Assembly: GCA_903883965.1 (NCBI GenBank)
Contig: CAISCU010000023.1
Location: forward strand, 1 to 62,354
From: an uncultured Bacteroidota bacterium
GTDB taxonomy: Bacteria; Bacteroidota; Bacteroidia; UKL13-3
DNA: 62,354 bases
Reading direction: 5' to 3'
The notes under the pieces were generated by a model. That model was given only the letters and a program-made list of their open reading frames with translations, searched no databases and was not told where the DNA came from. Each line of letters begins with the position of its first letter. Position 1 is the first letter of the stretch. A program made the translations under genes and the position numbers. This document shows positions 1 to 62,354 of the stretch, one piece after another.

Positions 1-1947
1 ACTAGGAGAAAAAGTACCAAAACGTGCATCATCAGGAATAGCTGCATTTCCAGACATACCCCAACCCGCTCTTAATTTCATAAACGAAATGGTATTGTTG
101 TCTTTTAAGAAATCTTCTTCTGAAATGATCCATGCACCTGAAAGCGAAGGAAAATTTGCCCATCTGTAATTTTCTCCAAACCTTGAAGAAGCATCCATTC
201 TATAAACCGCTTGCAAATTGTATTTGCCTTTATAATCGTAATTGAAACGTCCAAAATAACTTAAGAAAGCCCAATTGGTTCCATTGTCTGAATAGATTGG
301 TGAATTTACCAAGTAACTTGGATTGCTGCTGTACAAACCTGGTACATCTGAAGCAAATGTTCTTCTTCTGATGGTATTGGCTCTTTGAAATTCGTTTCCT
401 ACCATCAGTTGTAAATGGTGGTTTTCTTTTAATGTTTTAAGGTAAGTAGCCGTTACATAATAGTTGAAGTTCTTAACAAAAGACATGTTTCTACTGGCAC
501 TTCCTGCATCTTTTTGGTTGGTTATTTCTGGTGAGCTCCAATGGTCATCAACCAAATTCATGTAATCGTAACTGGCCTGAGCCCTTACTATTAAATTTTT
601 AATTGGTGTAATGTCTAAACTTACTCCATTCAAAGCCCTGGTTTCGGCAGTTCTCCATTTCATGTTTTCCATGTCTCTAACCGGATTCTTACCTCCTCTG
701 AACCAAGTTCCATCAGCATTTTTAATTGGATAAATAGGCAAGGCTTCAGACATAGCATATCCCAAACCTCCCGACCATGCTGCATTTACACGGTTATTAA
801 CTCCGCTACTCAAAGAAGTATTTACACCCACTTTTAACCATTTGGTAACTTGGTAATCGGAATTGACTCTGGCAGTAGTTCTTACAAAATTGTTCCCTAT
901 CAAATAAGAGCCATTGTCATCATATGAAAAGTTCATTTGGGTATTGAATTTCTCTCCACCTTTTGCAGCAGTTAATGTATAGCCATGCTTTAATCCGGTT
1001 TGTATGGTTTGATCTACCCAATTGGTATTGGTAGCAAGTGCTTGGTCATAGGTTATGCCTCCGGGTAATGGAGCTCTGCCTGAATTGCCATCATTTTCCC
1101 AAGCCTCTTGGTTCAATTGCATCCATTGTTGGGCGTTCAACATTTTAGGAATTGCTGTTGGTGTAGACAAACCAACTTTAGCAGAGGCTGTAAATTTCCA
1201 ACCTTTTTTCTGAGCACGTTTGGTGGTAATTAAAATAACCCCATTTGCACCTCTTGATCCATAAATGGCATTGGCGGCAGCATCTTTTAATACTTCTATA
1301 CTTTCAATATCATCAGGGTTAATTGAAGACAATGGATTGTTGTTCATACCTCCTGAATTGCCATTCATGAACAAATCTTGGGTAACAGGAATGCCATCAA
1401 TTACATACAAAGGATCGCCACTTGCACTGATAGACGAAATACCCCTTACTCTCACAACAGAGGCAGAACCAGCTAAACCACTACCTACTGTTACTTGAAC
1501 ACCAGCAGCTTTACCTTGCATGGCTGCTTCAAAACTTGGCACTGGCAAATCGTTCAACTCTTTGCCTCCAATTTTAGAAACAGCTCCTGTTAAGTCTCTT
1601 TTTCTTTGAACTCCGTATCCCACTACAACCAATTCGTCCATTTGTTTGCGGTCTTCTTTTAAGACCACATTCATGACAACATTGTCATTTGCTAAAGTTA
1701 CTTCTTTGGTTGAACCAACAAAGCCAATGGAAGAAATTTTTAGTTTATAATAACCTGGTTGCAGCCCTTTGATCTCAAAAAAACCAAGTGCATCAGTTAC
1801 AGTGCCTTTATTGGTACCATCTATTTTAACGGTTGCGCCAATAACGGGCTCTTTTTGGGCATCTGACACCGTACCCCTTATCGATTGAGAAAAGGCAGCG
1901 TTTAGGCCAAAAACCAAAAGGAATAAAAACAGTAATTTTATTTTCAT
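1..1947 (-). CDS. SusC/RagA-family TonB-linked outer membrane receptor (3' end outside window)
   Basis: Outer-membrane receptor that imports oligosaccharides with TonB energy. The first 649 codons are visible; the gene runs off the left edge, so the rest of the barrel is missing. The start is ATG at 1947, giving a signal peptide (MKIKLLFLFLLVFGLNAAFS). A carboxypeptidase-regulatory-like domain follows (about residues 22-95), then the plug with DELVVVGYG and the SusC hallmark YGSRGANGVILITTKR. A SusD partner would be expected further left, outside the window. It is co-oriented with the GH13 gene upstream, and together with the rightward GH31 and GH13 genes this suggests malto-oligosaccharides as substrate, which is inference. 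Family assignment is firm. Confidence 0.95.
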   Translation of the reverse strand, partial: MKIKLLFLFLLVFGLNAAFSQSIRGTVSDAQKEPVIGATVKIDGTNKGTVTDALGFFEIKGLQPGYYKLKISSIGFVGSTKEVTLANDNVVMNVVLKEDRKQMDELVVVGYGVQRKRDLTGAVSKIGGKELNDLPVPSFEAAMQGKAAGVQVTVGSGLAGSASVVRVRGISSISASGDPLYVIDGIPVTQDLFMNGNSGGMNNNPLSSINPDDIESIEVLKDAAANAIYGSRGANGVILITTKRAQKKGWKFTASAKVGLSTPTAIPKMLNAQQWMQLNQEAWENDGNSGRAPLPGGITYDQALATNTNWVDQTIQTGLKHGYTLTAAKGGEKFNTQMNFSYDDNGSYLIGNNFVRTTARVNSDYQVTKWLKVGVNTSLSSGVNNRVNAAWSGGLGYAMSEALPIYPIKNADGTWFRGGKNPVRDMENMKWRTAETRALNGVSLDITPIKNLIVRAQASYDYMNLVDDHWSSPEITNQKDAGSASRNMSFVKNFNYYVTATYLKTLKENHHLQLMVGNEFQRANTIRRRTFASDVPGLYSSNPSYLVNSPIYSDNGTNWAFLSYFGRFNYDYKGKYNLQAVYRMDASSRFGENYRWANFPSLSGAWIISEEDFLKDNNTISFMKLRAGWGMSGNAAIPDDARFGTFSPS

Positions 1948-2054
1948 GCTCGCTTTTAAATTGTTGTTAATTTGAATTGAATTCAATGTTTGTTTGACAG
2001 GGGTGAATTTCAGAAAACCATTGTAGTTTTCTGTTCAGACAATGCATTGAGGGT

Positions 2055-2086
2055 CCAAAATACCATATTGATACAAATTGTACAAA
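2055..2086 (-). promoter_or_regulatory. candidate promoter of the SusC-like gene
   Basis: Read leftward, TTTG, 20 bases, then TATTTTGG: one mismatch to the Bacteroidota consensus TTTG-N19-21-TAnnTTTG. It would give a leader of about 100 bases before the ATG at 1947. A nearby direct repeat of CAATTTGTA overlaps it. Pattern match only. Confidence 0.35.
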
Positions 2087-2118
2087 TTGGGTAATGAATT
2101 TCTGTAATTTTTTTCAAG

Positions 2119-4956
2119 TTAATTCTTCAGGAACCTCAATAATGACGCGCCATTTAAAGAATTGTCAATTTTTATGAAGTACAAGCCGTTTGGCAATGAT
2201 GAGGTATTGATTTGAATGAGGTAAGTTGAATTGGCTTGTTGAACCATTTCCACTGGCAACTGTATAGATTTACCTGCAATGTCATAAAAGTTCAAATGAG
2301 GCCTTTGTTGGTATTGGTTCAGTTCTAAATAAACCAAGTCACTACTTGGGTTTGGATAGAGCAACACCTCCTGTTTGCTAACGGTATTTGGCAGAACTCC
2401 TGTAGTAATAGGTTGCAAATACAAAGACCTATTGGTGTATACTTTAAAATTACCAGGAGCCAACACTATGGTATCAGCTACATTATTTACCATAATAGAA
2501 TCAGCACTAAAGGCATCATACCAAGTTCCTGTTTGTTGGAATTGCGGTTGTACAGTAGCATTTTTTAAATCAAAATTTGCTATAACCAATGTGTGCATGG
2601 CACTGTCCCATATTTTTAACACCTTAGTTGTTCCTGTTACACTGAAAGTGTATTGGTCAGAGTTGATTGCAGCCAGCGTTTTTAAATAGCCCAATCTTTG
2701 AACGGTCTGTAACAATTTGAATCGATCAGGGTCTGACAGGTAATTCCATAAAATTGGTTTGTTTCCAGTTCTTCCATTTTGGTCTATGCTAATATCGTAC
2801 CCCAATTCACCAAACTGCCAAATCATTTTTGGACCACGAAGAGGAATCAACATAGCCATTGCAGCTGCCATTCGGTTCAATCCAACTTTTGTTTGTTTCA
2901 CATTATAGGTTCCAGAAACATTGCCGTAAATATTATTTTTATACATCAAGCGCTCTTCATCATGACTTTCAGCATAAGTAAGCAATTGAGGGGCATTCCA
3001 ATTTCTAGACTTGTAATTTCCCCAACTTAAATCTTGTTTAGATCCTGCGTAACCCATGGTAGCTTCATTGTAAGCATCGGTCATTTTACCCCACAATAAA
3101 AAACCATTGTTTGCCAAAACCGTTTCTTCTTGGTTTTCTCCCAAGTGTTCCAGAATCATATAGCAATCGGCACAGTTTTTTCTGAATTCAGTTTTCATTC
3201 TATTGAGCAAGGCTACCCTACTGGCATCATACGCATTCCAAGCTGAAACATTTTCGCCAGTGTTTTTTTGAGTGAACCCCTTTGACAAATCAAATCGGTA
3301 ACCATCAATGTGGTATTCCTTGACCCAATAAGCTAATACCCTGTCTATAAAATCTTGCGTGAACTGACTTTCGTGGTTGTAGTCATAACCCACACTGTAT
3401 GGATGGGTTGCAGTTGGATTGAACCACACATTGTTTTCTGGCTTACCCGTGTTTTTGTTGAAATACAATTTCACCTGAGGGTTTAGCCCCCAAGAGTGAT
3501 TGAGTACAATATCCATTACTACTGCAATGCCATTTTGGTGACAGTTCTCAATAAAATATTTGAAAGCATTTTTGGTGCCATAATACTTGTCAACAGCAAA
3601 AAAGAAATTGGGATTATAGCCCCAACTTTCGTTTCCATCAAATTCGTTCACTGGCATTAATTCTATGACATTGATGCCCATTTTCTTGAAATAAGCAATG
3701 GTATCAGTCAATGTTTGAAAATCGTGTCTGGCTATAAAATCTCTGAGCAATAATTCATATACAAAAAGCTTGTCGCTTGCTGGCTTTACAAAACCTGAAT
3801 CGTGCCATACAAATGCTTGTTGTTTTGTTTGAAAAACTGAAACAGGGTCTGTGGTTAAGCCAGTAGGATAAGGAATTAAATTTGGATAAGTAACTGCTGG
3901 AATGTAACTGTCATTCCAAGGGTCGAGTTGCTTATCGGCATACACATCAGCAATGGTAATTTTTTCTTCATCTACCACATATTGGTAGCGGTATTCCTTA
4001 CCAGGAATGAGGTTATTCAGTTGTACCCAATACCTACTGCCATCAGGAGTTTTGTTCATTCTGTATGCAGAGTCCAGCTCCCAATTGCTAAAGTCACCCA
4101 TTGCAAAAGCAAATTGTTTATTGGGAGCCAGTAATTTTAACACAACTGTTTGGCTATCTATATAATTAATGCCATCAACAGTGCCAACAGGACTTTGCAT
4201 GATATTTAATGTCCCTTTTAAAATCACATAAGAAGTATCGAAAGTCCTTGCAGAACCTTTTATTCCCTCTAATACAATACGTGCTTTTTGGCTTTCTAAA
4301 GTATCTAATAAAAAGGTAAAGTTCAAAGTTGAATCGGCCATTACAGATTGAACCAAATTGCCATTGATGTACAAATTGAGTGCAGCAGCGGACGAAGCGT
4401 TTCCATTGACAACAATCGCCTCTGTTTTAGAAACAAAACTGTGCTTAGTTGGACTTTGCAGCTTCACTTCAAAAACTCCACTAGAAATTGGAATGTACAA
4501 ATCGGCGCCACCAATATCTGCACCTTTTTTACTTGAATTGCCATTGGCATTGTGAAAAACCACCGCAATTTTTTGAACTGTTTCACCAACAGGAACCCCA
4601 AAAAAACTTCTTATATGAAAGCGAAGCATCCATTTGTTATTGCCTAAACTACTCATTCTTGTTTTGGCAAAATCTTGTCCCCAAGCCCCTTGCACATATT
4701 TCCAATCGCTGCCATTTTTACTCAAATTGGTAATTAAACCTATATGCGCAATGCATTTGCTTTCTCCAAGCAAACCTGCATTTCCTTTGCTAGCATCAAA
4801 GTAGAGGGTCACAGAATCGTCTGCAGTTGCAAAAGCTGGACTGATATAAACCACTTGCGCATGTAGCTTTTGTAAAGAAAACAAACAAATTAATAACAGG
4901 TATTTTAAGCCAATAGCTGCTTCTAAGCGGGTGAAAACAAGTTTAAATTTTAACAT
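2119..4956 (-). CDS. secreted GH13 alpha-amylase-like enzyme with type IX sorting domain
   Basis: Predicted alpha-glucan hydrolase, 945 residues. After an N-terminal export signal ending near HAQ come two beta-sandwich regions (about 35-250, then a CBM48/E-set-like part near 270-350). The GH13 barrel starts near 390. Family motifs are visible: VVMDIVLNHSWG, the nucleophile aspartate in DGYRFDLSKGF (about 552), the acid/base glutamate in ILEHLGEN (about 600) and ESHDEER (about 664). The last 80 or so residues begin LYPNPSSD and end in a beta-rich type A type IX sorting domain, so the enzyme should be exported and attached to the surface. It lies upstream of, and co-oriented with, the SusC-like gene. 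Exact substrate and cleavage preference cannot be read from the sequence. Confidence 0.92.
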   Translation of the reverse strand: MLKFKLVFTRLEAAIGLKYLLLICLFSLQKLHAQVVYISPAFATADDSVTLYFDASKGNAGLLGESKCIAHIGLITNLSKNGSDWKYVQGAWGQDFAKTRMSSLGNNKWMLRFHIRSFFGVPVGETVQKIAVVFHNANGNSSKKGADIGGADLYIPISSGVFEVKLQSPTKHSFVSKTEAIVVNGNASSAAALNLYINGNLVQSVMADSTLNFTFLLDTLESQKARIVLEGIKGSARTFDTSYVILKGTLNIMQSPVGTVDGINYIDSQTVVLKLLAPNKQFAFAMGDFSNWELDSAYRMNKTPDGSRYWVQLNNLIPGKEYRYQYVVDEEKITIADVYADKQLDPWNDSYIPAVTYPNLIPYPTGLTTDPVSVFQTKQQAFVWHDSGFVKPASDKLFVYELLLRDFIARHDFQTLTDTIAYFKKMGINVIELMPVNEFDGNESWGYNPNFFFAVDKYYGTKNAFKYFIENCHQNGIAVVMDIVLNHSWGLNPQVKLYFNKNTGKPENNVWFNPTATHPYSVGYDYNHESQFTQDFIDRVLAYWVKEYHIDGYRFDLSKGFTQKNTGENVSAWNAYDASRVALLNRMKTEFRKNCADCYMILEHLGENQEETVLANNGFLLWGKMTDAYNEATMGYAGSKQDLSWGNYKSRNWNAPQLLTYAESHDEERLMYKNNIYGNVSGTYNVKQTKVGLNRMAAAMAMLIPLRGPKMIWQFGELGYDISIDQNGRTGNKPILWNYLSDPDRFKLLQTVQRLGYLKTLAAINSDQYTFSVTGTTKVLKIWDSAMHTLVIANFDLKNATVQPQFQQTGTWYDAFSADSIMVNNVADTIVLAPGNFKVYTNRSLYLQPITTGVLPNTVSKQEVLLYPNPSSDLVYLELNQYQQRPHLNFYDIAGKSIQLPVEMVQQANSTYLIQINTSSLPNGLYFIKIDNSLNGASLLRFLKN

Positions 4957-5039
4957 TTTTTAATTTTACAAATGGTTTCTTTTATGATTTTACAATTTTA
5001 CATAAATTGCCGCCACTTATTAATTACAATTATATAAAT

Positions 5040-6779
5040 ATGAAAAAACTATTACTTTTAGCTTTTGCGGTTGCCTCGTTGTCGAGTGCATTTGCAAAAA
5101 AAGTGGTGTTCCGTGTGGACATGACTGGACAAACCCTTAGCCAAAATGGCTTACATGTAGTTGGAAACTTCCAAAACACTGATTATGAAGGAAGCAACGA
5201 TAATGATTCTTTAAAAAACTGGGATCCGGCAGCATATGAATTAACCAATGGTGGTTCTGGAAACATCTACTCTATCATGTTAGACATGAAGGGAGATATG
5301 GTTTATGAATTCAAATTTGTAAACGATAACAGCTGGGGTGCTGGTGAAGAGAAAGTTCCTTCAGCATGCCAAGTAGGCGGAGGTAATGGAAATCGTTGGG
5401 TGTACATTCCAGAAGGTACTGATACCATTTCATTGCCTGCTATTTTATTTGGTGGTAACGCTGAAGCGGGTAAAACTGCCATCCGTTTAACAGTTGACAT
5501 GTCATTAACCAGTGGTGTTGATGCCAATGGTGTGCATGTAGCAGGTTCATTCCAAAGATGGAACCCAGCTGGTACCAAAATGGTTAACTACACAGGCAAT
5601 GGAAAATTCTCAGGTGGCAAATACATGACAATAGTTTATGCTGATACCAATTCTGGTTTGGCTAAATTCAAATTCATCAATGGTAACAATTGGGATAATT
5701 CAGAGTCAGTTCCTAACGAATGTAAAGTAGACAACGATGGTAACAGAGGTGTAACCGTGGGCACAGATGCAATCACAGTTGATGTTTGTTATAGCAAATG
5801 TGGCGTTTGTGTAGTTGTACCTAAATACAATATCACTTTCAATGTAGACGTAGAAAGCATTTGTGGTGTTGATTCAGTTGACGTTGCTGGTGGTTTATTA
5901 GATGGTTCATGGGGAGATGGAAACAAAATGACATTGGTGAGCAATAGCAAATACACTGGTTCACAACTGAGCATTGATTCAGGTTCAACCGTAGCTTTCA
6001 AATACCGTTACTACAAAAATGGCATCAGAAACTGGGAGCAAATTGCCACTGGTTCTGGAAACCGTGAATTAAAAATTACCAGCGATACTGTTTTAGATGC
6101 AAATTGCTTTAACACATTTACAGCTTGTAACCCACGCCCAGCTTCTCAAACCATTACTTTCAAAGCTGATTTGAGCAATGAAATCCCTGGAGATTCTGTT
6201 TACTTAGTATTGGATTACCTAGGTGGCTGGAAAAACGCAGTAGCTATGGAAGCAGTTGCTGGACAACCAGGTATTTTCTCTAAAACCGTTACTGAAGTTT
6301 GTAACGGTACTGTATACTACTATTTCATCAACGGAAGCTTTGCTGATGAGGCAGGTGCTACTAAAAATCAAGAGAAATTCAATGATACTACAGACCGTGC
6401 TTGTACCAAACCAAATGGTGTAGGTGGTTTCCAACGCGAATTGGTTCGTACCACAGGTGATGCACAAACTTTAGGTTTCATTTTTGGTTCTTGCAAACCA
6501 ATTGAAGCTACTTCAATCAGAGATAATGCTAGCTTAAACAACAGCATGCGCATCTACCCTAACCCAACAAGTACTTACACAGTAGTTGAGTTCAATGATA
6601 ATGCTAGCAAACACAATGTTGCTATTTTAGATATTACTGGTAGAACAGTTAGAACTTACAATAACTACGAGTTCAATGCTATCAGAATTGACAGAGAAAA
6701 TTTAACTTCTGGCACTTATTTCATTCAAGTTGTTAACAACAACAACCAAACTGGTACCATCAAATTAATGATCGACTAA
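5040..6779 (+). CDS. secreted multi-module beta-sandwich protein with type IX sorting domain, putative glycan-binding
   Basis: The start is ATG at 5040 because it yields a clean signal peptide (MKKLLLLAFAVASLSSAFA); an upstream in-frame start at 5007 would bury it. Four successive modules of about 100 residues begin with similar strands (VVFRVDM, IRLTVDM, ITFNVDV, ITFKADL). The first two share GxHVxGxFQ and a KFxN(D/G)N(S/N)W pattern, resembling the starch-binding or E-set folds of SusE/SusF-like proteins. The C-terminus starts RIYPNPTS and is a type A type IX sorting domain. No catalytic motif is seen. It sits between two amylases and upstream of a GH31 gene, so a surface starch-binding role is a reasonable inference, not shown by the sequence. 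A strong terminator follows. Confidence 0.85.
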   Translation: MKKLLLLAFAVASLSSAFAKKVVFRVDMTGQTLSQNGLHVVGNFQNTDYEGSNDNDSLKNWDPAAYELTNGGSGNIYSIMLDMKGDMVYEFKFVNDNSWGAGEEKVPSACQVGGGNGNRWVYIPEGTDTISLPAILFGGNAEAGKTAIRLTVDMSLTSGVDANGVHVAGSFQRWNPAGTKMVNYTGNGKFSGGKYMTIVYADTNSGLAKFKFINGNNWDNSESVPNECKVDNDGNRGVTVGTDAITVDVCYSKCGVCVVVPKYNITFNVDVESICGVDSVDVAGGLLDGSWGDGNKMTLVSNSKYTGSQLSIDSGSTVAFKYRYYKNGIRNWEQIATGSGNRELKITSDTVLDANCFNTFTACNPRPASQTITFKADLSNEIPGDSVYLVLDYLGGWKNAVAMEAVAGQPGIFSKTVTEVCNGTVYYYFINGSFADEAGATKNQEKFNDTTDRACTKPNGVGGFQRELVRTTGDAQTLGFIFGSCKPIEATSIRDNASLNNSMRIYPNPTSTYTVVEFNDNASKHNVAILDITGRTVRTYNNYEFNAIRIDRENLTSGTYFIQVVNNNNQTGTIKLMID

Positions 6780-6797
6780 TTTGGTTCTTTCAATAGG

Positions 6798-6840
6798 AGA
6801 AAGTCCGGGCAAGCTAGCTTGCCCGGACTTTCTTTTTTTA
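6798..6840 (+). terminator. strong intrinsic terminator after the modular glycan-locus protein
   Basis: A perfect 36-base palindrome (6798-6833), GC-rich in its core (GTCCGGGCAAGC and its complement), is followed by six T. It separates the modular protein gene from the GH31 gene and should terminate efficiently. Confidence 0.92.
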
Positions 6841-6903
6841 ACAGGCCTATCCTTTATTTAAAAATCAGCTATTTTCAATATTATTGTTGTAAAAATCTAT
6901 CAC

Positions 6904-9360
6904 ATGTTCAAACATATTAGTTTATTTATTCTAGCATTAACACTTCAGTTGAGCTTACAAGCTCAGGTATTGTTCAAAGGCTTGGGAGACCAAACTTCTT
7001 TAACCCGAATCAACAATGGCATTCTCATTCAAACCAGTAATGGAATGGCAAGGGTATTGGTTTATTCTGCAAGTACAATTAGAATCAGCATTACCAAGAA
7101 CCAACAATTTGATGATTTCAGTTATGCTGTTATTACAAATCCAACAGGTAATTCTTTTAAAATCAATGAGCAACCAACAAGCACGGAAATTACAACCGAT
7201 TCGTGCAAATTAATCATCAGCAAAAACCCGGTAAGGTTTCAACTTTTCAACCATAAAAACGAATTGCTCAACGAGGATGAACCTGCATTTGGAACTGCAT
7301 GGATTGGCGAAGACGTAAGTACATATAAGAAATTACAAGAAGGCGAACGCTTTATTGGCTTAGGAGAAAAAACGGGTAATTTAGACCGCAGAGGTGAAGG
7401 TTATACCAATTGGAATACCGACTATTTTGGATACCCATCTAACGGTGATCCATTGTATGCAACCATTCCATTTTACATAGGTATTCACCACCAAAGAACG
7501 TATGGTATTTTCATGGACAACACGTCTAAATCACATTTTAATTTTGGGGCTTCAAACGAACGATTCAGTTCATTTACAGCCGAAGAAGGCGACATGAATT
7601 ATTACCTCATAGGCAATTCAACAGTAGCAGGAATCATTCAATCTTATACAGATTTAACTGGTAGAATTGAAATGCCCAGCTTATGGAGTATTGGCTTCCA
7701 ACAATGTAGATACAGCTATTACCCAGAATCGGAGGTATTAACATTGGCCAAAACTTTCAGAGACAAAAAAATACCTGCAGATGTATTGTATTTTGACATT
7801 CATTACATGGATCAATACAAAATTTTCACTTGGAACAACGAAAGGTTTCCAGACCCTAAACGCATGTTAAACCAATTGGGGCAAATGGGATTCAAAAATG
7901 TGGTAATTGTTGACCCAGGTATTAAAGTAGAAAAATCATACAAGAGTTACGAAGAAGGCGTTCAACAAAACTTGTTTATGAAATACCCTGACGGCACCGA
8001 TTTTATTGCATCTGTTTGGCCAGGCCGTTGCCATTTCCCTGATTTTACAAATGAAAAAACCAGGCTATGGTGGGGAAATTCATTCAAAGGTTATGTCAAT
8101 GATGGTATTGATGGATTTTGGAACGATATGAACGAACCCGCATCTTGGGGGCAAAAATATCCTGATTTGGTGCAAGCCTATTACGAAGGCCAAAAAGCCA
8201 ATCACAGAAAATGGCACAATATCTATGGCATGCAAATGGCCAGAGCCACCTATGAAGGAACCAAAAAACTGTTAAACAACAAAAGACCATTAATTTTAAC
8301 AAGAGCTGCTTATGCTGGAACCCAAAGATACAGTGCCATCTGGACCGGAGACAACCAATCAAATGACGAAAGTATTTTAACTGGTGTAAGGTTGGTAAAC
8401 AGTTTGGGCCTTAGTGGTATGGCCAATGCTGGTTATGATGTAGGTGGATTTGCAGGTGAATGTAGCCCTGCCACTTTTGCCAGATGGATTTCAATTGGTG
8501 CATTTTGTCCGTTTTACAGAAACCACAAAATGATTGATGCCAAAGACAGTGAACCTTGGAGCTATGGCGAAAAAGTGGAAGAAATTTCTAGAAACTATAT
8601 ATCGTTGCGTTACAAACTCATGCCTTATTTGTACTCAGCATTTTACGAAGCCAGTCAAACAGGAATGCCAGTAGCTCGTTCATTGGCCATTTCATACACC
8701 CATGACCCGCTTGTATATGACTGGAAATACCAAAACCAGTATTTATTTGGAAACGGCATTATGGTTGCACCAGTAGTTGGAAGCACACAAATTACAAAAG
8801 TTTATTTGCCTAAAGGAAGCGATTGGTACGACTTGTACAATGAAGAAAAACTTACTGGTGGCAACGAAATTTATGTCGAAACTCCATTAGAAAAGTTACC
8901 TGCGTATGTGAAAGGAAGTAGCATTTTACCTATGCAAAGTTTGGTTCAACACGCTGATGAAATGCCAACAGATACATTGTATTTACACTTGTATAAAGGA
9001 ACCGAAAACAATAGCTTCAGTTACTACGAAGACGCTGGCGATGGATACGACTACCAAAATGGCGCTTTCCATCAAAGACAAATTGTATATACCGCAAAAA
9101 ACAACGAGTTGGTTTTAGAAGCTTCAAAAGGAAATTTAAACAGCAAATTCAAACATGTGAAAGTTTATTTCCACGGATTTGGCGACTTAAAACAAATAAA
9201 AACAAACAATGCAATGGTGAAATGTGGCAAAGAAAAATTCAAACTCATGAACGATATTCCTCAGTTTGATCCAATTGGAAAAGCCTTAAATGCAAATTTG
9301 AGCCATTTACCAACTGCTTCATTCAGCAATAACAATTCTCGTATTGTTGTAAAATGGTAA
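6904..9360 (+). CDS. exported GH31 alpha-glucosidase
   Basis: Releases glucose from the non-reducing ends of alpha-glucans. It has 818 residues with a signal peptide ending LSLQAQ. An N-terminal beta-sandwich is followed by the GH31 barrel. Visible motifs are GFWNDMNEPASWG with the nucleophile aspartate near 406, the acid/base aspartate in WTGDNQS near 483, and GYDVGGF. A C-terminal beta-sandwich region completes the usual GH31 plan. There is no type IX sorting domain at the end (it stops SNNNSRIVVKW), so it is probably periplasmic while its neighbours are surface exposed; this division of labour is inferred. It is flanked by terminators on both sides and so probably has its own transcript. 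Confidence 0.95.
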   Translation: MFKHISLFILALTLQLSLQAQVLFKGLGDQTSLTRINNGILIQTSNGMARVLVYSASTIRISITKNQQFDDFSYAVITNPTGNSFKINEQPTSTEITTDSCKLIISKNPVRFQLFNHKNELLNEDEPAFGTAWIGEDVSTYKKLQEGERFIGLGEKTGNLDRRGEGYTNWNTDYFGYPSNGDPLYATIPFYIGIHHQRTYGIFMDNTSKSHFNFGASNERFSSFTAEEGDMNYYLIGNSTVAGIIQSYTDLTGRIEMPSLWSIGFQQCRYSYYPESEVLTLAKTFRDKKIPADVLYFDIHYMDQYKIFTWNNERFPDPKRMLNQLGQMGFKNVVIVDPGIKVEKSYKSYEEGVQQNLFMKYPDGTDFIASVWPGRCHFPDFTNEKTRLWWGNSFKGYVNDGIDGFWNDMNEPASWGQKYPDLVQAYYEGQKANHRKWHNIYGMQMARATYEGTKKLLNNKRPLILTRAAYAGTQRYSAIWTGDNQSNDESILTGVRLVNSLGLSGMANAGYDVGGFAGECSPATFARWISIGAFCPFYRNHKMIDAKDSEPWSYGEKVEEISRNYISLRYKLMPYLYSAFYEASQTGMPVARSLAISYTHDPLVYDWKYQNQYLFGNGIMVAPVVGSTQITKVYLPKGSDWYDLYNEEKLTGGNEIYVETPLEKLPAYVKGSSILPMQSLVQHADEMPTDTLYLHLYKGTENNSFSYYEDAGDGYDYQNGAFHQRQIVYTAKNNELVLEASKGNLNSKFKHVKVYFHGFGDLKQIKTNNAMVKCGKEKFKLMNDIPQFDPIGKALNANLSHLPTASFSNNNSRIVVKW

Positions 9361-9383
9361 ATTCAATTTAAAACTAATTACAG

Positions 9384-9415
9384 AAAGGAGTGTTCGCAAG
9401 TACACTCCTTTTTTT
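9384..9415 (+). terminator. intrinsic terminator after the GH31 gene
   Basis: A 10-bp stem (AAAGGAGTGT with ACACTCCTTT), an 8-base loop and a following T run, ending 13 bases before the next start codon. Confidence 0.85.
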
Positions 9416-9428
9416 GTAAATTTATAGT

Positions 9429-11279
9429 ATGAAAAAAATATACTTCTGTTTCTTTTGTTTGCTTTCATGCCCTCAATTTTTGTTTGCTCAAAACACTTAT
9501 TGGTGGAACGAAGCCGTTTTTTACGAAGTATTTGTAAGGAGTTTTTTCGACAGCAACAGCGATGGCATAGGTGATTTCAGAGGGCTGACCCAAAAATTAG
9601 ATTATTTAAACGATGGCGATTCTAGCACCAACCAAGATTTGGGAATCAAAGCACTTTGGTTAATGCCCATTATGCAATCGCCGAGTTACCATGGTTATGA
9701 TGTCAGCAATTACAAAGCACTGCAAAACCAATATGGCAGTTCCGCCGATTTTAAAAATTTTGTAAAAGCGGCACATCAAAGAGGCATTCGAATTGTAATA
9801 GACCTGGTAATGAATCACAGTTCAAACCAACACCCTTGGTTTCAAAAATCGGCTGCAAACGACCCATTATACAAAAATTTTTACCGTTGGAGCCAAAGTA
9901 AACCAACTTACACCGGTCCATGGGGGCAAGAGGTTTGGCACGCTAAAAACAACCAGTATTACTATGGATTGTTTTGGAGTGGCATGCCTGATTTGAACTA
10001 CCAATATGCACCATTGGTAGATAGCATGATGAGTGTTGCCGATTATTGGCTCGATTCTATGAATATTGATGGTTTTAGATTGGATGCTGCTATGTATTTA
10101 TATGAAGATGGATCCAACTTACAAAACTTACCTCAAACCATTTCGTTTTGGAAAAACTTCAACGACCATTGTAAAAGCAAAAACACCAATATGATGACAG
10201 TTGGTGAAGTATGGTCAGATGCCAATACCATCAAATTATACAACCAAAAACTAGATTACTGTTTTGAGTTTAACATTGCCAATGAACTCATTGCAAGCGT
10301 GAATTCAGGCAACCCCAATTCATTAAAGAATGCCGTTAAATTTGCGTATGAAAACTATCCATTTCTACAGTACGGTTTGTTCTCAACCAATCACGACCAA
10401 AACAGGGTTATTGAAAGTTTGGGCAATAATCAATTAAAAAACAAAGCCGCTGCAGGCATTTACCTGAGTTTGCCTGGTATTCCATATATATATTATGGTG
10501 AAGAAATAGGCATGATTGGATCAAAACCTGATGAAAGCATTCGCAGGCCCATGCAATGGAGCGCTGGAACCAATGCTGGTTTTAGTGCTGGTACACCATG
10601 GTATGGCATCAATTCTAATTTTAAAGCATTCAATGTATTAGATGAAAAAAAAGACAGCAATTCTTTGTGGCGATTTTACAATAGAGCCATTCAATGCCGA
10701 AACAATGAATTGGCATTACAAAAAGGAACCTATAAAAATTTAGCCAATAACCGCAATTCGGTATACGCATATCTGCGTCAAAAAGATGGAGATAATATTA
10801 TAGTCATCAGTAATTTAAGTGCAAATGCAATTGATACCATTCAGGTTTCATTACTGGGTGCCGGCATTCCTTTTGGGGCTTATAATGGAACCAATTTATT
10901 GGACGGAAAAAGCAAACAATATTTAGTAAACCAATTGGGTTCAATTCAAATTGAGCCATTGTTGGCATATCAAACCAAATGGATCAAACTTTCAAGCGCT
11001 ACAGGTATTAATAGTATAGATTTAAGCAATACTTTCAAAGTATATCCAATTCCAAGTTCTGATTTGGTTGCGATAGAGTCGAACGCCATTACGGCAAATT
11101 GTCAAGTAACATTATTTGATTTAAATGGTAAAAAAATAAGCCCTGAGCTATTGGCTATTCAAATTGAAGCGCAAAAAATGAGTTTGAATTTGGCTCAACT
11201 ACCAGATGGCATCTACAATTTAACCATTGATAATCTGAATCTTACAAAACACATCCGTTTGGTTAAAGTATCACAATAA
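9429..11279 (+). CDS. secreted GH13 alpha-amylase/alpha-glucosidase with type IX sorting domain
   Basis: A second alpha-glucan hydrolase, 616 residues, with a signal peptide ending LFAQ. The mature protein begins at once with the barrel (WWNEAVFYEVFVRSF). GH13 motifs: DLVMNHSS, the nucleophile aspartate in GFRLDAAM (about 219), the catalytic glutamate in VGEVWSD (about 259) and the transition-state aspartate in FSTNHDQNR (about 321). The layout resembles oligo-1,6-glucosidase or trehalose-synthase-type GH13 members more than the larger GH13 at 2119-4956, so the two may differ in specificity. A C-terminal beta domain starting VYPIPSSD looks like a type IX sorting domain with the usual YPNP changed to YPIP. 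Its transcript is set off by the terminator upstream. Confidence 0.92.
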   Translation: MKKIYFCFFCLLSCPQFLFAQNTYWWNEAVFYEVFVRSFFDSNSDGIGDFRGLTQKLDYLNDGDSSTNQDLGIKALWLMPIMQSPSYHGYDVSNYKALQNQYGSSADFKNFVKAAHQRGIRIVIDLVMNHSSNQHPWFQKSAANDPLYKNFYRWSQSKPTYTGPWGQEVWHAKNNQYYYGLFWSGMPDLNYQYAPLVDSMMSVADYWLDSMNIDGFRLDAAMYLYEDGSNLQNLPQTISFWKNFNDHCKSKNTNMMTVGEVWSDANTIKLYNQKLDYCFEFNIANELIASVNSGNPNSLKNAVKFAYENYPFLQYGLFSTNHDQNRVIESLGNNQLKNKAAAGIYLSLPGIPYIYYGEEIGMIGSKPDESIRRPMQWSAGTNAGFSAGTPWYGINSNFKAFNVLDEKKDSNSLWRFYNRAIQCRNNELALQKGTYKNLANNRNSVYAYLRQKDGDNIIVISNLSANAIDTIQVSLLGAGIPFGAYNGTNLLDGKSKQYLVNQLGSIQIEPLLAYQTKWIKLSSATGINSIDLSNTFKVYPIPSSDLVAIESNAITANCQVTLFDLNGKKISPELLAIQIEAQKMSLNLAQLPDGIYNLTIDNLNLTKHIRLVKVSQ

Positions 11280-11359
11280 GGCCATTTTGCCATGCAAATA
11301 CTGTGTCTGCAGGCAATTCTATGAATTTCGGCAAAAAAACGGCTAAAGAACTGAATTTC

Positions 11360-11391
11360 TTTGCTTTTGTTTTGAAAAAGCTGTAAGATTG
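11360..11391 (+). promoter_or_regulatory. candidate promoter of rpsA
   Basis: TTTG (11360-11363), exactly 20 bases, then TAAGATTG (11384-11391): one mismatch to TTTG-N19-21-TAnnTTTG. Transcription would begin near 11397, about 28 bases before the start codon. An 8-bp hairpin (arms 11375-11382 and 11394-11401) overlaps it and could instead terminate the amylase transcript. Confidence 0.5.
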
Positions 11392-11407
11392 CAAGCTTTT
11401 TTAAGCG

Positions 11408-11414
11408 AAAGGAG
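11408..11414 (+). promoter_or_regulatory. Shine-Dalgarno sequence of rpsA
   Basis: AAAGGAG lies 10 bases before the TTG start codon at 11425. It matches the anti-Shine-Dalgarno CCUCC-type tail. Most genes in this window, and in the phylum, lack such a site. It supports the TTG start over the ATG at 11464. Confidence 0.7.
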
Positions 11415-11424
11415 ATAAATTAAA

Positions 11425-13224
11425 TTGACAGAAAACAAAAATCAAACAGCTAAAGCTCCCGAAATGGATTTCGATTGGAGTTTAGACAACGCCGGTTTCG
11501 GTGGGTACTCTAAAGACGAGTACGAAAAACTCAGCAGCCTTTATGAAAACACCTTGAACGCTTTCAACGAAAAAGAAATCGTAAAAGGAACAGTAGTAGG
11601 TTTTACTGAAAAAGAAGTGGTATTGAACATCGGTTTTAAATCAGATGGTTTAATTGCACGCACAGAATTTCGTGACATGCCTGAATTAAAAGCAGGTGAT
11701 GTAGTAGAAGTTTTGTTAGAAACAAAAGAAGATCCTAACGGACAACTGATTTTGTCTCGCAAAAAAGCAGTTTCAGAACGCGCATGGGAAAACATTTTAA
11801 TTGCTCATGAGAATGATGAAATTGTACAAGGGTATGTAAAAACCCGCACAAAAGGTGGTTTAGTTGTGGATGTAATGGGTATTGACACATTCTTACCTGG
11901 TTCACAAATTGACACCAAGCCTATCAAAGACTACGATGTTTATGTAGGTCAAACCATGCCATTTAAAGTGGTTAAGGTAAATCATTCATTCAAAAATGTG
12001 GTAATTTCTCACAAAGTATTGATTGAAGAAGATATTGAAAAACAAAAATCTGATATCCTATCTAAATTAGAAAAAGGCCAAGTATTGGAAGGAACTGTTA
12101 AAAACATGACTTCTTTTGGTGTGTTCATTGATTTAGGTGGTGTAGACGGATTGTTACATATTACAGATATTTCATGGGGTCGTATCAACCATCCTGAGGA
12201 AGTATTGAAATTAGACGATAAAATCAATGTAGTAGTACTTGATTTTGACGATGAGAAAAAACGTATCTCTTTAGGCTTGAAACAATTGGGTGCACACCCT
12301 TGGGATAGCTTATCTGAAGAATTACAAGTAAATGCCAAAGTAAAAGGTAAGATTGTAAACATTGCTGATTACGGTGCATTCTTGGAAATCGCTCCTGGTG
12401 TTGAAGGTTTAATTCACGTAAGTGAAATGAGCTGGAGTCAACATTTACGTAGCCCACAAGATTTCTTGAAAATGGGTGACGAAATGGAAGCAATGATTTT
12501 AACTTTAGACAAAGACGAAAGAAAAATGTCTTTAGGTATCAAACAATTGAAACCAGATCCATGGGTTGCTATTCAAGATAGATACCCTGTTGGTTCACGC
12601 CACAAAGGTACAGTTCGCAACATGACCAACTATGGTTTATTTGTTGAATTGGAAGAAGGTGTTGACGGATTGGTTCACGTTTCAGATTTGAGCTGGACTA
12701 AGAAAATCAAACATCCAAACGAATTCGTAAAAGTTGGACAAGAGTTAGACGTATTGGTTTTAGAAGTTGACTTAGAAAACCGTCGTTTGAGCTTAGGACA
12801 CAAACAATTGGATGAAAACCCTTGGGAAGCATTCGATACCTTGTTTGCTGTAGGTTCAATTCACGAAGGAACTATCCTTAAAATTGAAGACAAGAGTGCC
12901 ATCATTGCACTTCCTTATGGAGTGGAAGGCTATGCACCATTGAAACAATTGCAAAAAGAAGACAAGAAAACGGCTAAAGAAGACGAAGTTATTCAAGTAA
13001 AAGTAACTGAGTTCAACAAAGAAAACCGTCGTATTGTTGTTTCACACACTGCTTTATGGAGAGAAGAAGAAGTTGAAAAGAAAGTAGTTGATGAAAAACG
13101 CAAGGAAAACGAAAAAGACAAAGCTTCAAAAGCTGCTAAGAAACTAAACGATAGCAATGAGAAATCAACATTTGCTGACGTAGATGGTCTGGCAGAATTA
13201 AAAGCCAAACTAGAAGGTAAATAA
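11425..13224 (+). CDS. rpsA: 30S ribosomal protein S1
   Basis: mRNA-binding protein of the small ribosomal subunit, 599 residues. Several S1 (OB-fold) repeats are visible, with the recurring pattern GxVxxxxxxGxFxxxxxxxxGLxHxS, for example GVFIDLGGVDGLLHITD, GAFLEIAPGVEGLIHVSE and GLFVELEEGVDGLVHVSD. A lysine/glutamate-rich tail follows. The start is taken as TTG at 11425 because AAAGGAG precedes it at the right distance and the N-terminal extension before MDFDWSLDNAGFGGYS is in keeping with related proteins. The next in-frame ATG (11464) would drop 13 residues. Followed by a strong terminator. Confidence 0.97.
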   Translation: MTENKNQTAKAPEMDFDWSLDNAGFGGYSKDEYEKLSSLYENTLNAFNEKEIVKGTVVGFTEKEVVLNIGFKSDGLIARTEFRDMPELKAGDVVEVLLETKEDPNGQLILSRKKAVSERAWENILIAHENDEIVQGYVKTRTKGGLVVDVMGIDTFLPGSQIDTKPIKDYDVYVGQTMPFKVVKVNHSFKNVVISHKVLIEEDIEKQKSDILSKLEKGQVLEGTVKNMTSFGVFIDLGGVDGLLHITDISWGRINHPEEVLKLDDKINVVVLDFDDEKKRISLGLKQLGAHPWDSLSEELQVNAKVKGKIVNIADYGAFLEIAPGVEGLIHVSEMSWSQHLRSPQDFLKMGDEMEAMILTLDKDERKMSLGIKQLKPDPWVAIQDRYPVGSRHKGTVRNMTNYGLFVELEEGVDGLVHVSDLSWTKKIKHPNEFVKVGQELDVLVLEVDLENRRLSLGHKQLDENPWEAFDTLFAVGSIHEGTILKIEDKSAIIALPYGVEGYAPLKQLQKEDKKTAKEDEVIQVKVTEFNKENRRIVVSHTALWREEEVEKKVVDEKRKENEKDKASKAAKKLNDSNEKSTFADVDGLAELKAKLEGK

Positions 13225-13230
13225 TTCTTA

Positions 13231-13261
13231 AAAAATCCCAACTTAGGTTGGGATTTTTTTT
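13231..13261 (+). terminator. intrinsic terminator of rpsA
   Basis: A 12-bp stem (AAAAATCCCAAC with GTTGGGATTTTT), a 4-base loop and a T run of eight. Just downstream of the rpsA stop codon. Confidence 0.93.
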
Positions 13262-13274
13262 GCCCTAATTTGAA

Positions 13275-13691
13275 ATGTATATGAATCATTGGTTAGTAAA
13301 GTCTGAGCCGTTTAAATACAGCTGGGAACAGTTTTTAAAAGACAAAGAAACTTTCTGGGATGGAGTAAGAAACTACCAAGCCAGAAACAACTTAAGAGGC
13401 ATGAAAAAGGGAGACCTCGTGCTTTGGTACCATAGCAATGAAGGCAAAGAAATTGTAGGCATAGCAAAAGTAAGCAAAGAAGCGTACCAAGACCCAACTA
13501 CAGAAGACCCTAACTGGGTAGTGGTTAATTTAAAACCATTTAAAAGCCTAAAAAAAGCGGTTACACTCGAACAAATCAAACAAACAGATGCCTTACAACA
13601 AATTGGACTGATCAGGCAAGGGCGCTTGTCTGTTATGTCTGTAAGCCAAGCTGAATTTGATTGTATTTTAAAACACAGTGAAGAAAAATAA
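13275..13691 (+). CDS. EVE domain protein
   Basis: 138 residues, a single EVE domain: it begins (M)YMNHWLVKSEPFKYSWEQ and has the family features WDGVRNYQARN, KKGDLVLWYHSN and VVGIAKV-like strands. EVE domains are PUA/YTH-like folds thought to bind modified bases in nucleic acids; the function of this subgroup is unsettled. A second in-frame ATG at 13281 (MNHWLVKSEP) is an equally likely start. The gene begins 14 bases after the rpsA terminator and is followed by pyrR on the same strand. Confidence 0.9.
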   Translation: MYMNHWLVKSEPFKYSWEQFLKDKETFWDGVRNYQARNNLRGMKKGDLVLWYHSNEGKEIVGIAKVSKEAYQDPTTEDPNWVVVNLKPFKSLKKAVTLEQIKQTDALQQIGLIRQGRLSVMSVSQAEFDCILKHSEEK

Positions 13692-13747
13692 CGCAATTCT
13701 TCTTACAATTTTGGATATTTGAATTTCAAAACTACAGCCTTTTTGCA

Positions 13748-14308
13748 ATGAAAGAACGGATCCTACTGGAGAAAAAACAATTGCTGATTACCATTGATCG
13801 GCTCTGTCACCAGCTGATAGAAAAACATGGAAACTTCAAGCAAGTTGCCATAGTTGGTATGCAACCAAGAGGTGTTTTTTTCTCTAGAAGAATTTTAGCT
13901 CGATTGATAGAATTAACCGGAGTTCAAGATATTCAATACGGCGAACTCGACATCGCTTTTTACCGTGACGATTACAGAAGAGGAAACGAACAAATTACGC
14001 CGAGCGAACTCAAAATTAATTTCAGCACCAGTAACCAAACCGTAGTGCTCATAGATGATGTATTGTTTACCGGACGTACCATACGAGCCGCTTTAGATGC
14101 CATTACAGATTTTGGTAGGCCTAGTAAAGTTGAGCTGATGGTATTGGTAGACCGTCAACACAGCAGAGATTTACCTATACAGGCAGACTATACTGGCATT
14201 GTAGTAGATAGCCGTTCAAACGATAAAGTAAAAGTTGAATGGAAAGAATCGCATAAAAAAGACACTGTATATATTACCAAACGATTGAAACTTCTAAATC
14301 AAGCATGA
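13748..14308 (+). CDS. pyrR: PyrR-type uracil phosphoribosyltransferase/pyrimidine regulator
   Basis: 186 residues of the PRTase fold. The PRPP-binding loop VVLIDDVLFTGRTIRAAL is intact, and the upstream IVGMQPRGVFFS and the DIAFYRDDYRR segment are typical of PyrR. In Gram-positive bacteria PyrR attenuates pyr operons by binding RNA and has weak uracil phosphoribosyltransferase activity. Here the stop overlaps the pyrB start by 4 bases (ATGA), so the two are translationally coupled. No PyrR-binding leader or attenuator was recognised upstream, so RNA-based control is not established. Confidence 0.95.
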   Translation: MKERILLEKKQLLITIDRLCHQLIEKHGNFKQVAIVGMQPRGVFFSRRILARLIELTGVQDIQYGELDIAFYRDDYRRGNEQITPSELKINFSTSNQTVVLIDDVLFTGRTIRAALDAITDFGRPSKVELMVLVDRQHSRDLPIQADYTGIVVDSRSNDKVKVEWKESHKKDTVYITKRLKLLNQA

Positions 14309-15231
14309 AGCAATTTTCGCAAAAGCATTTATTGGGCATCAAAGAAATCAGCACAGAAGACATTCAATTGGTTTTTGAAACAGCTGATAATTTTAAATCA
14401 ATCATCAACAGACCCATTAAAAAAGTACCCTCACTGAGAGATGTTACTGTTGCCAATGTGTTTTTTGAAAACTCTACCCGAACCAGAATTTCATTTGAAT
14501 TGGCCCAAAAAAGATTGAGTGCCGATATTATTAATTTTGCAGCATCTTCTTCATCTGTATCAAAAGGAGAAACCCTCATTGATACCGTTAAGAATATTCT
14601 AGCAATGAAGGTAGACATGGTAGTCATGCGCCACCCTGCCCCAGGAGCATGTGTATTTTTAGCCAAACACATTGATGCAAGTATTATTAATGCAGGAGAC
14701 GGCACACACGAACACCCTACTCAAGCCTTGCTTGACGCCTATTCTATCAGAGAAAAACTGGGCAGCGTCAAAGGCAAAAAAATAGTCATTGTAGGAGACA
14801 TTGCTCACTCAAGAGTTGCCCTTTCAAATATATTATGCCTTAAAAAATTAGGCGCAGAAGTGATGGTTTGTGGCCCCAATACTTTAATCCCAAAACACAT
14901 TGCATCTTTAGGAGTAAAAGTTGAAACCGACCTAATGAAAGCTTTGAATTGGTGCGACGTAGCCAATATGCTCAGAATTCAATTAGAAAGACAAGAACAA
15001 AACAATTTTCCTTCTTTGCGTGAGTACAGCATGATGTATGGTTTAAATGAAGAAAGACTTCATTTGCTCAATAAAGAAATTGTGATTATGCATCCAGGCC
15101 CCATCAACAGAGGGGTAGAAATTACCAGTGCAGTTGCAGATAGCAAACACAGCATCATCTTAGATCAGGTAGAAAATGGAGTAGCAGTTAGAATGGCTGT
15201 GATGTATTTATTAGCCGGAAAGCAAGCCTAA
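14305..15231 (+). CDS. pyrB: aspartate carbamoyltransferase catalytic subunit
   Basis: Makes carbamoyl-aspartate from carbamoyl phosphate and aspartate, the committed step of pyrimidine synthesis. It has 308 residues, the normal length. The carbamoyl-phosphate loop FFENSTRTRISFE (about 54-66), the HPTQALLD segment and the HPGPINRG motif near the C-terminus are all present. It overlaps pyrR by 4 bases. No pyrI regulatory subunit is adjacent. Confidence 0.97.
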   Translation: MKQFSQKHLLGIKEISTEDIQLVFETADNFKSIINRPIKKVPSLRDVTVANVFFENSTRTRISFELAQKRLSADIINFAASSSSVSKGETLIDTVKNILAMKVDMVVMRHPAPGACVFLAKHIDASIINAGDGTHEHPTQALLDAYSIREKLGSVKGKKIVIVGDIAHSRVALSNILCLKKLGAEVMVCGPNTLIPKHIASLGVKVETDLMKALNWCDVANMLRIQLERQEQNNFPSLREYSMMYGLNEERLHLLNKEIVIMHPGPINRGVEITSAVADSKHSIILDQVENGVAVRMAVMYLLAGKQA

Positions 15232-15303
15232 TACAAATCATTTCTGAAGCATCGTTTATAGTTCAAAGTTTTTTTAGTAAAATTGAACCTATAAATTGCA
15301 TGT

Positions 15304-16311
15304 ATGAGTCAAGGAAAAACAGTTGTTAGTGGCATCAGACCAACCGGAAAATTACATTTAGGAAATTACTTAGGTGCGGTTCAGAATTTTATTCAGATGC
15401 AGCACAGCCACAATTGTTATTTTTTCATTGCAGATTACCATTCATTGACAACGCATCCAAACCCTGCAGACCTTCATCAAAGTGTAAAACAGGTATTGGC
15501 AGAATACCTCGCTTGTGGCTTAGATCCTGAAAAAAGCACCTTGTATATTCAAAGTGATTTACCTCAAACAGCTGAGCTGTATTTGTTGTTAAATATGCAT
15601 GCATATATGGGCGAACTGGAAAGGGTTAGTTCTTTTAAAGAAAAAGCCAGAACCCAACCCAATAACATCAATGCAGGACTGCTCACCTACCCTGTTTTAA
15701 TGGCAGCAGATATTTTAATTCATGCAGCAGATTTAGTGCCAGTTGGAAAAGACCAAGAACAACATCTTGAAATGGCCAGAACCTTTGGAAATAGGTTCAA
15801 TAGAATTTATCAAACCAATTTGTTCCCAGAACCACAGGCATTTAATTACGGCAAAGAATTAATTAAAATACCTGGCTTGCAAGGTGGAGGAAAAATGAGC
15901 AAAAGTGATGGAGAAAACAATGTCATTAACCTCATTGATTCTCCTGAAGAAATTAGAAAAAAACTATCTAGGGCAGTCACTGATTCCGGACCAAATGTTC
16001 CCAATAGTGAAGTAAGTATTGGAGTGCAAAACTTATTCGATTTAATGCACTTGGTTTCTCAGTCAAGTACATTAGATCATTTTAAACAAGCCTATGCAGA
16101 TTGTAGCATCAGGTACGGCGATTTAAAAAAACAATTGGCAGAAGATTTAATCATTTACCTATCACCAATTAGAGAAAAAATAACTGCTATTTTAGAAGAC
16201 GATGCTTATTTGAGTAAAGTAGCTCAATTGGGTAAAGATAAAGCAGCTGATAGTGCTGATAAAACAGTAACAGCTGCACGCAAAGCAATTGGAATTCAGA
16301 AATTCTATTGA
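15304..16311 (+). CDS. trpS: tryptophan-tRNA ligase
   Basis: Class I aminoacyl-tRNA synthetase of 335 residues charging tRNA-Trp. The HIGH-type signature is PTGKLHLGNYLG (about 13-24) and the KMSKS loop is GGKMSKSDGENN (about 195-206). DYHSLTTHP and the GKDQEQHLE substrate-binding segment fit TrpS. It stands alone between pyrB and the convergent zinc-ribbon gene. Confidence 0.97.
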   Translation: MSQGKTVVSGIRPTGKLHLGNYLGAVQNFIQMQHSHNCYFFIADYHSLTTHPNPADLHQSVKQVLAEYLACGLDPEKSTLYIQSDLPQTAELYLLLNMHAYMGELERVSSFKEKARTQPNNINAGLLTYPVLMAADILIHAADLVPVGKDQEQHLEMARTFGNRFNRIYQTNLFPEPQAFNYGKELIKIPGLQGGGKMSKSDGENNVINLIDSPEEIRKKLSRAVTDSGPNVPNSEVSIGVQNLFDLMHLVSQSSTLDHFKQAYADCSIRYGDLKKQLAEDLIIYLSPIREKITAILEDDAYLSKVAQLGKDKAADSADKTVTAARKAIGIQKFY

Positions 16312-16337
16312 TTTAAAAAGCAAACAAAATTTACTTT

Positions 16338-16568
16338 CTAACCTGGAAAAATTTGATAGAAAAACTTCCAGCATTTATCACACCTCAGTCTTCTAGTATT
16401 GAGCATGAACAAAAAGTACTTTGCTACAAAACTTCTAGGTACCCTTTTGACATGTACATTATTTCCACATTTAGGACAATTGTCACTCAGCCTTACGTTG
16501 TTTCTGAACCAAATAAAAACAATCAGTAAAGCAGCTACACTAAACAGTATAAGTAACTCATTTTCCAT
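16338..16568 (-). CDS. small membrane protein with zinc-ribbon cysteines
   Basis: 76 residues. One N-terminal transmembrane helix (about residues 5-21) is followed by a basic cytoplasmic part with two CxxC knuckles, CPKCG (about 31-35) and CDKC (about 63-66), enough for one zinc ribbon. Between them is a basic segment with RVPRSFVAKYF and RRLRC. Proteins with CPKCG-RSxR-RxRC patterns occur widely, but no function is known to me. It starts 43 bases after the alaS stop on the same strand and may share its transcript. Confidence 0.72.
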   Translation of the reverse strand: MENELLILFSVAALLIVFIWFRNNVRLSDNCPKCGNNVHVKRVPRSFVAKYFLFMLNTRRLRCDKCWKFFYQIFPG

Positions 16569-16611
16569 GCTGTAATTTAAAAAAAATAAACTAAAAACAA
16601 TGCCAATATTT

Positions 16612-19236
16612 TTATACTATGTGTAAATTTTGCTTCACCAGATCTATAGCATCGTTTAAACCATTGATATCATTGCCTCCAGCTGTGGCATAAAAATCCT
16701 GACCTCCGCCCCCACCTTTGATACACTTGGCTACTTCTTTGATTAAATTTCCAGCATGCAATTGCTTTGTTTTAACCAAGGCCTCATCCATAATAATGCT
16801 TAAAAATGGCTTACCGGAAATGGTAGCAGCTGCCATAAAAAACAAATTAGGCACCTCTGCTTTTAATTGAAACGACAAATTTTTCAACTGCTCTGCAGAT
16901 GATACATTCATTGTACTGACAATACAATTGAAACCTTCCATTGCTTTCACTTCTTTTTTTAATGAATCTTTTAACTGAAGTGTTTGGGCATTTTCGAATT
17001 GTTCAATTTTTTTGAGTAACTCTGTTTTTTCAGCCAATAATTGCTCAACTGACTTAACCAAATCTTTCCCTTTTAAAACTGATTGAACAGCCTGTATTTT
17101 TTGTTCTAAATCTATCACATATTGTTCAGCTGCTGTTGCTGTTACTGCCTCAATTCTTCTAACTCCTGCAGCTACTGCCGATTCTGAAATAATTTTAAAC
17201 AACCCAATTTGTCCTGTTTGTTTAACATGTGTTCCACCACACAATTCCATTGAGTAACTTGGATCAAATGTGATGACCCTCACTTGTTCTCCATATTTTT
17301 CTCCAAACAACATGGTTGCACCCATTTTTTCGGCTGTTTCAATTGGTACATTTCTTTGTTCATTTAAAGAAATATTTTGTCTGATTTTTTGGTTCACCAA
17401 CTGTTCAACAGCAGCCAATTCTTCAGCTGTCATTGCTGCAAAATGAGAAAAGTCAAATCTCAAATAATCGGCATTCACCAACGAACCTTTTTGGGCTATG
17501 TGTTTACCTAAAACTTGTTTGAGTGCTGCATGCAATAAATGGGTTGCTGAATGGTTATTTTCAGACAATGTTCTTATTTGGCTATTGACACTTGCATGGA
17601 ACTGTTGAGTTGGATCTATAGGCAATTGATCAGTTAAATGAATGATGAGGTTGTTTTCTTTTACGGTATTGAGAATTTGAATGGTCTGGTTGTTGTTACT
17701 AATTTGCCCCTTGTCTCCTACTTGTCCTCCTCCTTCTGGATAAAACGGGGTGCTATTGAATACCAATTGTACCAAATCTTTTCCTTTGGTTTTTACTTTT
17801 CTGTATTTAAGAATTTGAATATTGGATTCTAAAGCATCATACCCTACAAACTCAGTAGTTTCCTCTGGAGCAACAACTTGCCAATCATCTGTAGTTAATT
17901 CAGTTGCTTTGCGTGAGCGATTTTTTTGTTCTTCTAAGGCAGTTTTGTATCCAATCTCATCTATACTAAAACCATTTTCACGAGCAATCAAAGAAGTTAA
18001 ATCAACAGGGAAACCAAAAGTATCGTTGAGTTCAAATACGATTTTGCCTTCAATGGTGGCACCTGGTTGAAGCCCTGTCATTAATTGGTCTAGTCGTTTT
18101 AAACCATTTTCAAGTGTTCTTAAAAAACTGAGTTCTTCTTCACGAATGACTTTACTTACAAATTGAACTTGTGATTGGAGTTCAGGGAATACTGTTTTAA
18201 AATGCTCGGCAATTAATCCACACAATTGGTCTAAGAATGGTTCTTTGAAATTCAAAAACTGAAAACCATAACGCACAGCTCTTCTTAAAATTCTCCTGAT
18301 AACATAACCAGCTCCATTGTTTGATGGCAATTGACCATCTGCAATGCAAAACGAAATGGCTCTGATATGGTCTGCAATGACACGCATGGCAATATCTGAC
18401 TGACTAGACGAATAGGTATAAGCAATGCCGCTTTTTTGTTCGATAAATTGGATACTTGGTACAAATACATCCGTGTCATAGTTAGAACTTTTTCCTTCTA
18501 TGGCTCTCACCAATCTTTCAAATCCCATTCCGGTATCAACATGTTGTGCAGGTAATTTTTCTAGTGAACCATCTGCTTTTCTATTGAATTCCATGAACAC
18601 ATTGTTCCAAATTTCAATCACTTGTGGATGGTCGTTATTAACCAAACTGGCACCATTGATTGCAGCCCTTTCAGCAGCTGGCCTTAAGTCTACATGTATT
18701 TCAGTACAAGGCCCACAAGGCCCAGTATCTCCCATTTCCCAAAAATTGTCTTTTTTATTTCCTAACAAAATGCGCTCTTCATGGATCCATTTTTTCCATT
18801 CATTGTAGGCATCCGTATCTTTTGCCAAACCTTCCTTGTCGTCTCCTTCAAAAATGGTCACATACAAGCGGTCTTTATCTAAACCATAAACATTGGTTAA
18901 CAGTTCCCATGCCCATTCAATGGCTTCTGTTTTAAAATAGTCGCCAAAACTCCAGTTTCCAAGCATTTCAAACATGGTATGATGGTAAGTATCAACACCA
19001 ACTTCTTCCAAATCATTGTGCTTACCACTTACTCGAAGACATTTTTGTGTGTCTGTAACCCTTTTGTATTTTGGTATTTCATTGCCTAAAAACCAATCTT
19101 TGAATTGGTTCATACCTGCATTTGTGAACATGAGTGTAGGGTCATTTTTCACTACAATAGGCGCTGATGGTACAATCTGGTGACCTTTGCTTTCAAAAAA
19201 ATGGAGGAACTTTTGTCTTATTTCGCTGGCAGTCAT
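16612..19236 (-). CDS. alaS: alanine-tRNA ligase
   Basis: Class II synthetase of 874 residues. The N-terminal catalytic core begins MTASEIRQKFLHFFESKGH, with GMNQFKDWFLG and HHTMFEMLGNWSFGDYFK. The editing domain carries HSATHLLHAAL (about 568) and CGGTHV (about 667), whose His and Cys residues bind zinc and clear Ser/Gly-mischarged tRNA. A C-terminal coiled/DHHA1 domain ends with GGGGGQDFYATAGG. Length and motif order are complete. Divergent from the M23 peptidase gene. Confidence 0.98.
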   Translation of the reverse strand: MTASEIRQKFLHFFESKGHQIVPSAPIVVKNDPTLMFTNAGMNQFKDWFLGNEIPKYKRVTDTQKCLRVSGKHNDLEEVGVDTYHHTMFEMLGNWSFGDYFKTEAIEWAWELLTNVYGLDKDRLYVTIFEGDDKEGLAKDTDAYNEWKKWIHEERILLGNKKDNFWEMGDTGPCGPCTEIHVDLRPAAERAAINGASLVNNDHPQVIEIWNNVFMEFNRKADGSLEKLPAQHVDTGMGFERLVRAIEGKSSNYDTDVFVPSIQFIEQKSGIAYTYSSSQSDIAMRVIADHIRAISFCIADGQLPSNNGAGYVIRRILRRAVRYGFQFLNFKEPFLDQLCGLIAEHFKTVFPELQSQVQFVSKVIREEELSFLRTLENGLKRLDQLMTGLQPGATIEGKIVFELNDTFGFPVDLTSLIARENGFSIDEIGYKTALEEQKNRSRKATELTTDDWQVVAPEETTEFVGYDALESNIQILKYRKVKTKGKDLVQLVFNSTPFYPEGGGQVGDKGQISNNNQTIQILNTVKENNLIIHLTDQLPIDPTQQFHASVNSQIRTLSENNHSATHLLHAALKQVLGKHIAQKGSLVNADYLRFDFSHFAAMTAEELAAVEQLVNQKIRQNISLNEQRNVPIETAEKMGATMLFGEKYGEQVRVITFDPSYSMELCGGTHVKQTGQIGLFKIISESAVAAGVRRIEAVTATAAEQYVIDLEQKIQAVQSVLKGKDLVKSVEQLLAEKTELLKKIEQFENAQTLQLKDSLKKEVKAMEGFNCIVSTMNVSSAEQLKNLSFQLKAEVPNLFFMAAATISGKPFLSIIMDEALVKTKQLHAGNLIKEVAKCIKGGGGGQDFYATAGGNDINGLNDAIDLVKQNLHIV

Positions 19237-19292
19237 TAGTTTAGGAATTATGCGTTCTAAATTTTTCAGGTCATAAATTGCATAATTTTCTT

Positions 19293-19300
19293 TAATTTTG
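19293..19300 (+). promoter_or_regulatory. candidate -7 element before the M23 peptidase gene
   Basis: TAATTTTG is an exact TAnnTTTG match. Transcription would start near 19306, which places the usable start codon at TTG 19340, not further upstream. No good TTTG box is seen at the usual spacing. Confidence 0.35.
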
Positions 19301-19339
19301 CCCTCATTTATTTATTTTTTTGTAAACAGTAAAAAAGTA

Positions 19340-20308
19340 TTGGCCAAAAGTAAGTATTCATATAACCCCCACAAATTGGATTTCGAAAAAGTAAAAACAA
19401 GCTTAACCAGTGTTGTTTTGCAAATTTTCGGATTCTTGTCAGCATCTGTTGTAGCAGGTGCTGTGATGGTGATTGCCATGTATAGTTTTATTGATTCTCC
19501 CAAAGAAAGAAGCTTAAAAAGAGAGAATGAAATATACAAAACAGAAGTAAAAACACTCAGTGATAAAGTGGATGAGCTCAACTCTAAACTGGCAGAATTA
19601 CAAGACCGAGATGCCAATATTTACAGAGCCATTTTTGAAGCAGAACCCATCAATTATGCAGCTATTAAACCAAATAGAAAGAGCCTCTCTAGTTATGAAA
19701 ACTTCCAAAACATCAATAGCAAAGAAGAATTGGTAAGCCTGCAAGAGAAAGTAGATTTACTCAGCAGGTTGGTTAGAATACAAACAGTCTCTTTTAAGGA
19801 ATTGAGCAGGTTAGCAGCCAATAAAACTCAGTTTTTAGCCAGTATTCCTGCTATCCAACCTGTTTCAAACAAAACATTGAAACGCATGGCTTCAGGTTTT
19901 GGATACCGCATTCACCCAGTTTTTAAAACCCATAAGTTCCATTCTGGGATAGACTTTACTGCACCAACCGGAACACCTATATATGCAACAGGAAACGGTA
20001 GGGTTGAAACCGCCGAAAATGGAAATGGTTATGGCAACCATGTAGAGGTGAATCATGGATTTGGGTACCATTCCTTGTATGCACACATGAGCAGAATAAA
20101 AGTACATGTAGGCAACAGAATTAAACGTGGAGAATTACTAGGATTTGTAGGTAATACTGGCACTTCTACAGCACCACATGTGCATTATGAAGTGATCAAA
20201 GGAAAAAACAAGGTCAATCCAATTAATTATTTCTTCAATGATTTAACTGAAGAAGAATACCAAGCCATCAGAGCCATTGCAAACAGGGAGGGTCAATCTT
20301 TCGACTAA
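19340..20308 (+). CDS. M23-family peptidoglycan endopeptidase, membrane anchored
   Basis: Predicted cell-wall hydrolase or hydrolase activator, 322 residues. It has a cytoplasmic N-terminus (MAKSKYSYNPHKLDF), one transmembrane helix (about 35-55), a periplasmic coiled coil rich in E/K/L (about 60-95) and a LytM domain with the zinc-site pattern HSGIDF and HVHYE. There is no ATG near the 5' end; TTG at 19340 is chosen because relatives in this phylum begin with this KYxYNPxxLxFEKV sequence. TTG at 19298 would add 14 residues but falls inside the predicted promoter. The stop overlaps the merR-family start by one base, and gldC follows. Confidence 0.92.
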   Translation: MAKSKYSYNPHKLDFEKVKTSLTSVVLQIFGFLSASVVAGAVMVIAMYSFIDSPKERSLKRENEIYKTEVKTLSDKVDELNSKLAELQDRDANIYRAIFEAEPINYAAIKPNRKSLSSYENFQNINSKEELVSLQEKVDLLSRLVRIQTVSFKELSRLAANKTQFLASIPAIQPVSNKTLKRMASGFGYRIHPVFKTHKFHSGIDFTAPTGTPIYATGNGRVETAENGNGYGNHVEVNHGFGYHSLYAHMSRIKVHVGNRIKRGELLGFVGNTGTSTAPHVHYEVIKGKNKVNPINYFFNDLTEEEYQAIRAIANREGQSFD

Positions 20309-20643
20309 TGCCTGTTCCAACTATCCATTCTGATAAAGTTGAAAAAACCTATTTTAAAATTGGTGAAGTTGCCTCGCTCATGCAGGTGAATGTTTCATTG
20401 ATCCGATTTTGGGAAAAAGAATTCCCTCAAATTAAACCTACTAAAACTGCAAAAGGAGAAAGAAAATACACCCAATCAGACATACAATTGCTACAACAAA
20501 TTTACCAATTGGTTAAAATTGAAGGCTATACATTGCAAGGAGCAAAAGAAAAACTGAATCTAACAGGAAAAGACCAGCAACATGTCATTCAAAAACTCAT
20601 CGCACTCAAAAACTATTTAATTGCATTAAAATCTACTTTATAA
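20308..20643 (+). CDS. MerR-family transcriptional regulator
   Basis: 111 residues, almost only a winged helix-turn-helix of the MerR type: KTYFKIGEVASLMQVNVSLIRFWEKEF, then the second helix pair KGERKYTQSDI. A short C-terminal helix follows, with no cysteine cluster or other effector domain, so no metal or drug ligand can be proposed. It overlaps the M23 gene by one base and lies 3 bases before gldC, so the three are very likely one operon. Confidence 0.93.
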   Translation: MPVPTIHSDKVEKTYFKIGEVASLMQVNVSLIRFWEKEFPQIKPTKTAKGERKYTQSDIQLLQQIYQLVKIEGYTLQGAKEKLNLTGKDQQHVIQKLIALKNYLIALKSTL

Positions 20644-20646
20644 ATC

Positions 20647-21027
20647 ATGGAAAACAATACAACACCAAACACACCTGAAATCGCAAAAAGTTCTCAAATC
20701 AGAATTGATGTTCACATAGACAAAGACAATATGCCAGCACTCATTGAATGGAATGCAGACGACGCCGATTTTGAAGGAAAAGAACCTGCAAAAGCAATGA
20801 TTTTAAGCTTATTCAATGGCATTGAACAGAATGCCATGCGCATTGATTTATGGACTTCAGAAATGCGTGTAGACGAAATGAATTTATTTATGTTTCAAAC
20901 ATTAGCAACATTAGCCGATACCTTTGAAAGAGCAACCAATAACAAAGAATTGGCAGAAGAAATGAGAGATTTTGTGCACCATTTTGGACACAGAGTTGAA
21001 GTGTTTGGGGACGACCATGTGCATTAA
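20647..21027 (+). CDS. gldC: gliding motility protein GldC
   Basis: 126 residues, matching the GldC family along its length: RIDVHIDKDNMPALIEWNAD at the N-terminus, then EPAKAMILSLF, MRIDLWTSEMRVDEMN and TLATLADTFERAT. GldC is a small cytoplasmic protein linked genetically to gliding in flavobacteria; its molecular role is unclear and it is also found in non-gliders. It follows the M23 and MerR genes closely. With GldK-N elsewhere in the window it points to type IX secretion, though not necessarily to motility. Confidence 0.92.
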   Translation: MENNTTPNTPEIAKSSQIRIDVHIDKDNMPALIEWNADDADFEGKEPAKAMILSLFNGIEQNAMRIDLWTSEMRVDEMNLFMFQTLATLADTFERATNNKELAEEMRDFVHHFGHRVEVFGDDHVH

Positions 21028-21159
21028 TTTTAATGGAGTATATGCTTCAAATAAAAGTGTTTGAAAGTACAACTCAAATCAAGCCTTAACATTCAGCCTT
21101 ACACCCTAAAAAGATGAAAGGTCAAGCCTAGCTAATTTGTCCAATCAATTTCATTAATC

Positions 21160-21630
21160 ATGCGTTTATTTTATCAATTACTATCTATTGCATTTGTATT
21201 GTATTGCAGTTCAATTATCATTCGCAATTCCTATTCAAAACCTGCCACAGGTCAATCTTTTAATTGGATCATAGGAAAATGGAAAGGCTCCTATCAAAAC
21301 AAAGAAATTATTGAGAACTGGAATGTCATAGACAATGTTTACAAAGGAAAAGGTAGCATCTATCAAAATGGCATTGAAACATTTGTTGAAGACATTTCTC
21401 TAATTCAAGAAAACAACAATTGGTATTATTGCCCTGTTATCAATGGTCAAACCATTCAATTCTTACTGATTCAAATGAACGAAACAGGTTTTATTGCAAT
21501 GAATCAAAAAAATGAATACCCTCAAATAATAGCATACCAAACTGAAAATCAAAATCAGTTAAAAGCATGGATTGCAGGATTTTCCAAAAACACCTACACT
21601 AAGCAATATTTCAATTATAAAAAACAATAA
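21160..21630 (+). CDS. exported or membrane-anchored DUF6265-like protein
   Basis: 156 residues. The N-terminus (about 1-23) is hydrophobic and fits a signal peptide or anchor. The remainder looks like a single small beta-barrel of the DUF6265 type: FNWIIGKWKGSYQNKEIIENW is the usual opening of such proteins, followed by strands ending KQYFNYKKQ. Function is unknown. Gene limits are clear, with 132 bases before it and 30 after it. Confidence 0.75.
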   Translation: MRLFYQLLSIAFVLYCSSIIIRNSYSKPATGQSFNWIIGKWKGSYQNKEIIENWNVIDNVYKGKGSIYQNGIETFVEDISLIQENNNWYYCPVINGQTIQFLLIQMNETGFIAMNQKNEYPQIIAYQTENQNQLKAWIAGFSKNTYTKQYFNYKKQ

Positions 21631-21660
21631 GCTGTTTGTCTTGTTGGATTAATTGCTAAC

Positions 21661-23847
21661 TTGAACCTTAAAAATAAATTAAACTTGAAAAACTTTACCC
21701 ATTTAAAATACGATTTTCCGGCAGGATTAGTTGTTTTTTTAGTTGCATTGCCATTGTGTTTAGGCGTGGCATTAGCCAGTGGAGCCCCATTGATTTCAGG
21801 TGTTATTTCGGGCATAATTGGGGGTATTGTAGTTGGCTTTTTGAGTGAATCTCATACCAGCGTAAGTGGACCAGCAGCTGGTTTAGCTGCAATTGTATTG
21901 TCTGGCATTCTAGAGTTAAACAATTTTAACTTTTTTTTGGTTGCCGTATTCATTGCAGGCATAGTTCAAATTATGATTGGCATTTTCAAAGGAGGTTCAT
22001 TGGCCAGTTATATTCCACTGAATGTAATCAAAGGCCTACTCTCTGCCATTGGGTTCATTTTAATACTCAAACAAATTCCACATGCTGTTGGATATGACAA
22101 AGACAATGAAGAAGATTTTTCTTTTTACCAACAAGACGGAGAGAACACATTTTCTGAATTACTGAATGTATTTCAACAATATTCAGCAGGAGCAATTCTC
22201 ATCTCAATTGTTTCAATTTTGTTGCTGATTTATTGGGACAAAACGCCATTAAGTAAATTTCGTTTATTGCCACCATCTTTGTTTATTGTGTTTCTTGGCA
22301 TGGGTAGCAATTTTCTTTTTAATGAGTTTCTACCTGCTTTGGCAATTAAAACAGAACACCTAGTACAACTACCTAAGATAAACCAATTTTCAGAAGTATT
22401 TACAGCACCTGATTTCAATGGATTGTACAAACAACAAGTTTGGTTAATAGGTTTAACAATTGCCATCGTTGCTTCAATAGAAACATTGCTGAATTTAGAA
22501 GCTGTAGAAAAACTTGATCCACACAAAAGAGTGGCTTCGCCCAATAAAGAATTGTATGCACAGGGTATTGGCAATATTCTGGCCGGACTAATTGGTGGCA
22601 TTCCAATTACATCAGTCATTGTAAGGAGTTCGGTGAATATAAACGCGGGCGCACAAAGTAAAGCTTCATCCATTATACATGGTTTATTTTTAGTAGCCAG
22701 TATTTTACTTTTAGCTCCCCTGTTAAATTTAATTCCATTGGCAAGTTTGGCTGCCATATTAATAATGACCGGCTACAAACTTGTTAAACTTTCTATTTTT
22801 ACAGATTTGTATAAAAAAGGGATGAACCAATTTGTACCATTCATCATTACCATTTTAGCCATTGTTTTTACAGATCTATTAATTGGAATTTTAATTGGTT
22901 TGGGAATTAGTATTTTTTATCTGTTAAAAAGTAACTTTAAAAATCCATATGTATTGCAAAAAGAAACTTTACACACAGATGAAACTTACATCCTTACTTT
23001 ACCAAATCAGGTATCTTTTTTGAACAAGTCAAGTATCAAAGAAACACTTTGGAAACTACCTGCTGGTTCTAAAATTGTAATTGATGCTGAAAATGCTGAC
23101 TTTATAGATTTAGATGTATTGGAGTTAATTAGTGATTTCAATACAACTTTTGCAAAAGAACATGGAATTAAAATGAATTTAATTGGATTTGATCAATTTC
23201 CTCCATTAAAAGACCAATTAGAGTTTATTAATATAATAGACAAAACTGCTCAACAAAAACTAAGTCCAGACGATGTTTTGTCTATTTTAGAAAAAGGGAA
23301 TGAGCGTTTCATGACTGGCGTTACAAATGAAAAATATTTGAAACACCAAGCCAAAGCAACTGTTACTGGACAAAATCCTATAGCAATTGTATTGAGCTGT
23401 ATTGACAGCAGAACAACCACCGAACACATTTTTGATTTGGGATTAGGAGATATTTTCAGTGTTCGCATTGCTGGCAATGTGCTCAATGAAGATATTTTAG
23501 GTAGTATGGAATTTGCAGTACACGAAATTGGCGTAAAACTTGTTTTGGTTTTAGGACATACCAAATGTGGGGCAATTGCTGGCGCTTGCAACCATGTTCA
23601 ACTCGACAACCTAACGCACTTACTTGAAAAAATAAAACCAGCAATAGACGCTGAAAAAACAATTTTAGAAAACAGAACAGGACATAACTACCAATTTGTA
23701 AATGCTGTTTCAAAAGAACATGTTTTGTTAACCATAGAAAAAATTCGACAACAAAGTAATATCGTTAGAATTGCTGAAAGCAAAGGTATCATCAAGTTAA
23801 CAGGTGCCATGTACGAACTTGAAACAGGCAAGGTGCATTTCCTTTAG
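21661..23847 (+). CDS. SulP-family anion transporter fused to STAS and beta-carbonic anhydrase domains
   Basis: 728 residues. Residues 1-430 are a SulP transporter (many membrane helices, FPAGLVVFLVALPLCLGVALA, SVSGPAAGLAAIV). About 445-525 is a STAS-like domain (SKIVIDAENADFIDLDVLE). About 545-728 is a beta-carbonic anhydrase with zinc ligands in SCIDSR (about 578) and LGHTKCGA (about 632). Such fusions are known and are thought to couple bicarbonate transport to CO2 hydration. No ATG occurs near the 5' end: TTG at 21661 or TTG at 21685 (MKNFTHLKYDF) must serve, the latter matching relatives slightly better. The stop lies 1 base from the convergent PNGase-like gene. Confidence 0.95.
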   Translation: MNLKNKLNLKNFTHLKYDFPAGLVVFLVALPLCLGVALASGAPLISGVISGIIGGIVVGFLSESHTSVSGPAAGLAAIVLSGILELNNFNFFLVAVFIAGIVQIMIGIFKGGSLASYIPLNVIKGLLSAIGFILILKQIPHAVGYDKDNEEDFSFYQQDGENTFSELLNVFQQYSAGAILISIVSILLLIYWDKTPLSKFRLLPPSLFIVFLGMGSNFLFNEFLPALAIKTEHLVQLPKINQFSEVFTAPDFNGLYKQQVWLIGLTIAIVASIETLLNLEAVEKLDPHKRVASPNKELYAQGIGNILAGLIGGIPITSVIVRSSVNINAGAQSKASSIIHGLFLVASILLLAPLLNLIPLASLAAILIMTGYKLVKLSIFTDLYKKGMNQFVPFIITILAIVFTDLLIGILIGLGISIFYLLKSNFKNPYVLQKETLHTDETYILTLPNQVSFLNKSSIKETLWKLPAGSKIVIDAENADFIDLDVLELISDFNTTFAKEHGIKMNLIGFDQFPPLKDQLEFINIIDKTAQQKLSPDDVLSILEKGNERFMTGVTNEKYLKHQAKATVTGQNPIAIVLSCIDSRTTTEHIFDLGLGDIFSVRIAGNVLNEDILGSMEFAVHEIGVKLVLVLGHTKCGAIAGACNHVQLDNLTHLLEKIKPAIDAEKTILENRTGHNYQFVNAVSKEHVLLTIEKIRQQSNIVRIAESKGIIKLTGAMYELETGKVHFL

Positions 23848-23848
23848 T

Positions 23849-26800
23849 TTAAGGTTGAATCAATAACAGTTGTTGCGTATTTAGGCCGTTTTTGCTCAGT
23901 CTCACAAGATACAATCCAGCCGACAAATCAGGACTTAGCCTGATATTTTCTTTGGTAGATTTTAATTGAGTTATAGAAAAAACCGATTGCCCCAAAAGAT
24001 CATAAATGTCAAGCTGTGCACCTTCAATATGGGTACCTTCTATCGTAAATAAATGATTAGCAGGGTTTGGATACATATTGAACCATTCTGAAGGCATTAT
24101 TTTTTCGGTATTCATTACCCAATCTGTTGTAAAAGCTAGTTCAATGCCATTTCCAAAATCAGATTGAATGGTTTTGATAGTTGTACCATTGGCATTTTTA
24201 ATTTTAGCATAGCCTGTTCCTTGAGCCGTATTTGCCCACCAAGAAAGGCCATCTCCTCCCCTGTCTTCAATTACCAATTTGTAACAACCACCCAATTGGT
24301 AATCAAAATTAAATACGGTATTGGCTTTGTCTAAACTTCTTTCATCAATAACCTGTTCGTTTTCATCTATGATTTTTACCACATTGTCAGATGGCACATT
24401 GTTAGACCTTATTTCGAGAGTAAATTTACCCGGCAGAACAGTTGGCAAATTAAACGCACTAAAAGCAAGGTTATTGAAAGCATATTGGTCTGCTTGATCA
24501 TTGACCTGCATAATTTGCGCATGGAATACATTGCCTGATTTTTGCAGTCCATCCAACCACAAATTGGCAATTGGTAATGCTACCGATAAGGTATCCATAG
24601 ACAACAACTGTCCAGTCCAGGTATAAGACTGTTTTACAGATGACTGGTTCACCCAATAAGAGATGACTAATTTTTGAATAGTAGTTGATCCGGTATTTTG
24701 AACCACTATTTTAGGTTGTGTACAAGTTGCATTTTTTCGGGCATACGCCACTTTTGTGCTCGGTTGTAAAACATCGCAAATGCGTGCATCCAAATTAAAC
24801 GTTGGCGCACTGTAAGCTATTAGCTGGTGAGCCACATGGTATCTGTAATCGCCGCCTGCGTTTTGCGGAGCAGAGGTATTGTAATCGATGGTGGTAGTTT
24901 TACCTGGTGTTAAATATGGGCTTAAGTCTTGCTGCATGGTCAAAGATACTTTTCCTGGGCACCAGCCTTGTCTGTCATAAACCCAAGTTCCACCTTGCGG
25001 AAAAACAGGATTGCTGCCACATTCTTCAACAACATTCCAATAAAATTCACTTTCACCACCTTCAATATTGATCATGTGGTTAACGGTTCCACCATTGTTT
25101 TCAAACTCCCCTTCATTTCCATGCCCGGTAATGGTTGATCTTAATTTATAACTGCTCGCATCTTTGTGAGGGGTAATGTTCAATACCGGAAAACGGATAT
25201 CGTTGTTAATATTGGCAATGCTTGCGGCACCAGCCCTATTGGTTCCTTGCCACAATTGATCAAATGCCAAAACTTGCCTAGGAGGAGTTCCTACTACAAA
25301 TAAAAATTCCATATCAATTTGCTCTTGGTTCTGCCCACCTAAAGTCATTAAAAAGCGTTTATTACCTTTAAACAAAGGTGCAAAATCGGTCAGGTCAAAA
25401 TACCAAGTTTTGCCCTCAGCACCTAAATCCAAACCAATGCCATAAGGTGTAACAAACGAAAGCAATTCGTTGTAAAAAGGGTATCTTTTAAAATAAGTTA
25501 AACTCACAATATTGAAAGTGCCCTCAGATGTGTTGGCAATGGAATCAAGTATGTTACCCGAAAGGCCATCGTAAATCATTGAAGGCGCAGCAGAAATCAG
25601 CCCAGCAAAAGTGGTGTCTAATACCAACTCATCGCTTGCCAATGGCTTCAACCCTTCTTTGCTAGTAATGCTGTATTGGTATACCATTGAAGGAATTCTT
25701 GCCACTGAATCGAGCTGAATTTTACTACTATTTGTTATTTGAAAATTTCCTTGATGCAAGGTCAATGTTGGTTTGTTGTAATCAACTATAAAGTTTCGGT
25801 TTAAGGCTTCACCTCTTTCAAAACTCCATGCTAAATTTTCTCCCAAAACACTCAAACCCGTAACTGCATTAACAATGGTTTGACTTCCATATTCATTCAT
25901 AGGATAATAACCCAACAAATCGGTGTAATTGGGGTGTGTTGCATCTATTTGTTTGTTCATCCATTTGGCAATAGTGGTATCAAGCAATTCCTTTTTAAAA
26001 ATAGCCAATTCGTTGATCCTTCCCTTGTAATTGCCATTGCCATTTTGGTCTTTACCCAATAAAATTTGCAACAAAGAAATGACTTTTGATTTGCTTGTAC
26101 CACTTGTCCAAAGTACCCCGTTTAAATAAATTCTCATAGAACCGTTTTTGGCATTTTTAGTAAAAGCCCAATGGTTCCACCTGCCACCCTGTTCTGCAGG
26201 CACCGCTACTTTATTAACCCTATCGTAACCACCAACATTACCACAATCAAAATACACATTGCCATTGCTATGTGGTAAATGTATGTTCAATTGTCTTTCA
26301 GCTGAGTTATTGGCATAACCATATAAAATAGTAGTAGTTGTTGGCATAGAAGCCGCATTGCCATAGGCCCAAAAAGAAATGCTCATTTCATTGTTAATGG
26401 TACTCAACAATGTGGTATCGAGTTTAACAAAACCCTGATTCATTAAATTCAATGCATAATTGTTATTGGCATGCATGCCAACTGGACTTAGTTGAAATTG
26501 TGCAGCCAATGCTACCATTTGTGTAGGAATTGAATTGGTAAATGAAAACTCTAACAACAAATCTTTGCTTCCGTCCCAAGTTAAAGCGCTATTGAAAGGC
26601 AAAAAGTTTTCGCCATTTTTAAAAGTATAATTTGAGAAAAACACTTCAGTAAAACCTGTTAAATCAGGTGCGTTTACATTCCATTTGTAATTGCTAACCC
26701 ATTTGGCTTTCACTTTTAAAAATTGAATTAGCCCTCCATTGTTTACCACATGCAAAGTAATTCCATTTACAGTACCCGCTATGAGGCCAGCAGCTTGCAT

Positions 26801-27337
26801 TTCTGCTGCAGTATAAAGCATTTGAGACTTGCCCGACCTATTGCTACCATTTAGCACAAAATCTGCAAGCTGACTACCCGTTAAACCTATACTGGCTTTG
26901 GTTTCGTTTTGAACTGTATTTACTTTGGTTTCTTTTTGCACATAAGAAACATAATCATATACAGGTTTGCTAGTGTATTTGAATGCATTACCATTGAAGT
27001 TTGTAACCACATAGTTTGAGTTACTTGCAGCAACAGCTTCTATTTTAGCTGAGTCAACCAAATAAGTATTGCAACTGTAATCCCATTCGCCACAACCTTG
27101 GTCGCGGTTATTACTGTTTGATACCAATGCATTTTTACAACGCATGGTGTACTTCATAATTATTTTCTCAAAACTCAAATTGGAATCTGGTAATTGTACA
27201 GCTGTATCTCTAGTTGCTGATGCAAAATGAAATACTTTTACCTTGAGGGTATCACCTGTTTGTTGGGCTTTGGCAGATTGGAATAAGCAAACAAAAGAAG
27301 CAAGGCTAAATAGTAGTTTTTTAAATGAGTGGTGCAT
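23849..27337 (-). CDS. secreted PNGase F-like protein with LamG-like insert and type IX sorting domain
   Basis: 1162 residues from ATG 27337, chosen because it gives a signal peptide (ending SAKAQ) and because a promoter match lies just upstream; the longer reading frame to 27400 starts before that promoter. Domains: a PNGase F N-terminal-like part with CGEWDYSC near 80; a concanavalin/LamG-like domain about 290-435 (NEMSISFWAYG, GRWNHWAF); a PNGase F C-terminal-like domain near 690-830 with GHGNEGE and GGTWVYDRQGWCPG; beta-rich linkers; and a type IX sorting domain from MYPNPANH (about 1085). PNGase F cleaves N-glycans from asparagine, so host or dietary glycoproteins are possible targets. 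Catalytic competence is not certain from motifs alone. Confidence 0.85.
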   Translation of the reverse strand: MHHSFKKLLFSLASFVCLFQSAKAQQTGDTLKVKVFHFASATRDTAVQLPDSNLSFEKIIMKYTMRCKNALVSNSNNRDQGCGEWDYSCNTYLVDSAKIEAVAASNSNYVVTNFNGNAFKYTSKPVYDYVSYVQKETKVNTVQNETKASIGLTGSQLADFVLNGSNRSGKSQMLYTAAEMQAAGLIAGTVNGITLHVVNNGGLIQFLKVKAKWVSNYKWNVNAPDLTGFTEVFFSNYTFKNGENFLPFNSALTWDGSKDLLLEFSFTNSIPTQMVALAAQFQLSPVGMHANNNYALNLMNQGFVKLDTTLLSTINNEMSISFWAYGNAASMPTTTTILYGYANNSAERQLNIHLPHSNGNVYFDCGNVGGYDRVNKVAVPAEQGGRWNHWAFTKNAKNGSMRIYLNGVLWTSGTSKSKVISLLQILLGKDQNGNGNYKGRINELAIFKKELLDTTIAKWMNKQIDATHPNYTDLLGYYPMNEYGSQTIVNAVTGLSVLGENLAWSFERGEALNRNFIVDYNKPTLTLHQGNFQITNSSKIQLDSVARIPSMVYQYSITSKEGLKPLASDELVLDTTFAGLISAAPSMIYDGLSGNILDSIANTSEGTFNIVSLTYFKRYPFYNELLSFVTPYGIGLDLGAEGKTWYFDLTDFAPLFKGNKRFLMTLGGQNQEQIDMEFLFVVGTPPRQVLAFDQLWQGTNRAGAASIANINNDIRFPVLNITPHKDASSYKLRSTITGHGNEGEFENNGGTVNHMINIEGGESEFYWNVVEECGSNPVFPQGGTWVYDRQGWCPGKVSLTMQQDLSPYLTPGKTTTIDYNTSAPQNAGGDYRYHVAHQLIAYSAPTFNLDARICDVLQPSTKVAYARKNATCTQPKIVVQNTGSTTIQKLVISYWVNQSSVKQSYTWTGQLLSMDTLSVALPIANLWLDGLQKSGNVFHAQIMQVNDQADQYAFNNLAFSAFNLPTVLPGKFTLEIRSNNVPSDNVVKIIDENEQVIDERSLDKANTVFNFDYQLGGCYKLVIEDRGGDGLSWWANTAQGTGYAKIKNANGTTIKTIQSDFGNGIELAFTTDWVMNTEKIMPSEWFNMYPNPANHLFTIEGTHIEGAQLDIYDLLGQSVFSITQLKSTKENIRLSPDLSAGLYLVRLSKNGLNTQQLLLIQP

Positions 27338-27361
27338 TGGAAATGTGTTGAACTTAAAGCC

Positions 27362-27369
27362 CAAATATA
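27362..27369 (-). promoter_or_regulatory. -7 element of the PNGase F-like gene
   Basis: TATATTTG on the minus strand, an exact TAnnTTTG match 25 bases before ATG 27337. It fixes that ATG as the likely start. Confidence 0.5.
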
Positions 27370-27430
27370 AACATTGAAAATCTATAATAGGAAGAATCAA
27401 TCAAATCATCTGCAAAGCCCCCCCTAAAAC

Positions 27431-27462
27431 AAAAAAAGTGTAGAATAAAATTCTACACTTTT
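27431..27462 (-). terminator. terminator of the tRNA-Val gene
   Basis: A 12-bp stem (AAAAGTGTAGAA with TTCTACACTTTT), a 5-base loop and a T-rich tail on the minus strand, directly after the tRNA 3' end. Confidence 0.88.
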
Positions 27463-27463
27463 G

Positions 27464-27538
27464 TGGAGGCACATGGATTCGAACCAAGGACCCTCTGCTT
27501 GTAAGGCAGATGCTCTGAACCAGCTGAGCTATGCCTCC
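27464..27538 (-). tRNA. tRNA-Val (anticodon TAC)
   Basis: Cloverleaf on the minus strand, 75 bases: acceptor stem GGAGGCA/TGCCTCC, D arm AGCTCAGCTGGTTCAGAGCA, anticodon stem CTGC.. with loop CTTACAA (anticodon TAC, reading GUA), T loop TTCGAAT, discriminator A. The T stem has one T-T mismatch. CCA is not encoded. A promoter lies upstream and a terminator downstream, so it is a single-gene transcript. Confidence 0.95.
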
Positions 27539-27550
27539 CTAAGGGGAGTG

Positions 27551-27580
27551 CAAATATAAAAAAGGAATTTGGATTACAAA
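27551..27580 (-). promoter_or_regulatory. promoter of tRNA-Val
   Basis: Minus strand TTTG, 18 bases, TATATTTG: an exact -7 box with spacing one base short of the usual 19-21. Its end is 12 bases from the mature tRNA 5' end. Confidence 0.6.
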
Positions 27581-27670
27581 TACTTTTATGAAAATATTTT
27601 TAATAAAATAAGCCCTTAACAGCTAAATATTACAAAGTCAATGGCTTAATTTTTTTTGATATAGGCATAA

Positions 27671-27703
27671 AAAAAGGGATGTCAATAATTGACATCCCTT
27701 TTT
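27671..27703 (-). terminator. terminator of the gldKLMN operon
   Basis: A perfect 15-bp inverted repeat (AAAAAGGGATGTCAA with its complement), a 3-base loop, with A/T runs on both sides. It lies 18 bases past the gldN stop and could work in both directions. Confidence 0.92.
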
Positions 27704-27720
27704 GGTATTTTTTTAATGGA

Positions 27721-28566
27721 TTAGTACTCCCATAAATCATGTTCCATCTCAAACAATTCGTTCTTAATGCGCTCACCTTCTAACAAAGCAGCAACACCAT
27801 TGTCTCTGAATTCTTCGTATTCTCTGATGTACATATCGTGTTGGTTGGCTTCTTTGGTAACATAGCTAGAGAACATGCGTTGCTCAAACCAGTCGTCATA
27901 AGAAATACGCGCAGCATCATTTTGTCTGTTGAACAATTCATAATTTACAGCAATATGTCTAAAATCGGTTTCAGGACTGCCATCTTTTGCATGGTATTTT
28001 AACACACACAAATCCTGTTCTGGCAAATCGTTTCCTTTAATTTTAGGCGTATAACGAGGCGCAATTGAAATGATTCTAACAAACATTTGAGAATGCTTTT
28101 TGTCAAAAATCCAGTCTTCAACAATTCTAAATTTTTGGATTCTCAATTCTGGTATCATTGGGTTCACAATGGTATCAGGTTTGGTTAAAGTAGGATCATT
28201 AGGATCAATTGGCGTTTCAATATAATCGGTATCAGTACCCAATGTCATGAAATACTCAATAGACATTTGAGAAGTCAATGAATCGTTTCTGTAAGGAGTT
28301 AACTTACCTTCTTTTACGGCATTGTAAACAATGACACTCAATGGGTTTTTAGGCCAAGCCATAGGCTGGTTTTGTTTTTCTCTTACATCAATCACCCTCA
28401 CAACACGCTTTGCAAACTTTACATCTGCTTCTCTTAAATATGGCCAAGCAATAACTTTACGCTCTTGCACAGCCTGGCGGTTGTAGATGAAATCATCGTA
28501 TACTCCTTGTGCAAAGCTTCCAAAGCTCAAGAAACTGAATAGGAGAATGATAATTGACTTCTTCAT
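27721..28566 (-). CDS. gldN: type IX secretion protein GldN/PorN
   Basis: Periplasmic component of the type IX machine; in studied species it forms rings with GldK at the outer membrane. It has 281 residues with a signal peptide ending GSFAQ. Typical sequence: VIAWPYLREADVKFAKRVVRVIDVREKQNQPM. Last gene of the gldK-L-M-N run, 20 bases after gldM, ending at a strong terminator. Confidence 0.96.
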   Translation of the reverse strand: MKKSIIILLFSFLSFGSFAQGVYDDFIYNRQAVQERKVIAWPYLREADVKFAKRVVRVIDVREKQNQPMAWPKNPLSVIVYNAVKEGKLTPYRNDSLTSQMSIEYFMTLGTDTDYIETPIDPNDPTLTKPDTIVNPMIPELRIQKFRIVEDWIFDKKHSQMFVRIISIAPRYTPKIKGNDLPEQDLCVLKYHAKDGSPETDFRHIAVNYELFNRQNDAARISYDDWFEQRMFSSYVTKEANQHDMYIREYEEFRDNGVAALLEGERIKNELFEMEHDLWEY

Positions 28567-28586
28567 AATGTTCTTTTTAATTTCTG

Positions 28587-30122
28587 TTATTGTCTAACTG
28601 TAACGGTTAAAGATGCAGGTAAATTTACAGCACCTGCAGGTCCTTGTGCGCTAATAGCAGTTAATGTGTAAGTATCTCCAGGTTTTGCCAATTGCAACAA
28701 TGCTTTTGGTTCTCCTGTAATGCTAGGTCCACTACCTTGAGCAAATTTACCATCACCTCTTTTAGGTTGGTAGATGATTGTCCATCTGATTGGCGTATAG
28801 TTTACACCTTCAAATGCAAAATCTTTCAATGCGGTAAATACAAAACTAGCCGCTTTGATCTGACCTACTGAGAACGATCCACTTTGGTCAATCGATCCTA
28901 ACATAGGCATAGGCTTAGGGATTTGACGCACGCGGTATTTTTGAAAGCCCATTGTTTTACCTTTTACAGTAGCTGTAATGGTTACCTCTCTTTGTGAACC
29001 ATCAACTCTTAACAAGTAAGTTCCATCTTGTTTGTCTCTGGTTAATTTGCCACCAGCAGAACAATTTACATCCACTTCTCTAGCAGATACACCAGGTACT
29101 GAAATAGAAATTGGGTTGTCTAAACCAATGTAAACCACGTTCATTTTAGTTGCAGAAATTACTGCCAAAGGAGCCAATGCAAAATATGAACCCTCAACTT
29201 CGTCTCTTTTAGGTTTTCCCTGAGCGTCTTGGGTTACAATCACTGCTTTGAATTTGTTTTCACCTTCTCTGGTTGCAGTTACTTCGTATTTACCAACACC
29301 GCCATCCACTTTAACAGATGAACCGTTAACGCTGATATCAGGATTTGTTCTTGAACTAGATGCTGCCAAAAAGATATCAGCAGAATACTTGTTACCCAAA
29401 GTAATGTAAGTACCATTGTTTGGAATAATTTTAGCTTCCAATTTGTCAATGATTAACACATCGTCTTTGATAGAACCTTTTAAATAATCTAAGATTTGTG
29501 CTTCTGTGTTTTTGATGTCATTTTGGGTTTTAGACAAAATGGCAACAACAGCAGCCAAAGGTGTATGTTCGAACATTTCAGACTCCCAAGTTTTTGGAGC
29601 TTCTGGTTCGTCAATGATCAAATCAGATTTGATATCACCTTGTCTGTCTTTAGGCACAATGGCCATTAAAGCAGTTCTTATTTGATTAATTTTATCTTTT
29701 ACTTCTTTACCTCTACCTTGGTTAATCATCAAATTAGCATGCAATTCAATATTACTTGGTTGCAACAATTCTTCATCTGATTTTCCGTCTTTACGACCAC
29801 CAGCCAAGCCAATTAATTCTTCTTTTAAATCTGCGAAATATTTAACGCCATCTTCAGCAATTCTTTTCACCTCGATTGATTTCTCGTAGGCTTCTTTTCC
29901 TTTTGCATCTGCAGGACTTATTTCTTTGTGGTATTTCTCAATTGCTTTTAAAGTGCTTACATTTTTCTTTTCAATGTTTTCACCAGCACGGTCCATACTT
30001 ACTTCTACCATATGGAAGGCTTTCAAGATTTCAGCAGATACGTTCAATGCTAACAATGCTGTTAACACCAAATACATCATGTTGATCATCTTTTGCCTTA
30101 CGCTTACATTACCTCCAGCCAT
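28587..30122 (-). CDS. gldM: type IX secretion motor protein GldM/PorM
   Basis: Inner-membrane motor subunit with a long periplasmic arm reaching the GldK/GldN ring. It has 511 residues. The N-terminal segment MAGGNVSVRQKMINMMYLVL forms the single membrane helix, and arginine 9 lies at the position reported in Flavobacterium to pair with a GldL glutamate in the proton path. Four beta-rich periplasmic domains follow. It is 38 bases after gldL. Confidence 0.97.
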   Translation of the reverse strand: MAGGNVSVRQKMINMMYLVLTALLALNVSAEILKAFHMVEVSMDRAGENIEKKNVSTLKAIEKYHKEISPADAKGKEAYEKSIEVKRIAEDGVKYFADLKEELIGLAGGRKDGKSDEELLQPSNIELHANLMINQGRGKEVKDKINQIRTALMAIVPKDRQGDIKSDLIIDEPEAPKTWESEMFEHTPLAAVVAILSKTQNDIKNTEAQILDYLKGSIKDDVLIIDKLEAKIIPNNGTYITLGNKYSADIFLAASSSRTNPDISVNGSSVKVDGGVGKYEVTATREGENKFKAVIVTQDAQGKPKRDEVEGSYFALAPLAVISATKMNVVYIGLDNPISISVPGVSAREVDVNCSAGGKLTRDKQDGTYLLRVDGSQREVTITATVKGKTMGFQKYRVRQIPKPMPMLGSIDQSGSFSVGQIKAASFVFTALKDFAFEGVNYTPIRWTIIYQPKRGDGKFAQGSGPSITGEPKALLQLAKPGDTYTLTAISAQGPAGAVNLPASLTVTVRQ

Positions 30123-30160
30123 TGCTTCTTTCTTGAGTGATTAATAAATGAATAAACAAA

Positions 30161-30787
30161 TTAGTTACGAACGTTCATAGCAGCTAACATGTTTCCGTAA
30201 ACACTGTTTAAAGCTGATAAGTTTTTATTCATTTTGTCGAGTTGAGCAGCCATTTCTTTAGAACCTTCAGCTGCTGTAGCTAAACTTTCCATGGCATTGC
30301 TCGCTTTCGCATAAGATCCGTTGATTGTGCTCAAAGAATCTGCAGCTTGCTTTACATTTTTGCTGTATGCATCAGTAGCCACAACAGCGCCTGAAATATC
30401 TTTCAAACCAGTTACATTTTCGTTCAAAGATTTGAAACCGTTTCCTAAACTAGAAATCAATTCTGGACCAATTTTAGCATCAGCCAACATTTTGTCTAAT
30501 TGTTGAGTTACACTGCCGTTGTTACCTGAAGCTTTCTTATCTTTAGGATCCAAACCAGCCAATTCTGGGTAAACTAAAGTCCAATCTGGCTCTTGATGAG
30601 GTGGTTCAAAAGCAGAAATCGCGAAAATTGCAGCTTCAGTTAAAAGACCTACCATCAACATAAAGTCAGCACCTGGTAAGTGAAGAATTTTGAACAAAGC
30701 ACCAACGATAACTACAGAAGCACCAAGACCATAAGCCTTAGCCATGATTGATTTAAAAAGTTTACTTTCTAAAAAGCTGTTTTTCAT
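30161..30787 (-). CDS. gldL: type IX secretion motor protein GldL/PorL
   Basis: Inner-membrane motor subunit that forms a pentamer around GldM helices and uses the proton gradient. It has 208 residues. Two transmembrane helices (about 20-36 and 42-60) carry glutamates at 51 and 61 (GLLTEAAIFAISAFEP), matching the conserved protonatable region. A cytoplasmic alpha-helical tail of about 130 residues follows. It lies between gldK and gldM. Confidence 0.97.
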   Translation of the reverse strand: MKNSFLESKLFKSIMAKAYGLGASVVIVGALFKILHLPGADFMLMVGLLTEAAIFAISAFEPPHQEPDWTLVYPELAGLDPKDKKASGNNGSVTQQLDKMLADAKIGPELISSLGNGFKSLNENVTGLKDISGAVVATDAYSKNVKQAADSLSTINGSYAKASNAMESLATAAEGSKEMAAQLDKMNKNLSALNSVYGNMLAAMNVRN

Positions 30788-30832
30788 TTGAAATTATTTA
30801 AAATGGTTAATAAAATGTTTTCTAAAAAAATA

Positions 30833-32125
30833 TTATTTCTTGTCTCTGTTTGAACGACCAACGTAGCTCTGAACAGTTCTGAAACCAACGTACGAATTTG
30901 CAGAATCTTGGTATTCATAAGATCTGGTTCCGTTTTGAATATAATATGCAATGTCTTTCCAAGAACCGCCTTTGATTACTTTTCTTTTCAAAGTTTCAGG
31001 CTCTTCATCTTTTGCATCGTATTGGTAGTCTGAGTTAAGGTCATGTGAAAACAGGTGTGAAGACTCAGCATAAGCTGAAACAGTCCATTCAGCAACGTTT
31101 CCACTCATGTCATACAAACCATAATCATTCGGGAAATATGAACCCACACGAATTGGATAAACACCACCGTCTGAACTGTAATCTCCTCTGCCTGGTTTGA
31201 AGTTAGCCAATGAACAACCTTTTGCGTTTTTCACATAAGCACTTCCCCATGGATACATCGTTTGGTCGCGTCCACCTCTGGCAGCATATTCCCACTCATA
31301 CTCAGTTGGAAGACGGAAAGCAGTTACGCCATTTTCGTCATTTTCTGCATAGAATGCGTTCAATTTGAAAGTTCTCCAATGTGCAAATGCACGTGCTTGT
31401 TTCCAGTTTACACCCACTACCGGATAATCATCATATTTTGGATGCCAGTAGTACATGGTAGAAATAGGCTCATTGTATGCGTATGTGAAATCTCTCATGA
31501 ATACCAAAGTATCTGGATAGATTTCAACTTCTTCTGTTTTCTTGAATTTTTCGCGAGAAACTTTATAAGAATCTTGACGTTTCAATTGTGCTGCAGCTCT
31601 CAAATCAATGTAGTCGTAACGGTATTTGATTTTTCTTACATCAAATTGTTTGGTTCTATAATAGATTTCTCCACCTTGGTAGTACAAATCTTGAACATCT
31701 CCATTCTTGGCATCTTCTGGCTCAATTTTCTCTTGGTATTTAATGGCGTGTTCACCTGTTTCTTCACCAGAAATAGGGTCAACCAATGGATATTGGAACT
31801 TCTCTCCTAATTTTTCTCGGTAGATAGAATCCAATACGCCATCCACAAACTGACGGTATTCGTTGTTTGTGATTTCGGTATCATCCATATAAAAAGCCGT
31901 AATGGTGATTTGCTTATTAGGCGAAATCATTGTGTTTGGGATATCCTGTTCATTTGATCCCACGTGAATGGAACCTGAAGGAATATAAACCGTACCGTAT
32001 GGCTGAGGGTGAAACCAAGCCTTACGACCTGTTACACCAGTTAGTTCTCCATTATCAGAACTCAAACCGCAACCAGCGATTGAGCTAAGAAATACGGAAA
32101 ATACAAACCACCTTAATGTCTTCAT
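30833..32125 (-). CDS. gldK: type IX secretion lipoprotein GldK/PorK
   Basis: Outer-membrane lipoprotein of the type IX ring. It has 430 residues. The signal peptide ends in a lipobox (SIAGC), followed by an FGE-sulfatase/SUMF1-like fold: YIPSGSIHVGS, FYMDDTEITNNEYRQFV, FRLPTEYEWEYAARGG, GNVAEWT and GGSWKD. GldK is not known to be catalytic despite the fold. First gene of the gldK-N run, with its own well-placed promoter. Confidence 0.96.
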   Translation of the reverse strand: MKTLRWFVFSVFLSSIAGCGLSSDNGELTGVTGRKAWFHPQPYGTVYIPSGSIHVGSNEQDIPNTMISPNKQITITAFYMDDTEITNNEYRQFVDGVLDSIYREKLGEKFQYPLVDPISGEETGEHAIKYQEKIEPEDAKNGDVQDLYYQGGEIYYRTKQFDVRKIKYRYDYIDLRAAAQLKRQDSYKVSREKFKKTEEVEIYPDTLVFMRDFTYAYNEPISTMYYWHPKYDDYPVVGVNWKQARAFAHWRTFKLNAFYAENDENGVTAFRLPTEYEWEYAARGGRDQTMYPWGSAYVKNAKGCSLANFKPGRGDYSSDGGVYPIRVGSYFPNDYGLYDMSGNVAEWTVSAYAESSHLFSHDLNSDYQYDAKDEEPETLKRKVIKGGSWKDIAYYIQNGTRSYEYQDSANSYVGFRTVQSYVGRSNRDKK

Positions 32126-32156
32126 TTTATTTCAGTTTATAATTAGTCTATTTGGG

Positions 32157-32186
32157 CAAATATATTAAATACATCGAAAAATCCAA
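32157..32186 (-). promoter_or_regulatory. promoter of the gldKLMN operon
   Basis: Minus strand TTG (in CTTGG), 19 bases, then TATATTTG, an exact -7 box with correct spacing. Transcription would start about 25 bases before the gldK ATG at 32125, so gldK-N can be expressed apart from the PorP-like gene upstream. Confidence 0.65.
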
Positions 32187-32226
32187 GTTTTATGATTTTT
32201 TAATTAACGATTCATTCATGTTTTTA

Positions 32227-33237
32227 TTACATGAACCTTGGGGTTAATACAGGAACCGGAGGTCTTACTACCGGTGTGTATTTGATTCCAAAGCAATAAC
32301 GAATTAAAAATTCATGCGAACCTGCACTATAGGTTAAAATTCGAGATGTTGTTAAATCATAAGAATAACCCACATACAAATTGTTTCCCATTTGGTAGCC
32401 TGCCAATACCGAAACAGCATCCATAGGTCTCCAAGTTAAACCACCTCTAATTTTTTGATTCCAAATGGCATAGCAATTCAAATCTGTTTGAATTTTAGCA
32501 GGGTCTTTCTTTACCAAAATATTGGGTTGTAAAGTGATGGTACTGCTTAAGTTGTATTCAGCGCCAGCTACAAAATAGTAGTGCATTACATTTTGAACTT
32601 CTCTGCCTCCACCGTTCCATTCATAAGTTACTTTTGACTGATTCAAATGTGTAGCAGACAAACCTGCATAGAAATTATCGAATACAGACAATTGAGGTTT
32701 GGTATAATACAAGCCAAAACCAAAATCTGTTGCATTGCCTTTAACCATTGCCGATGGAATTTTAGGATCTCCAGGTTCTAAGGCTTTTAATTTATCGCCA
32801 TCTAAAGATTTTTGCATAAGCCCGGCATTGAAACCAATGGCCAATTGAGCGTCATTTTTGAGTGGTTGTTTGTAGGCAATCGAAACCGAAGGAACTACAG
32901 ACAATTCAAAACCCAGTTCGTCTCGGAGAATGTTTAATCCTAAGCCAAATCTTTTACCAATTGGTGCACTGAAAGATCCTACCAAATTGGTTGGAGCAGT
33001 ACCTCTTGGAACAGGATTGGCAGTACCTGCCATTTCGTTACCACCACCGAAGCCCACCCATTGTGTTCTTTGTAAAAGTGTAGCACAAAACTTATCGCCA
33101 TTCCCTGCAAATGCGGGGTTATAAGTCAGTTTGTTATGCATAAACTGACTGTACTGCGGGTCTTGTTGTGCATACACAAAACGACTGCATGTAAAAGCAA
33201 TAATTACGAATACTATTCTTGTAAAGCTGTTATTCAT
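32227..33237 (-). CDS. PorP/SprF-family outer membrane protein
   Basis: 336 residues with a signal peptide ending FVYAQ. The mature start QDPQYSQFMHNKLTYNPAFAGN is the classic opening of PorP/SprF proteins, followed by a beta-barrel pattern of alternating residues (GKRFGLGLNIL, YAGLSATHLNQSKV, ILTYSAGSHEFLIRYCFGIKY). PorP binds the periplasmic PorK-PorN complex to the outer membrane in studied species; other paralogues act with particular cargo such as SprB. Its place directly before gldK matches the porP-porK-L-M-N order known from Porphyromonas, which favours the PorP role. Confidence 0.92.
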   Translation of the reverse strand: MNNSFTRIVFVIIAFTCSRFVYAQQDPQYSQFMHNKLTYNPAFAGNGDKFCATLLQRTQWVGFGGGNEMAGTANPVPRGTAPTNLVGSFSAPIGKRFGLGLNILRDELGFELSVVPSVSIAYKQPLKNDAQLAIGFNAGLMQKSLDGDKLKALEPGDPKIPSAMVKGNATDFGFGLYYTKPQLSVFDNFYAGLSATHLNQSKVTYEWNGGGREVQNVMHYYFVAGAEYNLSSTITLQPNILVKKDPAKIQTDLNCYAIWNQKIRGGLTWRPMDAVSVLAGYQMGNNLYVGYSYDLTTSRILTYSAGSHEFLIRYCFGIKYTPVVRPPVPVLTPRFM

Positions 33238-33350
33238 TGGCGTAGCCTCATTTTTCTAGAAAACAATTATACGAATAAATTCTTTTTAAAAAAGCAATTT
33301 GGAAGAATTTTAATCCAAATTCAAGTAAAATGTTTGTGGAAAATTGAAGC

Positions 33351-34106
33351 TTATCCCTTGTTTACAGACTCTACAAATTTATCTATGGCCATTACCATTG
33401 AGGGTGTCTGCGGGGTTGGAGCCTGAATATTTACGTTTAATCCGGCTTCAACCATTGCTTTAATTGTACTTGCACCAAAACCTGCTATGCAAGTTTTTTT
33501 CTGTTTGAATTTGGGGAAATTTTCAAATAAAGATCGGATATCTGCAGGAGAAAAAAAAGCGATGATATCATAGTTTACATTGGTTAAATCTGATAAATCT
33601 GCTGATTTAATTCTGTAAAAAAATGCTTCCTTGAAAGCAATTTTATTTTTCTTCATGAACTTTTCTATGTCTTGCTTACGCCAGTCTGAGCAAGGGAAAA
33701 GATACTTTTCTGTAGGATGAGCTTTGAACAAAGGCTGCAATTCTGCTTCGGTGCCTTTTCCAATGAATATTTTTCTTTTGCGAACTTGAATGTATTTGGC
33801 CAAATAATTGGCAATGCTTTCATTCACACAGAAGTATTTCATGTCTGCCGGAATTTCAATTTTTGCTTCCGTACAAATTCTAAAGAAATTGTCTACTGAA
33901 TTTCTCGAATTCAATATGATGGCAGTATGTTCTAAAATTGTAACTTTTTGTTGGCGGAACTCTTTGAGCAAAATAGGTTCTACCTGAATAAATGGCCTGA
34001 AATCAATTTTCAACCCTTGCTTTTTAGCCAAATCAAACCACGGCGACTTTTCGCTTTCAGGCTTGGGTTGAGACACTATCACACTTTTTATTTTTTCGTT
34101 TTTCAA
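33351..34106 (-). CDS. uroporphyrinogen-III synthase (HemD)-like protein
   Basis: 251 residues with the two-lobed HemD pattern: VIVSQPKPESEKSPWFDLAKKQGLKI at the N-terminus and YDIIAFFSPADIRSLFENFP with CIAGFGASTIKAMVEAGL in the second half. HemD closes hydroxymethylbilane to uroporphyrinogen III in haem synthesis. No other hem-pathway gene is adjacent; it overlaps the DUF4271 gene by 4 bases as TTGA (TTG start at 34106) and precedes the PorP-like gene. The family is poorly conserved, so the enzymatic role is likely but not certain. Confidence 0.8.
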   Translation of the reverse strand: MKNEKIKSVIVSQPKPESEKSPWFDLAKKQGLKIDFRPFIQVEPILLKEFRQQKVTILEHTAIILNSRNSVDNFFRICTEAKIEIPADMKYFCVNESIANYLAKYIQVRKRKIFIGKGTEAELQPLFKAHPTEKYLFPCSDWRKQDIEKFMKKNKIAFKEAFFYRIKSADLSDLTNVNYDIIAFFSPADIRSLFENFPKFKQKKTCIAGFGASTIKAMVEAGLNVNIQAPTPQTPSMVMAIDKFVESVNKG

Positions 34107-35050
34107 TTGAACCAGGTATTTAAATACAGTTTAAATACAATAAACCACGGAAATATTTCGAAGGCGCAAAGATAGGTAAAAAGATAAATTGTTGGATACT
34201 TCATTGCTTCTATACCCAATAATAAATTTTTTAAGGTTCTGAAAATGAAGCCAACCAGTATGATGATAATGGCCAAAGCGGCAATGATTCTGGATGTTTC
34301 ATAGCCCGGTACATAAATATACATGAGGTTAAACGCCAACAGCAAAAGGCCAATTAAATTATTGATCGAAACTGCATTAAATACAAAAAGTGTTGCCAAA
34401 TCAAGCATTTTGAACAATGCCCCAACAAAAAAATTCAGGAGTATTTTGGCCAAATAAACCAAAGTAATGAAACCTGCAATTTTCCAGAAGACTTCAAAAT
34501 CGACCCCTTTCTCAATTAAACCACGGCGTTCTGCATAGCTCACGGCAAACAAAGACAGAGATCCTACAAATCCTAAGAAAATCAAAAATGAAGTGAGTAA
34601 ATAATTAGGGCCTTTTTCTAACCATGATTTTACATTGAGCCCCATATCTGTTGCTGCCAAAATAATGGCATCAAAGCGTTTGATATTGAACAGGCGGACC
34701 GCAGCCAAAAAAAAGATAATCAAACTCAATGCCCAAAATTTCCAATTCCCCTGACGGTTTGTTCTGTATTGAATTTGCTTGACACTTGGTAAATCGCGTT
34801 GTTGACTTTCTTCCTCAAATATAATTCGGGTAATGGCCTCTGAAGGATAAATTTCTTTACGGATTGTAGAAGGATTTCGAATGCTATCTAACAATGGAAA
34901 TTTAGAATGTGTTGGTTTTACCACTGGAACTGAATCGGGTATGGCAAGCGAAGTAGCAGGTGTATCAGACAACAGGGATTGTTGTGCGCCAACAAAAGCA
35001 CTCAAAAGGCACAATACAACTACTAAAATATGGTATTTGGGTATTCTCAC
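34103..35050 (-). CDS. DUF4271 integral membrane protein
   Basis: 315 residues from GTG 35050. A cleavable-looking N-terminal signal (ending FVGAQQ) is followed by a periplasmic stretch of about 80 residues and six or more membrane helices (from WKFWALSLIIFFLAAVRLF to the end). The family is common in Bacteroidota and has no known function. It overlaps both neighbours: the Omp85-like stop by one base (TAGTG) and the HemD-like start by four. This packing and the nearness to the type IX genes suggest an envelope role, which is inference. Confidence 0.85.
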   Translation of the reverse strand: MRIPKYHILVVVLCLLSAFVGAQQSLLSDTPATSLAIPDSVPVVKPTHSKFPLLDSIRNPSTIRKEIYPSEAITRIIFEEESQQRDLPSVKQIQYRTNRQGNWKFWALSLIIFFLAAVRLFNIKRFDAIILAATDMGLNVKSWLEKGPNYLLTSFLIFLGFVGSLSLFAVSYAERRGLIEKGVDFEVFWKIAGFITLVYLAKILLNFFVGALFKMLDLATLFVFNAVSINNLIGLLLLAFNLMYIYVPGYETSRIIAALAIIIILVGFIFRTLKNLLLGIEAMKYPTIYLFTYLCAFEIFPWFIVFKLYLNTWFN

Positions 35051-36819
35051 TAAAACAAATGGTTGTATCCGAAATGAATTTTTGCTGCATTGAAATTGAA
35101 CTCTGCGCTATTTATCTTGCCCACTGCATAAAATACTGAAAGCAAACCGTTGCTTGTATTTATATACATACCAGCCCCAAAACCTTGGGCTTGACTATAT
35201 GTATTGTTACTGATAAGTTGATTGTTCATCCAAGCTTGATTGTAAAACAAAATAAATGAAGAATTTTGAGGAAGCAAATACCTGCATTCAATATTGCCCG
35301 AAATATATTGATTTGCAAACAAACTTTGTTCATCAAAGCCTTTTAAAGTTTTAAGCCCTCCTATTCTGAACTGCTCTTGCTGCAATAAGTTACTGCCATT
35401 TAAAAGCGCTCCACTCAATTGCCCCAATACATTCAAACTCTTGCTAATAGGGATATATGATTTAAAATCGGCAACAAGCTGCCATTGAATACTATACAAT
35501 TGTTGCTTGCTGTATACTGTATACCATTGTTGGTTGTTGTCTAAAAACAGCACATTTTCTAACAAAGCATTTTGAACAAGCCTTCTTTGAACGATACTAC
35601 TGTTCAACTGCATAGAAACTCCTTTAGTTGGGAAATGAACATCATTGAGTTTGTTAACAGAAAATTGCACTCCAAATTGATTGCTAATAGCATCGTGTAA
35701 GTTTGGTATTTTTTGGGTTAGTCTGACCCAAGCCGTATCTGTATAGAGCAAGTTGAATGATTTGTATTTATAGACAATTCGCATAGACAAGTATTCATTT
35801 TCCAATACTTTGTAGCTAAAATCATGATTGAGTTCTAAATACAAACTGTCAAATTTGAGCATGCGAAATGCATAAGAGAATCCCAGTTTGAAATTTCTGA
35901 TATATGGGATTTCTGTACTGAATTGCAATTCTTTTGAACCTATTAAATAGCTTTTGTATGCGGTTTCTATTTGTAATCCTGTACCCCACAAATTACATAA
36001 TTTTAGTTTGAGGTCTCCTGTTAAAACCAATGATTGGTTGAGGCTACTTTGAGGTGCAAAACCGATGATGCCATCAAACACATTGGATAGTATGGGGCTC
36101 AATGACAAGTAAGGTTTGGCCTTGTTTCCATAAAAATAAACAGCCGTTGGTTTGGTTAATTTTGCAAAAGCAAGCCCATTCAATTTACTGTCAAATTTTG
36201 TGAGTAAACTATGGTGATAAGGCATTCCAGGGTGTATGCCACTGAGGTGGATTAAATATTGTGCTTGCAACTGAACAGTACCTCCAAGAGAAATGCTATC
36301 GAACAACATCAATGGACCTGAATTATATTGAATGGCTGCTTTAACCTGATTGGAATCAAGCAATACAGAATCTAAAAATACTTGTGCAAATGGGTAACCC
36401 TGCTCTTGGGCTTTTTGCACTAATTTGTTTAGTAAATTTCTCCATTTAATAAATGGAATAGGTACAGCTTTTTGATAGACTGTTTGACCCAATTCTTCTT
36501 GTAAATATGTTGGCAGATTGCCGGCTGATAACAACACTGTTTGGTAGCATATACCTGTATATAAACTGGCTACAAAGCAATTGCTGTCAGTTTGCAAAAT
36601 GGTATCTGAATAAGCAAACAAAAAACCCTGATTTTTACAGGAATCTATTTGTTTGGTTAAATGAGCTCGTAGTAGGGGAAATGAATCTGCTACAATCACA
36701 TATTGTTTGGTTGCAATTGAAGGTTGATTGACACTAAGCTGCAATTGAACTTGTGCATACAAGCCTATTTGTACAAAAAAGAAAATAACCCCTATTCCTG
36801 TTTTTTTAAGATGACTCAC
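35050..36819 (-). CDS. Omp85/BamA-like outer membrane beta-barrel protein
   Basis: 589 residues, GTG start at 36819, signal peptide ending GLYAQ. A POTRA-like region (about 110-215: FIKWRNLLNKLVQKAQEQGYPFAQVFLDSV) is followed by a C-terminal barrel of roughly 350 residues with the surface-antigen pattern, including RIGGLKTLKGFDEQSLFA where Omp85 proteins carry the RGF/Y loop motif; here it reads KGF. It is shorter than BamA and so more likely a specialised family member than the essential assembly factor. It heads the run into DUF4271 and HemD-like genes. Confidence 0.8.
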   Translation of the reverse strand: MSHLKKTGIGVIFFFVQIGLYAQVQLQLSVNQPSIATKQYVIVADSFPLLRAHLTKQIDSCKNQGFLFAYSDTILQTDSNCFVASLYTGICYQTVLLSAGNLPTYLQEELGQTVYQKAVPIPFIKWRNLLNKLVQKAQEQGYPFAQVFLDSVLLDSNQVKAAIQYNSGPLMLFDSISLGGTVQLQAQYLIHLSGIHPGMPYHHSLLTKFDSKLNGLAFAKLTKPTAVYFYGNKAKPYLSLSPILSNVFDGIIGFAPQSSLNQSLVLTGDLKLKLCNLWGTGLQIETAYKSYLIGSKELQFSTEIPYIRNFKLGFSYAFRMLKFDSLYLELNHDFSYKVLENEYLSMRIVYKYKSFNLLYTDTAWVRLTQKIPNLHDAISNQFGVQFSVNKLNDVHFPTKGVSMQLNSSIVQRRLVQNALLENVLFLDNNQQWYTVYSKQQLYSIQWQLVADFKSYIPISKSLNVLGQLSGALLNGSNLLQQEQFRIGGLKTLKGFDEQSLFANQYISGNIECRYLLPQNSSFILFYNQAWMNNQLISNNTYSQAQGFGAGMYINTSNGLLSVFYAVGKINSAEFNFNAAKIHFGYNHLF

Positions 36820-36829
36820 AATTTGTGCT

Positions 36830-36837
36830 TAGATTTG
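36830..36837 (+). promoter_or_regulatory. candidate -7 element of hemW
   Basis: TAGATTTG, an exact TAnnTTTG match 18 bases before ATG 36855. It lies inside the longer open frame, arguing for the ATG as start. Confidence 0.38.
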
Positions 36838-36854
36838 TTTGCAAGCATTTATTT

Positions 36855-37994
36855 ATGTCAGGCCTATATATTCATATTCCATTCTGTAAACAAGCGTGCA
36901 ATTACTGTAATTTTCACTTCAGCACAAGTTTACAACATGTTGATGCAATATTGGAATCAATCTGTAAAGAAATACAACAGAAAGCACAATTACTCAACAA
37001 GGAAACACTCCAAACCATTTATTTTGGGGGAGGCAGCCCTAGTATTTTAACTACTAAACAACTGCAATCAATTGTTAATTGTATTCAGAACACAGTCAAC
37101 ACCAATCAAGTGATTGAAATGACCTTAGAAGCAAACCCAGATGACATGAGTGCCGAAAAGTTAAATGATTGGTTGAATTTAGGCTTTAACCGATTGAGCA
37201 TTGGCATACAAAGTTTTAGGGATGAAGATTTGAAAATGATGAACAGGGCTCACAATCAAGAACAAGCCATAACCGCAATTCAATTGGCACAACAAACTGG
37301 ATTTACCAATTTGAGTATAGACTTGATATACGGCATTCCTGGGTTGAGTCATGCAGATTGGTTGAACAATTTAGTGACAGCCATTTCATTAAACATTCCG
37401 CATATTTCGAGTTATTGTTTGACCGTTGAACCCAAAACTGTTTTGGCGTATCAAATCAAACACAAACAAATTCAAGCACTAGATGATGAGCAAGCAAACA
37501 ATCAATTTATGCTTTTGATTGACCAGCTATCAGCCAATGGCATTGAACAATACGAAATTTCAAATTTTGCAAAAAAAGGTTTTGAGTCTAAGCACAATTC
37601 TGCCTATTGGAGAGGGGTTCATTATATTGGCATTGGACCAGGAGCACATAGTTTCAATGGCACTCATAGAACTTGGAATGTTAGCAATAACCAACTTTAT
37701 CACAAAGCCATTGCTAACAATGAAGTTTATTTTGAAACAGAAAATTTAAGTGTTTTTGATAGATACAATGAATACCTCATGACCGGATTGAGAACAAGTG
37801 AAGGAGTAGAAAAAACAATGCTCGAAAAACTGAAATCTGATTTACCAAAGGCTCCATCTCCAATTAAATTTTCCAAATGGATTGACCAAGGACAATTGAT
37901 TGAAAACAACACGCACTTTTATTTAAGCAAAGCCGCACGTTTCTTTGCAGACGGCATTGCTGCCGATTTATTTGAAAGCCCTAATTCAATTTAA
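36855..37994 (+). CDS. hemW: HemW-like radical SAM haem chaperone
   Basis: 379 residues from ATG 36855 (MSGLYIHIPFCKQACNYCNF), the standard HemW opening with the radical SAM cysteines CxxxCxxC at 11, 15 and 18. The GGGSPS loop, EANPDDM and FNRLSIGIQSF segments follow as in the family. HemW binds haem and is thought to deliver it to membrane enzymes; it is often mislabelled as coproporphyrinogen oxidase. Its 3' end overlaps the convergent aldehyde dehydrogenase by 14 bases. Confidence 0.93.
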   Translation: MSGLYIHIPFCKQACNYCNFHFSTSLQHVDAILESICKEIQQKAQLLNKETLQTIYFGGGSPSILTTKQLQSIVNCIQNTVNTNQVIEMTLEANPDDMSAEKLNDWLNLGFNRLSIGIQSFRDEDLKMMNRAHNQEQAITAIQLAQQTGFTNLSIDLIYGIPGLSHADWLNNLVTAISLNIPHISSYCLTVEPKTVLAYQIKHKQIQALDDEQANNQFMLLIDQLSANGIEQYEISNFAKKGFESKHNSAYWRGVHYIGIGPGAHSFNGTHRTWNVSNNQLYHKAIANNEVYFETENLSVFDRYNEYLMTGLRTSEGVEKTMLEKLKSDLPKAPSPIKFSKWIDQGQLIENNTHFYLSKAARFFADGIAADLFESPNSI

Positions 37995-39426
37995 TACAGA
38001 CGTTTTTTTGTTCTGTAAAGAACCTGAGCGCTTCCCAACCACCTTCTCTTCCTACCCCACTCTGTTTCACTCCACCAAATGGGGTTCTCAGATCACGCAG
38101 TAACCAACAATTGATCCATACAATTCCAGCTTGAATATGCGCGGCTACACGGTGTGCTTTTGTCAAATTTTCTGTCCAAACAGTAGCGGCTAAACCATAT
38201 TGGGTAGCGTTGGCCATCTGCAATACTTCTTCTTCAGTATCAAAAGGCATGATGCTTACAACTGGACCAAATATTTCTTCCAAATTGGTTCTACAATTGT
38301 AGGCCAATCCTTCAATGACAGTAGGTGCAATGTAATAGCCCTCAGACAGGTCTCCTGGTAATTTAACTGCATGACCTCCTGCCAATATTTGGCCACCTTC
38401 TTCTTTTGCAAGTGCTATGTAAGATAGTACTTTTTCGAAATGCATTTGAGATGCAATGGCCCCTACATTGGTATCGGCTTGGAGAGGATCTCCAACTTTT
38501 AAAGTGGCTACTTGAGCTAAGAATGCTGTTTTGAATGCTTCATAAATACTGCGCTCAACAAAAATTCTTGAGCCACATAAACAAATTTCACCTTGATTGG
38601 TAAAACTAGATCTCACACTTTCAGCAACTGCTTTGTTAAAATCACAATCTGCAAATATGATATTGGGGTTTTTACCACCCAATTCTAAAGATATTTTTTT
38701 GAAGAGTGGTGCTGCAACTCTGGCAATATGTTCTCCTGTTTTTGTGCCACCTGTAAAGGAAATGGCTTTTACATCGGGGTGCGTTGTGAGAGTTGTCCCA
38801 ACCTTAGGCCCCAATCCATTTACAATGTTCAGAACCCCTGGAGGTAAACCAGCTTCTATACAAATTTGAGCAAAAAGAAATGCAGTCATTGGCGTAATTT
38901 CAGAAGGCTTTGCAACTACACAATTTCCGGCTGCCAGAGCAGGAGCTATTTTCCAGGTAAACAAATAAAGTGGCAAATTCCATGGGCTAATACAAGTAAC
39001 AACACCTAATGGGGTTTTAAGTGTATAATTGATTGCGTGTTCACCCATTGCATGTGATTCTGAAGCAAAATGCTCAATGGCAGTTGCAAAAAAATGAATA
39101 TTAGATTGTGCCCTTGGAATTTCTCCTTTTTGAGCCAACCAAAATGGTTTGCCTTGGTCTATGCTTTCTGCCTTTGCCAACTCATCATTTTTAGCTTCTA
39201 TTAATGCGGCAATTTTTAACAAAATGGCACTGCGTTGGTTGGCTGAATAATTACTCCAAATAGGAAAGGCTGCTTTAGCTGCTGCAATTGCTAATTGAGC
39301 ATCTTGCTCATCACTGTCTGGGCACAAACTATAAACTTTTCCTGTAGCCGGATTGTAATTGTCTATGTAATTCCCAGCCACTGGTTCAAGCAACTCTCCA
39401 TTGATGTAATTGAATATTTTTTGCAT
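37981..39426 (-). CDS. NAD(P)-dependent aldehyde dehydrogenase
   Basis: 481 residues from ATG 39426 (MQKIFNYINGEL), chosen over the longer frame because a -7 element lies just upstream. The ALDH fold is clear: CISPWNLPLYL, FTGGTKTGEHI, the general-base glutamate in LELGGKNPN (about 250) and the catalytic cysteine in NQGEICLCGS (about 282). The sequence style fits the semialdehyde-oxidising branch (2-hydroxymuconic semialdehyde dehydrogenase-like), but no aromatic or amino-acid pathway genes are adjacent, so the substrate is open. It overlaps hemW by 14 bases tail to tail. Confidence 0.92.
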   Translation of the reverse strand: MQKIFNYINGELLEPVAGNYIDNYNPATGKVYSLCPDSDEQDAQLAIAAAKAAFPIWSNYSANQRSAILLKIAALIEAKNDELAKAESIDQGKPFWLAQKGEIPRAQSNIHFFATAIEHFASESHAMGEHAINYTLKTPLGVVTCISPWNLPLYLFTWKIAPALAAGNCVVAKPSEITPMTAFLFAQICIEAGLPPGVLNIVNGLGPKVGTTLTTHPDVKAISFTGGTKTGEHIARVAAPLFKKISLELGGKNPNIIFADCDFNKAVAESVRSSFTNQGEICLCGSRIFVERSIYEAFKTAFLAQVATLKVGDPLQADTNVGAIASQMHFEKVLSYIALAKEEGGQILAGGHAVKLPGDLSEGYYIAPTVIEGLAYNCRTNLEEIFGPVVSIMPFDTEEEVLQMANATQYGLAATVWTENLTKAHRVAAHIQAGIVWINCWLLRDLRTPFGGVKQSGVGREGGWEALRFFTEQKNVCIKLN

Positions 39427-39446
39427 GCGAGCTAAATTTAAGCCTA

Positions 39447-39454
39447 CAAAATTA
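39447..39454 (-). promoter_or_regulatory. candidate -7 element of the aldehyde dehydrogenase gene
   Basis: TAATTTTG on the minus strand, an exact TAnnTTTG match 21 bases before ATG 39426. No matching TTTG box was found upstream. Confidence 0.38.
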
Positions 39455-39490
39455 ATTAAAATTAACGGGAAATATAGGAGCTGTTTATTA

Positions 39491-39539
39491 GCGGTTGGCA
39501 ATGCAATCCAATATTTATTTAATAAACTTGCGGTTGGCA
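39491..39539. repeat. short direct repeat between divergent genes
   Basis: GCGGTTGGCA occurs exactly at 39491-39500 and 39530-39539, a 39-base period, in the spacer between the aldehyde dehydrogenase and glycosyltransferase starts. It could be a pair of regulator half-sites or chance. Confidence 0.4.
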
Positions 39540-39554
39540 TTTTACCTTATTCCA

Positions 39555-40703
39555 TTGAAAAAAATCAGCATCTGTCATTTTTCTTCTGTTCATAAAATAT
39601 CCGATTCAAGGGTGTTTGACAGAGAATGCTTAAGCCTGTCCGAGCATTTTGAGGTGCATTTAATTGGCATAGGCGAAGCTGCACGTTCACAAGAAAATAT
39701 TCATGTTCATGGAATCGAGCAATCTAAACATCCTTTTTTAAGGCTATTGCAAACACGTTTTGTATGTTTTTACAAAGCATTACAAATTGATGCTGCTGTC
39801 TATCATTTTCACGATGCCGAACTGCTTTGGGTTGGCATATTGTTAAGTATATCAGGAAAACATGTTATTTATGATATTCATGAAAATACGGCCTCAGACA
39901 TTTATTATAGAAAATGGCTTCCAAAAAGCTTAAAAACCTTTTTGGTTAAAGTATATGAATTGCTCATGAACCTTGCACAAAATTATATCCATTTTGTGCC
40001 TGTAATTGCTAACACCAATGACCTCAAAAAACTGTTCATTGAAAAAAACATACCTGTAACTATTGTACAAAATTTTGCTGAACTGAAATTATTAAAACCT
40101 TACAGGGTTCAAAACAGGTTCAACAACCAAACATTTCGATTGATTTATGTTGGCAGACTGAGAGATTATTATTACAATATTGATCCGGTTTTAGAAGCCA
40201 TTTACCTGCTAAAGAAAGCTGGCGTTTTGGTGTATTTTGATTTAATTGGACTCATTGAACCTCAGTTTTTACAAGGCTTTAGTCATTTGAGTTTTTGGCC
40301 AGCTATTCAAGACCAGGTAGTTTTCCATGGTGAACTGAGCAGAACCAATTGGCTTGAAATATCACAACATGCACAAATTGGAATTTGCATTAAAAACCAA
40401 GCAGATGGTGAAGTGCTCTCTCATGAACGCAAACTCTTTGAATACATGGCTTTGGGCTTGCCATCTATTTTTTGCAACAAGCAAATCTATACTGATTTAA
40501 ACGCAACTGAACCAATTGGCATAGCAGTTGACATTGAACAAGCCGAAGCAATTAAACAGGCCATTTATACGCTCATTACTGATGAAAAAAGGTACGCTAA
40601 ATTGGCTACAAATTGTATGCGTTTAAGCGACCATTCTTACAATTGGGAAACAGAATTTGAATCACTCTTAAGTTTGTACCATCAACTTCTCAATAAGGCA
40701 TGA
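39555..40703 (+). CDS. GT-B glycosyltransferase (GT4-like)
   Basis: 382 residues if started at TTG 39555 (MKKISICHFSSVHKISDSRVF), which puts the first Rossmann strand at the N-terminus as in relatives; ATG 39501 would add 18 residues. The N-terminal lobe contains YDIHENTA. The C-terminal lobe has RLIYVGRLRDYYYN and the nucleotide-sugar site HERKLFEYMALGLPSI. Proteins of this type build cell-surface polysaccharides or lipid-linked sugars. The acceptor is unknown; no sugar-biosynthesis cluster is adjacent. The stop overlaps the miaA start (ATGA). Confidence 0.88.
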   Translation: MKKISICHFSSVHKISDSRVFDRECLSLSEHFEVHLIGIGEAARSQENIHVHGIEQSKHPFLRLLQTRFVCFYKALQIDAAVYHFHDAELLWVGILLSISGKHVIYDIHENTASDIYYRKWLPKSLKTFLVKVYELLMNLAQNYIHFVPVIANTNDLKKLFIEKNIPVTIVQNFAELKLLKPYRVQNRFNNQTFRLIYVGRLRDYYYNIDPVLEAIYLLKKAGVLVYFDLIGLIEPQFLQGFSHLSFWPAIQDQVVFHGELSRTNWLEISQHAQIGICIKNQADGEVLSHERKLFEYMALGLPSIFCNKQIYTDLNATEPIGIAVDIEQAEAIKQAIYTLITDEKRYAKLATNCMRLSDHSYNWETEFESLLSLYHQLLNKA

Positions 40704-41608
40704 AAGCAGCGCGAAAAAAATTAATTGTGATTGTTGGCCCTACTGCTTCAGGTAAAACAGCTTTGGCAATAACAATTGCCAAACTATTGAAAACAGAAAT
40801 CATCTCTGCAGACTCTAGGCAGTTTTACCAAACAATGGATATTGGAACTGCAAAACCTACAAATGAAGAATTGCAAATGGTAAAACACCATTTCATTGAT
40901 AACTTAAGCACCTCTGATTATTTTAGTGCGGGTGATTTTGAACGTGAAGCTTTGCAATTGCTGAATCAATTATTCAAGCGTCTCGACTATGTAGTTGTTT
41001 GTGGGGGATCAGGCTTGTATATCCAGGCTTTGTGCAAAGGCATGAGCGCTATGCCTGCTGCTGATTTGGCCTTTAGAACTGAGTTGGAAATTGACTACAA
41101 CAACAATGGTATTGCTGCATTACAAGCTCGATTACAACAATTAAACCCAAATAAACTGACACAAATCGACGCATTCAATCCTCAACGATTGATGCGAGCA
41201 ATTGAAATAGAAACCCAACAAATTGACTTGAATCAATCATGTATTGAAAGGCCATTTGACATTGTACAATTTGGCATTTTAACTGAACGGGAAATATTGT
41301 ACAATCGCATCAATGAAAGGGTCGATGAAATGATTACAAATGGCTTGTTAGGTGAAGCCCAAGAATTGTATCCACTTAAAGATTTGAATGCACTTCAAAC
41401 AGTTGGCTACAAAGAATTGTTTGATTATTTTGACCAAAAGTGTACTTTAAACTTTGCCATTGACAAAATCAAACAACATACCCGAAATTACGCCAAACGT
41501 CAAATGACCTGGTTTAAACGAGACCCTGAAATCAATTGGATTACAGCCAATGAAACTGCTTTCATGGCTCAAGAAGTCTTGAAACAAATAGAAAGCCCTA
41601 ATCATTGA
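40700..41608 (+). CDS. miaA: tRNA dimethylallyltransferase
   Basis: Adds a dimethylallyl group to N6 of A37 in tRNAs that read UNN codons. It has 302 residues. P-loop GPTASGKT (about 13-20), DSRQFYQTMDIGTAKPT, HHFIDNL and the C-terminal YAKRQMTWFKRD are all intact. It is translationally coupled to the glycosyltransferase by a 4-base overlap. Its product is the substrate of MiaB, encoded at 46195-47577. Confidence 0.97.
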   Translation: MKAARKKLIVIVGPTASGKTALAITIAKLLKTEIISADSRQFYQTMDIGTAKPTNEELQMVKHHFIDNLSTSDYFSAGDFEREALQLLNQLFKRLDYVVVCGGSGLYIQALCKGMSAMPAADLAFRTELEIDYNNNGIAALQARLQQLNPNKLTQIDAFNPQRLMRAIEIETQQIDLNQSCIERPFDIVQFGILTEREILYNRINERVDEMITNGLLGEAQELYPLKDLNALQTVGYKELFDYFDQKCTLNFAIDKIKQHTRNYAKRQMTWFKRDPEINWITANETAFMAQEVLKQIESPNH

Positions 41609-41619
41609 TTTATTTTCCT

Positions 41620-41627
41620 TATTTTTG
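41620..41627 (+). promoter_or_regulatory. candidate -7 element of the terC-like gene
   Basis: TATTTTTG, an exact TAnnTTTG match, 20 bases before the ATG at 41648 and 11 bases after the miaA stop. Confidence 0.4.
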
Positions 41628-41647
41628 CGGCTGCTAAAAAAATTTAA

Positions 41648-42412
41648 ATGTTAGAATTATTTTCACAACCAGAAGCTTGGATTTCACTCATTACTTTAAC
41701 TGTAATGGAGATTGTGCTTGGAATAGACAATGTCATTTTCATTTCTTTGGTAACAGGAAAACTTGAAAAATCTAGACAAGTTAGCGCTAGAAGAATTGGG
41801 TTATTTTTGGCCTTGTTTATTCGAATTGTATTGTTGAGTTTTTTGGCAAACATTGTACAAAGCAAACAAGTGACTTTATTTTCATTTGCCTCACACGATT
41901 TAACCATTCGAGACTTAGTTTTGTTGGCAGGAGGTTTGTTCTTATTGTACAAAAGTACACTTGAAATTTTTGAATTATTAGAACATGAAACTGAAGAAAA
42001 AAGCAAGCAGGTAAAAGCTGTTTTTTGGAATGTAGTTTTGCAAGTCATTTTAATTGATATTGTTTTTTCATTTGATTCAATCATTACTGCTGTTGGTTTG
42101 GCTCAAGATTTACCTATTATGATTTTAGCCGTGATTGTATCTATGATAATCATGCTCTTCTTTTCTGGATTAATTTCAGACTTTATTAACCAACACCCAA
42201 GTGTAAAATTATTGGCTTTGGCTTTTTTATTAGTAATTGGATTGATGCTAGTAATTGAAGGTTGGAACCATGAAATAGCCGAACAAATAAACTTAAAAGC
42301 ATACGTGTATTTTGCAATGGCCTTCTCTATTGCAGTTGAGCTTTTAAACATGAAAATGCGTAAAAAAGGCAAAAACGACAAGCCAGTTGAACTCAAAGAC
42401 ATTTACAAATAA
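41648..42412 (+). CDS. TerC-family integral membrane protein
   Basis: 254 residues with about seven transmembrane helices. The two acidic motifs typical of TerC proteins are present in helices: EIVLGIDNVIF (about 19-29) and VFSFDSIITAVG (about 139-150). The family is linked to tellurite resistance in some bacteria and more recently to manganese export and metalation of exported proteins; which applies here is not clear. It is followed 3 bases later by lipB. Confidence 0.93.
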   Translation: MLELFSQPEAWISLITLTVMEIVLGIDNVIFISLVTGKLEKSRQVSARRIGLFLALFIRIVLLSFLANIVQSKQVTLFSFASHDLTIRDLVLLAGGLFLLYKSTLEIFELLEHETEEKSKQVKAVFWNVVLQVILIDIVFSFDSIITAVGLAQDLPIMILAVIVSMIIMLFFSGLISDFINQHPSVKLLALAFLLVIGLMLVIEGWNHEIAEQINLKAYVYFAMAFSIAVELLNMKMRKKGKNDKPVELKDIYK

Positions 42413-42415
42413 TTC

Positions 42416-43120
42416 ATGCAAAAAACGGTTCAATTTTCAGACTGGGGACTCATAGAATACCAGCAAGCATGGGATCAACAAGAAGCGCTTTTTAAACAGT
42501 CTGCCGATTTAAAATACCAAAGAAGGCTCAGCGGTGAAAACAATGGCATTCCTATAGAAAACCACCTTATATTTTGCGAACATCCTCCAGTTTATACATT
42601 GGGTAAAAGTGGAAAAATTGAAAACTTATTATTAAATGAAGCTGAACTAACTGCCATTCATGCAACATTTTTCCCAATTAACCGAGGTGGAGACATTACT
42701 TTTCATGGACCAGGACAAATTGTAGGCTACCCTATTTTTGATTTGGAGCAATTTTACACAGACATACACCTTTATTTAAGAAACTTAGAAGAAGCCATCA
42801 TTTTAACCTTGGCACATTATGGTATTGTTGCAGGAAGATATGAGGGTTACACTGGCGTATGGATTGACCCAGATTTACCCAGTGCTAGAAAAATATGCGC
42901 CATGGGAGTGCGTTGCAGCAGATGGATTACCATGCATGGATTTGCCTTCAATGTGAATACGGATTTAAATTATTTTAAACACATTGTTCCTTGTGGCATA
43001 GACGACAAAGATGTGAGTTCAATGGAAAGAGAACTCGGAAAAAAATTAGACATGGATGAGGTAAAAACAATTTTAAAACAAAAACTATGTACAGTTTTTG
43101 AAATTGAATATATGCCCTGA
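42416..43120 (+). CDS. lipB: octanoyl-[ACP]:protein N-octanoyltransferase
   Basis: Transfers octanoate from acyl carrier protein to lipoyl domains, the first step of lipoate synthesis. It has 234 residues. GGDITFHGPGQIVGYPI, the lysine region ARKICAMGV (about 157) and the catalytic cysteine in VPCGIDDKDVSSM (about 191) are present. Close spacing to the TerC gene suggests one transcript. lipA is not in the window. Confidence 0.96.
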   Translation: MQKTVQFSDWGLIEYQQAWDQQEALFKQSADLKYQRRLSGENNGIPIENHLIFCEHPPVYTLGKSGKIENLLLNEAELTAIHATFFPINRGGDITFHGPGQIVGYPIFDLEQFYTDIHLYLRNLEEAIILTLAHYGIVAGRYEGYTGVWIDPDLPSARKICAMGVRCSRWITMHGFAFNVNTDLNYFKHIVPCGIDDKDVSSMERELGKKLDMDEVKTILKQKLCTVFEIEYMP

Positions 43121-43122
43121 TA

Positions 43123-44262
43123 TTATTTTAAAATGCTTCTAGCAATAACCAATTTCTGAATTTCACTGGTTCCTTCTCCAATGGTACACAATTTGGCATC
43201 TCTGTAAAATTTTTCTACCGGAAAGTCTTTGGTATAGCCATAACCTCCGAAAACTTGAACTGCTTCATTGGCGGCCCAAACAGCCACTTCACTGGCATAG
43301 TATTTTGCAAAAGCACCTTCTTTGTTTACACTCATGCCTTTGTTTTTTCTATCAGCAGCTTGGAGTGTTAACAATTCAGCAGCTTCAATTCTGGTTGCCA
43401 TGTCGGCTAATTTAAAAGAGATACCCTGAAAATTGCTAATTGGCTGTCCAAACTGATGTCTTTCTTTTGCATACTTTTTAGCTGCTTCATAAGCTCCCTT
43501 AGCAATTCCCAATGACAATGATGCAATTGAAATGCGGCCACCATCTAAAATTTTCATGGCTTGTTTGAAACCTTCACCTTCTTTTCCCAACATATTTTCT
43601 GCAGGAATTCTACAATCTTCAAAAATCAATTCGGCAGTTTCTGAAGCACGCATGCCTAATTTGTTTTCTTTTTTGCCACCTCTAAAGCCCGGAGTGCCTC
43701 TTTCTACTACAAATGCACTGATTCCATTAGAGTCTAATAACTCGCCTGTTCTTGCCAATACAACAGCTATTTCACCTGAAATACCATGTGTAATCCAATT
43801 TTTACTGCCATTCAAAACCCATTCGTCCCCATCTCTCTTAGCAACACATTGCATGCGCATGGCATCACTTCCAGTGTTTGCTTCAGTTAATCCCCAAGCA
43901 CCTACCCATTCTCCAGTTGCCAATTTGGGCAACCATTTTTGTTTTTGAGCTTCGTTTCCAAAATATAGAATATGACCTGTACACAATGAATTGTGAGCAG
44001 CCATACTCAAACCAACAGAGCCACATACTTTAGACATTTCTATGATGGCTGTCATGTATTCAAAATAGCCTAGGCCAGAACCTCCGTAATTTTCAGGTAC
44101 CAATATGCCCATTAAACCCATTTGACCCATTTCTTTGAACAATTCACGAGGAAAAATCTGCGCTTCATCCCATTCCATGACATGTGGCTTAACATGTCTT
44201 TCTGCAAAATCTCTGACCATATTTGCAATCATTTGCTGGCTTTCTGTTTGTTCAAAGTTCAT
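43123..44262 (-). CDS. acyl-CoA dehydrogenase
   Basis: FAD enzyme of fatty or branched-chain acyl-CoA oxidation, 379 residues from ATG 44262 ([11 protein letters not shown]); an upstream ATG at 44304 would add 14 residues of non-family sequence. FAD-binding segments [12 protein letters not shown] and WITHG are present, and the C-terminal [18 protein letters not shown] carries the active-site glutamate region. The whole-length similarity is to short-chain/butyryl-CoA-type dehydrogenases, but chain length cannot be fixed. It converges on lipB with a 2-base gap. Confidence 0.94.
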
Positions 44263-44333
44263 CATTTGAGTAGGTTTTTGTGCCTGCAATATCTTCAATT
44301 CCATGCAATAATTGATATACCCGAAGTGTTTTT

Positions 44334-44975
44334 TTATTTACTCAATTGAATATATGGCTCAATTAATTGATAAATAGAATCGGTAATGGTTTTGATGGCT
44401 TTTAAATCTGACAATTGCTGAAATGGGCCATGTTGCTCACGGTAACGAACAATTTGTTTAGACAAAGTAAATTTAAAATACGGATGTTGTTGGAGCCTTT
44501 CTAATGCACAGGTATTTAGATTGATTTGCTGGATACGTTTGGCATTCACATAAATTTGATCTTGTAAATCGTACAATACATCTTCTTGAAAGCCATAAAT
44601 CTCTGTCAATTGATTGAGTGAATGAAAGCCCCCCAATTTGGTTCTATAAGCTATGATTTTACCGGCAAGCTTAGGCCCAATTTTATATAATTTTTCCAAT
44701 GCAACGGAGTCGGCCTGATTGATGTCAATTTTAGCTGATTGTTGATGGTTTGAAGTCTTTACCCGGTTGGACACAATTGGGTTTTCAGGCATCGGAACAG
44801 AGGTTTGAGTGATGTATTGAACCTGTATAGGATCTTGATGAACCAATAATGGGATACAAGCATTTGCAAGTCCTATGAATCCCAATAAAAAGAGCAACAA
44901 GTAAATGCCTTGCTGCTCTTTTTGTACTGTATAAAAATACGATTGAAAAAATTGTTTAAGGTTTGTCTTTTTCAT
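44334..44975 (-). CDS. membrane-anchored helix-hairpin-helix (ComEA-like) protein
   Basis: 213 residues. One transmembrane helix (about 23-45) is followed by a short linker and tandem helix-hairpin-helix motifs: [29 protein letters not shown] (about 83-111) and [29 protein letters not shown] (about 148-177). ComEA proteins bind DNA non-specifically outside the inner membrane during uptake. This one has the fold and topology, but no other competence gene is adjacent. It overlaps the 56-residue gene by 20 bases. Confidence 0.88.
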
Positions 44976-45126
44976 GGTTTTCTGGGGCTTTGTTCAACTT
45001 TGGATTTTTTACGATGAAAAAATACAACAGTGCAAAAACAAAGGCGCCAAAAAAGATTTCGGTGAAGAACCAAAACCAGAAACCTGCGGGTTCTACTTGG
45101 TCTGTAAGCAAAATAAATTTATGCAT
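44956..45126 (-). CDS. 56-residue membrane protein in an overlapping operon
   Basis: A short gene with ATG at 45126 and TAA at 44956. The product begins MHKFILLTDQVEPAGFW, has one strongly hydrophobic aromatic-rich helix (about residues 16-39, WFWFFTEIFFGAFVFALLYF) and ends with a charged tail ([16 protein letters not shown]). It overlaps the RmlD-like gene upstream by 8 bases and the helix-hairpin-helix gene downstream by 20, all on one strand; this tight packing and the protein-like composition are the evidence that it is real. No family was recognised. It may be a small partner subunit of a membrane protein; that is a guess. Confidence 0.75.
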   Translation of the reverse strand: MHKFILLTDQVEPAGFWFWFFTEIFFGAFVFALLYFFIVKNPKLNKAPENHEKDKP

Positions 45127-46030
45127 GGTGAAGTGAATTGAGTTGATTGTCTACAATTTGAAGGCCTTCCTTAAAGGTGTGTGCTTGGTAATGAAGTATG
45201 GTTTTGGCTTTTTCAATTTGAAATCCTGTAATGGGAGGACGTTTTGCAGGTTGTTGAATGCCTTCACTAGAAGAAAGGCTAATGAGTGATTTGTCTAAAT
45301 TCCAAAAATCGGCCACTTGAACCACCAAGTCGTATACACTCATAAAATTTTGCCCAGAAATGTGAAAGATACCTGAAGCTTTTTGTGCTGCTGCCAAAGC
45401 ACATCCTGAGGCTAAGTCCTCGGCCAAAGTAGGTGTTCTGAATTGATCGGCAACTACTTGAATGGACTTGCCACTTTCCAATGCATTTTTTGCCCATAAA
45501 ACAATATTTGAACGGCTCATGTCTTTGACAACACCATATACCAGTACTGTTCTGATGATGCTCCAAGAATTTGAATGTGCTTGAACCAATTCTTCTGCTT
45601 TGAGTTTTGAAAGGCCATAATAACTTAGCGGATTGGGCTTTTCGTTTTCAAGTAAAGGCCCATGGGTACCATCAAAAATAAAATCAGTAGACAAGTGTAT
45701 GAGGTGCGCATGGACTTGATTGCAAGCATTTACTAAAAACTGAACTGCAGTTACATTGAGCAAATCGCAAGCAGCTTGGTCTAGTTCGCAGGCATCAACA
45801 TTGGTCATTGCAGCGGTGTGAATGACGACATCTGGTTTAAATGTGGTCAATACTTGGTTCACTTCAACTTGGTTAGTAATATCTAAAGCACTATAGGTAT
45901 AAGTTCCCGGAAATGGATACCTATCGGCACCTTTAGCTGTGGCTATCAATTGAACCTCTGGAAATTGTTTGTAATAATCCAGCAACTTTTGACCGAGTAA
46001 CCCATTGCTGCCTGTAACCAATACTTTCAT
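45119..46030 (-). CDS. RmlD-like dTDP-4-dehydrorhamnose reductase / NAD(P)-sugar reductase
   Basis: 303 residues. The extended short-chain dehydrogenase fold has a nucleotide motif GSNGLLGQKL (about 7-16), DVVIHTAAMTNVDACE, LSTDFIFDG and the catalytic YYGLSKLK (YxxxK). This is the RmlD arrangement, and the canonical reaction is reduction of dTDP-4-keto-rhamnose. No rmlA, rmlB or rmlC lies nearby, so the substrate is uncertain and the gene symbol is withheld. First gene of the overlapping trio. Confidence 0.88.
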   Translation of the reverse strand: MKVLVTGSNGLLGQKLLDYYKQFPEVQLIATAKGADRYPFPGTYTYSALDITNQVEVNQVLTTFKPDVVIHTAAMTNVDACELDQAACDLLNVTAVQFLVNACNQVHAHLIHLSTDFIFDGTHGPLLENEKPNPLSYYGLSKLKAEELVQAHSNSWSIIRTVLVYGVVKDMSRSNIVLWAKNALESGKSIQVVADQFRTPTLAEDLASGCALAAAQKASGIFHISGQNFMSVYDLVVQVADFWNLDKSLISLSSSEGIQQPAKRPPITGFQIEKAKTILHYQAHTFKEGLQIVDNQLNSLHHA

Positions 46031-46165
46031 AACATTTTGAATAGGCCTGCAATATGCGCTAAATCAGGTTTTTTCACAAGTTAAACTCCAAGTAAACATT
46101 GTTTGCTTAGCATTTATTTTTACATGATTTAGATTCAAAAAACTGCCAGACTGTCAGATATTCTA

Positions 46166-46173
46166 TATATTTG
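46166..46173 (+). promoter_or_regulatory. -7 element of miaB
   Basis: TATATTTG, an exact TAnnTTTG match, 21 bases before ATG 46195. It makes the longer frame starting at 46171 unlikely. Confidence 0.5.
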
Positions 46174-46194
46174 CAGGTCGAATTTAAATACCCA

Positions 46195-47577
46195 ATGAAA
46201 GGAATTACCGCAAATACAGATAGTCCAAACGCCCAAAGAAAACTATATATTGAAACCTATGGCTGTGCTATGAACCTGGCAGACAGCGAAGTAGTCGCTT
46301 CAATTTTATCAGATAAAGGCTTTCAAACCACAAACCTAATAGAGCAAGCCGATGTGGTTTTTATCAATACCTGTTCAATCAGAGACAACGCAGAATCACA
46401 TGTTTGGGGCAGATTGAAAGAATTCAAACCCCATAAAAGAAAAAATCCAAAATTAATTATTGGCGTTTTGGGTTGTATGGCCGAAAGATTAAAAAACGAT
46501 TTACTCGAAAAAGAACAAATCATAGACATTGTAGTTGGTCCAGATGCATATAGAGACATTCCAAGACTCATAGAACAAGTAGATGAAGGTGGCAAAGCTG
46601 TCAATGTTTTGTTATCTAGAGAAGAAACTTATGCTGAAATTACACCTGTTCGTTTGAGTTCAAATGGGGTAACTGCATTTATTTCAATCATGAGGGGCTG
46701 TAACAATATGTGTTCATTTTGTGTGGTACCATTTACAAGAGGCAGGGAGCGCAGTAGGCCTTCAGCATCTATTGTAAAAGAAGCCACAGAATTGTACCAA
46801 GCGGGTTACAAAGAAGTAACTTTATTAGGCCAGAATGTTGATTCATACAATGAAACCAATGAAGCTGGAGAAACCTTATGTAATTTTGCTGGACTCTTGA
46901 AACAAGTTGCCAATATTGCGCCTGATTTAAGAGTGCGCTTTAGCAGTTCGCACCCAAAAGACATAACAGATGAGGTTTTATTTGCTATCCAGGCTTACCC
47001 AAATATTTGTAATTACATCCATTTCCCTATACAATCAGGCAATAGCAGGGTCTTGAATTTAATGAACCGTACCTACGACAGAGAATGGCTTCTGCAACGC
47101 ATAGCACGCATTCGAGAAATCATACCCAATTGCGGAATTTCAACAGATATCATTGCTGGATTTTGTTCAGAAACAGAAGCAGAACATTTAGATACGGTGA
47201 GCATGATGCAAGACATGCAATTTAACTTTGCATTTATGTATGCATACAGTGAAAGAGAAGGTACTTTGGCTCAAAGACGTTATGCAGACGATGTGCCAGC
47301 CGCAGATAAGAGCCGAAGATTGGCCGAAATTATCAGTACCCAACAAAAAAATTCGGTTTACTTGAACCAACAAGAAATAGGTAAAATACATACCGTTTTA
47401 GCTGAAGGATTTTCGAAAAGATCTGACCAAGATTTAAGAGGCCGTAACGACCAAAACATCATTGTTATTTTTCCGAAAGAACAATACCAAAAAGGACAAT
47501 ATGTGCGGGTTCAAATTATAAGTGCTACACAAACCACTTTAATAGGAAAAGCCATTGAACAAATTTCTCAACCTTAA
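46195..47577 (+). CDS. miaB: tRNA-2-methylthio-N6-dimethylallyladenosine synthase
   Basis: Radical SAM enzyme that methylthiolates i6A37 made by MiaA. It has 460 residues from ATG 46195. The N-terminal UPF0004 domain has cluster cysteines in [19 protein letters not shown] and LGCMAERL. The radical SAM motif is [18 protein letters not shown] (about 166-183), and a TRAM domain ends the protein. It is followed after 14 bases by the sigma-54-type regulator, the usual neighbour order in this phylum. Confidence 0.97.
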
Positions 47578-47591
47578 TCTTCATCAAACAA

Positions 47592-48833
47592 ATGAATATT
47601 CAAGACATTAAACAACGATTTGAAATTATAGGCAATTCACCGCTGTTAAACATTGCACTGGAAACAGCCGTAAAAGTTGCTGCTACAGATATTACCGTAT
47701 TAATCAATGGCGAAAGCGGAGTTGGAAAAGAAGCATTTTCAAAAATTATCCATTCATTGAGTCATCGCAAACACGGACCATTCATTGCAGTAAACTGCGG
47801 TGCAATTCCAGAAGGCACCATTGATTCAGAATTATTTGGACATGAAAAAGGATCGTTTACTGGCGCACACGAAACCCGAAAAGGTTATTTTGAAACTGTA
47901 AACGGTGGTACCATTTTTTTAGATGAAGTAGGAGAATTGCCTTTGGAAACACAAGCCCGTTTACTACGCGTTTTAGAAAGTGGAGAATTCATTAAAGTAG
48001 GATCAAGCAAGGCCCAGAAAACCGATGTAAGGGTGGTGGCTGCAACCAATAAAGATTTACTCGATTTGTCTATGACAGGTAAATTCAGAGAAGATTTGTA
48101 TTACAGGCTGTCAACCGTTCCAATTAAAGTTCCACCTTTGAGAGAACGCAAAGAAGATATCAATTTGTTGTTCAGAAAATTTTCGGCAGATTTTGCTGAG
48201 AAATACCATTCTAAACCAGTAATGTTAGAGCCAGATGCACTTCAAATGATGGTGAATTTTAGGTGGCCTGGTAATATCAGACAATTGAAAAACATTGCAG
48301 AACAATTGTCGGTTTTAGATGAAGATAAAATTGTAAATGGGGCTGAATTGAAACGAGTGCTCCCTCCTGAAAAAACTGGCCTACCAATGGTTTTGGGAAA
48401 CTTCAACAATGAAATGCAACTAAGCGAAAGAGACATCATGTATAAGTTTTTACTCGACCTTAGAAAAGACTTGTCTGATTTAAAAGGAGTTGTTTATGAC
48501 ATGATGCAAAACAGAGAACATTTTAACAATGTTCCTGTAAATAACAATCCAATTTTCAATACCTCAGAGCTCAATACCGTACACCATGCAACTCCTGTTA
48601 CACCAACGGTTGTTCAAATCAATCCAAGCACCAATTTGGTTCAACCCGGAGACTACATAGACATTACTGAAGCCAATATGGAACCAGAGTCTTTGTCTTT
48701 AGAACAAAAAGAAATTGAATTGATTAAAAAGTCTTTAGACAAACACAATGGCAAACGCAAAAAAGCAGCTCAAGAATTGGGCATCTCTGAGCGTACTTTG
48801 TACCGTAAAATTAAACAATACGATTTAGAATAG
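47592..48833 (+). CDS. sigma-54-interacting AAA+ regulator without receiver domain
   Basis: 413 residues. The AAA+ core starts almost at once: Walker A GESGVGKEAF (about 39-48), the sigma-54-binding loop GSFTGA (the GAFTGA motif), Walker B TIFLDEVGEL and the arginine-finger region FREDLYYRL. A low-complexity linker of about 100 residues (N/T/P/V rich, about 275-370) leads to a Fis-type helix-turn-helix (NGKRKKAAQELGISERTLYRKI). There is no N-terminal receiver or sensor domain, so activity may be set by expression level or a partner. It needs RpoN, which is not in the window. It follows miaB by 14 bases. Confidence 0.93.
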   Translation: MNIQDIKQRFEIIGNSPLLNIALETAVKVAATDITVLINGESGVGKEAFSKIIHSLSHRKHGPFIAVNCGAIPEGTIDSELFGHEKGSFTGAHETRKGYFETVNGGTIFLDEVGELPLETQARLLRVLESGEFIKVGSSKAQKTDVRVVAATNKDLLDLSMTGKFREDLYYRLSTVPIKVPPLRERKEDINLLFRKFSADFAEKYHSKPVMLEPDALQMMVNFRWPGNIRQLKNIAEQLSVLDEDKIVNGAELKRVLPPEKTGLPMVLGNFNNEMQLSERDIMYKFLLDLRKDLSDLKGVVYDMMQNREHFNNVPVNNNPIFNTSELNTVHHATPVTPTVVQINPSTNLVQPGDYIDITEANMEPESLSLEQKEIELIKKSLDKHNGKRKKAAQELGISERTLYRKIKQYDLE

Positions 48834-48989
48834 GGCATTGCATGCCTCTGAGAATACTTTAAATTTAGCCTGCAGAAAATTTGTTTTAACTATACAAAAT
48901 CTGAACTAAATATTGGCTAAGCGGAGCGGCAACATTACTGTATCTAAGAAATTTCTTGTGTAATAATTAGTGAGTGTAAATGTTCTGTC

Positions 48990-49013
48990 GGGCGGCTGAG
49001 CGGAGCTGAAGCC
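48990..49013. repeat. GC-rich hairpin-like element, copy 1
   Basis: GGGCGGCTGAG, 7 bases, GAAGCC. The arms GGCT and AGCC can pair, with AGC/GCT inside. It shares the 11-bp word and GAAGCC with the element at 50186-50210. A related GCGGAGC motif lies at 48921-48927. Confidence 0.6.
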
Positions 49014-49045
49014 TTGTTGTTTATTAATTCAATGTACTGAGAGTT

Positions 49046-49072
49046 GACAAAAAATCTTTAATAGCTATTAAA
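49046..49072 (-). terminator. possible terminator of the antitoxin-fic operon
   Basis: A 16-base AT palindrome (49057-49072, TTTAATAG and complement) followed on the minus strand by GATTTTTTG. The stem is AT-only, so it is weak. Confidence 0.35.
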
Positions 49073-49138
49073 AAATTATACCGCTTTTAAAAAAAGAAAC
49101 CACATCTGATTGATACATTAGGCTATCTTACATATAAT

Positions 49139-49747
49139 CTATTCAGCATTTATATGAATTAATTCTGAAATTAGTTCTGTTAGTGTTTGCAAATCACTCT
49201 CAATTGTCCCTTTCATATATCTCTCATAAACACTTTTATTATCTGGTGGATTGAGATTCAAATTGAGTTCCTTTTCTAATGCGAGTAGTCTTAAAAACTC
49301 TCTTTGTGTTCGACCATTTCCTTCTCTAAATGGATGTAAATAATTAACATTATCTAAAATATCTGCTAACTTCTCTGCTAAAAGTTTTTTATTATTTTTG
49401 GGCAATGCCTTGAACGAATTAATTAGGTTATCAATGTATATAAATGCATTTTCAAAATGGGTTGTTGGAAAAAATTGTTTGCCATTTTTACTAATTTCAA
49501 CTGTTCGTTTTTCCCCTGCCCAAAAGTAAATATCTTGAAACAACCGTTTGTGAATTTCAAAAAGGCTTTCAATTCCTTTAATCTTTATCGGATTTAAATA
49601 AAGTTCTTGGAGCTGCTTGGTTACTATACTGCTCTCTACAAATAACAATACGGCTGGATCTGATATGTCTTGTAAATTTCTTAATTGTCCTGTATTAGGG
49701 TCGGTATAGGTAAAGTCTGGATCTATGTATTTATAAGAATCAGACAT
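49139..49747 (-). CDS. class I Fic-domain toxin (AMP-transferase type)
   Basis: 202 residues from ATG 49747 (MSDSYKYIDPDF); an upstream frame to 49780 overlaps the antitoxin more. The active-site motif HPFREGNGRTQR spans 138-149, matching HPFx[D/E]GNGRxxR, so the histidine base, metal-binding acidic residue and anion hole are intact. A flap-like segment RTVEISKNGKQFFP (about 81-94) would position target chains. Such toxins usually transfer AMP to gyrase or topoisomerase IV or to other proteins; the target here is unknown. The start overlaps the antitoxin gene by 8 bases. No inhibitory SxxxEG motif lies within Fic itself. Confidence 0.93.
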   Translation of the reverse strand: MSDSYKYIDPDFTYTDPNTGQLRNLQDISDPAVLLFVESSIVTKQLQELYLNPIKIKGIESLFEIHKRLFQDIYFWAGEKRTVEISKNGKQFFPTTHFENAFIYIDNLINSFKALPKNNKKLLAEKLADILDNVNYLHPFREGNGRTQREFLRLLALEKELNLNLNPPDNKSVYERYMKGTIESDLQTLTELISELIHINAE

Positions 49748-49961
49748 ACGCTTTTTCTTTAGCAAATGTGACCAATTCATTTAAAGAAATGCTTCCTATC
49801 ACATAATCCCTAATAATTTCAATTCCTTTTGGGGTTGGTTCAAAGCCTTCAAACATATTACTCCCCAATGCATTTGCCGTGCTTTCTAAAATTTCCAAAT
49901 CCGAAAATTTAACTCCCATAATCGTTAGTTTCTCCCTGTTGATTTCTATTGTGTTAAACAT
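49740..49961 (-). CDS. VbhA-type antitoxin of the Fic module
   Basis: 73 residues from ATG 49961 (MFNTIEINREK); an in-frame TTG at 49997 is less likely. The inhibitory helix of class I Fic antitoxins, [S/T]xxxE[G/N], is present as SNMFEG (34-39), with the usual downstream helix pair FEPTPKGIEIIRDYVIGSISLNELV. In this class the antitoxin glutamate pairs with the second Fic arginine and blocks productive ATP binding. Order antitoxin then toxin, with an 8-base overlap, is standard and would favour antitoxin excess. Confidence 0.9.
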   Translation of the reverse strand: MFNTIEINREKLTIMGVKFSDLEILESTANALGSNMFEGFEPTPKGIEIIRDYVIGSISLNELVTFAKEKAYV

Positions 49962-50179
49962 ATTTTCAGGTTTTGATATAGTATAACGAATATACAATTT
50001 ATTCCTTAATTTCTGGTTGTATTTTACTGATTTCTAAAGCAAGATATACCAAAAAACATGCTCAAATTTCATGGTTAAAATACATTGCTTGAGACAATGA
50101 TCGGGGCTTTTGAACAATAATTTATCAAAGGATGAAATTGGAATTGGTCTTGAGTGAATGGTCGCTTGCAAATTAATTT

Positions 50180-50217
50180 ACAATTGGGCGGCTGAGTTGC
50201 ATTAGAAGCCTAATTGT
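50180..50217. repeat. GC-rich hairpin-like element, copy 2
   Basis: ACAATTGGGCGGCTGA pairs imperfectly (two mismatches, two G-T) with TTAGAAGCCTAATTGT. The core GGGCGGCTGAG-N8-GAAGCC repeats the element at 48990-49013 on the other side of the Fic module. Confidence 0.65.
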
Positions 50218-50276
50218 ATTGTACTTGCTAAATCAATTAGTGAGTAAAATTTTGTTTGATTTTAATTTTTCTAGAC

Positions 50277-50306
50277 AAAAAAGTAGTATCAAGTCATTAT
50301 TGATAC
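50277..50306 (-). terminator. terminator of the DUF3109 gene
   Basis: Minus strand stem GTATCAA/TTGATAC with a 7-base loop, then a short T run (TACTTTTTTG). It lies 5 bases past the DUF3109 stop. Confidence 0.6.
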
Positions 50307-50310
50307 ACAA

Positions 50311-50889
50311 TTACTCCTTCTCTCCCAAATAGGCCTTCGCTATTTCTTCTAATTCTTGGTACCAGGCTTTGCCATATTTGCGTTCGAGGGCAGTTTGTAG
50401 AAATCGGTATACAGGAACACCTTCTTTTTTACCCAACTCACAGGCATCGCTACAAATGCTCCATTGGTTGTAATTGAGTCCTTCGTAGTCGCCAATTTTT
50501 ATAGCTCTGATTGGATACAAGTGGCAAGAGATGGGTTTTTGAAAATTGGATTTGCCGTCTTTCCAAGATTGTTCAATGCCACATTGCAAATGGCCGTTGG
50601 CATCTCTATTTGAGAAATTACATTCACCAGTGGGTAAGCATGTGGTAACCCATTCGTCGTCTTCATCTTTTTCTACAAAACCATTTTTTTCGATTGCAGC
50701 AATTGATTGAGGAGTTAAATAGGGTTTAATTTTGGGCCATTCTTGCTTTAGAATTTCAACTTCTGAGTCTAAGACTGGAGCTCCGGCATCGCCCTCTATG
50801 CAACAAGCGCCCTTGCATTTGTTGAGATTACAGATGAATTGTTTTTCAAAAATATCTTCAGATATGAGTTGTTCTCCAAGAATGATCAT
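50311..50889 (-). CDS. DUF3109 cysteine-rich protein
   Basis: 192 residues from ATG 50889 (MIILGEQLISEDIF). Cysteines lie in CNLNKCKGACCIEGDAGAP (about 20-38), TTCLPTGEC, QCGIE, SCHLYP and CSDACELG, the DUF3109 pattern, consistent with binding zinc or an iron-sulphur cluster. Biochemical function is unknown. It is divergent from rlmN; only 64 bases separate the start codons. Confidence 0.88.
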   Translation of the reverse strand: MIILGEQLISEDIFEKQFICNLNKCKGACCIEGDAGAPVLDSEVEILKQEWPKIKPYLTPQSIAAIEKNGFVEKDEDDEWVTTCLPTGECNFSNRDANGHLQCGIEQSWKDGKSNFQKPISCHLYPIRAIKIGDYEGLNYNQWSICSDACELGKKEGVPVYRFLQTALERKYGKAWYQELEEIAKAYLGEKE

Positions 50890-50939
50890 GCTTGCAAGGT
50901 AAAACTTCACAAAGAAACCAACAAACCTCTAGAATTGCT

Positions 50940-50947
50940 TATCTTTG
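50940..50947 (+). promoter_or_regulatory. -7 element of rlmN, giving a near-leaderless transcript
   Basis: TATCTTTG, an exact TAnnTTTG match whose last base is only 7 bases before ATG 50954. If used, the mRNA leader is a few bases at most. Confidence 0.45.
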
Positions 50948-50953
50948 TACCCA

Positions 50954-52018
50954 ATGAATTTGCCTATCAAAACAGATATCCGCGCATTGAGCAAAGACGC
51001 GCTCAAAACAGCCATGGAGGCAATTGGTGAAAAAAGCTTCAGGGCCAATCAGGTTTATGAATGGCTTTGGAAAAAATCTGCAACAGATTTTGATGAAATG
51101 AGCAATCTTTCTTTGCAAACCAGAGAATGGCTCAAGGCAAATTATGTCATTAACCATGTAAAAGTGGTTGACAAGCAAATCAGCAATGACAAAACCATTA
51201 AATCAGGTTTTCAGTTGCACGATACCCATATTGTTGAAGGTGTTTTAATTCCTGCAACCGATCGCATGACAGCCTGTGTATCTTCTCAAGTAGGCTGTAG
51301 TTTATCTTGTAAGTTTTGTGCTACAGGAAAACTAGACCGCATCAGAAATTTGAACCCAGATGAAATTTATGACCAAGTGGTGCATATTAGAAACTGGGCC
51401 AATACCCATTACAATCAACCCTTGACAAATATTGTATTCATGGGTATGGGAGAACCCCTATTGAATTATAAAAATGTATTGGCGGCAATTCAAAAAATTA
51501 CCTCACCTGAAGGTTTGGGAATGAGCAGCGAGCGCATCACTGTTTCAACAGCTGGCATTGCCAAAATGATTGAAAAATTAGCCGATGACAAAGTGAAGTT
51601 CAGATTGGCATTGTCTTTACATGCGGCCAATGATGACAAAAGAAATAGCATCATGCCAATTAACGAAAGTAATTCTTTGGCTTCCCTTATAGATGCTTTA
51701 CACTATTTTCATCTAAACACCAGAAACCGGATTACCTTTGAATACATTGCATTTAAGGATTTCAATGATTCAATAGCTGATGCCAAAGAATTGTTGGCTA
51801 TTTGCAAGAAAGTACCGGCTAAAGTGAACATTATTGAATACAACCCAACTGGGGATGGCTTGTTTGAAAAAGCCAATGCCAATAAAATAGATGCATTTGC
51901 TCAATTCTTGCTAAAAAATGGCGTTCAAGCTACTGTAAGAAGAAGCCGAGGAAAAGACATTGATGCCGCTTGTGGTCAGTTGGCAAACAAAAAACATGAA
52001 AATGCGTTAATTAAATAA
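50954..52018 (+). CDS. rlmN: 23S rRNA (adenine(2503)-C2)-methyltransferase
   Basis: Radical SAM enzyme that methylates A2503 of 23S rRNA and A37 of some tRNAs. It has 354 residues from ATG 50954 (MNLPIKTDIRALSK). The cluster motif is SSQVGCSLSCKFCATG (CxxxCxxC, about 114-121), followed by GMGEPLLN and the C-terminal resolving cysteine region DAACGQL. Upstream of the Nfu-type gene by 9 bases. Confidence 0.97.
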   Translation: MNLPIKTDIRALSKDALKTAMEAIGEKSFRANQVYEWLWKKSATDFDEMSNLSLQTREWLKANYVINHVKVVDKQISNDKTIKSGFQLHDTHIVEGVLIPATDRMTACVSSQVGCSLSCKFCATGKLDRIRNLNPDEIYDQVVHIRNWANTHYNQPLTNIVFMGMGEPLLNYKNVLAAIQKITSPEGLGMSSERITVSTAGIAKMIEKLADDKVKFRLALSLHAANDDKRNSIMPINESNSLASLIDALHYFHLNTRNRITFEYIAFKDFNDSIADAKELLAICKKVPAKVNIIEYNPTGDGLFEKANANKIDAFAQFLLKNGVQATVRRSRGKDIDAACGQLANKKHENALIK

Positions 52019-52027
52019 ATAAACAAC

Positions 52028-52594
52028 ATGGAACAAACAACTTTTTTAGACGTATACGTAGAACAAACTCCAAATCCTGAAACCATGAAGTTTGTTTTTA
52101 ACAGAATGATCCTTCCAAACAATGCCTTGGATTTTCCAAGCAGAGACAAAGCACATGTATCTCCACTGGCTGCAAACCTGTTTGAATTTAGCTTTGTACA
52201 GGGTGTATTTATTATGAATAATTTTGTTTCAATTACCAAAACTGCTTATTCGCAATGGGAAGACATTTCTCCTATTGTCAGAGAGTTTTTGAAATCATAT
52301 GTAGCAGCAGGTGAAAAAATTGTTCATGATACCAGTTTGAGCCAACAAATAGATTCTGATGACCCTATTGTTCAAAAAATCATTGAGATTTTAGATACTT
52401 ATATCAAACCAGCAGTAGAAATTGATGGGGGCTTGATCTCTTTCAAATCATTTGAAGAAGGTAAAGTAACTGTTGAGTTAAAGGGTTCTTGCAGTGGTTG
52501 CCCATCCTCTACTATTACATTAAAAAGAGGCATAGAAGGCATGTTAACCAAAATGGTTCCTGAAGTAAAAGAAGTGGTAGCAGAATCTGTTTAA
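52028..52594 (+). CDS. Nfu/NifU-type iron-sulphur cluster scaffold
   Basis: 188 residues. An N-terminal Nfu_N domain (YVEQTPNPETMKFVFN, about 10-90) precedes a NifU-like C-terminal domain with the cluster-binding CxxC in GSCSGCPSS (about 154-160) and VEIDGGLI. Delivers Fe-S clusters to target enzymes; the rlmN product just upstream and MiaB and HemW in this window are Fe-S enzymes, though a direct link is inference. It overlaps the convergent recX by 4 bases. Confidence 0.93.
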   Translation: MEQTTFLDVYVEQTPNPETMKFVFNRMILPNNALDFPSRDKAHVSPLAANLFEFSFVQGVFIMNNFVSITKTAYSQWEDISPIVREFLKSYVAAGEKIVHDTSLSQQIDSDDPIVQKIIEILDTYIKPAVEIDGGLISFKSFEEGKVTVELKGSCSGCPSSTITLKRGIEGMLTKMVPEVKEVVAESV

Positions 52595-53082
52595 TCTATT
52601 TCTGTTGGCATAGATTTTAGTGTAGCCCATACTAATTCAGGCTCAAAACCTCTTCCTATGAGATAAGTTGAAACTTTGTTGTTTCGCTCCCATTCTGATT
52701 TGGCTTTGATTTCTTTCTTTTTTTTATTGGCAATTTGAGCCAATACCTTGAGGTAATCATCCTCATCAATTTCTTTCATACCTAGTTGCATACAATAGGC
52801 TGAAATCTCTCTTTTTTTGAGCTCGTTTTTAATTTTCATTCTTCCCCATTGTTGGGTTCTGAATTTACCGCCTGCATAGGCCTTTGCAAACCGTTCTTCG
52901 TTTAAAAAATTCTGTTCAATGAGGTGTAAAATAACTTCAGCAGCCCAATCGCCAAAAACCAACCATTCTTTTAGCTTTGCTTCCACTTCCTGATGACAAC
53001 GCTCTTGGTAGGCGCAAAAATGTTCTGCTTTGAATTTGGCTTCTGCAAGTGTTAATTTTTTTTGCGTTCTTTCTGGCTTCAT
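52591..53082 (-). CDS. recX: RecX-family regulator of RecA
   Basis: 163 residues with the three-helix repeats of RecX: LTLAEAKFKAEHFCAYQERCHQEVEAKLKEW, then LIEQNFLNEERFAKAYAGGKFRTQQWGRMKIKNEL and a C-terminal YLIGRGFEPELVWATLK. RecX inhibits RecA filaments. recA is not in the window. Divergent from the MFS gene (37 bases between starts). Confidence 0.92.
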   Translation of the reverse strand: MKPERTQKKLTLAEAKFKAEHFCAYQERCHQEVEAKLKEWLVFGDWAAEVILHLIEQNFLNEERFAKAYAGGKFRTQQWGRMKIKNELKKREISAYCMQLGMKEIDEDDYLKVLAQIANKKKKEIKAKSEWERNNKVSTYLIGRGFEPELVWATLKSMPTEID

Positions 53083-53119
53083 CTCCTATCTTTATCGCTA
53101 CTAAAATAACCAAAACTCT

Positions 53120-54376
53120 TTGCCGCACAAATTCGCACTTCCGCTTTTATACATTGCAAATGCCATTTCAGGATTTGCCCAAGGCATTACCATGATTGCC
53201 ATTCCATGGTATTTTACGGCTCAAAATGAAATGGGTTATTTTAATACGGCCTATGGATTTGCCACCTTATTGGTTTTATTTTTTGGTTTGTATGCAGGTA
53301 CTTTGGTTGACAAATATTCTAGAAAATACATATTCATTGCTGTCAATTTCATATGCTTTTGTGCAATTGGAGGCATTGCCGCATATGGATTCTCCCATAC
53401 CCTTCCACCCATATTGATTGTTACGGTTTTTGTATTGACGATGCTCAATTACAATATACACTACCCCACACTTTACGCTTTAGGTCATGAAATAAGTAGT
53501 CCAGAAAACTATGGCAGAATAAACGCACAAATAGAAGTAGTTGGGCAAAGTACATCTATTTTATCAGGTGCATTTGCCGGCATATTGATAGAAGGAATCA
53601 GCCAAGGAAAGCAAAAACTTTTTGGGTTTCATTTAGACATGCCGTTTGCCATTCAAAAATGGGAATTGACTTCTATTTTAATGGCCGACGCATTTACTTA
53701 TTTAATTGCAGGTGGTATTATTATTCTGATTCCTTACCAAAGAAGACAGAGATCTATAGCTGTTAAAGATGCGTTGATACAACAATTAAAGGCTGGTTTT
53801 ACTTATTTAAAAGCACATCCAAAAGAACTCAAATTTGGGCTCTTTTCTTACAGTGTTTTTGCAGCATTGATAGTTAGCATTCATGCCCTATTGCCTGTAT
53901 ACATTAATACCCGATTGCATGAAGACGGGAGTGTATTTGCGGCATCAGAATTTTTATATGCCATTGGGGCATTGTTTGCAGGTTTGTTTATTCGTCTTTT
54001 TTTTCCATCTAAACGTACCGAGATTGGGGTTGTATTTTTAACGGGCATAGCCGCAATTTTGTACCTGAGCTTGTACTTTAATTTGCAGGTAATTTGGTTT
54101 TTTATTTTTAGTATTTCAATGGGAATTTGCAATGCCGGAACCCGTATACTCAGATTAACCTATTTGTTCAACCATGTACCTAATGAATACATGGGCCGGG
54201 TTAATAGTATATTTAATATGGGGAATGTACTAACTAGGTCAATTTTTATCTTCTGCTTTTCGTTGCCATTTTTTACATTTGACCAACATATTGTTTACGC
54301 ATTTTTAACCTTGGCTATCTTTTTAGGCATTTCAGCTTTGGTTTTAATTCAACAAAACAAACAAATTGAAGTATGA
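53120..54376 (+). CDS. major facilitator superfamily transporter
   Basis: 418 residues with about twelve membrane helices. The start must be TTG 53120 (MPHKFALPLLYIANAISG): an in-frame stop lies 16 bases upstream and no ATG occurs before the first helix ends. Loop 2-3 motif is GTLVDKYSRKYIF. The central loop separates two six-helix halves. The substrate cannot be told; the fold resembles efflux-type permeases. The stop overlaps the murF-alr start (ATGA), an unusual coupling of a transporter to a cell-wall enzyme. Confidence 0.88.
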   Translation: MPHKFALPLLYIANAISGFAQGITMIAIPWYFTAQNEMGYFNTAYGFATLLVLFFGLYAGTLVDKYSRKYIFIAVNFICFCAIGGIAAYGFSHTLPPILIVTVFVLTMLNYNIHYPTLYALGHEISSPENYGRINAQIEVVGQSTSILSGAFAGILIEGISQGKQKLFGFHLDMPFAIQKWELTSILMADAFTYLIAGGIIILIPYQRRQRSIAVKDALIQQLKAGFTYLKAHPKELKFGLFSYSVFAALIVSIHALLPVYINTRLHEDGSVFAASEFLYAIGALFAGLFIRLFFPSKRTEIGVVFLTGIAAILYLSLYFNLQVIWFFIFSISMGICNAGTRILRLTYLFNHVPNEYMGRVNSIFNMGNVLTRSIFIFCFSLPFFTFDQHIVYAFLTLAIFLGISALVLIQQNKQIEV

Positions 54377-56847
54377 ATTATACGCTGAATGAAATCGCTG
54401 GAATTTGTGGAGGCAAGTTAGTTCATCCTGCCCATTGCCAGCAATCCATAGAACAACTGGTCATTGATACCCGAAAAATGATTTCGGAGCAAAGAGCCTT
54501 ATTTATTGCTTTAAAAGGAAAAAGAAACAGTGGCATATTTGCTGTTCAGGAAGCCTATGAATCTGGCATTAGAAATTTCTTGATCAACCAAAGTGAAGTG
54601 CACTTATTAGACCTGAGTCTATTTCCTAAAGCAGGCTTTTTAATGTGTGACAATACACTCATTGCATTACAAAAGTTGGCTACGCATCACCGCCAACAAT
54701 TCAATTACCCGGTAATTGGCATCACTGGAAGCAATGGAAAAACAATTGTCAAAGAATGGTTATTCCACATATTGCATCAACAATTGACGATTGTAAGAAG
54801 CCCTAAAAGTTACAACTCGCAAATTGGGGTGCCTTTATCGGTTTTATTAATGCAAGCAAATGCTCAATTGGGTATTTTCGAAGCTGGCATTTCTGAGCCA
54901 AATGAAATGGAAGCGCTTGCCAATGTGATTGCACCCGAAATAGGTATTTTTAGTTATTTGGGAGAAGCGCACCAAGCTGGTTTTGAAAACAAGGCACAAA
55001 AAGTTTCAGAGAAATTTAAACTTTTCAAATCCTGTAAATACATTGTTGCTGGCATAGACCAAGAAGGCATAGTTGCTGAAATTGAAAGTATAGAACATAA
55101 GCCAATTGTGATTACATGGAGTAAACAAAACAAAGCTGCTAACTTTCAATTTGAGATTCATAAAAACAAACAAAGCTCGCGTATTTTAGCACACAAACAG
55201 CAATTAGAAATTGAGATTCCATTTACGGATGAAGCTTCCATTTGGAATGCCTGTACTTGTTTAGCTACCGTATTGGGCTTGCATGCAGTTTACAATTGGA
55301 ATTTCAAACAAATTTTAGCGCGTTTTATAGATTTGCCTGCTTTAGACATGAGGCTTCAACTGATAGAAGGCAGCGGGCAAAATATGCTCATCAATGACAG
55401 TTACAGTGCCGATTTAGACTCTTTAAAAATTGCTTTAGATTTCCTTCACCAACACCAAGGTGGATTAAACAGTATTTGTATCATTTCTGACTTTGTAGAC
55501 AGTGGAAAATCAATAGCCAAACTGAACCAAGAAATTGCCGAATTAATGGTTCAAAAACAAATTGGAACCCTTATTGGAGTAGGACCTTCTATAGCTGAGC
55601 ACAAAGCATTGTTTCCTCCCAATGCGCTTTTTTTTGAGCAAACTGAACAGCTTTTGGAATACTTAAAACACACCCATTTTTACCATTCAATCATTTTGGT
55701 GAAAGGGGCAAGAAGTTTTGAGTTCGAAAAAATTTGCAGGCAATTGGCCAAACAAATACACCAAACCGCATTTGAAATTAATTTAAATGCTTTGGTAAAC
55801 AACCTCAATACTTACAGAAATTTATTAAAACCTGGGGTACAAACAATGGGCATGGTTAAAGCTTTTAGTTATGGCACCGGGAGCATAGAAATAGCGCGCA
55901 CTTTGGCCCATCATCAGATAGATTATTTAACAGTTGCTTATACCGATGAAGGTGTCATTTTAAGGAATGCTGGAATTAAAACACCTATGATGGTAATGAA
56001 TGCTGAACCTTCAAGTTTTGACACGTTATTCAGCCACAATTTAGAGCCTGAAATTTACCAATTTGAATTGCTCAACCAACTCATCCAACATGCAAATGGA
56101 GCAGCATGTGGCATTCACCTAGAACTAGATACTGGCATGAAAAGATTGGGGTTCGATGCCAATCAGATAAACGAACTGATTCAAATTTTAAAATCCAATC
56201 CTTCAATTCGAGTGCAATCTGTATTTACGCATTTGGCGGCAAGTGATGAAGCCATCCATGATGATTTTACCTTGAATCAAATTGCACAGTTTGAAGATTT
56301 GTCTCACAAAATTTGCGAGGCTTTGCCTTATAAAATCAGGAGACATTGTGTCAACAGCAGTGGCATTACCAGGTTTCCTCAAGCACATTTTGACATGGTT
56401 AGATTGGGAATTGGTTTATATGGCATAGACCCCTCTGAAAAAGTGCAAAAAGAATTGCAAATGATTGGAAGCCTTAAAACCATCGTATCTCAAATTAGAA
56501 CTTTAGAGGCTGGAGAAAGTGTTGGCTACGGCCGAATGGGGAAGGTGAACCAAACAACGAAAATTGCAATCGTAGCAATTGGCTATGCCGATGGTTTAAG
56601 CCGTTTATTGAGCAATGGAAATGGTTCAATGTTGATACATGGCAAACTGGCAAAAATTATAGGCAATGTGTGTATGGACATGACCATGTTAGACATTACT
56701 GAAATACCTTGTCAGGTAGGAGACGAAGTCATTGTATTTGGACATGAACCGAGTATACAGGAAATGGCCAAACAAACCCATACCATTCCTTACGAAATTT
56801 TAACTGGCATTTCTCAGCGTGTTAAACGCGTCTACTTTTCTGAATAA
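54373..56847 (+). CDS. bifunctional MurF ligase / alanine racemase
   Basis: 824 residues, two enzymes in one chain. The N-terminal half is MurF (UDP-MurNAc-tripeptide:D-Ala-D-Ala ligase): P-loop GITGSNGKTIVKEW (about 115-128), SPKSYNSQIGVP, FEAGISEP and DSYSADLDSL. From about 470 it is a PLP alanine racemase: NLNALVNNLNTYR, the PLP lysine in MGMVKAFSYGTG (about 494), HLELDTGMKRLG and the C-terminal MDMTMLDIT. The fusion joins making D-Ala and the last cytoplasmic muropeptide ligation; it is known in Bacteroidota. The 3' end overlaps the convergent methyltransferase by 26 bases. Confidence 0.97.
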   Translation: MNYTLNEIAGICGGKLVHPAHCQQSIEQLVIDTRKMISEQRALFIALKGKRNSGIFAVQEAYESGIRNFLINQSEVHLLDLSLFPKAGFLMCDNTLIALQKLATHHRQQFNYPVIGITGSNGKTIVKEWLFHILHQQLTIVRSPKSYNSQIGVPLSVLLMQANAQLGIFEAGISEPNEMEALANVIAPEIGIFSYLGEAHQAGFENKAQKVSEKFKLFKSCKYIVAGIDQEGIVAEIESIEHKPIVITWSKQNKAANFQFEIHKNKQSSRILAHKQQLEIEIPFTDEASIWNACTCLATVLGLHAVYNWNFKQILARFIDLPALDMRLQLIEGSGQNMLINDSYSADLDSLKIALDFLHQHQGGLNSICIISDFVDSGKSIAKLNQEIAELMVQKQIGTLIGVGPSIAEHKALFPPNALFFEQTEQLLEYLKHTHFYHSIILVKGARSFEFEKICRQLAKQIHQTAFEINLNALVNNLNTYRNLLKPGVQTMGMVKAFSYGTGSIEIARTLAHHQIDYLTVAYTDEGVILRNAGIKTPMMVMNAEPSSFDTLFSHNLEPEIYQFELLNQLIQHANGAACGIHLELDTGMKRLGFDANQINELIQILKSNPSIRVQSVFTHLAASDEAIHDDFTLNQIAQFEDLSHKICEALPYKIRRHCVNSSGITRFPQAHFDMVRLGIGLYGIDPSEKVQKELQMIGSLKTIVSQIRTLEAGESVGYGRMGKVNQTTKIAIVAIGYADGLSRLLSNGNGSMLIHGKLAKIIGNVCMDMTMLDITEIPCQVGDEVIVFGHEPSIQEMAKQTHTIPYEILTGISQRVKRVYFSE

Positions 56848-57505
56848 ACAAATCAAAGCGGTAATTGGCATAAGGTTGCCAAGCTTGTTGATCGAGCGCC
56901 AAAGCTTCTAAACCAGCTTTTTTACACAAGGCTATCAATTGTTTTTTGCACCAAAATTTACCCATGTCATTTTTACCTAATAAACGCTGGTAATTGCTCT
57001 TTAACATTGCTAAAAACCCTTTGTAATAAATGCTCTTTTGGGCAGCATCTGGGATGTCTCCAATGAGTATTCTGCCATCTGGTTTGAGGTGTTTGGATAG
57101 ATTTCTGAGTACAGCCAATGCCTGCTTATTGCTTTCAAAATATTGAAACGAAAAATACAGCAAAATACAATCGAACTGTTGATTGAAATCAAACTTAGTA
57201 GCATCTGCGCAATGCCAATTAATTTGACTGCCATGTTTGTTTTGCGCTTGTTCTATGAGTATCGGAGAAAAATCAACTGCAGTAATTTGCCCCCCAAATT
57301 TTTGGAGTAGTAAGGTTAATTCGCCGTTTCCACAACACACATCTAACAATTGATCTTGACCTTGTAAATGCAATTGACTGGCTATTAAATCTGCAATTTT
57401 ATGCAATGTCAAATCAGACATTGCTTTGCCCTGAACCGTTCTTCCAACACTGTCCATTGGATTTACTTGAGCGGCTTTACTGTTCCAAAACTCTTGCCAA
57501 TTCAT
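56822..57505 (-). CDS. class I SAM-dependent methyltransferase
   Basis: 227 residues. Motif I is LLDVCCGNGELTLLL, followed by TAVDFSPILIEQAQ and DCILLYFSFQYF, the UbiE/small-molecule type of class I fold. No specific substrate can be read. The start overlaps the rlmH stop by one base (TAATG), so the two are cotranslated. Confidence 0.88.
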   Translation of the reverse strand: MNWQEFWNSKAAQVNPMDSVGRTVQGKAMSDLTLHKIADLIASQLHLQGQDQLLDVCCGNGELTLLLQKFGGQITAVDFSPILIEQAQNKHGSQINWHCADATKFDFNQQFDCILLYFSFQYFESNKQALAVLRNLSKHLKPDGRILIGDIPDAAQKSIYYKGFLAMLKSNYQRLLGKNDMGKFWCKKQLIALCKKAGLEALALDQQAWQPYANYRFDLFIQKSRRV

Positions 57506-57978
57506 TATTCGTGGTGGTAAGGTTCTCCTTTGATAATGGTATTTGCCCTATACAATTGCTCAGCAAAAATTAACTTAACCAGTTGGTGCGAAAAAGTAAA
57601 TGCCGATATGGCTAATTTGGCATTGGATCTTTGGTATACACTTTCATCAAAACCAAATGCACCTCCAATTAAAAAAACAATAGAAGAGGTTTGCATGCTC
57701 AATTTCTCTAAATAATTGGCAAAAGAAACAGAGCTATATGTTTTACCATTTTCGTCTAATAAAACGAGAAAATCTGTTGGCTTAATTGCTTTGAGCTGCA
57801 ACAAGGCTTCTGTTTTTTTAATAGAATCAGGCTGGCTGTGTTTGTCTTTATTGGGCACTTGTATTTCGGCATAACTAAAATTGACATAGTGACCCAATTT
57901 TTTTTCATACAATTCAAATCCGTCTTTCACGAATGAGAAATGGGTTTTCCCTGTTTGTATCAAACGAATTTTCATCAT
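57505..57978 (-). CDS. rlmH: 23S rRNA (pseudouridine(1915)-N3)-methyltransferase
   Basis: SPOUT-family enzyme that methylates pseudouridine 1915 in helix 69. It has 157 residues, the standard length. The SAM-knot motif VFLIGGAFGFDESV and the C-terminal RANTIIKGEPYHHE are intact. It begins 19 bases after clpC and abuts the methyltransferase gene. Confidence 0.97.
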   Translation of the reverse strand: MMKIRLIQTGKTHFSFVKDGFELYEKKLGHYVNFSYAEIQVPNKDKHSQPDSIKKTEALLQLKAIKPTDFLVLLDENGKTYSSVSFANYLEKLSMQTSSIVFLIGGAFGFDESVYQRSNAKLAISAFTFSHQLVKLIFAEQLYRANTIIKGEPYHHE

Positions 57979-57997
57979 ACAATAAGAATTGGACTAA

Positions 57998-60550
57998 TTA
58001 CTCTGGCTTTTCAGTGCCTGGATTTTCTTTCTTTTTGCGGGTTGCTTTTTTGAGCATGGGCGCAATTTTTAACTCATCAGGCTGAACAGATTTGTCGTAA
58101 TCAATTTCTAGTGTATCGCCAGCAGCCAACTCCATTTTTAGTAATTCTTCCGCCAATGGATCTTCTACAAATTTCTGAATGGTTCTGGCCAATGGCCTTG
58201 CACCTAAATCTGGATCAAATCCTTTGTCTGCTAAAAATTCTTTAGCTGCATCACTTACTACAACCTTGTACCCTAATTCTTCAATTCTTGCATACAATTT
58301 GGTTAAATTCAATTCAAGAATTTTAGCAATGGCCGGTTTGTCTAATTGGCTAAATACAATGACATCGTCTACCCGGTTTAAAAACTCTGGAGAGAAGAAA
58401 CGTTTGAGTGCATTTTCAACAACAATTTTGGTATTTTTTTCAGCGTCAGCTGCTTTACCAGGGGTTGAAAAACCTACACCAGCTCCAAAATCTTTGAGTT
58501 GTCTTGAACCCAAATTTGAGGTCATGATGATAATGGTATTTCTAAAATCAACTTTTCTACCTAAACTATCTGTGATAAACCCTTCATCCAGTACTTGCAA
58601 TAAAATATTGAATACATCTGGATGGGCTTTTTCAATTTCGTCTAATAACAAAACAGCATATGGCTTGCGTCTTACTTTTTCAGTCAATTGACCACCTTCT
58701 TCATAACCAACATATCCTGGAGGCGCTCCAACCAATCTGCTAACAGCAAATTTTTCCATATACTCACTCATGTCAATTCGAATCATGGCATCATCGCTGT
58801 CAAAAAGATAACGGGCAAGTACCTTAGCCATTTCAGTTTTTCCAACGCCAGTAGGCCCCAAGAATACAAACGAACCAATTGGCTTATTCGGGTTCTTTAA
58901 ACCAGCTCTTGTTCTTTGGATGGCTTTGGTTAATTTTTTAATGGCTTCGTCTTGTCCAATGACTTTTCCTTGCATTTCGGTTCCCATGTTTAACAAACGC
59001 TGCCCTTCTGATTGTGCAATTCGTTTAACCGGAATTCCAGTCATCATAGCAACCACATCTGCTACATCGTTTTCAGTAACTGCATACCGTTGAGATTTGG
59101 TTTCATCTTCCCACTTGCTTTTTTCAGCTGCCAATTGCTCTAATAAATGTTTTTCTTTATCTCTGAGTTTGGCTGCTTCTTCATAGTTTTGGCTTTTGAC
59201 AACCCTGTTTTTCTCTAACTTAATGTCTTCTATCTGCTTTTCCAAATCCAAAATATTGGTAGGCACATGAATGTTACTCAAATGAACCCTTGCTCCTGCT
59301 TCGTCTAAAACATCTATGGCTTTGTCTGGCAAATGCCTATCGGTTAAATAACGACTGCTCATTTTCACACAGGCTTCAATTGCGTCTGCATCATAAGTTA
59401 CACTGTGATGACTCTCGTATTTGTCTTTGATATTGTTTAATATCTCAATGCTCTCGGTAACGGTTGCAGGTTCAACCACTACCATCTGAAAACGACGTTC
59501 TAAAGCGCCATCCTTTTCAATGTATTGTCTGTATTCATTGAGTGTAGTTGCACCAATGCATTGAATTTCTCCTCTAGCTAAAGCTGGCTTAAACATATTA
59601 GAAGCATCTAAAGAGCCCGATGCACCACCTGCTCCAACCAAAGTATGAATTTCATCAATGAACAAAATCACATCTGGTGATTTCTCCAATTCATTCATAA
59701 CGGCTTTCATGCGTTCTTCAAATTGACCTCTGTATTTGGTACCAGCTACCAAACTTGCCAAATCTAACATAACTACACGTTTGTTAAACAATACGCGTGA
59801 TACTTTTCTTTGGATGATTCTAAGTGCTAAGCCTTCTGCAATGGCTGTTTTTCCTACACCTGGCTCACCAATTAAAATAGGGTTGTTTTTTTTGCGTCTC
59901 GATAATATTTGAGAAACCCTTTCAATTTCTTTTTCTCTACCTACAATGGGATCTAACTTACCTTCTTCTCCAGCTTTAGTAAGGTCTCTTCCAAAATTAT
60001 CCAATACAGGTGTTTTGGATTTTGTATCTCCTTTGCGAACGGGTTCTGATTTTCTTTCTTCAGCTGGTGGGCCATAAAACTCTTCTTCTTCTGGCGGCAT
60101 TTCATTTTTAAAATCCGACAAATTACTTTCTAATGCATTTTTGAATACTTCGTAAGTGATGCCGAATTGTCCTAATATTTGAGAAGCCAAATTGTCTTCA
60201 TCACGCAATATTGACAGCAATAGGTGTTCTGTTCCAATGATATCTGTTTTGAATATTTTAGCTTCGAGGTAGGTAATTTTAAGCACCTTTTCAGCTTGCT
60301 TGGTCAGCGGAATATTTACAAAATTGGTATTGTTAGTTGCAGAAGCACGGATATTGTCTTCAATAGTTTTTTTAAGTCGAACTCCATCTATTTCTAGGGC
60401 TCTTAGCGTTTTAATTGCCTTTCCATCTCCTTCACGAATCAAGCCCAATAACAAATGTTCTGTGCCTATATAATCGTGCCCTAAACGAATTGCTTCTTCT
60501 CTACTATAAGAGATGACATCTTTAACACGAGGTGAAAATTTTGCTTCCAT
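57998..60550 (-). CDS. clpC: ClpC AAA+ unfoldase of the Clp protease
   Basis: 850 residues. An N-terminal Clp_N pair (1-150, YIGTEHLLLGLIREGD repeated as IIGTEHLLLSILRDED), the first AAA+ module (Walker A GEPGVGKTAIAEG, about 230), a UVR-type middle domain (NYEEAAKLRDKEKHL, about 455) and a second module (GPTGVGKTEMAKVLA, about 567; LLLDEIEKAHPDVFN). It feeds substrates to ClpP, which is not in the window. First gene of clpC-rlmH-methyltransferase. Confidence 0.97.
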   Translation of the reverse strand: MEAKFSPRVKDVISYSREEAIRLGHDYIGTEHLLLGLIREGDGKAIKTLRALEIDGVRLKKTIEDNIRASATNNTNFVNIPLTKQAEKVLKITYLEAKIFKTDIIGTEHLLLSILRDEDNLASQILGQFGITYEVFKNALESNLSDFKNEMPPEEEEFYGPPAEERKSEPVRKGDTKSKTPVLDNFGRDLTKAGEEGKLDPIVGREKEIERVSQILSRRKKNNPILIGEPGVGKTAIAEGLALRIIQRKVSRVLFNKRVVMLDLASLVAGTKYRGQFEERMKAVMNELEKSPDVILFIDEIHTLVGAGGASGSLDASNMFKPALARGEIQCIGATTLNEYRQYIEKDGALERRFQMVVVEPATVTESIEILNNIKDKYESHHSVTYDADAIEACVKMSSRYLTDRHLPDKAIDVLDEAGARVHLSNIHVPTNILDLEKQIEDIKLEKNRVVKSQNYEEAAKLRDKEKHLLEQLAAEKSKWEDETKSQRYAVTENDVADVVAMMTGIPVKRIAQSEGQRLLNMGTEMQGKVIGQDEAIKKLTKAIQRTRAGLKNPNKPIGSFVFLGPTGVGKTEMAKVLARYLFDSDDAMIRIDMSEYMEKFAVSRLVGAPPGYVGYEEGGQLTEKVRRKPYAVLLLDEIEKAHPDVFNILLQVLDEGFITDSLGRKVDFRNTIIIMTSNLGSRQLKDFGAGVGFSTPGKAADAEKNTKIVVENALKRFFSPEFLNRVDDVIVFSQLDKPAIAKILELNLTKLYARIEELGYKVVVSDAAKEFLADKGFDPDLGARPLARTIQKFVEDPLAEELLKMELAAGDTLEIDYDKSVQPDELKIAPMLKKATRKKKENPGTEKPE

Positions 60551-60668
60551 AACAAATGATTTTAATATGAAGTATCAAAAAAGAGTCCAAACTTCAACGG
60601 CAATTTACCAATGTTTCACTATTTAAATAGGGTAAAATTTCCACTAAAAAATGTGTGTTACTTTTCAA

Positions 60669-62309
60669 TTAGTTCGGAAGGTGTTCATCCAGAATTTTAT
60701 TGAGCCACTTTAACATCGAAAACATGGCCGTAGCCGCTATTATCAACAAACAAAAGTTCACTAAAAAGAAATGAGACTTGTCTTCGTAACTATCCCAGAA
60801 AGTGGCCAATATTCCCGACAGTTTATTCCCCAATGAGGTTGCCAAAAACCAACCGCCCATCATAACAGCAGTGAGTCTTTTGGGGCTCAATTTAGAGACC
60901 AAACTCAAGCCCATAGGACTCAAAAACAATTCGCCAATTGTAACTACACCATAACAAGAAATTAACCATGCCGGTGAAACCTTTATGCTGCCATTACTTC
61001 CGGCCCAAACAGCGGCCACCATTACAAACGTAGACAATGCTGAAATGAGCAATCCAAATGCAATTTTGGTAGCCGTACTCATGTCTTTTTTTCGCCTTCC
61101 TTTTAACCAAGTAAAAAAGGCTACCACCAAAGGGGTAAAAACAATCACCCAAAAAGGATTGATACTTTGAAACAATTCGGTATTAAACAAATACACTTTA
61201 CTCTCCTGCACAGGTGTTTGAGATGGCGCTATATTCCTAAAATAAACCGGAAAATCGTAAGTAAATTTAGGCACCCCTTTTTCTTTAACTGCTTGAAATT
61301 GTTCATTGAAAAAAGGTACTGAATCTTGTTTGTAGGTGAGCGTTTCGGCCAAATACATTTGCTTGGCTATTGGCTGTACACTTTGTGGAATTTCTCGGTC
61401 TGTATAATACTGAGCCCAGGTTGTAAGCGCCGTTCCGTTTTGTTTAAACACGGCCCAAAACATAACTGACACGGCCATAATACTGAGCAGTGCAGCCAAG
61501 GGCCTTTTGTCTTGCACACTTGCTTTTACATACAAACCAATGTAATAAATGATAACCGGAATTGTTGCAAATATGAAAGCATCTGTACTGTCTGAGCCAA
61601 AAATATTACCTGGTATCATCCATGCACTGATACCCACAATTATTGCAGGCAAGAACACCCGCATGAATATGCCCCCTAAACTCATGTCTTCTGGGGCAGT
61701 TGCTTTTCTTACATCGGCATGAGCATAATGTCTCAAGCCTATTAAAAAGGTTGCTATGCCCACAAACATTCCTATACCTGCAGTAGCAAATGCATAGCCC
61801 CAACCATATCTGTTACGCATGTAAGCGGCAAATAAATTGCAAACACAAGCGCCTATATTGATACCCATATAAAAGATATTGAAACCTGCATCTTTTTGAG
61901 ATTGGTATTCGGGGGCTGCATATAAATTACCCAAGAGTGTTGAAATGTTGGGTTTGAAAAATCCGTTACCCAGAATAATCAAGAACAACGACAAATAAAA
62001 ATAATGGATTCCGGGTAAGGCTAACCCTAAATAGCCAATTCCCATCATAGTCCCACCTATTAAGATAGCATTTTTATACCCTAAAATTCTATCTGCTAGT
62101 AAACCTCCTAAAAAAGGAGTCAGGAATACAAATGCGATGAATGTTCCATAAATATCTGCTGCTTCCTTACGGTCAAAACCAAGCCCTCCTTTTTCTATAG
62201 ATTCGGTTAAATACAGTTGAAAAATACCTATCATAAGGTAATAACCAAAGCGTTCCCACATTTCGGTAAAAAAGAGGAAGCGTAAACCAGATGGATGTTT
62301 TTTACTCAT
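60669..62309 (-). CDS. POT/PTR-family proton-dependent peptide transporter
   Basis: 546 residues with about fourteen membrane helices. The proton-coupling motif ExxERFxYY is present as TEMWERFGYYLMIG (about 15-28), then FLTPFLGGLLADRILGYKNAIL and GNGFFKPNISTLLG. A soluble insert of about 80 residues lies near 320-385. Takes up di- and tripeptides. It lies 118 bases upstream of clpC on the same strand and probably has its own promoter beyond 62309, which cannot be assigned here. Confidence 0.95.
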   Translation of the reverse strand: MSKKHPSGLRFLFFTEMWERFGYYLMIGIFQLYLTESIEKGGLGFDRKEAADIYGTFIAFVFLTPFLGGLLADRILGYKNAILIGGTMMGIGYLGLALPGIHYFYLSLFLIILGNGFFKPNISTLLGNLYAAPEYQSQKDAGFNIFYMGINIGACVCNLFAAYMRNRYGWGYAFATAGIGMFVGIATFLIGLRHYAHADVRKATAPEDMSLGGIFMRVFLPAIIVGISAWMIPGNIFGSDSTDAFIFATIPVIIYYIGLYVKASVQDKRPLAALLSIMAVSVMFWAVFKQNGTALTTWAQYYTDREIPQSVQPIAKQMYLAETLTYKQDSVPFFNEQFQAVKEKGVPKFTYDFPVYFRNIAPSQTPVQESKVYLFNTELFQSINPFWVIVFTPLVVAFFTWLKGRRKKDMSTATKIAFGLLISALSTFVMVAAVWAGSNGSIKVSPAWLISCYGVVTIGELFLSPMGLSLVSKLSPKRLTAVMMGGWFLATSLGNKLSGILATFWDSYEDKSHFFLVNFCLLIIAATAMFSMLKWLNKILDEHLPN

Positions 62310-62354
62310 ACTGCAAGTAAAGACTTGGCAGTTTTAAATACAAGTGGGGAGCAT

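Follow-up and report, generated by a model that had tools for sequence, protein, structure and literature searches.

A conserved small membrane protein gene overlapping the start of a ComEA-type gene in one family of uncultured Bacteroidota

In a contig of an uncultured Bacteroidota bacterium (62,354 nt, hereafter the window; its own genome is G000), a 56-codon reading frame between an RmlD-like gene and a gene for a helix-hairpin-helix (HHH) protein is, with very little doubt, a real protein-coding gene (Table 1). Its known distribution is limited to a single family of uncultured Bacteroidota; there it evolves under purifying selection and keeps a fixed relation to the HHH gene, whose start it overlaps. 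From its sequence and setting we tentatively suggest that the product, a predicted single-pass membrane protein, partners the ComEA-type HHH protein in the membrane.

Table 1. Coordinates in the window of the small gene, its overlap with the HHH gene, and the neighbouring genes
Feature	Coordinates	Strand	Evidence or remark
Small membrane protein gene, 56 aa	44956..45126	minus	ATG start; ORF, relatives, dN/dS, AlphaFold2 helix, helical periodicity
Overlap of small gene 3' end with HHH gene start, 20 nt	44956..44975	minus	Counterpart overlaps in relatives
HHH gene, 213 aa, ComEA-type	44334..44975	minus	HHH_3, TIGR00426, PDB ComEA chains, AlphaFold2
RmlD-like gene, 303 aa, upstream neighbour	45119..46030	minus	RmlD_sub_bind 218.8 bits; distance variable
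Acyl-CoA dehydrogenase-like gene, downstream of HHH	43123..44304	minus	Neighbour; common beside HHH in many Bacteroidia

An earlier note, made from the sequence alone, had proposed a small membrane protein gene here that shares 8 nt with the RmlD-like gene and 20 nt with the HHH gene and fills what would be a 143-nt gap between the neighbours if the small ORF were ignored. All three numbers agree with the mapped frames (RmlD-like ORF end at 45119, HHH ORF start at 44975), and the gene itself is now supported by conservation, synteny, purifying selection and a confidently modelled single helix. The RmlD-like neighbour scores 203 bits against TIGR01214, below the cut-off of 224.05. The openness of the frame is by itself weak evidence for a gene: under first-order Markov models, the chance that one given frame stays open over 56 codons is 0.045 with regional composition, or 0.08 with the frame's own. 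This lends something to the idea of a chance open reading frame, which conservation and selection nonetheless refute so thoroughly that we give it almost no credence; the ORF stands above chance because it is conserved in relatives. The one antisense frame examined is not kept in the closest relative (L002), where stops interrupt it.

When 58 related genomes were searched with the protein, 22 of them, the window's own included, gave one match each at E <= 3.1e-5, and all 22 belong to the family of the window genome. The neighbours are the same at 21 of the 22 loci, RmlD upstream and HHH downstream; the other locus (L021) has RmlD upstream, and its contig ends past the small gene. Searching with a profile of 18 small-protein sequences (A1) gave matches at E <= 0.001 in 47/64 family genomes, 46 of them strong (E <= 2.8e-18, own genome counted), while the 47th, in G420, is partial and lies within another protein. 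With completeness of 90% or more and contamination of 5% or less required, 34/45 genomes match (G420 included), and the gene occurs in nine of the 14 genera of the family. Outside the family, nothing better than E 6.7e-5 was found in 395 class genomes and 296 phylum genomes (partly overlapping samples); the matches at that level, a 32-aa frame and one within a 1130-aa frame, are attributed to chance on score and frame length. A scan of named contigs with a narrower alignment found 18 loci, all labelled Bacteroidetes/Bacteroidia/Bacteroidota, Sphingobacteriales or Chitinophaga pinensis MAGs. A second match in the window genome (G000:C17, E 0.0076) was rejected, since this 81-aa ORF shares only a short aromatic stretch and matches nothing in Pfam.

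Stops or frameshifts in close relatives, named in advance as grounds for rejecting the gene, do not occur within it: 44 of the 46 strong matches are stop-free, and in the remaining pair (G011 and G022) the only stop flagged, a TAA, sits just before the ATG. The EPAGFW motif that the earlier note had picked out is present in the window protein, but as a whole it is confined to close relatives.

Comparison of dN with dS, suggested as a check, shows purifying selection: in 16 of the 17 pairs compared, saturated ones counted, dN is much lower than dS (which saturation leaves undefined in L075/L085 and, over the core alone, in L081/L086). The sole pair against the trend, L016/L017, differs by a single non-synonymous change and no synonymous one. 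Between G000 and G003, dN is 0.015 and dS 0.220; eight codons changed, six of them synonymously, with one, zero and seven changes at codon positions 1, 2 and 3. In this same pair the small protein is 96% identical, RmlD 89% and HHH 71%, so that the small gene is under stronger constraint than the larger HHH neighbour that it overlaps.

AlphaFold2 models a single helix at residues 16-40, with pLDDT 97 at residues 21-30 and low-confidence ends. In 13 sequences the N-terminal flank has a net charge of -2 to +1, and the 12 residues past the helix 0 to +6. Under the positive-inside rule this points to an N-terminus outside and a C-terminus inside; the protein is thus probably single-pass with N-out/C-in topology. 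The helix was analysed in 26 sequences, eight near-identical ones of the 34 distinct loci being left out. A 27-residue core aligns across them without gaps; W19, E23, L34 and Y35 are invariant, F16, V30 and F37 vary only to Y, I and Y, respectively, and all share the signature F/Y-x-x-W-x-x-x-E ... L-Y. Conservation along the helix is periodic, with a maximum at 98-100 degrees per residue (at 100 degrees, p = 0.00025; p = 0.00375 once the choice of angle is allowed for), which means that one helix face, consisting of F16, W19, E23, G27, V30, L34 and F37, has been held constant. This is the pattern that a helix packed against a fixed partner would be expected to show. Short, with one helix and with selection acting on the protein, the gene product fits the small single-span membrane protein kind.

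These same data bear on whether the peptide matters at all. The frame could serve chiefly as a translated leader, by which HHH translation is coupled or tuned, its product irrelevant, and the invariant presence of the overlap with the HHH start would suit such a leader; yet amino acids are under strong purifying selection, changes fall mostly at third positions, and conservation tracks a helix face, so that we consider a mere leader very unlikely.

The position of the small gene is tied to HHH. The HHH start is visible in 33 of the 34 distinct loci, and in all 33 the small gene overlaps it, by 11-38 nt (counted from the earliest in-frame HHH ATG, or in L022 from the second); the overlap is 17 nt in 16 of them and varies by multiples of three only, preserving the relative frame. 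The distance to RmlD, by contrast, ranges from -10 to +898 nt, and at three loci RmlD lies 125, 436 or 898 nt away with the HHH overlap still kept. A constant overlap on one side and a variable distance on the other indicate that HHH, not RmlD, is the linked gene, and the end/start overlap suggests that the small protein and HHH are probably made together and may work together. A role as membrane partner of the RmlD-like reductase would be consistent with the overlap or close spacing seen at 22 of the 34 loci (-10 to +10 nt); given the three displaced loci, and RmlD genes that occur away from HHH in family genomes without the small gene, it is hard to credit.

The association does not run in both directions. 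HHH was found in 14 of the 18 family genomes without a strong small-gene match, and two of these, G015 and G024 (genus g13), keep RmlD adjoining HHH with no small gene between, a point against partnership. At the remaining small-gene-free loci, HHH is preceded by other genes or a contig edge (G441, G430), or that side is not resolved. The small gene thus goes with HHH, and HHH, even the RmlD-HHH pair, can exist without the small gene.

On profile and model evidence the HHH neighbour is of ComEA type and anchored in the membrane, and proteins of its kind are nearly universal in Bacteroidia. A membrane helix spans residues 18-44, and the HHH region begins near residue 82 (AlphaFold2 and profiles); the protein scores 119.1 bits against HHH_3, and passes the ComEA repeat model TIGR00426 (60.3 bits, cut-off 53.1). 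Against the full-length comEA model TIGR01259 it reaches 79.5 bits, short of the 152.35 required; we therefore use the label ComEA-type and not ComEA itself. Its profile also matches the PDB 'ComE operon protein 1' chains 8dss and 8dfk, which we take to be of B. subtilis type. HHH relatives occur in 56/60 class genomes, nearly all without the small protein, so the small protein is not needed for HHH in general.

Anchoring and control of DNA receptors in Bacteroidota are known so far mainly from mutant screens. In Riemerella anatipestifer, also of the Bacteroidota, a transposon insertion in the HHH gene RA0C_RS02645 reduced natural transformation below detection, and the authors placed its product in the periplasm (PMC8459023). 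Judged from its kind and spread, the window HHH protein is likely an ortholog, and it may have a role in DNA uptake. The window genome encodes a ComEC-type channel (PF03772, 200.6 bits); the adjoining acyl-CoA dehydrogenase gene, on the other hand, gives no hint of a DNA-uptake role.

A conserved face also appears on the HHH anchor helix in gene-bearing lineages (p = 0.014, 24 sequences; p = 0.005-0.008 in a repeat with 28 sequences), and none was detected in a mixed set of 23 HHH sequences from loci without the small gene (p = 0.39-0.62). A length filter dropped L022 from the first comparison, and the repeat dropped L009, which has no anchor pattern, from its 29. As support for partnership this contrast is suggestive only, because the sets differ in divergence and there is no matched control, the candidate control (the family of G037) having only seven genomes.

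The best reading, which we put at slightly less than even odds, is the following scheme. Ribosomes would translate the small gene and then pass through the stop/start overlap to HHH. The small protein would sit in the inner membrane as a single-pass protein, its short N-terminus outside and its basic tail inside, and its conserved face (the seven residues named above) would pack in the membrane against a partner helix, for which the N-terminal anchor of the ComEA-type protein is the likeliest candidate. It would then be an accessory subunit peculiar to this lineage, stabilising or positioning the DNA-binding HHH protein, probably in DNA uptake. The strongest version, in which it is a dedicated subunit of a membrane-anchored ComEA-type DNA receptor in this one Bacteroidota family, bearing a helix face with a buried glutamate, we rate as rather unlikely; it would place the protein in a DNA-uptake machine that has no described small inner-membrane subunit.

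Large membrane complexes often have small single-span subunits, and perhaps the small protein serves such a complex encoded elsewhere, for example a transporter or a respiratory one, and merely shares the operon with HHH. The conserved aromatics and the glutamate suit a subunit of this sort, and elsewhere the slot before HHH is filled by unrelated genes (a permease; a transporter and small subunit; RmlD). The genomic setting speaks against it, in that all 34 distinct loci adjoin HHH or a contig edge where HHH would follow (L021), and the HHH overlap is retained even with RmlD displaced. We hold this explanation to be possible, if somewhat doubtful.

Among 27 HHH loci outside the family, RmlD lies directly upstream of HHH in five (L101, L103, L115, L116, L119), and in three others (L094, L096, L100) a 47-48-aa one-helix protein follows an NSS-type transporter. 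The latter belong to a group (A5; L094, L096, L100 and L136-L165) of 33-51 aa proteins with one helix and a typical tail of PEPDSFSENDD, often encoded just before HHH. Their genes lie downstream of transporter-type membrane proteins, with the SNF domain confirmed in one. A5 matched in 34/198 class genomes at E <= 0.001, that in G004 being a chance match inside a 482-aa frame. Against the MetS-like NSS model, seven of 21 members give a weak match (best E 0.0022) and most fall below it; A5 proteins are probably an undescribed branch of NSS small subunits.

The small protein resembles the MetS family (NF033493, PF16951) and A5 in having about 50 aa and one membrane helix, and A5-type proteins, like it, are encoded directly before HHH in several families; unlike these, it follows RmlD and not a transporter, and it lacks the EPDSF tail. 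It might be related to, or a remnant of, the MetS-like small NSS transporter subunits that occupy the same slot in other Bacteroidia families. In favour of this, besides the three of 27 extra-family loci with such a protein between transporter and HHH, 16 of 30 A5 loci hold HHH in the same locus, size and layout are alike, and T-E, YFF and K-x-P occur in both. Profile-profile comparison (hhalign, A1 against A5), however, gave a probability of 21% over 12 columns; the small-gene model finds none of the MetS-like proteins, and the MetS-like model misses the small gene in G000; none of the 18 A1 members has a MetS-like match in NCBIfam or Pfam; and G000 has no NSS transporter by PF00209, which was matched in 6/14 control genomes. 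Neither homology nor a shared function is thus supported by profile comparison or gene content, and we regard this origin as improbable.

Known families otherwise offer little. The small protein had no above-cut-off match in Pfam, NCBIfam, PHROG or PDB; the hits to 7TM_GPCR_Str, YMF19, SA1362, YajC, ATP synthase subunit B and further models are of the near-chance sort that hydrophobic helices give. YajC comes closest in layout, with a hydrophobic helix and then a basic tail. Four of 18 members match PF02699 weakly (best E 0.0046) and seven of 18 match TIGR00739 (best E 0.011), none of these matches being listed for the window protein itself; since they fall short of the curated cut-off and of any credible level and the small protein lacks the YajC cytosolic domain, the likeness is best explained by composition. 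It also lacks an HHH domain, which sets it apart from the ComEA-type proteins (TIGR00426/TIGR01259) to which its downstream neighbour belongs.

In the literature we found no ComEA accessory protein of small-protein form, and the work found on ComEA-associated small membrane proteins, MetS/NSS small subunits and coupled Bacteroidetes small proteins does not name the family. Global small-ORF catalogues, such as that of PMC11364881, may hold it unlabelled, and no protein-family library searched here (Pfam, NCBIfam, PHROG) gives it a name. These proteins would make up a new, lineage-restricted family of putative small single-span membrane accessory proteins, in itself a familiar kind. Should binding to the ComEA-type protein prove true, the family would give a way into the anchoring and control of DNA receptors in Bacteroidota; should it not, the gene is still a clear case of a small, lineage-specific membrane gene of the sort that size cut-offs or neighbour overlaps can hide.

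We finally note some peculiarities of individual loci. (i) The partial match in G420 lies in a 139-aa protein (L166; G420:C255, 1053-1493, minus strand) whose first ~35 residues resemble the small protein, sharing an EPxSGFxFWFxTExFFAG stretch (59% identity over 22 aa). The protein differs in its length and in bearing a DUF5684 domain (PF18936) at residues 50-126, and was found in only one of 62 family genomes; it may be a chimera, or the two may share an N-terminal (membrane) module. (ii) The acyl-CoA dehydrogenase-like gene accompanies HHH in at least 18 of the 27 loci outside the family (L093-L119), all of them short, so that the two genes form a widely kept neighbourhood. (iii) HHH length varies within the family, from 213 aa here to about 300 in other genera, and alignment of the window protein with those of L008-L020 shows that the longer ones carry an extra HHH-like stretch near the N-terminus.
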